Below are positions 1 to 21,396 of a DNA stretch of 21,396 nucleotides, one piece after another; positions within the stretch are counted from its first letter, which is position 1, and each line of letters starts with the position of its first letter. The stretch lies in IMG/VR virus record IMGVR_UViG_3300010354_000817, positions 1 through 21,396 of that record. One strand, 5' to 3'. Both the position numbers and the translations under genes were made by a program. This DNA is from a virus. Under the pieces are notes generated by a model. The model ran no database searches. It had not been told where the DNA came from and saw only the letters and a list, made by a program, of their open reading frames with translations.

Positions 1-1
1 G

Positions 2-709
2 GGCATTGCTCCAGCAGCATACCTCCTTCCACATCCTGGTCTCCCAACTTGGTATCTTGACAGTGAAGATGATCGCTTCGAGATTGTAATTCCAAAGGGA
101 ACCATTCTTTCAGTCGTAGCCGATAGCAATGGTGATGCAAGAGTTGTTCCAGCCAATGGTTCAGCATCTTCAGTCACTTGGGGTGACAATATGCCAACAT
201 CTTGGGATCCATTGGATGGCGCAACTCCATCTTATAGCTCTGGTGCAACTGATTCAATCGCAGTTGGCGCTAGATCAATCCCAGTAGGTGTTGCTCAGTA
301 TGACCTCTACCGTCCATTTGACAAAGGCACCTCACAGGGTGCAGGCTTCATTACCCATGGTTATGTTGAGTACCCAATGGTTAGCGGAGTTAATGCAGAC
401 GTTACTGTTGGTAGCGTTGTTCGTTCGGACCACATGGGCCGTCCAGTATTGGCAGCTGCAGCTGATTTTTATAACAGCAGTGCAGTCTACTCTTACCTCC
501 AGGTTGGTAAGGTAGTCGAAGTAGAAAAGTTTGCAACCAACTTTGATGATGGTCTTCTTTCCTACATGCAGCTTCCTTCAGATCCAGGTGCACTTAAGAC
601 AGTATTTGAGATTACTCGCTCAGGTGCTTTCTCAGGCAAGCTTGGTATCCGTAGCAACCTGGATGTCCACAATGTAATTGGCGCATTCCGCGTCAACCTA
701 ACCTTATAA
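2..709 (+). CDS. Capsid decoration-like structural protein (5' end outside window)
   Basis: The reading frame is open from base 2 to the TAA at 707-709, so at least 235 residues are present and the true start lies left of the window. An internal ATG at 191 has no ribosome binding site and falls inside continuous sequence, so it is not taken as the start. The visible part is rich in beta-forming residues, Gly and Ser, with no catalytic motif and no membrane segment. The second half reads like a small beta-barrel decoration domain: a segment around SDHMGRPV, then QVGKVVEVEKF, then a bulky C-terminal part ending in FRVNLTL. It sits 21 bases upstream of the major capsid gene and shares its GC-rich codon style, which suggests equally high expression. 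Decoration or head-accessory proteins commonly lie just before the capsid gene; the specific role is inferred from position and composition. Confidence 0.6.
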   Translation, partial: GIAPAAYLLPHPGLPTWYLDSEDDRFEIVIPKGTILSVVADSNGDARVVPANGSASSVTWGDNMPTSWDPLDGATPSYSSGATDSIAVGARSIPVGVAQYDLYRPFDKGTSQGAGFITHGYVEYPMVSGVNADVTVGSVVRSDHMGRPVLAAAADFYNSSAVYSYLQVGKVVEVEKFATNFDDGLLSYMQLPSDPGALKTVFEITRSGAFSGKLGIRSNLDVHNVIGAFRVNLTL

Positions 710-713
710 TAAC

Positions 714-720
714 AGGAGGA
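714..720 (+). promoter_or_regulatory. Strong ribosome binding site for the major capsid gene
   Basis: AGGAGGA lies 10 bases before the ATG at 731. It is one of the closest matches to the Shine-Dalgarno consensus in the window, consistent with the very high expression expected for a capsid protein. Confidence 0.8.
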
Positions 721-730
721 ATATCCTAAG

Positions 731-1789
731 ATGAGTAAAACAATCCAAGAGCTCCTCTCTGGACTCCCAGCATGGGAAACAGCATTATCTGAGGACGGGT
801 ATATAGACCAAGAGAACAGAGTTACCATTAAGGAAGCTTTTGCATCACCAGATGCAGCAATCCTTTTCCCTAAGGTAATCTCTCGTACTCTCAAGGAAGC
901 AGCTGAGCCTCAGCTTCTAATTACCCCCCTACTTTCAACTGTACGCCTCGGTAAGGGTCGTTCACTTGAATTCCCAGCAGTTAATGCAATTCAAGCAGCT
1001 GAGATTCCCGAAGGACAAGAGTACCCAGAGCAGGCATTGGCCTTTGCAAAGCAGATTGAAGGAAAGGTGTCCAAGAAGGGTGTCAAGCTAGCTTTCACAG
1101 AGGAAGTTATTGCTGACTCACTTTGGGATATCGTAGGCCTTCACGTCCGCGCTGCAGGTCGTGCACTTGCTCGCCTTAAAGAGCAAATTGCACTTAGCCG
1201 TTTCAAGGACGCTGCAACAATCGTCTTTGACAACGACAACGGTAGCTATGACTCAACAACTGGTCGTGACATGAACGGTGCCTTCAATGACACCGTAACC
1301 TGGGACGACATCGTAGATATGGCAGCAGTTTTGATGGCAGAGAAGCATGTACCAACAGACTTCATTCTCCATCCGCTCATGTGGTCAGTCTTCTTGAAGG
1401 ACAGCATCTTCCATGCAGGTGGTGCAGCTTCGGCTGTTGGCACCAGCTGGGGTTACCGTCCACAGTCTCCAGAAGGCGCACTGAACGCAACTGCTCCAAT
1501 GGGTCTTAACGTACTTGTGTCACCATTTGTTAGCTTCACCGCTAAGACAAGTGGTAGCGCAGCTAAGTCTGACCTCTTCCTCATCGACCGTAACGAGGTT
1601 GGTTCACTATTGGTCAAGGATGATCTTTCCACCGACCAGTTCGATGATCCATCACGTGACATTCGTCAGATGAAGATGAAAGAGCGTTACGACATCGTAA
1701 TGCTGGGTGATGGCGAAGGTATTACCGTCGCAAAGAACATCAAGCTCAGCCGTAACTACGAGGTTCAAGTCACAAACGAAGTAGCCTGA
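731..1789 (+). CDS. Major capsid protein
   Basis: A 352-residue protein with the features of an HK97-fold major capsid protein as found in tailed phages. A short charged N-terminal arm (residues 1-40) is followed by a helical and beta region with the pattern ...LEFPAVNAIQAAEIPEG..., then a long helix (about 135-160, ending RLKEQIALSRFKDA). Next come a P-domain-like segment with PTDFILHPLMWSVFLKD (about 208-224) and a C-terminal beta part with LFLIDRNEVGSLLVKDD (about 282-298) and MKERYDIVMLGDGEG. The LHPLMW and late LIDRNEVG elements are typical of the A and P domains in this fold. There is no obvious N-terminal scaffold or protease domain. It follows a decoration-like gene and is closed by a strong terminator, which suits a separately regulated abundant transcript. 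GC content is visibly higher than downstream (34 of 60 bases in 1141-1200). HK97 fold is a family-level judgement by eye. Confidence 0.88.
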   Translation: MSKTIQELLSGLPAWETALSEDGYIDQENRVTIKEAFASPDAAILFPKVISRTLKEAAEPQLLITPLLSTVRLGKGRSLEFPAVNAIQAAEIPEGQEYPEQALAFAKQIEGKVSKKGVKLAFTEEVIADSLWDIVGLHVRAAGRALARLKEQIALSRFKDAATIVFDNDNGSYDSTTGRDMNGAFNDTVTWDDIVDMAAVLMAEKHVPTDFILHPLMWSVFLKDSIFHAGGAASAVGTSWGYRPQSPEGALNATAPMGLNVLVSPFVSFTAKTSGSAAKSDLFLIDRNEVGSLLVKDDLSTDQFDDPSRDIRQMKMKERYDIVMLGDGEGITVAKNIKLSRNYEVQVTNEVA

Positions 1790-1810
1790 CCTTAGGGCAT
1801 TATAGTTACG

Positions 1811-1826
1811 GTCACTGAAAAGTGAC
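1811..1826 (+). other. Small perfect hairpin with GAAA tetraloop
   Basis: GTCACT, a GAAA loop and AGTGAC form a perfect 6-bp stem just after the capsid gene and 10 bases before the main terminator. It has no U-tract of its own, so it is not a terminator by itself. It could stabilise the 3' end of the capsid mRNA. Confidence 0.6.
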
Positions 1827-1836
1827 AGCCCCTAGG

Positions 1837-1874
1837 CAGAGGGTGGTGGCGAAAGCTACCACCCTCTGTTTTTT
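1837..1874 (+). terminator. Strong rho-independent terminator after the capsid gene
   Basis: A 14-bp GC-rich stem (1837-1850 pairing with 1855-1868, one G-T wobble) is closed by a GAAA tetraloop and followed directly by six Ts (1869-1874). It is by far the clearest terminator in the window and separates the capsid unit from the AT-rich fibre region. Confidence 0.95.
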
Positions 1875-1887
1875 ATATCACAAAACT

Positions 1888-1906
1888 GTTACTATTTGAA
1901 TAGAAT
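1888..1906 (+). promoter_or_regulatory. Possible late promoter before the fibre region
   Basis: After the terminator a new transcript must start before 1924 or come from read-through. GTTACTAT (1888-1895) followed by the AT-rich TAGAAT (1901-1906) is the only promoter-like stretch. Related TACTAT elements occur before the genes at 8583, 17212 and 21335. No clear -35 box is visible, and a phage-specific late promoter is only a guess. Confidence 0.25.
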
Positions 1907-1923
1907 CTTAATAAGGAGAAGCT

Positions 1924-2694
1924 GTGGCCCTGTATCTCATAGAAAGTGCCAGCGTAGACGCTGATGTCGTTGTTATAAAATTTGGAAGAACTGTAAAAAT
2001 AAGTTCTTTAATTAATTCTAACTTTACTGTTCAAACCACACAGGCTACACCCGTGCCAGTTGTCAGTCCATTTGCACCAATCAATACAATCACCGACTAT
2101 AATCAGATCTCAAGAACATTAAGACTATTTTGGGATGTTCAATTAACGTCCGGTCAAGAATATGAAATAATAGCTGCAAATATAAAAGATGCAGTTAATG
2201 AAACTATTCCAACCGAAAAGATCAAATTTACAAAGTTAGATGATGCAACTCCGTCAACAATTACGTCTTCTTCTGAGCCAGTTTATGAAGAGATTTTAAT
2301 TGAAGATAAGTCTGTTAGAACTGATGCATATTCAACTGTTCAGATACTAGCAAAAAACCCTAATTTTTATATAGTTTCTGTTGATCCTGTAAATGGTGAT
2401 TTTTATTTAGATAATTCATATAATAATGGAAGAGTTACAATTGAGTTTAATGCAAGACCAGCTTCTAACTTTTTGAATGCAAAATACTTTAAGGCTCAAA
2501 GAAAAAAGATTCAAAGAACTCCTTCAAGATGGGAAACAGTTGACGCAAACGTTTCCTTACATTCTTGGAAGCCGGAAGTGTATGTGGACTTTCCATCAAA
2601 TGATGCTACGCCGGTTTACAACGACTCTGATGGTGAATATTATGAAACTGGATATAAATATAGAATTATATTATCTAAAGATATAGGAATATAA
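1924..2694 (+). CDS. Ig-like domain structural protein
   Basis: A 256-residue protein starting with GTG, preceded by AAGGAG at 1913-1918. Residues 1-107 look like a bacterial Ig-like (SbsA or fibronectin-type) beta sandwich: an alternating hydrophobic pattern with VVVIKFGRTV, NFTVQTT, LRLFWDVQLTSGQEYEI and a closing IKFTKLDD. Residues 108-256 are a second beta-rich part with a basic stretch FKAQRKKIQRTP (about 190-201) and the terminus KDIGI. It is the first gene of the fibre region and is followed one base later by another GTG-start gene, so translation is probably coupled. An accessory tail or baseplate adhesion role fits the Ig-like domain and position, but the exact role is unknown. Confidence 0.6.
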   Translation: MALYLIESASVDADVVVIKFGRTVKISSLINSNFTVQTTQATPVPVVSPFAPINTITDYNQISRTLRLFWDVQLTSGQEYEIIAANIKDAVNETIPTEKIKFTKLDDATPSTITSSSEPVYEEILIEDKSVRTDAYSTVQILAKNPNFYIVSVDPVNGDFYLDNSYNNGRVTIEFNARPASNFLNAKYFKAQRKKIQRTPSRWETVDANVSLHSWKPEVYVDFPSNDATPVYNDSDGEYYETGYKYRIILSKDIGI

Positions 2695-2695
2695 A

Positions 2696-3106
2696 GTGGC
2701 TAACTTTGTTTATGGAAAAGCTAAACAGGGTATTTTAAATGGTCAATTTAACTTTAGCTCAGACACATTTAAAATAGCATTTGTAAAAAATACCTATACT
2801 CCTAATCAAAGTGTCCATGAATTTCTTTCTGATATAGGCGCATCTAATATATCTTATACGAGTCCGATAATCGAAAATATTACAAATACTCTCGGAATAA
2901 TCGACGCAGATGATTTAAACTTTTCTTTACCAGCAAATACAGCATTTAATTCAATAGTTTTTTATAAATTAGGAGCTAATGATTCTAGTTCAAGATTACT
3001 ATTTTATATAGACACTTCAGAAGGAATACCCTTTCCTGGGTCTTCAGAAGTAGTTACTTTGATTTTTAATTGGAGTAATACAGTAAATAAAATTTTAGCA
3101 ATATAA
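2696..3106 (+). CDS. Small tail-associated protein
   Basis: A 136-residue protein beginning with GTG one base after the previous stop. The opening ANFVYGKAKQGILNG, then FSSDTFKIAFVK and a later FLSDI, matches the pattern of a family common in phage tail regions: a start with a KA.. helix, a 'DTFKIAFV' strand and a conserved acidic 'H.FLSDI' segment. The rest alternates strands and ends LIFNWSNTVNKILAI. No enzyme motif or membrane segment is present. In other phages members of this family lie among minor tail genes and their function is not established. The sequence is AT-rich like the following genes. Confidence in the gene is high, in the role modest. Confidence 0.6.
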   Translation: MANFVYGKAKQGILNGQFNFSSDTFKIAFVKNTYTPNQSVHEFLSDIGASNISYTSPIIENITNTLGIIDADDLNFSLPANTAFNSIVFYKLGANDSSSRLLFYIDTSEGIPFPGSSEVVTLIFNWSNTVNKILAI

Positions 3107-3114
3107 GGAAAAAT

Positions 3115-3453
3115 ATGGCTAGTCAATATCCAAATTCTTTAGATGTTTTAATCAACCCCACTGCTAATGATATGCTTAACTCTGGCACCGTTCCTCATCA
3201 TCTACAGCACGCAAATGCAAATGATGCAATTGAGGCTATACAAACAGTTTTGGGCGTTAATCCGGCAGGAGCGCATTTAACTATTAAAGATAGAATAATA
3301 AATGCAGAGGCTCAAATATCTGACCAATCAGTTCTGAATGGTTTAACTGATGTTACTATTAATTCAGTTACAGTAGGAAATATACTGAGATACAATGGTT
3401 CTCAATGGGTTAATTACGCTGAAAAAGATGTCACAGATGGAGGAAACTTTTAA
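3115..3453 (+). CDS. Tail fibre accessory protein with coiled neck and 'LRYNGSQWVN' strand motif
   Basis: A 112-residue protein. The N-terminal half contains YPNSLD...NPTANDMLNSGTVPHHLQ followed by NDAIEAIQTVLGVNP and IKDRIINAEAQI. This is a layout widely seen in phage tail fibres, where the proline and His segment leads into a short trimeric helix. The C-terminal half carries LTDVTINSV and ILRYNGSQWVN, a motif that recurs in the gene at 5146, and ends in DGGNF. The codons for that C-terminal DGG also spell the GGAGG that serves as ribosome binding site for the next gene, so the two genes are physically and translationally linked. It is probably a small fibre or connector segment and its partner is not known. 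Confidence 0.6.
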   Translation: MASQYPNSLDVLINPTANDMLNSGTVPHHLQHANANDAIEAIQTVLGVNPAGAHLTIKDRIINAEAQISDQSVLNGLTDVTINSVTVGNILRYNGSQWVNYAEKDVTDGGNF

Positions 3454-3455
3454 AA

Positions 3456-5108
3456 ATGGCAAATACAATTAGAATTAAAAGAAGATCAGGTACAGGGGCA
3501 ACTGGTGCACCTTCATCTTTAAAGAACGCAGAACTCGCGTATAACGAAGCTGACGATACGCTTTATTACGGCAAGGGTGCAGATGGTAGCGGTGACGCAA
3601 CATCAATTCCAGCAATTGCAGGATCTGGTGCATACGTAACTAAGAGTACTGAACAGACTATTTCTGGAGCTAAGACATTCTCAGCAGCAGTTACAGTTAT
3701 AGCTCCAACTTCAAACATGCACGCAGCTACAAAGAAATATGTTGACGATTCTGTTGCTGCTGTTAATATTGGTAACACTACTGTCACAGCAGGTAGCTAT
3801 GGTTCTGCTACAGCAGTATCAACCTTCACAGTTGACGCACAGGGTCGTTTAACGGCAGCTGGCACAGCAAACATTGCAATAGCATCTACTGCTGTAACAG
3901 ACTTTGCTGAAGCAGTTGCAGACACTGTTGGGGCAATGGTATCTTCCAATACAGAATCTGGAATATCAGTAACATATGATGATACTGATAATACATTAGA
4001 TTTTGATGTTGCAGACTTTACGCTGACTCTTGGTGGGGATCTTACTGGTGACGTAACTGTTACCAACCTAGGAAACGCAACTCTAAATGCAACAATTGCA
4101 GCTAATTCAGTAGCTCTTGGTACGGATACCACTGGCAACTATATGGTAGATGTTTCTGCTGGTACTGGAATCTCAATAAGCCATACTGCTGGAGAAGGTT
4201 CTACTGCAACAATTACAAACTCAGGTGTAACTAGTGTTTCTGGTACAAGTGGTGAAATTAATGTCTCTGGTTCGACTGGATCTGTAACAATTGGTCTTCC
4301 AGATGACGTTACAGTTACTCAGGATTTAGCAGTTGGTAGAAACTTAACTGTAACAGGAAACTTAACAGTTAACGGAAGCACAACAACAGTTAACTCAACA
4401 ACAATTACAGTCGATGATAAGAATCTTGAGTTAGGCTCAACTGCTTCTCCATCCGACGCATCAGCAGACGGAGGCGGTATTACCCTTAAAGGTACAACTG
4501 ATAAAACATTTAACTGGGTAGATGCAACGGATGCCTGGACGTCTTCAGAACATATCAATATAGCTTCAGGCAAAGAGCTAAAAATAGCGGGCACTACTGT
4601 TTTAAGTGGATCAACTCTTGGATCTGGAATTACATCGTCTAGTTTAACTTCAGTTGGTTCAATTATATCAGGCACATGGCAAGGTTCTACTGTAGATGTT
4701 TCGTATGGAGGAACTGGAGCAGTAAACGCTTCCGGAGCAAGGTCAAATTTAGGTCTAGTTATTGGCACTGACGTGCAAGCATATAATTCAACCTTAGCTG
4801 CTGTTGCAGGTGGGTCATACACTGGTGCATCTAGTATCACAACCTTAGGGACTATTGGCACAGGTACTTGGCAAGGTACAGCTGTTGGAGTTTCTTATGG
4901 TGGTACTGGAGCAACCTCAGCGTCTAACGCAAGAACAAATCTTGGTCTTGCAATTGGCACTGACGTTCAAGCCTATAACTCAACCCTTGCTGCTGTTGCA
5001 GGCGGTACATACGTAGGGGCTACCAGTATAACTACAGTTGGAACTATTACAACAGGTACATGGTCAGCTACAATTGACAATACTTCAATTGACGGTGGAA
5101 CTTTCTAA
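3456..5108 (+). CDS. Long tail fibre protein with tandem repeats
   Basis: A 550-residue fibre protein. Residues 1-45 (IRIKRRSGTG...LKNAELAYNEADDTLYYGKG) match the N-terminal attachment module seen in many phage fibres, notably from marine myoviruses. Residues 58-98 contain EQTISGAKTF and ATKKYVDDSV, a linker typical of fibre shafts. A shaft of Gly, Thr and Ser rich beta sequence follows, with the NLTVNGSTTTVNSTTITVDDKNLELG region around 295-325. Residues 398-537 carry just over two copies of a 64-residue repeat with GTWQG, VSYGGTGA and AYNSTLAAVAGG. The end is DGGTF, like the preceding gene. No tip domain or chaperone domain is visible at the C-terminus, so another protein probably supplies the receptor-binding tip. 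Start chosen at the ATG with GGAGG 13 bases upstream. Confidence 0.85.
   Translation: MANTIRIKRRSGTGATGAPSSLKNAELAYNEADDTLYYGKGADGSGDATSIPAIAGSGAYVTKSTEQTISGAKTFSAAVTVIAPTSNMHAATKKYVDDSVAAVNIGNTTVTAGSYGSATAVSTFTVDAQGRLTAAGTANIAIASTAVTDFAEAVADTVGAMVSSNTESGISVTYDDTDNTLDFDVADFTLTLGGDLTGDVTVTNLGNATLNATIAANSVALGTDTTGNYMVDVSAGTGISISHTAGEGSTATITNSGVTSVSGTSGEINVSGSTGSVTIGLPDDVTVTQDLAVGRNLTVTGNLTVNGSTTTVNSTTITVDDKNLELGSTASPSDASADGGGITLKGTTDKTFNWVDATDAWTSSEHINIASGKELKIAGTTVLSGSTLGSGITSSSLTSVGSIISGTWQGSTVDVSYGGTGAVNASGARSNLGLVIGTDVQAYNSTLAAVAGGSYTGASSITTLGTIGTGTWQGTAVGVSYGGTGATSASNARTNLGLAIGTDVQAYNSTLAAVAGGTYVGATSITTVGTITTGTWSATIDNTSIDGGTF
4651..5064 (+). repeat. 192-bp in-frame tandem repeat in the fibre gene
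   Basis: A unit of 192 bp (64 codons) occurs twice and is followed by a partial third copy. ATTGGCACTGACGT recurs at 4761 and 4953, and the GTACATGG or GCACATGG block recurs near 4670, 4862 and 5055. Copies differ mainly at third codon positions, so they are not fresh duplicates. The protein repeat forms part of the fibre shaft. Confidence 0.8.
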
Positions 5109-5109
5109 G

Positions 5110-5125
5110 TATATAATATTATATA
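5110..5125. other. 16-bp perfect AT-only palindrome between fibre genes
   Basis: TATATAATATTATATA is fully self-complementary. It lies 2 bases after the stop of the long fibre gene and 20 bases before the ATG at 5146. It could be a promoter core, a protein-binding site or a weak hairpin; chance is also possible in such AT-rich DNA. Confidence 0.5.
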
Positions 5126-5145
5126 TTTTACATTTGGAGAAGTAG

Positions 5146-5703
5146 ATGGCTAACACTATTAAAATTAAACGTAGTAATACAGCTTCTGCTACACCAAATA
5201 CGCTGGATTATGGAGAACTAGCACTAAACTACGCTGATGGAAGGTTGTTCTATAAAAATAGTTCAAATCAAATAGTTTATTTTTCTTCTTCCTCTGCTGG
5301 AATAGCTGGAGCTACCTATGCAACAACAATTGGAAATGGTTCTTCTAGTAGTTTTACTATTACTCACAACCTTAATACTAGGGATGTTTTTGTATCTATT
5401 AGAAATGCAGCTTCTCCTTATGAAGATATGGAAGTTCGTTGGGAAGCAACAACTACCGATACTTTAACCTTAGATTTTAGTGTTATTCCAACAACTAATT
5501 CAATAAGGGTACTTGTCTACGCCGCAATTACCGGAACTCAAATCGGCGGAATAGACGACCTAACAGATGTTGTTATAACTTCTGCAGCGACAGATCAAGT
5601 ATTAGCTTACAATGGAACTAACTGGGTTAATACCACGGCAGTTACAGATCCAATGAATAGCTCTAAATTTAGTGCTATAATTACTATGGACATAGGAGCA
5701 TAA
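5146..5703 (+). CDS. Short tail fibre protein, IKR-type N-terminus
   Basis: A 185-residue protein with GGAGAAG ending 3 bases before the ATG. Residues 1-40 (NTIKIKRSNTASATPNTLDYGELALNYADGRLFYKN, interrupted here only for naming) form the same class of attachment module as the start of the long fibre at 3456, which suggests both dock on the same tail component. Residues 58-130 are a beta domain with SFTITHNLNTRDVFVSI and RVLVYAAIT, resembling small fibre tip or collar domains. Residues 139-165 repeat the LTDVVI...VLAYNGTNWVN motif of the gene at 3115. The end is MDIGA. The next gene begins one base after the stop. Receptor-binding or fibre-decorating role is inferred from the modules. Confidence 0.75.
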   Translation: MANTIKIKRSNTASATPNTLDYGELALNYADGRLFYKNSSNQIVYFSSSSAGIAGATYATTIGNGSSSSFTITHNLNTRDVFVSIRNAASPYEDMEVRWEATTTDTLTLDFSVIPTTNSIRVLVYAAITGTQIGGIDDLTDVVITSAATDQVLAYNGTNWVNTTAVTDPMNSSKFSAIITMDIGA

Positions 5704-5704
5704 A

Positions 5705-6043
5705 ATGGCCTCAGGGGATAGAGTAGAAAAAAGATTAATAGGACCAGTAGCCCTGACTTCCTCTAATGCTGCCGTAGGGTCTGCAGTTGGTGCAGGTAAA
5801 ACTTGGGTTATAAAACAACTTATATTTTGTAATACTGATGGCTCAGATAGACTTGTTTATTTAGCAGTGGGAAGTGCCGCAACACCATCTTATAGGTTTG
5901 CTTCCGGAATGCCCATAGCCGCAAACGATACTGTAGTTTTAGATACTGCAATGGTCTTAGAGGCCACTGAACAGTTATATGGTTATGCAGACTATGCCTC
6001 GGTTATAACTGTTATGGCGTTGGGATGGGAGAAGACCAACTAA
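5705..6043 (+). CDS. Small beta-sandwich tail accessory protein, copy 1
   Basis: A 112-residue protein with an alternating strand pattern and no enzyme motif. The order KRLIGPVALTSSNA, WVIKQLIFCNTDGSDR, a Gly and Ser loop, MPIAANDTVVLDTAMVLEATEQL and a final VITVMALGWEK is shared with the protein at 8787, where the same blocks read KRLAGPSMLTAS, TIVKQIILTNTTASAK, MTLAANETMAFNCSMVM and MAVFGIEEA. The two are therefore paralogues kept apart by about 2.7 kb of fibre genes. Proteins of this shape are common next to phage adhesins and may cap or decorate the fibre. The gene overlaps the next by one base (TAATG). Confidence 0.65.
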   Translation: MASGDRVEKRLIGPVALTSSNAAVGSAVGAGKTWVIKQLIFCNTDGSDRLVYLAVGSAATPSYRFASGMPIAANDTVVLDTAMVLEATEQLYGYADYASVITVMALGWEKTN

Positions 6044-7065
6044 TGGGCATAACATCAGTGCTTGGTACATCAGCTTTATTACCTGCTGGCTTGGGGTTCC
6101 GCAATGTTTTAATTAATGGGGACTTTCGTATCAATCAACGCGCTTTTTCAAGCACTACGACTAACGGAGCTTATGGTTTTGATCGTTGGAGAATTGATGC
6201 TAGTGGTGGAACAACAACATATTCTGCTCAAACTTTTACTCTTGGCAACGCAATTTCTGGTCAAGAACCAACAAACTATGCAAGAGTTGTAACTACAGGT
6301 CAATCAAATACAAACGGCACATATAGTTTATTTAGACAGCCAATTGAAGATGTTCGAACTTTTGCTGGTCAAACAGTGACTGTTTCATTTTGGGCAAAAG
6401 CTAGTTCTGGAACACCAAAAGTTTCTATTGAACTTGAGCAAAACTTTGGAAGTGGCGGATCTGCTGGTGTTACTCAGTATGCGGGCCAAGTAACGCTTTC
6501 TACGTCATGGCAAAAGTTTACATTAACAACTATTGTTCCTTCTATTTCTGGCAAAACTATTGGTACAAACTCACACCTGCTTTTTACTTTTATTCTTTCT
6601 GGTGGACCCGATTGGAACACCCGTTCTAGTTCAATAGGAATTCAGTCAAATACTTTTGATTTTTGGGGTGTTCAACTTGAACAGAACTATCAAGCAACTC
6701 CATTCGAACAGCGCCCTTTTGCTGTTGAAGATTTTTTATGTAAACGCTATTATCAGCGTCTTACTTTTCCTGGAAGTAACTGGTTTGCAATAGGAATGGT
6801 ATACCCTACTAACAATGCTTACGCAACTATCCCACTGTCAGTCACATTGAGAAGCGCCCCAACATCTATAACCGTTTCAGGTACAACTTATGGATTAGAT
6901 GCAGGTGGAACTGGGCGAGGAGTAACTCTTGCAATGGGAAGTTCAACTACACAAATTCTTGGACTTAACGCAACTGGTGGATTTAACTTTACTAACGGCA
7001 ACGCTGTATTATTAGCTTTTTCTACAGCCCCAAATTATATTGAACTAAATGGAACAGAATTATGA
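6043..7065 (+). CDS. Tail fibre or receptor-binding protein with carbohydrate-binding-like domain
   Basis: A 340-residue protein. I place the start at the ATG at 6043, which overlaps the previous stop and has GGGAGAAG 8 bases upstream; an in-frame ATG at 6025 would overlap the neighbour by 19 bases. Residues 19-33 contain FRNVLINGDFRINQR, and later FDRWRI, TVSFWAKAS (about 117-125), VQLEQN...TPFEQRP (about 209-225) and LCKRYYQR (about 231-238). This set marks a large family of phage fibre proteins with a carbohydrate-binding beta-sandwich followed by a linker and a variable C-terminal domain. The last 100 residues are the variable part and probably form the tip. The stop overlaps the ATG of a 54-codon gene (ATGA), which may be its assembly partner. 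Confidence 0.8.
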   Translation: MGITSVLGTSALLPAGLGFRNVLINGDFRINQRAFSSTTTNGAYGFDRWRIDASGGTTTYSAQTFTLGNAISGQEPTNYARVVTTGQSNTNGTYSLFRQPIEDVRTFAGQTVTVSFWAKASSGTPKVSIELEQNFGSGGSAGVTQYAGQVTLSTSWQKFTLTTIVPSISGKTIGTNSHLLFTFILSGGPDWNTRSSSIGIQSNTFDFWGVQLEQNYQATPFEQRPFAVEDFLCKRYYQRLTFPGSNWFAIGMVYPTNNAYATIPLSVTLRSAPTSITVSGTTYGLDAGGTGRGVTLAMGSSTTQILGLNATGGFNFTNGNAVLLAFSTAPNYIELNGTEL

Positions 7066-7226
7066 TCTGGTATACATACAAAACCCTAAATGACGATAAA
7101 GAAATGGTCCTGTGTAAAATTGACAAAAACACGGTCATAAGCGGCATCGCTGAGTTTATGCCTGAGTATTTACAATGGCTTGCTGAAGGAAATGTTCCAG
7201 AGGAGTTTGATCCAAATGCCAATTAG
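7062..7226 (+). CDS. 54-residue tail-fibre-assembly-like protein
   Basis: A short gene whose ATG overlaps the stop of the receptor-binding protein (ATGA) and whose end overlaps the next fibre gene by 11 bases. The protein starts MIWYTYKTLND and ends with EYLQWLAEGNVPEEFDPNAN. The C-terminal 'YLxWLAEGNxPE' pattern is well known from the C-termini of phage tail-fibre assembly proteins and related small proteins encoded directly after fibre genes. At 54 residues it is shorter than the classic fibre chaperones, so it may be a minimal version or only the conserved tail. The exact fit between two genes with overlaps on both sides strongly supports it as real. Confidence 0.75.
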   Translation: MIWYTYKTLNDDKEMVLCKIDKNTVISGIAEFMPEYLQWLAEGNVPEEFDPNAN

Positions 7227-7935
7227 TAATCAATTATCTCCTTCTAGATATATTCAACCAGGAGTAGTAACTTCGACTACTCGTCCGACAAATCCATTTC
7301 AGGGTCAAGCAATTTATGAAACTGATACTAACAGAATGTATATATGGAGTGGTTCTGCCTGGGTTATACCTAATCAAACTACACAGAATTTAGATGGCTT
7401 GGAATTAGTTCGACCTACTAGCGTTACAAATGGTTCAATTAATTCTACTGGCTCAATTGCAGTAAACTCTTCAATAACCTCACTAACTGTAGTTGGCGCA
7501 TTTAGTTCGACATATGATAATTATAGGATTTTGTGGAGCGGTTCTACTATGACTTCATCAAGTGGCGATTCTCAACTTAACTTTCAGTTTGGTCCATCAA
7601 GTGTTTCAAATTACAACACAGCTTATTATAGTATTTTAATTTATTCTAATGGATCAACAAATTTAACAGCTAGTCAAAGTAATGCTGGACAGTTTTCTTG
7701 GATGGGTGGTGGTTCTACTGGAAGTGGATTATTTCAGATGGATCTTTATGGACCAAACCTAGCGGTTCACAGTAGGATGCAAAGTTCTGCCTACAATAGC
7801 TGGAATGATGTTTATTTTGGTGGAGTATCAGGAGTTCATAAGGCATCAAATCAATATACAGATTTCACCATTAACGTAACTGGTACTGGAACTATAAGTG
7901 GAGGAACTCTTTGTATCTATGGGTTTAGGAAATAA
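7216..7935 (+). CDS. Tail fibre protein, 'PGV-TSTTRP' N-terminus, version 1
   Basis: A 239-residue protein. The ATG at 7216 is chosen because GAGGAG lies about 10 bases upstream and because an in-frame ATG at 7180 lies deep within the 54-codon gene. Residues 12-50 contain YIQPGVVTSTTRP, then GQAIYETDTNRMYIWSGSAWV, an N-terminal module that recurs in the next gene and is common in short phage fibres. Residues about 80-239 form a beta-rich tip domain with YDNYRILWSGSTMT, LNFQFGPSSVSNY and a final LCIYGFRK. This matches a widespread class of small adhesin tips, often found beside assembly proteins. Receptor binding is inferred. Confidence 0.75.
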   Translation: MPISNQLSPSRYIQPGVVTSTTRPTNPFQGQAIYETDTNRMYIWSGSAWVIPNQTTQNLDGLELVRPTSVTNGSINSTGSIAVNSSITSLTVVGAFSSTYDNYRILWSGSTMTSSSGDSQLNFQFGPSSVSNYNTAYYSILIYSNGSTNLTASQSNAGQFSWMGGGSTGSGLFQMDLYGPNLAVHSRMQSSAYNSWNDVYFGGVSGVHKASNQYTDFTINVTGTGTISGGTLCIYGFRK

Positions 7936-7938
7936 CAT

Positions 7939-8535
7939 ATGAGTATATCTTCTAAAGCAGCAGGTTTTAAGCCAGGAGTATGTACAAGTACAACGCGACC
8001 ATCTGCACCTTATGAAGGGCAGATGATATACGAAACTGATACTGATAGAATTTTAGTGTATAACGGTTCATCTTGGGTCTTGGAAAAGAGCATAGGATCA
8101 TATTCAACAACAAACGTAACAACATATCCAAACTTTCTTGTATATCTATCAGGTGGCAATGGAGCGGCTACCAATGATACTTACATTGGATACAATAGTG
8201 CACTTTATGACGATACATCGTCTGTATCAAGTGGTGTTTTTACCGTTCCAGCAGGGCAAGCTGGTGTGTATATGTTTAATGCAGCAGCTAATTGTTACAA
8301 TATTGGAACAAGTGGTTATTTTAGAATAATGATAGTTACTTCTGGAAGTAGTGGTTTGGACATAAATGGTTCTCAAACCCCAGCACAAGGTTCAACAGAC
8401 GTCTTCTCTATTGCGTCGGCATTGGTAAAACTTGCTGTCGGAGATACAGTAAGGGTTAGGTGGAAAGTTCCAGCAACCGGAAACTATTCAGCTGGTATTA
8501 CTTATAACAACTTTTCAGGCTGCAGGATAGCCTAG
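7939..8535 (+). CDS. Tail fibre protein, 'PGV-TSTTRP' N-terminus with C1q-like tip
   Basis: A 198-residue protein starting 4 bases after the previous stop. Residues 10-50 (FKPGVCTSTTRPSAPYEGQMIYETD..., then VYNGSSWVLE) match the N-terminal module of the preceding protein, so the two probably attach at the same kind of site. Residues about 65-198 have the strand order of a C1q or TNF-like jelly roll: GVFTVPAGQAGVYMFNAAANC, FRIMIVTSG, SIASALVKLAVGDTVRVRW and a terminal FSGCRIA. That fold forms trimers and is a frequent phage tip domain for sugar or protein ligands. The fold call is by pattern and is moderate. An untranslated gap of 47 bases with promoter-like sequence follows. Confidence 0.75.
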   Translation: MSISSKAAGFKPGVCTSTTRPSAPYEGQMIYETDTDRILVYNGSSWVLEKSIGSYSTTNVTTYPNFLVYLSGGNGAATNDTYIGYNSALYDDTSSVSSGVFTVPAGQAGVYMFNAAANCYNIGTSGYFRIMIVTSGSSGLDINGSQTPAQGSTDVFSIASALVKLAVGDTVRVRWKVPATGNYSAGITYNNFSGCRIA

Positions 8536-8550
8536 ATTACACTAAAATAG

Positions 8551-8570
8551 ATTACTATTGTATATAAAAA
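8551..8570 (+). promoter_or_regulatory. Possible late promoter before gene 8583
   Basis: ATTACTATTG followed by TATATAAAAA forms an AT-rich promoter-like stretch in one of the few intergenic gaps. AGATTAC is directly repeated at 8534-8540 and 8549-8555. A ribosome binding site GGAG follows at 8572-8575. Support is by sequence resemblance only. Confidence 0.3.
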
Positions 8571-8582
8571 TGGAGTTTAAAA

Positions 8583-8786
8583 ATGGCCAGAAAAAGATTC
8601 GATACAGCACCAGAGTTTAAAATATACGAAGACTCTGTAGTATTTCAGCAAATAGCTGGATCTTCTTCTGCTATACTCGAAGTAAAAAATTCAAGCAGCT
8701 CTACTATTATGCAAATAAACTCTTCTGGAGAAATACTAGGTAGAGCTAGAGATACAGAGATTCGATTCTTTATGGAGGTCATTTAA
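8583..8786 (+). CDS. Short fibre-like protein of 67 residues
   Basis: A small gene with GGAG 8 bases upstream of its ATG and a stop that abuts the ATG of the next gene. The basic opening MARKRFDTAP leads into alternating strands (FKIYEDSVVFQQIAG, AILEVKNSSSSTIMQIN, SGEILG) and an acidic and aromatic end, RFFMEVI. The middle resembles the repeating strand unit of fibre shafts, where a short 'LEVKNSSG..MxIxSxGxIxG' pattern is common. It may be a very short fibre subunit or a remnant of a larger fibre. No separate function can be named. Confidence 0.6.
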   Translation: MARKRFDTAPEFKIYEDSVVFQQIAGSSSAILEVKNSSSSTIMQINSSGEILGRARDTEIRFFMEVI

Positions 8787-9140
8787 ATGGCAATTACGCA
8801 AAAACGTCTTGCTGGTCCAAGTATGTTAACGGCATCAACTGCTACATACTATACTGTTCCAAGCGGTACTACAACTATTGTTAAACAAATTATTTTAACA
8901 AACACAACAGCATCAGCTAAAACAGTAACAGTAAGATTATTGCCTTCTGGCGTTAATGAAACAGCTACTCCAAACTGGGTGGACATCATCAGTGCGATGA
9001 CTCTCGCTGCAAATGAGACAATGGCTTTTAACTGCTCTATGGTCATGAATTATACTGGTGGAGCTGGCGATCAAATTAAAGCATTAGCCAGTGCAGCTGG
9101 CGCTGTTAATATGGCAGTTTTTGGAATAGAAGAGGCTTAA
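8787..9140 (+). CDS. Small beta-sandwich tail accessory protein, copy 2
   Basis: A 117-residue protein directly abutting the previous gene. It is a clear paralogue of the protein at 5705: KRLAGPSMLTAS near the start, IVKQIILTNTTASAKTVTVRL in the middle, MTLAANETMAFNCSMVM later, and a hydrophobic terminal strand MAVFGIEEA. Copy 2 has a five-residue longer loop and different charge, so the duplication is old. Both copies stand beside adhesin genes, consistent with a small domain that trims or caps fibres. The DNA is a little less AT-rich than its neighbours. Confidence 0.65.
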   Translation: MAITQKRLAGPSMLTASTATYYTVPSGTTTIVKQIILTNTTASAKTVTVRLLPSGVNETATPNWVDIISAMTLAANETMAFNCSMVMNYTGGAGDQIKALASAAGAVNMAVFGIEEA

Positions 9141-9142
9141 TA

Positions 9143-9850
9143 ATGGCTGGCGTAGTCCGTTACGGTGCACCTAGTGCAATGCAATCATTTATTGATTCAC
9201 CTGACCCTGTTTATGGAACAGGTATGGACGGAGACGCTACATTAGATGGAACTACAACCGTATTAAGTATGGTCCCATCTTCTTCAGTTTATTCTATGAC
9301 AAGAGATATGTATTTTAATAATCTTACAATAAATGCTAACGTAAGATTAGCGCCTAATGGCTATAGAATTTTTGTTAAAAATGTATTAACATTAAATAGT
9401 GGATCAACAATAGGATTCACAACAGGGTATTCAACCGCTGGATCAATACAACAAGGTGGAGCAGCTACTACTGCTGTTACACACTCTTTAGGCGGTAGTG
9501 CCACAGGGTATTCAGCAACAGCCCCAACAGATGCTTTGGGTGGAACAAATTGGTGGAAAGTGCCACGTCAAGCTATTCTAGGATACTCAATTACTGCTTC
9601 TGGAGGACCAACATTTTTGAGAGGTGGTGCTGGTGGATCTGGACAAGATGGTGGTGGAATAGTTATTTTGGCGGCTAGGTACATATCTAGTCCAACCTCC
9701 GGAACTGCCTACATTAAAGCTCCAGCAACGGCACCTGCTGGTGGTGGAGTAATATTAATTGTATCTTCATCAGCTGGTCTTCCGTCGTCTATTTCTACAG
9801 ATGTCACTGGACAAAATGCCGGAACATATAATTATATGCAGTTGGTTTAA
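9143..9850 (+). CDS. Glycine-rich tail protein, short paralogue
   Basis: A 235-residue protein. Residues about 20-90 contain VYGTGMDGDATLDGTT, then TRDMYFNNLTI and YRIFVKNVLTLNSGSTIG, a beta-helix-like entry that the next gene repeats almost block for block. Residues about 155-205 are glycine-rich (FLRGGAGGSGQDGGGIVILAARYI, APAGGGVILIVSSS), which resembles polyglycine II segments known from some phage adhesins. The end is GTYNYMQLV. Without the next gene it would look like a plain small tail protein, but alignment by eye shows it is the uninterrupted form of the large histidine-rich protein. Function is likely adhesion or virion surface decoration. Confidence 0.7.
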   Translation: MAGVVRYGAPSAMQSFIDSPDPVYGTGMDGDATLDGTTTVLSMVPSSSVYSMTRDMYFNNLTINANVRLAPNGYRIFVKNVLTLNSGSTIGFTTGYSTAGSIQQGGAATTAVTHSLGGSATGYSATAPTDALGGTNWWKVPRQAILGYSITASGGPTFLRGGAGGSGQDGGGIVILAARYISSPTSGTAYIKAPATAPAGGGVILIVSSSAGLPSSISTDVTGQNAGTYNYMQLV

Positions 9851-9852
9851 TT

Positions 9853-11505
9853 ATGGCAGCAATAGAAAGAATTGGCGCAACACCAAATTATTATGATACT
9901 TCTCAAAGACAAAGAATAGGTAATGACTCTGTTTATGGCCCAGGGTCAGATGGCACTGTAACAATAAGCGGTACAATCACCTTAACTAGAGACATGTATT
10001 ATGATAACTTGACCATTCCTTTAGGAAATGTTCTTTTAACTAACGGTTTTAGAGTTTTTGTTAAGAATACTTTAACATTAAATGGAGTAATTGGAATTGG
10101 TTCTGTTTCTGGTAATTCAAACGGCAGTTCTAATGGTACGATTGGGGAATCAGCAAGCGTAATTTCTAATGGAACAGTTTCTGGTCAGTCAACATCTACA
10201 TCTATAACATATAGAGCTGGCGGAACAGGGGGCGGTTCTACAGCTGGCTCAAGTACTTCAATACCTACAAATATTTTATATGCGTTAGATATCGCAACAG
10301 GAGGTCTAGTAATAGATTCTACTGGAACAGTACAAAAAATAGCAGGTGGAGTAGCGGGAACTACAGGTAGTACAGGTACTACAACTCCAGCTTATACTAA
10401 TAATGATTCTTGGCCTGGAAAAGCTGGTGCATCAGGAAGTGCTGGAGGCGCAGGAAGTTCTCCAACGCACGCTAACGCAGCATATCCACAGGCTGGTGGT
10501 AGAGGTCAAACTGGTAACCCAGCCTCTCCAGGAACTGCTACGGGAGCTAATCCTGGCACTGGTGGAGCTGGTGGAGCTGGTGGAGCTGGCGGTGGAGTTG
10601 TCGTTATAGCTGCAAAAGTAATTGCTGGCACTGGCACTGTAATGAGCTTAGGTAGGAGTGGATCCTCTGGATCCGCAGGGTCGACAGGAACTGGTGGAAC
10701 TCAAGGTTCTAACGGCAATGCTGGTGCCGCTGGAGTGCAAGAAACTCATAATAACCCAGCATCCCATCATCACCATTCTAATCCAGCAACTCACCATGGA
10801 GCTTATCATACACACTATCCATTTCATACTGTCTGGAATGCTAACTATGGAGGCCTTCATCATGGTGCTGTTTCGCCACAAGTGCATCTTTTTCATAGAG
10901 CTTCAAGAATTCATGGCCACATAGTAGAAGGCACTGGGCATACTGGCTTTCCCCACCACGCCTTTGGTTATCATAATCCACATCACGATGGTCCTCATGG
11001 ACATGTCGCTCATGGATCACATGATCATGGTACTTACATTCATCACTATCCAGTAGCAGGTCATGCTGGACCACATCACTATCATCACCACCATGGTAAT
11101 TATGATGGCAGCTATCATTATGCAAATCTAACTGGAGGAAATGGTCCACATGGTGCTGTTTCACTTCATAACGAAAACCATTCAGCTCCAGCACACTCCC
11201 ATAGACCAGCAGCTCACCACAATAATCCAGATACCGCAACACACCATAATAATCCAGCTACGGTATATCCAGGAGGAACAGCTGGTGCCGGCGGAGTAAA
11301 TAACGGAACCAATACTGGAGCTGGAGCCCCAGCTGTAACAGGAGGGTCTGGTAAAAGAGGTGGTGCTGGTGGAGGTGGAGGTATTATATTGATAACAGAC
11401 ACTACACCATCAGGAATTTCATACGATGTGAGAAAAGGCTTAACCGAAGATTCAGATAACTATTCCGGATCTAATGGATACACTTATGTTATACTTAACG
11501 CATAA
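9853..11505 (+). CDS. Glycine- and histidine-rich tail protein, long paralogue
   Basis: A 550-residue protein that shares its ends with the preceding gene: VYGPGSDGTVTISGTITLTRDMYYDNLTI and FRVFVKNTLTLNGVIGIG near the start, GGGGIILITDTTPSG and a final YTYVILNA at the end. Between them lie a Gly, Ser and Thr rich part with a GGAGGAGGAGGG run (about 237-248), and then a segment (299-465) with 46 His in 167 residues, including HHHH, HYHHHH, HTH, HGH, HDH and HSH. Similar HxH motifs bind iron in the needle of the T4 long fibre, so metal binding is a natural inference, though this segment is far denser in His and is not clearly a beta needle. It directly precedes a cassette with two iron enzymes. 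Confidence 0.75.
   Translation: MAAIERIGATPNYYDTSQRQRIGNDSVYGPGSDGTVTISGTITLTRDMYYDNLTIPLGNVLLTNGFRVFVKNTLTLNGVIGIGSVSGNSNGSSNGTIGESASVISNGTVSGQSTSTSITYRAGGTGGGSTAGSSTSIPTNILYALDIATGGLVIDSTGTVQKIAGGVAGTTGSTGTTTPAYTNNDSWPGKAGASGSAGGAGSSPTHANAAYPQAGGRGQTGNPASPGTATGANPGTGGAGGAGGAGGGVVVIAAKVIAGTGTVMSLGRSGSSGSAGSTGTGGTQGSNGNAGAAGVQETHNNPASHHHHSNPATHHGAYHTHYPFHTVWNANYGGLHHGAVSPQVHLFHRASRIHGHIVEGTGHTGFPHHAFGYHNPHHDGPHGHVAHGSHDHGTYIHHYPVAGHAGPHHYHHHHGNYDGSYHYANLTGGNGPHGAVSLHNENHSAPAHSHRPAAHHNNPDTATHHNNPATVYPGGTAGAGGVNNGTNTGAGAPAVTGGSGKRGGAGGGGGIILITDTTPSGISYDVRKGLTEDSDNYSGSNGYTYVILNA
10561..10587 (+). repeat. Three perfect 9-bp tandem repeats
   Basis: GGTGGAGCT is present three times in a row with no mismatch, encoding Gly-Gly-Ala steps just before the histidine-rich segment. 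Copies can be gained or lost in frame, which could change the length of a glycine-rich spacer. Confidence 0.85.
10747..11247 (+). other. Histidine-rich segment of the tail protein
   Basis: Codons 299-465 of the long glycine-rich protein include 46 His. The borders are marked by related motifs: HNNPASHHHH and SNPATHH at the left, AAHHNNPD and THHNNPAT at the right. In between, tyrosine, glycine, proline and alanine are common and charged residues are scarce. Both CAT and CAC codons are used, so the segment is not the product of simple trinucleotide slippage. Confidence 0.85.
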
Positions 11506-11518
11506 ATAGGAGATTATA

Positions 11519-11758
11519 ATGGAATTTACAAGCATTACAAAAGAACAAAAAATAGCAAAAATGAATGACACCAAAATAAGAATGGAAATGGAACTTTATG
11601 ATAGAGTCCTAGAAGTAGGCCTCGATCCAGATAGTTTTGTTTTAGAAACATGCGAACTTCCAGATGATGTTGCGCTATCTTTTCCTTGGAAGAGAATTAT
11701 GGAAATTAGAGATGGTATGGCGCTTATTAAGACAAAGTTAGAGCAACTTCAGTCATAA
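11519..11758 (+). CDS. Unknown 79-residue helical protein
   Basis: A short gene with a good AGGAG about 6 bases before its ATG. The sequence opens MEFTSITKEQKIAKMNDTKIRMEMELYDRV and closes with MEIRDGMALIKTKLEQLQS. Both ends look strongly helical, with a short acidic loop ETCELPDD between. There is no Cys pair or HxD motif and no membrane segment. It follows the histidine-rich fibre gene, and its stop abuts the next ATG. A small helical protein right after a fibre could be an assembly helper, but I do not recognise the family. Confidence 0.6.
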   Translation: MEFTSITKEQKIAKMNDTKIRMEMELYDRVLEVGLDPDSFVLETCELPDDVALSFPWKRIMEIRDGMALIKTKLEQLQS

Positions 11759-12181
11759 ATGTCAAGAGTTCTGTATGTTCCGAATGAGTCTTTTATGACT
11801 CAAGATATATTGGATGAAGCAAGTAAATCAGCCATCCAAATCCAAATAGGTGACTCCATGCATACAGAGAATCTTGCTTTTGATAGAAATAAGATAAATA
11901 TAGTTAACATTGAAAAACAAGATAATTTTAATTATATAAAAAAAATAATAAAAAATTTTAATCAAAATATATCTTATAAAAGTGGAAAATATAATTTTAA
12001 TAAAACTATTAAATGTAAAATATATAAAGATAATTACCTTAATTATATTAATCCAAAAATATGTGAAAAAAATTTTGTATCATTTATATTTAAATGTGAA
12101 GAAGTAGGGAATTATCAATTTAATATTGAGTTTGAAGATTCAGTATTATTAAATGGAGATTTTGAAGTTTATGAATTGTAA
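11759..12181 (+). CDS. Unknown very AT-rich 140-residue protein
   Basis: The gene starts at the base after the previous stop and overlaps the following oxygenase gene by 11 bases. The N-terminus (MSRVLYVPNESFMTQDILDEAS) looks like an ordinary folded strand-helix start. The centre is dominated by Asn, Lys, Ile and Tyr, and the end (FIFKCEEVGNYQFNIEFED, then LNGDFEVYEL) looks like a beta-sandwich edge. Base composition is extreme: only 5 of 60 bases in 11941-12000 are G or C. No family is recognised. It could be a recently acquired gene or one under weak coding constraint; the tight joins to both neighbours argue it is translated. Confidence 0.5.
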   Translation: MSRVLYVPNESFMTQDILDEASKSAIQIQIGDSMHTENLAFDRNKINIVNIEKQDNFNYIKKIIKNFNQNISYKSGKYNFNKTIKCKIYKDNYLNYINPKICEKNFVSFIFKCEEVGNYQFNIEFEDSVLLNGDFEVYEL

Positions 12182-12743
12182 TGAACCAATTATTGGCGTT
12201 CACGTATATGACGATGTTTTTGATGCAACTAATTTTATTGCACAACTAGAAGAAGACTGCAAAGACGAATGGGGACCATTATCTTGGCATGAGTCAAGAG
12301 TTGGCGAAGGTTTTTATAGTGAATACAGATCATCTAGAGAATGTAGTCTTATTGAAATAATGAAACCTTATCCAAGAATTAAAATTAGTGAATACTTTTA
12401 CGACGATCTTTATGACAAAATATATCCGTGTCTTCAAAATTATATAATGTCATATTCACTGCCAAGAATAGCTCATGAGCCTTTTGTTGTTCTTAAATAT
12501 ATGAATGGTGGAAATTATAGAACTCACTCTGATTTTGGTCCAGATAATGGCAGAATGTTTAGCATGGTAGCGTTTCTGGATAATACAAGTACCGGTGGCA
12601 GTCTAGAGTTCCCTTACTTTGATCTTCAGGTTGAAGCAAAACCAAAAAGAGTTGTGGTTTTTCCAGCTAATTTTCCATATTCACATATAGCTCATTCAGT
12701 TGATGATGGCGTTAAATATTCTTTGGTATCTTGGTTTAAATAA
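12171..12743 (+). CDS. 2-oxoglutarate/Fe(II) oxygenase, copy 1
   Basis: A 190-residue protein of the prolyl-4-hydroxylase-like 2OG/Fe(II) dioxygenase family. The iron triad is visible: H119 and D121 in YRTHSDFG and H175 in HIAHSV, with K182 in GVKYSLVSWF in the place used to bind the 2OG carboxylate. Strands around VVLKYMNGGNY, FSMVAFLDN, GGSLEFPYFD and KRVVVFPANFPYSH complete the double-stranded beta helix core. Such enzymes hydroxylate a protein side chain or small molecule. I take the ATG at 12171; an in-frame ATG at 12153 adds six residues but lacks a binding site. The gene overlaps the unknown protein before it and lies in the block behind the fibre genes. The substrate is unknown; tail proteins made from the same transcript are candidates. 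Confidence 0.88.
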   Translation: MNCNEPIIGVHVYDDVFDATNFIAQLEEDCKDEWGPLSWHESRVGEGFYSEYRSSRECSLIEIMKPYPRIKISEYFYDDLYDKIYPCLQNYIMSYSLPRIAHEPFVVLKYMNGGNYRTHSDFGPDNGRMFSMVAFLDNTSTGGSLEFPYFDLQVEAKPKRVVVFPANFPYSHIAHSVDDGVKYSLVSWFK

Positions 12744-12749
12744 GGAGGG
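12742..12749 (+). promoter_or_regulatory. Ribosome binding site fixing the start of gene 12754
   Basis: AAGGAGGG lies 4 bases before the ATG at 12754 and overlaps the stop codon of the oxygenase gene. It settles the start against in-frame upstream ATGs at 12700-12708, which lie within the oxygenase coding region. Confidence 0.75.
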
Positions 12750-12753
12750 AATC

Positions 12754-12939
12754 ATGGAACCAGAAAATTTAGAATTAAATATAGACGAAGATAGTGAGAT
12801 AGCTCAGCCACTGTATCTTCTTTCTTGGGCTAAAAAAACAGTTGATAACAATACAACGCAAGGACTTTTTGCTGGATGTAGAGCATTTGATCAACTTGGA
12901 CTATGGATAAATCCTGCTATAATAGAAGAAGAAGAATAG
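12754..12939 (+). CDS. Small acidic protein of 61 residues
   Basis: A short gene with a strong binding site. The protein is acidic at both ends (MEPENLELNIDEDSEI and a final EEEE) and has one compact centre, PLYLLSWAKKTVDNN...GLFAGCRAFDQLGLW, which could form two short helices with a single Cys. I do not recognise the family. Acidic small proteins between enzyme genes may act as adaptors or carriers, but the Ser expected for an acyl or peptidyl carrier motif is not evident. Its constant spacing to both neighbours fits a cassette operon. Confidence 0.6.
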   Translation: MEPENLELNIDEDSEIAQPLYLLSWAKKTVDNNTTQGLFAGCRAFDQLGLWINPAIIEEEE

Positions 12940-12955
12940 TTAAAAGGAAAAAAAG

Positions 12956-13186
12956 ATGTTAGCCTATAATAAACAAAAGCACTTAGATCATTTAAAGGAA
13001 AGAATATCTTTAATGTCTATTTCTGCTGGATTAGATTATGATTATATAGATATTAATAACTACAAGGAAATAAGAGATAACCTTAATTTAATGTTGGTAC
13101 CACCAGAGTTGTTTAGAAAAAAAGTTGAGTTAAGAGCAATTATGTATAGTTACTTTTTAGCAAATGGAGAAGTTAACAATGGCTGA
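12956..13186 (+). CDS. Unknown 76-residue helical protein
   Basis: The ATG follows an A-rich AAAAGG leader and the gene overlaps the next by 8 bases. The protein is mostly helical: YNKQKHLDHLKERISLMS, then a Tyr and Asp loop (YDYIDINNY) and a second helix pair (EIRDNLNLML, FRKKVELRAIMYSYFL). The final codons contain the GGAGAAG that serves the next gene. No catalytic motif is visible. It could be a structural helper of the neighbouring enzymes. No family is recognised. Confidence 0.55.
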   Translation: MLAYNKQKHLDHLKERISLMSISAGLDYDYIDINNYKEIRDNLNLMLVPPELFRKKVELRAIMYSYFLANGEVNNG

Positions 13187-13910
13187 CAATACTAGTACAA
13201 ATGAAGCAACATCATTAGTCGCAACAAGAATAGGTTTAGAAGTTAGTAAATGGACTGGACTTTGTGACTCTAGTGATCCATTGTTTAAGTCCGATCAAGA
13301 TTTATTAAATTTTTGTGCATCAGCATATTCAGAATGGCAAAGTTTAAATTATAGTGATAGAATTCTTCAAGGTGGAGATGAGTTTTATTCAACCGCATTA
13401 ATGGGTACTGAAGGTGGAGAAGCATTTCTTCCAGTAATAAAATTAGGTTTATTAATAAATCAATTATTTTTCCGTTTAGTAAAACCGCAAAACAGTTTAG
13501 TAGTTCATGGTCCTGGAATTATAGCTCAAGCCAGTTTATTCTCAGAGAATGTGTATGTTCCGCACAATATCCATGTTTACTTGGCTGAAAAATATTTAGA
13601 CACATCTGAACTTAATAATGTTAGTATGATTGACTATTCTGATATTTACAATCAAACCAATAACTATGACTTTGTATGCATAATTATGGGGGCAGCTTCA
13701 GATAGAGAAATGTTAAAAGCTATAATGGATAGTATTAATCCTGGTGGAATTCTAGTTTTATCTGGATCTTCTAATGGTGGAGAGCTCTATATGAATTTAG
13801 AACAATCATACGCTTACCAAATTCATCAAGAGATAATAAATAGAGGAGATTTTAGTTTGTATAATATACCAAACTTCATGGCGCAAACAATTTGTATAAA
13901 GAATGGTTAA
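13179..13910 (+). CDS. Methyltransferase-like Rossmann-fold protein
   Basis: A 243-residue protein. The ATG at 13179 is chosen over one at 13164 because GGAGAAG lies 5 bases upstream. The C-terminal two thirds look like a class I SAM-dependent methyltransferase: a strand and loop SLVVHGPGI (106-114) at motif I, YDFVCII (163-169) for motif IV and INPGGILVLS (186-195) for motif V. Motif I is degenerate (HGPGI in place of the usual GxGxG), so SAM binding is uncertain, and an inactive or altered form is possible. The first 100 residues are an unfamiliar helical cap that may shape the substrate pocket. Placed immediately before the halogenase, it could methylate the same target. Function is inferred. 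Confidence 0.6.
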   Translation: MADNTSTNEATSLVATRIGLEVSKWTGLCDSSDPLFKSDQDLLNFCASAYSEWQSLNYSDRILQGGDEFYSTALMGTEGGEAFLPVIKLGLLINQLFFRLVKPQNSLVVHGPGIIAQASLFSENVYVPHNIHVYLAEKYLDTSELNNVSMIDYSDIYNQTNNYDFVCIIMGAASDREMLKAIMDSINPGGILVLSGSSNGGELYMNLEQSYAYQIHQEIINRGDFSLYNIPNFMAQTICIKNG

Positions 13911-13918
13911 CTATACTT

Positions 13919-15400
13919 ATGAATAAAAAAATATCTATAGGAATTATTGGTTCCGGCACGGCGGGTCTATTGTCTGCCATTATGTTTAGAAATGCATTTC
14001 CACATTCTGACATTACAGTAATTTCGTCATCTGACATAGGAATAATCGGTGTTGGAGAAGGCTCGACCGAGCATTGGAAAGAATTTATGAAGCTATGCGA
14101 TATACCTCTTTTTGACATGTTGTCAAAAACTGGAGCAACTCATAAATACGGTATTAGATTTGAAAATTGGTCAAAGAAATTTCCAGATTATTTTCACTCG
14201 GTTTCAGGAGATGAAACACTATATGCGTATGGTTTATATCCAACCTATTCAGGTTTTGTCGAACAAGAGAAAACATTAACATCGCAAACAGCTTCAGTAG
14301 GTTTGGTTCAGGATAAATTAAGAAGACAATCAACACATGATGCAGTAAACCAGTTTCACTTTGACACATTTAAATTAAACAGATACTTTTCTGAATTATG
14401 CTTTAATAGATCGATAAGAATGATTGATGGAGAAGTAGAAGATATAAATATAGAGTCGGAATTTGGCACTATAGAGTCTGTTACATTAAAAGATGGTAGT
14501 ACATTTAGTGCTGATTTTTGGGTAGATGCCACTGGGTTTAAAAAGGCTATTATTAGTAAAGTTTCAGACGTAGAGTGGAACTCTTTTTCCGAATACCTAT
14601 GCGTAGATTCTGCTATAGCATTTCCATCAGAAGCAGATGAAAATGGTAAGATAAAACCATACACAAGAGCAAGAGCTATGTCCTCTGGCTGGATGTGGGA
14701 AATTCCGACTCAAGAAAGAAGAGGAAATGGTTATGTTTTTAGTTCTAAGTTTATTAGTCTAGAAGAAGCAATTGCAGAAGCATCAAAAGCAGTAGGCTTT
14801 GATGTAAAGCCAGCAAAAGTTTTCAAATTTGATCCTGGACATTTAAAAAAACCATGGGTTAAAAATTGCGCAGCAATTGGACTTTCCGCATCTTTTGTGG
14901 AGCCACTAGAAGCCACTTCTATTGGAAGTACAATACAGCAAATTAAATGGTTGATTCCATCAGTTGCAAATTATAAAAAAACCAATCAGCACATGCAAGA
15001 GTTTTATAATAAACAATTTAATCTAATGATGGATAACATTTTAAGCATGATAAGATTACATTATATGACTGATAGAGACGACACTCCATTTTGGAAGCAT
15101 GCAGCTTCAAGACCAGTTAATCAGACTTTGCAGGAGTACTTAAATCTTTGGTCAGAAAGAACACCATCTAGATATGATATACCTTCTAATAATGGCGAAA
15201 TGTTTCTTTCTTCTCACATGATACATGTTGCTCAAGGTCAAAATCTTCTAAATGCCAAAGACGCAGGTTTATTTATAGATAACATGTGTCTTAGGGATCA
15301 AGTGAAAAATGATATGTCAGAAAAGCGATTAAGTAGAAATAATCACGAATTAGTAGATCACAAAGAAGCATTGATGGAATTATATGAAATTTGGGAATAG
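13919..15400 (+). CDS. Flavin-dependent halogenase (tryptophan halogenase family)
   Basis: A 493-residue protein of the usual family length with the full motif set. GSGTAG (11-16) is the FAD-binding loop. GVGEGSTEHW (44-53) matches the family's second FAD motif. K76 in HKYGIRFENW fits the catalytic Lys that activates hypohalous acid (K79 in PrnA). WMWEIP (258-263) is the WxWxIP signature that separates halogenases from monooxygenases. E331 in FVEPLEATSI fits the catalytic Glu and halide region (E346 to G349 in PrnA). The enzyme would need reduced flavin from a host reductase. Phage members exist: VirX1 from a cyanophage halogenates, preferring iodide, on varied substrates. The ATG at 13919 puts the FAD motif at the usual distance; a TTG at 13892 is an alternative. 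The substrate may be a free metabolite or a virion residue. Confidence 0.92.
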   Translation: MNKKISIGIIGSGTAGLLSAIMFRNAFPHSDITVISSSDIGIIGVGEGSTEHWKEFMKLCDIPLFDMLSKTGATHKYGIRFENWSKKFPDYFHSVSGDETLYAYGLYPTYSGFVEQEKTLTSQTASVGLVQDKLRRQSTHDAVNQFHFDTFKLNRYFSELCFNRSIRMIDGEVEDINIESEFGTIESVTLKDGSTFSADFWVDATGFKKAIISKVSDVEWNSFSEYLCVDSAIAFPSEADENGKIKPYTRARAMSSGWMWEIPTQERRGNGYVFSSKFISLEEAIAEASKAVGFDVKPAKVFKFDPGHLKKPWVKNCAAIGLSASFVEPLEATSIGSTIQQIKWLIPSVANYKKTNQHMQEFYNKQFNLMMDNILSMIRLHYMTDRDDTPFWKHAASRPVNQTLQEYLNLWSERTPSRYDIPSNNGEMFLSSHMIHVAQGQNLLNAKDAGLFIDNMCLRDQVKNDMSEKRLSRNNHELVDHKEALMELYEIWE

Positions 15401-16190
15401 TAAAAACTACAAAGACCTAAAAGTAAAACCAGGAGAAGTATTATTTATACCTTCTGACAATAGGCATTTAGAAATGCCACCCACAGTTAACACATCTTCA
15501 AATCCACCTGGTTGGTTTAGAAAGATGGGGAAGTTTCCGGGATCAGTAAGAAGATGTGCTGGAACAATAGATTATCTAGCTGCAGGAGTAAGCCTTCCTG
15601 CTTGGTCTAACTTTAAATTCAAGAACAAGGGCTCAGGATCTATATGGGAAGTCGCTACAGATCAATTGGATTTACCTGGCAATTATCCAATAACAGTTCA
15701 ATCTTTTGATTTTGCACAAACTGGAAAATGTCCAATGTCTGAAATAAGAGATCAAGAAGTGCAAGAAGGATGTTATCCAAAACTTGTAAATCCATGGAGA
15801 ATTAAAACAGCTCCAGGTTGGTCAACTCTTATTCTTCCAAATTTATTTGAACCAAATAAAAACTGGACTGTAGTCCCAGCAATAGTCCATACTGATTTTT
15901 ATCATACATTAAATGTTGTTTTGAATATCCATTCAAACGAAGATTTTGCCATACATTATGGAGATCCATTAGTTCAATTAATACCGTTTAAAAGAGACTC
16001 TGATTTCAATAAAGTTTTATTTGAAGATGAAAAAATGTTTAAATATGTTTCTTCTAGGGGTTTTGGTTCAGGCAGTTTAATTCCAACTCCTGGAGAAAGT
16101 ACAGCAAGACCATATAGAATGGAAAGAATTAAAGTAGATAAACAGATTGAAGAAGAGAAATCAAAAAGAAAATGGAAAAAAAACAAATAG
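15384..16190 (+). CDS. Conserved-looking unknown protein between halogenase and oxygenase
   Basis: A 268-residue protein overlapping the halogenase by 17 bases and the next oxygenase by 19 bases, so translation is probably coupled. It begins with KVKPGEVLFIPSDNRH and continues with a Trp and Gly-rich central part. The clearest block is NPWRIKTAPGWSTLILPNLF, followed by AIVHTDFYHTLNVVLNIHS (about 168-186) and DPLVQLIPFKRD. That combination, with 'GWS.L..PN', 'VHTDFYH' and a final 'Q.IPFKR', resembles a family of unassigned proteins in marine phages that I know only as hypothetical. The strand-rich centre resembles a trimeric barrel or cupin. HTD..H may look like an iron site, but spacing to a third ligand is unclear. 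The C-terminus is very basic (EEEKSKRKWKKNK). Confidence 0.6.
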   Translation: MKFGNSKNYKDLKVKPGEVLFIPSDNRHLEMPPTVNTSSNPPGWFRKMGKFPGSVRRCAGTIDYLAAGVSLPAWSNFKFKNKGSGSIWEVATDQLDLPGNYPITVQSFDFAQTGKCPMSEIRDQEVQEGCYPKLVNPWRIKTAPGWSTLILPNLFEPNKNWTVVPAIVHTDFYHTLNVVLNIHSNEDFAIHYGDPLVQLIPFKRDSDFNKVLFEDEKMFKYVSSRGFGSGSLIPTPGESTARPYRMERIKVDKQIEEEKSKRKWKKNK

Positions 16191-16885
16191 TATTTCCACT
16201 AGGTTTACACAATGCAATTGCATACAAAGATGGTGTTCTTTCTGATTTTTTATGTGATTCAATTATTGATTTTATGGAGAAGGAAGATAACAAAAACCTT
16301 CTTAGGGTAGGAATGACAGCTTCAGGCGTAGAATCTGATCATAAAGTATGTACAGATGGAACTATAAGTGCATTTCATCCCGCTGTATTAGAACATCAAG
16401 CTCCAACTTTAGAAATATTGTCTTCTCAAATATTCTCATCTTTTTCTCCTTTGGTAGAAGAATATTGCAATAACTACGAACATATGCAATTTTGGACAAC
16501 TAGATTGGATACAGGTTATCAGTATCAGCATTATATTAAGAATCAGGGTTTATATAAAGTTCATGTGGACGGAAGTTCATTTGATAAACCTGGTTATTCT
16601 GAAAGAGTATTAGCAATAATTATGTATTTAAATACCGTAGAAGAAGGTGGCGGAACAGAGTTCCCATTACATGATTTGACTATAGGTGCAGTAAAAGGTA
16701 GAGTTGCAATATTTCCAACAAATTTTAATTATCCACATTCTGGACTTAAACCAATTTCTAATGATAAATTTATAATTAGTAGTTTTATGTTTAGTCCTTT
16801 GACAAAAGAACATTTTGATAGATCTTCATATTATTGGAATGAAGTCTTGCAAAGAAACGCTGAAGCAGAAGGTATAAATGTTTAA
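16172..16885 (+). CDS. 2-oxoglutarate/Fe(II) oxygenase, copy 2
   Basis: A 237-residue prolyl-4-hydroxylase-like dioxygenase. The triad is H131 and D133 in YKVHVDGSS and H189 in YPHSGLKP, with K199 in DKFIISSFMF at the 2OG-binding place. Core strands are visible around FWTTRLDTGYQYQHY, RVLAIIMYLN, GGGTEFPLHDL and GRVAIFPTNF. The C-terminal 35 residues (FSPLTKEHFDRSSYYWNEVL...) add a helix after the core. It is clearly different from copy 1 outside the core, so the two are old relatives or separate gains, and they probably have different substrates. The gene overlaps both neighbours and closes the soluble part of the cassette. Confidence 0.9.
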   Translation: MEKKQIVFPLGLHNAIAYKDGVLSDFLCDSIIDFMEKEDNKNLLRVGMTASGVESDHKVCTDGTISAFHPAVLEHQAPTLEILSSQIFSSFSPLVEEYCNNYEHMQFWTTRLDTGYQYQHYIKNQGLYKVHVDGSSFDKPGYSERVLAIIMYLNTVEEGGGTEFPLHDLTIGAVKGRVAIFPTNFNYPHSGLKPISNDKFIISSFMFSPLTKEHFDRSSYYWNEVLQRNAEAEGINV

Positions 16886-17183
16886 AAATATAAAAATATT
16901 CTTTAAAAAAATACAAATTGCAATAAACACAATGTCCTCTAAGAATTATTGGACAAAAGCTAATATCGTTGAGGCATGGGGGTTTGGCACTAAAATAGTC
17001 ATTATTTTTCCTGGCCTTCTTTTTGGCTATCAGTGGTGGTGGATATATATATTTGCATTAATTTCTAGCATAGCGTTGATTTGGTCGTCTACAGTAAAGA
17101 CTCTTCCAACGATTATTTTATTTAACGTATTGTGGGTAATTTTAGCAAGTCTTTCAATTATAAAGCATTTTTGGCAATTTTAA
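16878..17183 (+). CDS. Small membrane protein with three helices
   Basis: A 101-residue protein overlapping the oxygenase by 8 bases. A basic, amphipathic N-terminus (MFKNIKIFFKKIQIAIN) is followed by three hydrophobic stretches at about 35-50 (GFGTKIVIIFPGLLFGY), 51-69 (QWWWIYIFALISSIALIWSS) and 75-96 (PTIILFNVLWVILASLSII). The basic start suggests the N-terminus stays inside the cell. It is not a typical signal-peptide protein. A holin would match the size and helix count, but no lysin gene is nearby. Its place at the end of the enzyme genes could mean that the modification chemistry is membrane linked. Function is not assigned. Confidence 0.6.
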   Translation: MFKNIKIFFKKIQIAINTMSSKNYWTKANIVEAWGFGTKIVIIFPGLLFGYQWWWIYIFALISSIALIWSSTVKTLPTIILFNVLWVILASLSIIKHFWQF

Positions 17184-17184
17184 A

Positions 17185-17205
17185 TACTACTATATAAGTA
17201 GGAGG
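17185..17205 (+). promoter_or_regulatory. Possible late promoter and strong RBS before gene 17212
   Basis: TACTACTATATAAG (17185-17198) is followed directly by AGGAGG (17200-17205) and the ATG at 17212. The motif resembles the gaps at 1888 and 8551. As the RBS is so close, a promoter here would give a transcript with almost no leader, which weakens the case. Confidence 0.3.
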
Positions 17206-17211
17206 CAACCT

Positions 17212-17577
17212 ATGCTATATAATGATAATTTTAGTTATAGTCAAAGTGGTGTAAGCTACCAGGGTACTCTGTATCTAAATATAGATAGCGTATCTACTCC
17301 ACTGATACTGCCCAATGTTTCAATATATTATGCACAAGACGTTGACTACAGCAATGTTTCTACTATTGGACTAGTAACCATTGAATCTACGTCCAGTGGC
17401 ATAGTCACAATGCAAACAACGCAGAGTCAAGCTCAAATACTGGCAGAAGTCAGTACTATATATATATTGTCGACCTCAGAAAGTTCTACGCAAGTAAACT
17501 CTCTTGTCGGGCAGTCTACTGTTGAGGTTTTTGTAACTAATAGTACACAATCCGCAGAATCAATTATTACTTATTAA
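17212..17577 (+). CDS. Unknown 121-residue beta-rich virion-region protein
   Basis: A protein with strong AGGAGG 6 bases before its ATG. The sequence is rich in Ser, Thr, Val, Ile, Tyr and Gln and contains almost no Lys or Arg, so it is likely acidic and entirely beta: YQGTLYLNIDSVSTPLILPNV, VSTIGLVTIESTSSGIVTMQTT and STVEVFVTNST. There is no helix or enzyme motif. Position directly before the neck genes suggests a minor structural protein, perhaps a neck or tail decoration. No family is recognised. Confidence 0.5.
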   Translation: MLYNDNFSYSQSGVSYQGTLYLNIDSVSTPLILPNVSIYYAQDVDYSNVSTIGLVTIESTSSGIVTMQTTQSQAQILAEVSTIYILSTSESSTQVNSLVGQSTVEVFVTNSTQSAESIITY

Positions 17578-17590
17578 ATTTGGAGATAAG

Positions 17591-18490
17591 ATGTCAAGTT
17601 CCGTGCTTGTTAACGATACCGTAAGAATTAAAGTTAAATTTGTTGACATTAATCCTTCTACTGGGGAACAAGTAGAAGTTTCTCCGGTCTCTGTATCAGT
17701 TCTTATAGAAGATGCAGCAGAAGAAGAGGTAATTAATACCGCAGCAACTTCTTTGAGTTCTTCTGAATATTATTATGACTTTACTCCATCTCAGCCTGGT
17801 CAATTTACCGTTACTTTTACTGGTGTTTTGGCAGATACGACTCAAATTGTAGTTAAACAGAATTTATACGTTGGAGATACTGATTCCGATTACAGACCAT
17901 CTGTTACTCTTAAGTCAGATGAGACGATAATCTTTGCCCCAGACGTAGATCCTCTTTATGTAGATCCAGAAGAACTTCTCTCTTTTTTCCCAGATGCATC
18001 ACTCCTTGAGATAGGAGAACTAATACATCATTACTCACTGGAAGTAAAAGAAGTTTTTAACCTTCAAGATACAGAAGATGGATCTGGAATAAGTTTTACC
18101 ACAGCAGAATACATTAAAGCTTCAACTTGCTGCGAATTAAGTAGAACATATGGTTTTGGTGGAGACGACGAGCTTTCGTTGAAGTTGGCCGATCTATCTA
18201 TAACAAATAGATCTAACCCTAGAAATTCTATTAACAGAGGAAATGCAACTACGTGGTGCCAAATAGCAGCTGCCCTAAGAAAAGAATTAATGGCATCTAG
18301 AGTCGGCATGAGAGCTGTTGTTCCTAAGGGTCTACCAAATAAAAAAGTTCATGCAAACTATAAGACTGTTGATCCAGAAACTGGCAAGTTGGTTTATCTA
18401 TCTGATAAAGAATTGTATGGACCCGGCAGAACCACTCCAACGGAACCAGATGACCCAATGCCAGATAGAAAATTTAAGAAGTATGATTGA
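17591..18490 (+). CDS. Head-tail adaptor-like protein with Ig-like N-terminal domain
   Basis: A 299-residue protein. Residues 1-93 form an Ig-like sandwich: DTVRIKVKFVDINPSTGEQV, VSVSVLIEDAAEEE, then YYYDFTPSQPGQFTVTFTG and a closing VVKQNLYVG. Residues 125-215 read like a head-tail adaptor of the gp6 type: DPEELLSFFPDASLLEIGELIHHYSLEVKEVF followed by FTTAEYIKASTCCELSRTYGFG, an arrangement of helices that packs under the portal. A basic, proline-rich C-terminal tail (about 245-299, ending PMPDRKFKKYD) may reach into a neighbouring ring. The order of this gene, a closure-like gene and sheath-type genes matches neck organisation in contractile phages. The Ig domain is an unusual addition, shared in outline with the sheath-like protein at 18860. 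Confidence 0.55.
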   Translation: MSSSVLVNDTVRIKVKFVDINPSTGEQVEVSPVSVSVLIEDAAEEEVINTAATSLSSSEYYYDFTPSQPGQFTVTFTGVLADTTQIVVKQNLYVGDTDSDYRPSVTLKSDETIIFAPDVDPLYVDPEELLSFFPDASLLEIGELIHHYSLEVKEVFNLQDTEDGSGISFTTAEYIKASTCCELSRTYGFGGDDELSLKLADLSITNRSNPRNSINRGNATTWCQIAAALRKELMASRVGMRAVVPKGLPNKKVHANYKTVDPETGKLVYLSDKELYGPGRTTPTEPDDPMPDRKFKKYD

Positions 18491-18860
18491 TCCAAAAAAA
18501 GCATTTAGAAAAATTCTTAGAGAATATGGCCACGATATCCTTCTGCAAAGAAGGGTTTCGGATGATTTTTTATATTCTACAAATTTTGAAAGAATAACAA
18601 CAAGGCACTTTTTTCCTTCATCAGAAGTTTTAGCTCAGGCGCAAAAAGAAGACAACGAAGGCATTAATACAAACGTTGATCTTATTTTTTATTTTGAGTC
18701 AGAAGTTAATCCAAAACAAGGTGATAGAATATATGAGGAGTCGCCTTCAAATATAAATGATCCAAACGTTTATTTAATAGATTTTGCAGCTCCAGTTAGA
18801 GGAAGAATGGGTAAAATAGTTTATTGGACAGTTGGAGCAACCAGAGAAAGGCCTAGCTAA
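18483..18860 (+). CDS. Head-closure or neck-like protein
   Basis: A 125-residue protein. Its ATG at 18483 overlaps the previous stop codon region by 8 bases, with AAGAAG just upstream; in-frame codons upstream of it lie within the adaptor gene. The helical start MIDPKKAFRKILREYGHDILLQRR leads into a strand-rich centre (VDLIFYFESEVNPKQGDRIYE) and ends VYLIDFAAPVRGRMGKIVYWTVGATRERP. A 'GD.IYE' turn followed by a barrel with 'V.G..G.IVYW.VG' is the pattern of head-tail closure proteins that sit below the adaptor. It overlaps the sheath-like gene by one base (TAATG). The role rests on the pattern and its place between adaptor-like and sheath-like genes. Confidence 0.55.
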   Translation: MIDPKKAFRKILREYGHDILLQRRVSDDFLYSTNFERITTRHFFPSSEVLAQAQKEDNEGINTNVDLIFYFESEVNPKQGDRIYEESPSNINDPNVYLIDFAAPVRGRMGKIVYWTVGATRERPS

Positions 18861-20515
18861 TGATAATATTATCACCTGGTCAAACTGGTACATTTGAGTT
18901 TATATTTAGTGAAAATAATACATTTTACGACCCAACATCTGGAGCTACTCCAACTGACGTTCTTATTTCAGTCCTAAGAGGTGATGCTGGAGCTGGAAGC
19001 GTAATAGATGGGCCTTATTCCTACTTATTTCAAGACGCAACTCCAAGTGGAAACTACATAGAAAAAAGTGTTAACAACACTGTCTATTATGGAAACTTTG
19101 GTGATATCCCTGGACAAAATGTTTCTAATTTAAATGTTACAAAATTTTCATTTAACTACACTATTCCATCTAACCTGTATCCAGGAAATTATTCCGTAGT
19201 AGCAACAACATACTCTGGAGCTAGCATCATACAATACATAGCTCAGTTTCAGGTCCCGCAGTCAACTGCAATAATATCTTCACCTTATGCATCTGGGCAA
19301 AAAGATTTAACTCAATCTTTTGTGCCAGCATATGAAACCTTAGATCAATATAAAACTAACTCTGTTCTTCTAATAGGTCATGCTGACGGAATAACTTTAA
19401 ATAATATTATAAGAATATCTTCTATTCAAGAAGCAATAGACCTATTGAAGGCAAATTCAGATTCACCTTTATTAAGAGGTGTTTTTGATGCCTACGCTGC
19501 TGGTGCAAGGGATATCTATATTTGTGCTGCAGCTCCAATGAATGAGTACATTGAAGGCATACAATTAAGAAATACCGCTCAACCATTCTATTCAATGGAC
19601 GACGCAACGCCTATAAATTATAACTTTTATCAAAGATACTGGTCTAGATTAGAAGAGACCTATGAAGTAATTAAAGATTATGACTATATAGATATAGTTG
19701 TTCCATTAGAGACTAGTATTTTAAATACAGGATCTATTGATTTCGTAACTCAATTAGCAATGTATTGTCAGGATTTTCACAATAAAAGCGGGATGATACA
19801 AATAGGCGTAATAGGAAGTAGAACTGGTTCTATAACAGAAGCAGACATACAAACTTTAGAAGCTAAGCAAATATTTACATCTAAGTACACAATGTTTGAT
19901 TCTCAAAATCAGATAATTGGTGACATGGGTAGATTTATTGTTCCTGTTTATGGTGAACTAATAATAAATCATAATTTCTTAAATAGAACATACATTTCTT
20001 CTGGCGCAGCGACTGTAGCTGGAATGATTTCTTCAAATCCAGTAAATCAAAGTTTAATTAGGAAAAGAGTTCCCTCAGCATTTGGTTTGAGTGGAATTTC
20101 TTTAACTCAAGCACAAGTAGACAGACTTGATAATATTGGAGTAAATACCTTTACAAGAAGCGCAAGAACCAGAAGGGGAAACGCTTATCAAATTTATCTA
20201 ACAAATGACAATACTATGGCACACAGTACATCTAATTATAGAAAGCTTCCTCAGATTAGACTTTGCTCTATGTTAATAAATGAGATTAAAGCTTTATCTA
20301 ATAATAATATAAGTAAATTTTCTTCTCAAAAAGCAGTAGAAGACGTTCAGCAATTATTGTCTTTTTTAAAAAGAAATAATATAATTGCAGATTATGACTT
20401 TGAAGCTTATAGCGATCAGGATATAAAAGGTAAGTTATATTTTGATATAAGCGTTGTTTCTTCTTTGGGTTTAAAGAAACTGTCTTTTAGTATATCTTCC
20501 GGCAAGGCGGCATAA
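18860..20515 (+). CDS. Tail sheath-like protein with Ig-like N-terminal domain
   Basis: A 551-residue protein. Residues 1-135 are an Ig-like sandwich (TGTFEFIFSENNTFYDP, TPTDVLISVLRGDAGAG, FSFNYTIPSNLYPGNYSVVATTYSG). Residues 155-225 match the entry of sheath proteins: NSVLLIGHADG, IRISSIQEAIDLLKANSDSPLLRGVFDAYAAGARDIYICA. The far end resembles the sheath C-terminal domain: GVNTFTRSARTRRGNAYQIYLTNDNTM, RKLPQIRLCSMLINEIKAL, then AVEDVQQLLSFLKRNNIIADY. The next but one gene starts a second, more classical sheath (21335). This protein may form part of a mixed sheath, a neck-proximal ring, or a sheath-derived tail component. I am confident it is a tail gene and moderately confident that it is sheath-derived. 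Confidence 0.6.
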   Translation: MIILSPGQTGTFEFIFSENNTFYDPTSGATPTDVLISVLRGDAGAGSVIDGPYSYLFQDATPSGNYIEKSVNNTVYYGNFGDIPGQNVSNLNVTKFSFNYTIPSNLYPGNYSVVATTYSGASIIQYIAQFQVPQSTAIISSPYASGQKDLTQSFVPAYETLDQYKTNSVLLIGHADGITLNNIIRISSIQEAIDLLKANSDSPLLRGVFDAYAAGARDIYICAAAPMNEYIEGIQLRNTAQPFYSMDDATPINYNFYQRYWSRLEETYEVIKDYDYIDIVVPLETSILNTGSIDFVTQLAMYCQDFHNKSGMIQIGVIGSRTGSITEADIQTLEAKQIFTSKYTMFDSQNQIIGDMGRFIVPVYGELIINHNFLNRTYISSGAATVAGMISSNPVNQSLIRKRVPSAFGLSGISLTQAQVDRLDNIGVNTFTRSARTRRGNAYQIYLTNDNTMAHSTSNYRKLPQIRLCSMLINEIKALSNNNISKFSSQKAVEDVQQLLSFLKRNNIIADYDFEAYSDQDIKGKLYFDISVVSSLGLKKLSFSISSGKAA

Positions 20516-20516
20516 T

Positions 20517-21257
20517 ATGGCACAGAATGCTTTCGGTTTTCCTTTACCAGCTCTAAACGAGGTGGCAAACAATAGGACCTTTGGTCCTCCACTACAGGCA
20601 GCTGGTAATTTAACTTATCTTGAATTCGTATCTGTAGTAAAATTATTGTGGGAAAATTTACATCCAGACATACCGATTGTCCCCACTCAGCCAGCACAGT
20701 ATGCAACATATCCCTGTATAGTTTATGGACTAGAACTAAGAAAGGCTCACTCTGTAGAGCCAAAACCCAGAAGTCGCCATGTTGTAGAAAATGATATGAT
20801 GGTGTTTGGTCAGAGATTTCAAAATGTTGTTTCCTTTACTATAACCACAAAAGTTATGGGTGGAGCTACAAGAACTCCAGAATCAAGGTATGACGGGGCT
20901 GAAGTCGCTGACTCTTTGGCTGAAATATTTGAAGATTTTATGCTCGAATATACTCCAGTTTTTAAAAGATTAGGAGCATCAGAGTTTGTTTATGCAAGAA
21001 GATTGGCTGACGCAGAAGAAAATAAAGGCAGTACAGATGTAGTTAAAAGAACAGTTACCTACATGTTAACTACCGAAAAGCTTATAGCAAGCTCTGTCGG
21101 AACTATAGAAAAGATAGCCATAGACGTAAGGACGTATATGGCTTACGAGAAAGAACTAGTTAAAGAGGCCCTTGAAAAGGCTACTCCTGACTTTGATGGC
21201 ACAGAAGTAAGTATTATAGACCTATATCAAAGTTCTACTCCAAATCTTGCCTCATAG
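20517..21257 (+). CDS. Tail-completion-like protein
   Basis: A 246-residue protein beginning 1 base after the sheath-like stop. Residues 30-65 (LTYLEFVSVVKLLWENLHPDIP, then AQYATYPCIVYGLELRKAHSVEPK) suggest the first helix and strand of a tail-completion protein. Residues 90-150 (VFGQRFQNVVSFTITTKVMGG, VADSLAEIFEDFMLEYTPVFKRLG) repeat the strand and helix order of that fold. The end is a long helical and acidic arm. Location between two sheath-type genes fits a tail terminator or completion protein, which acts at the junction of tail tube, sheath and neck. The call rests on order and pattern. Confidence 0.5.
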   Translation: MAQNAFGFPLPALNEVANNRTFGPPLQAAGNLTYLEFVSVVKLLWENLHPDIPIVPTQPAQYATYPCIVYGLELRKAHSVEPKPRSRHVVENDMMVFGQRFQNVVSFTITTKVMGGATRTPESRYDGAEVADSLAEIFEDFMLEYTPVFKRLGASEFVYARRLADAEENKGSTDVVKRTVTYMLTTEKLIASSVGTIEKIAIDVRTYMAYEKELVKEALEKATPDFDGTEVSIIDLYQSSTPNLAS

Positions 21258-21270
21258 TTGTTTTTATAGG

Positions 21271-21334
21271 TTGTTCGTTACTATACATTAAGACTAGACC
21301 TACAAAAGACTGCAAACCGGAGGTTTAAAATTCA
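21271..21334 (+). promoter_or_regulatory. Leader of the tail sheath gene
   Basis: This gap is one of the longer ones in the window. TTGTTC (21271-21276) and GTTACTATAC (21277-21286) give a possible promoter. GGAGG (21319-21323) is a clear ribosome binding site 11 bases before the ATG at 21335. A separate promoter would suit a gene expressed in large amounts. No terminator hairpin is visible before it. Confidence 0.35.
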
Positions 21335-21396
21335 ATGGCTCTACCTGGCGTTAAAACAATAGTAAAAGATCGCTTTTATAGCATCTCAAGACAGGA
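21335..21396 (+). CDS. Tail sheath protein (5' end only)
   Basis: The first 20 codons are visible and the gene runs off the right edge. The opening MALPGVKTIVKDRFYSIS matches the characteristic start of many contractile-tail sheath proteins, in which 'ALPGVKT' is followed by a DRFY element and a SR dipeptide. The assignment supports a contractile tail for the phage and makes the gene at 18860 a second sheath-type protein. The binding site and leader before it are strong. The rest of the protein cannot be judged here. Confidence 0.75.
   Translation, partial: MALPGVKTIVKDRFYSISRQ

Follow-up and report, generated by a model that had tools for sequence, protein, structure and literature searches.

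We propose that the histidine-rich segment encoded at positions 10747-11247 of a viral DNA from IMG/VR (record IMGVR_UViG_3300010354_000817, analyzed over positions 1-21,396 and called the window below) is a variable loop domain, exposed on a virion adhesin, and that it is a substrate of the halogenase and oxygenases encoded nearby. This reading is tentative, with a probability of roughly 45%. Across a family of phage proteins, the segment is closely linked to a flavin-dependent halogenase, and this linkage suggests chemical modification of an attachment protein rather than simple iron loading. The parts of the protein are as follows.

9853..11505, + strand: glycine-rich scaffold protein with the histidine-rich insert; open frame of 550 aa
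9949..10110, + strand: beta-rich N-terminal block TRDMYYDNLT...VFVKNTLTLNG, residues 33-86; strands with mostly high pLDDT
10597..10647, + strand: left flank of the insert, residues 249-265, VVVIAAKVIAGTGTVMS region; confident strands (AlphaFold)
10747..11247, + strand: histidine-rich insert, residues 299-465; 46 of 167 residues are His; the inserts of relatives share this position
11362..11502, + strand: right flank, residues 504-550; glycine-rich run and C-terminal strands, GGGGGIILITD...

Translation confirmed what the preliminary description had reported of this segment, namely 46 histidines in 167 residues (28%, in frame with 9853-11505), the motifs HHHH and HYHHHH, and glycine-rich runs on either side. 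The rest of the protein contains a single other histidine, and the histidine codons of the gene are CAT (31) and CAC (16). The AlphaFold model of the scaffold protein is confident in part: the flanking strands are well modeled, with pLDDT of 70-86 across residues 500-550. For the insert, AlphaFold predicted no fold, and no fibre-like or beta-fibre fold in particular, with either of two alignments (the second from another subclade), and pLDDT was mostly below 40, in the first model mostly at about 30 or lower. A PDB fold search with the model gave no matches, a BFVD search gave weak matches at most, to glycine-rich or collagen-like viral proteins, and the collagen triple helix profile PF01391 scored 15 bits, below its gathering cut-off of 27.2. 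In the family alignment, the left flank is strongly conserved and the GGG of the right flank is invariant; the N-terminal block is also common to histidine-poor relatives.

The segment had been placed in a ‘tail protein’. None of the profile libraries assigns the product of 9853-11505 to the tail, and what stands of that label is that this is probably a virion appendage protein. Capsid genes lie on one side of the gene and the tail sheath on the other, with tail-fibre PHROGs around it, and from this context the product is most likely a phage surface protein, a tail adhesin, with the insert probably exposed. Polyglycine-II sandwich adhesins of the S16 gp38 type combine glycine-rich blocks with hypervariable inserted loops. 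The window protein resembles them in its glycine-rich blocks and variable inserted loop, but differs in having no sequence or fold match in the PDB. An extra N-terminal domain is found in six histidine-rich proteins (L005, at 7413-9506, L054, L056, L058, L059 and L137); in L005 this domain has a weak Lcl_C match (30.1 bits against a cut-off of 34.9) and the others look alike by sequence, which is a further hint of an adhesin. The upstream neighbors in L035 (2106-3881) and L041 (1327-3579) have strong collagen repeats, and one of them carries an Mtd_N domain (major tropism determinant N-terminus). Window positions 5705-8535 hold four tail-fibre-type genes that are shared with L005 and absent from that spot in L001. 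Because L001 is otherwise very close (its histidine-rich protein is 98% identical), this difference probably reflects a recent gene swap.

Relatives of the 550-aa protein were found at 98% (L001), 81% (L002) and, in many cases, 35-50% identity. The search for the same segment in other phages, as the preliminary description had proposed, consisted of IMG/VR scans followed by ORF extraction, which gave 24 distinct histidine-rich proteins in the scaffold alignment, and of a halogenase-seeded search that added 16, a few of its loci being on contigs already met in the first scan. The total is thus about 40 distinct environmental phage proteins, and the insert occupies an identical position in them. 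They share the order TRDMYYDNLT...VFVKNTLTLNG beta block, glycine-rich runs, GGGVVVIAAKxIxGTGTVMS strand block, insert, GGGGGIIxxTD and, last, a short C-terminal stretch. Among the 24 members from the scans, inserts are 116-220 aa long with 12-36% His, compared with at most 1.3% elsewhere in these proteins; under a wider definition, applied to 37 members, the insert is about 46-313 aa long with 13-39% His. Histidine is rare outside the insert in most members, and L151, L155 and L157 have more of it beyond the main run. The inserts have few charged residues and are rich in Gly, Asn and Pro. Repeats are scarce in the window gene; L035, L036, L039 and L040 contain short tandem units such as VNGGHHH and TNPHHH. 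Remoter scaffold members, a few of them from bacterial MAGs, have no histidine insert.

The extreme histidine-rich segment is real: 36 of the 43 aligned histidines are kept in L002, 16 of 37 conserved histidine codons differ synonymously between the two, and over the segment dS is saturated while amino-acid identity is 75%. These comparisons indicate that the histidines of the insert are held by purifying selection. We therefore ruled out a chance or artefactual low-complexity ORF, because the histidines are under selection and the family is broad.

The genes around the histidine-rich gene in the window are as follows.

8787..9140, + strand: conserved neighbor of 117 aa, PHROG 20100/1276, function not assigned
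9143..9850, + strand: short scaffold paralogue without the His insert, 235 aa; E 3.6e-10, 42% to P0001
11759..12181, + strand: conserved neighbor of 140 aa, function not assigned; synteny
12153..12743, + strand: 2OG-Fe(II) oxygenase, PF13640; profile match, HxD...H intact
13164..13910, + strand: 248-aa protein, methyltransferase-like by eye, no Pfam match
13892..15400, + strand: flavin-dependent (tryptophan-type) halogenase, PF04820; E 4e-100, catalytic Lys/Glu invariant
15384..16190, + strand: dUTPase-like protein of 268 aa; weak PF00692
16172..16885, + strand: second 2OG-Fe(II) oxygenase, PF13640; profile match

Much of this order recurs in relatives, as [117-119 aa]-[short paralogue]-[His-rich]-[~135 aa]-[2OG-Fe(II) oxygenase]-[248 or ~355 aa]-[halogenase], and the short paralogue adjoins the long scaffold gene at nearly all loci. 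The window halogenase, whose PDB homologues include PrnA, RebH and VirX1, is apparently intact as judged from its alignment, in which K85 and E337 are invariant; it carries WMWEIP, and many family members have WxWxIP.

Among all neighbors, the halogenase tracks histidine-richness most closely. A PF04820 search of whole contigs within one scaffold family found a halogenase in 21 of 21 histidine-rich and 0 of 26 histidine-poor members, where the absences are not proof, as the contigs are fragments (several of 70-130 kb). The halogenase lies within about 4.5 kb of the histidine-rich gene. We also ran the test in reverse, taking 79 loci from the halogenase alignment and counting a member within 7 kb as histidine-rich if it had 14 or more His per 100 aa. 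Where the halogenase was at least 44% identical to that of the window, such a member was present at 18 of 22 loci; of the remaining four, L149 has a shorter histidine-rich insert, the contigs of L138 and L153 end near the halogenase, and L139 is a true exception. A histidine-rich member is also present in L154-L157 (halogenase 41-43% identical), and no histidine-rich neighbor was found for the more distant halogenases among the 79 loci. In L156 and L157 the histidine-rich gene is downstream of the halogenase rather than upstream; in other words, the linkage outlasts rearrangement, because the order is reversed and yet the genes remain linked.

Scaffold trees calculated with the insert left out place histidine-richness at one or two state changes. 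The association between histidine-richness and the halogenase is thus, on these trees, deep and persistent, yet made up of few independent events, and since histidine-richness has one or two origins, the perfect correlation may reflect common descent. These few gains are also consistent with a different explanation, in which the halogenase and oxygenases make or tailor a small molecule (a host metabolite, an antibiotic-like compound or a surface glycan), their genes being cargo of the kind that gathers near tail genes, and the histidine loop has a separate role. Published readings of phage halogenases are of this type, namely secondary metabolite or capsule decoration (PMC7824862), antibiotic protection, termed speculative (PMC2984593), and auxiliary metabolism (PMC10452541), and they do not include virion proteins. 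Many phage halogenases are indeed housed in metabolic or LPS regions: those of P-SSM2, S-SSM7, S-PM2 and S-MbCM6 lie amid metabolic or LPS genes, and the pattern described here is therefore not universal for phage halogenases. In overall identity, the window enzyme (37% to that of P-SSM2, 26-28% to that of Syn10) is nearer the P-SSM2 class. However, chance co-location does not predict that the halogenase should be missing from histidine-poor members with similar oxygenase neighbors, nor that the linkage should survive the changed order in L156 and L157 or recur with a second glycine-rich tip family. We therefore regard the small-molecule explanation as possible but on the unlikely side.

This second family occurs in isolated cyanophages. 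Of 50,697 phage records, 12, representing six distinct phages, contain a Syn10-type glycine-rich, tip-like protein (C-terminus ...NFSHNHQSHSAPG...HYHN...), and all 12 carry the halogenase; VirX1 (PDB 6QGM) is the Syn10 gene of that cluster. Like the window, the Syn10 locus has small, structural-type, glycine-rich proteins bearing histidines immediately upstream of the halogenase, as well as a dUTPase-like neighbor homologous to window 15384-16190; homologues of the latter lie beside the halogenase in L118, L123, L127 and L129. The differences are that these are T4-like cyanophages, that a search found no homology between their tip proteins and the window protein, that their histidine content is only modest (about 6-14 His in each neighbor protein, and zero in that of S-SRM01), and that their halogenases are only 26-28% identical to the window enzyme. 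The co-occurrence is a partly independent replicate of the linkage. In S-SRM01, a product named ‘gp37-gp38 adhesin tip complex’ adjoins the halogenase. In S-CREM1 (L129), the halogenase is soon followed by a run of 2OG-Fe(II) oxygenase genes (eight annotated) and a JmjC gene, at 10628-16118, and upstream there is a gene for a collagen-like protein. The dUTPase-like protein of the window has distant relatives in haloarchaeal tailed viruses and cyanophages.

The preliminary description had allowed that the placement beside two iron-dependent oxygenases may be chance. Both window oxygenases exceed the PF13640 cut-off of 27 (39.3 and 38.3 bits), and the HxD...H motif was read in the near-identical copies of L001. 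The placement is not a matter of chance, because the oxygenase is syntenic with the histidine-rich gene in most relatives, and it points to protein modification and not to iron loading. The tie of the insert to the oxygenases is less strict than that to the halogenase, the first oxygenase being missing from L035, L036, L039, L040 and L041. Two oxygenases, and no halogenase, also lie downstream of six close relatives (L070, L072, L077, L081, L083 and L095) that carry at the unchanged position a Tyr/Asn/Gly/Pro insert (15-20% Tyr, 20-23% Asn) with Tyr/Asn-rich repeats such as NYSYGYSYPGN and PTNYGSN; L081 also has an FkbM-type methyltransferase.

Under the modified-adhesin reading, the insert would be a fast-evolving exposed loop domain set between two beta-strand/polyglycine blocks of a glycine-rich surface protein. 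The halogenase would act on it post-translationally, attaching halogens to imidazole (or tyrosine) side chains, and the 2OG-Fe(II) oxygenases would perhaps hydroxylate its Pro and Asn residues, giving a halogenated surface of spaced-out histidines that would adhere to the host envelope. Because the inserts of L035, L039 and L040 (35-39% His) contain one or two Tyr and no Trp, histidine is their sole abundant target. Tyrosine is less likely as the main target, because the Tyr-rich sister group has no halogenase. More speculatively, the natural substrate of this viral halogenase class, possibly including VirX1, may be a virion surface protein with halogenated histidines, so that phages would halogenate and hydroxylate the histidine-rich tip of their own adhesin. 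In the literature found, no paper names a natural substrate of viral halogenases, nor a flavin halogenase acting on histidine. VirX1 has an accessible, large active site and a broad substrate scope (PMC8407142). The flavin brominase SrpI modifies a ribosomal peptide via a disordered region (PMC10858898); the likeness to SrpI and its proteusin substrates lies in a flavin halogenase working on a disordered region of a ribosomally made polypeptide, and the differences in the substrate and in the leader peptide, none of which is seen in the window system. The action of another halogenase depends on its target residues having first been hydroxylated (PMC12615548), and a viral collagen lysyl hydroxylase has been described from mimivirus (PMC5802723 and other papers).

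The preliminary description had also pointed to the iron-binding HxH pairs of T4 fibre tips and suggested a metal-loaded or pH-sensitive surface. On the T4 gp37 fibre, HxH pairs of the trimer coordinate iron, and the idea has been extended to other phages (PMC11705849). Binding of metal or protons by so many histidines is chemically plausible, and on these grounds some metal binding by the segment is likely. HxH motifs are indeed present in the window insert, but at 10, against 12.4 expected from composition, they are not enriched. When residues were shuffled within each of 37 family inserts, HxH was somewhat below expectation (258 against 307), HxxH and HxxxH were clearly depleted, and histidines were spaced more evenly than chance; the z-values of this test are inflated by relatedness, that for HxH being -1.6 without the repeat-rich members. 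Judged from sequence, this spacing is unlike that of dedicated chelating pairs, and T4-like HxH iron sites were rejected because the shuffles gave no HxH enrichment. The two proteins are alike in carrying histidines on a phage receptor-binding protein; the window insert differs in its lack of HxH enrichment and of detectable homology and in its glycine-rich scaffold, and PDB sequences revealed no relation to gp37. A T4-like, iron-loaded fibre that uses host iron uptake (‘Ferrojan horse’) would draw on the plentiful histidines and the gp37 precedent, but with these results and no predicted beta-fibre in the segment we consider it very improbable, and the analogy is not supported.

Another possibility is that the insert is an unmodified metal-binding, pH-responsive or adhesive ‘sticker’, which would act through Zn, Cu or Ni bridging or imidazole protonation, as in Nereis jaw proteins. 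Its composition (13-39% His, few charges, Gly/Asn/Pro-rich) and the even spacing are compatible with this, and Zn is bound by Gly/His-rich jaw proteins, the jaw coat itself being described as a halogenated, cross-linked protein with Zn (PMC13120676). Nvjp-1 of the Nereis jaw shares the Gly- and His-rich composition and the halogenated coat chemistry; it is an unrelated animal protein, and the parallel is one of composition and chemistry only. However, an unmodified sticker leaves the tight halogenase linkage unexplained, and the compact chelating spacings HxxH and HxxxH are depleted, so that we judge it improbable.

We also considered the hosts. WhiB, an actinobacterial regulator, was present in 10 of 15 and in 13 of 22 of the contigs searched, among histidine-rich and histidine-poor members alike; L001 (98.9 kb), to which the window is most closely related, gave no WhiB match. 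Therefore, by gene content, the hosts of this phage group are mostly Actinobacteria, which need not hold for the window's own phage. Host phylum as a hidden cause of the split in histidine and halogenase was excluded, as WhiB occurs in both groups, and a marine cyanophage origin was rejected, as 30 contigs contained no psbA. A T4 gp23 search of the contigs was negative, and control sequences gave no match either.

No phage is known to us to halogenate a protein of its own virion, and the present one, if the reading is true, would be the first to do so. The linkage to a histidine-rich surface domain under selection provides a concrete candidate substrate for viral halogenases. A vague idea about iron gives way to a specific prediction for these uncultured, mostly actinobacterial phages.
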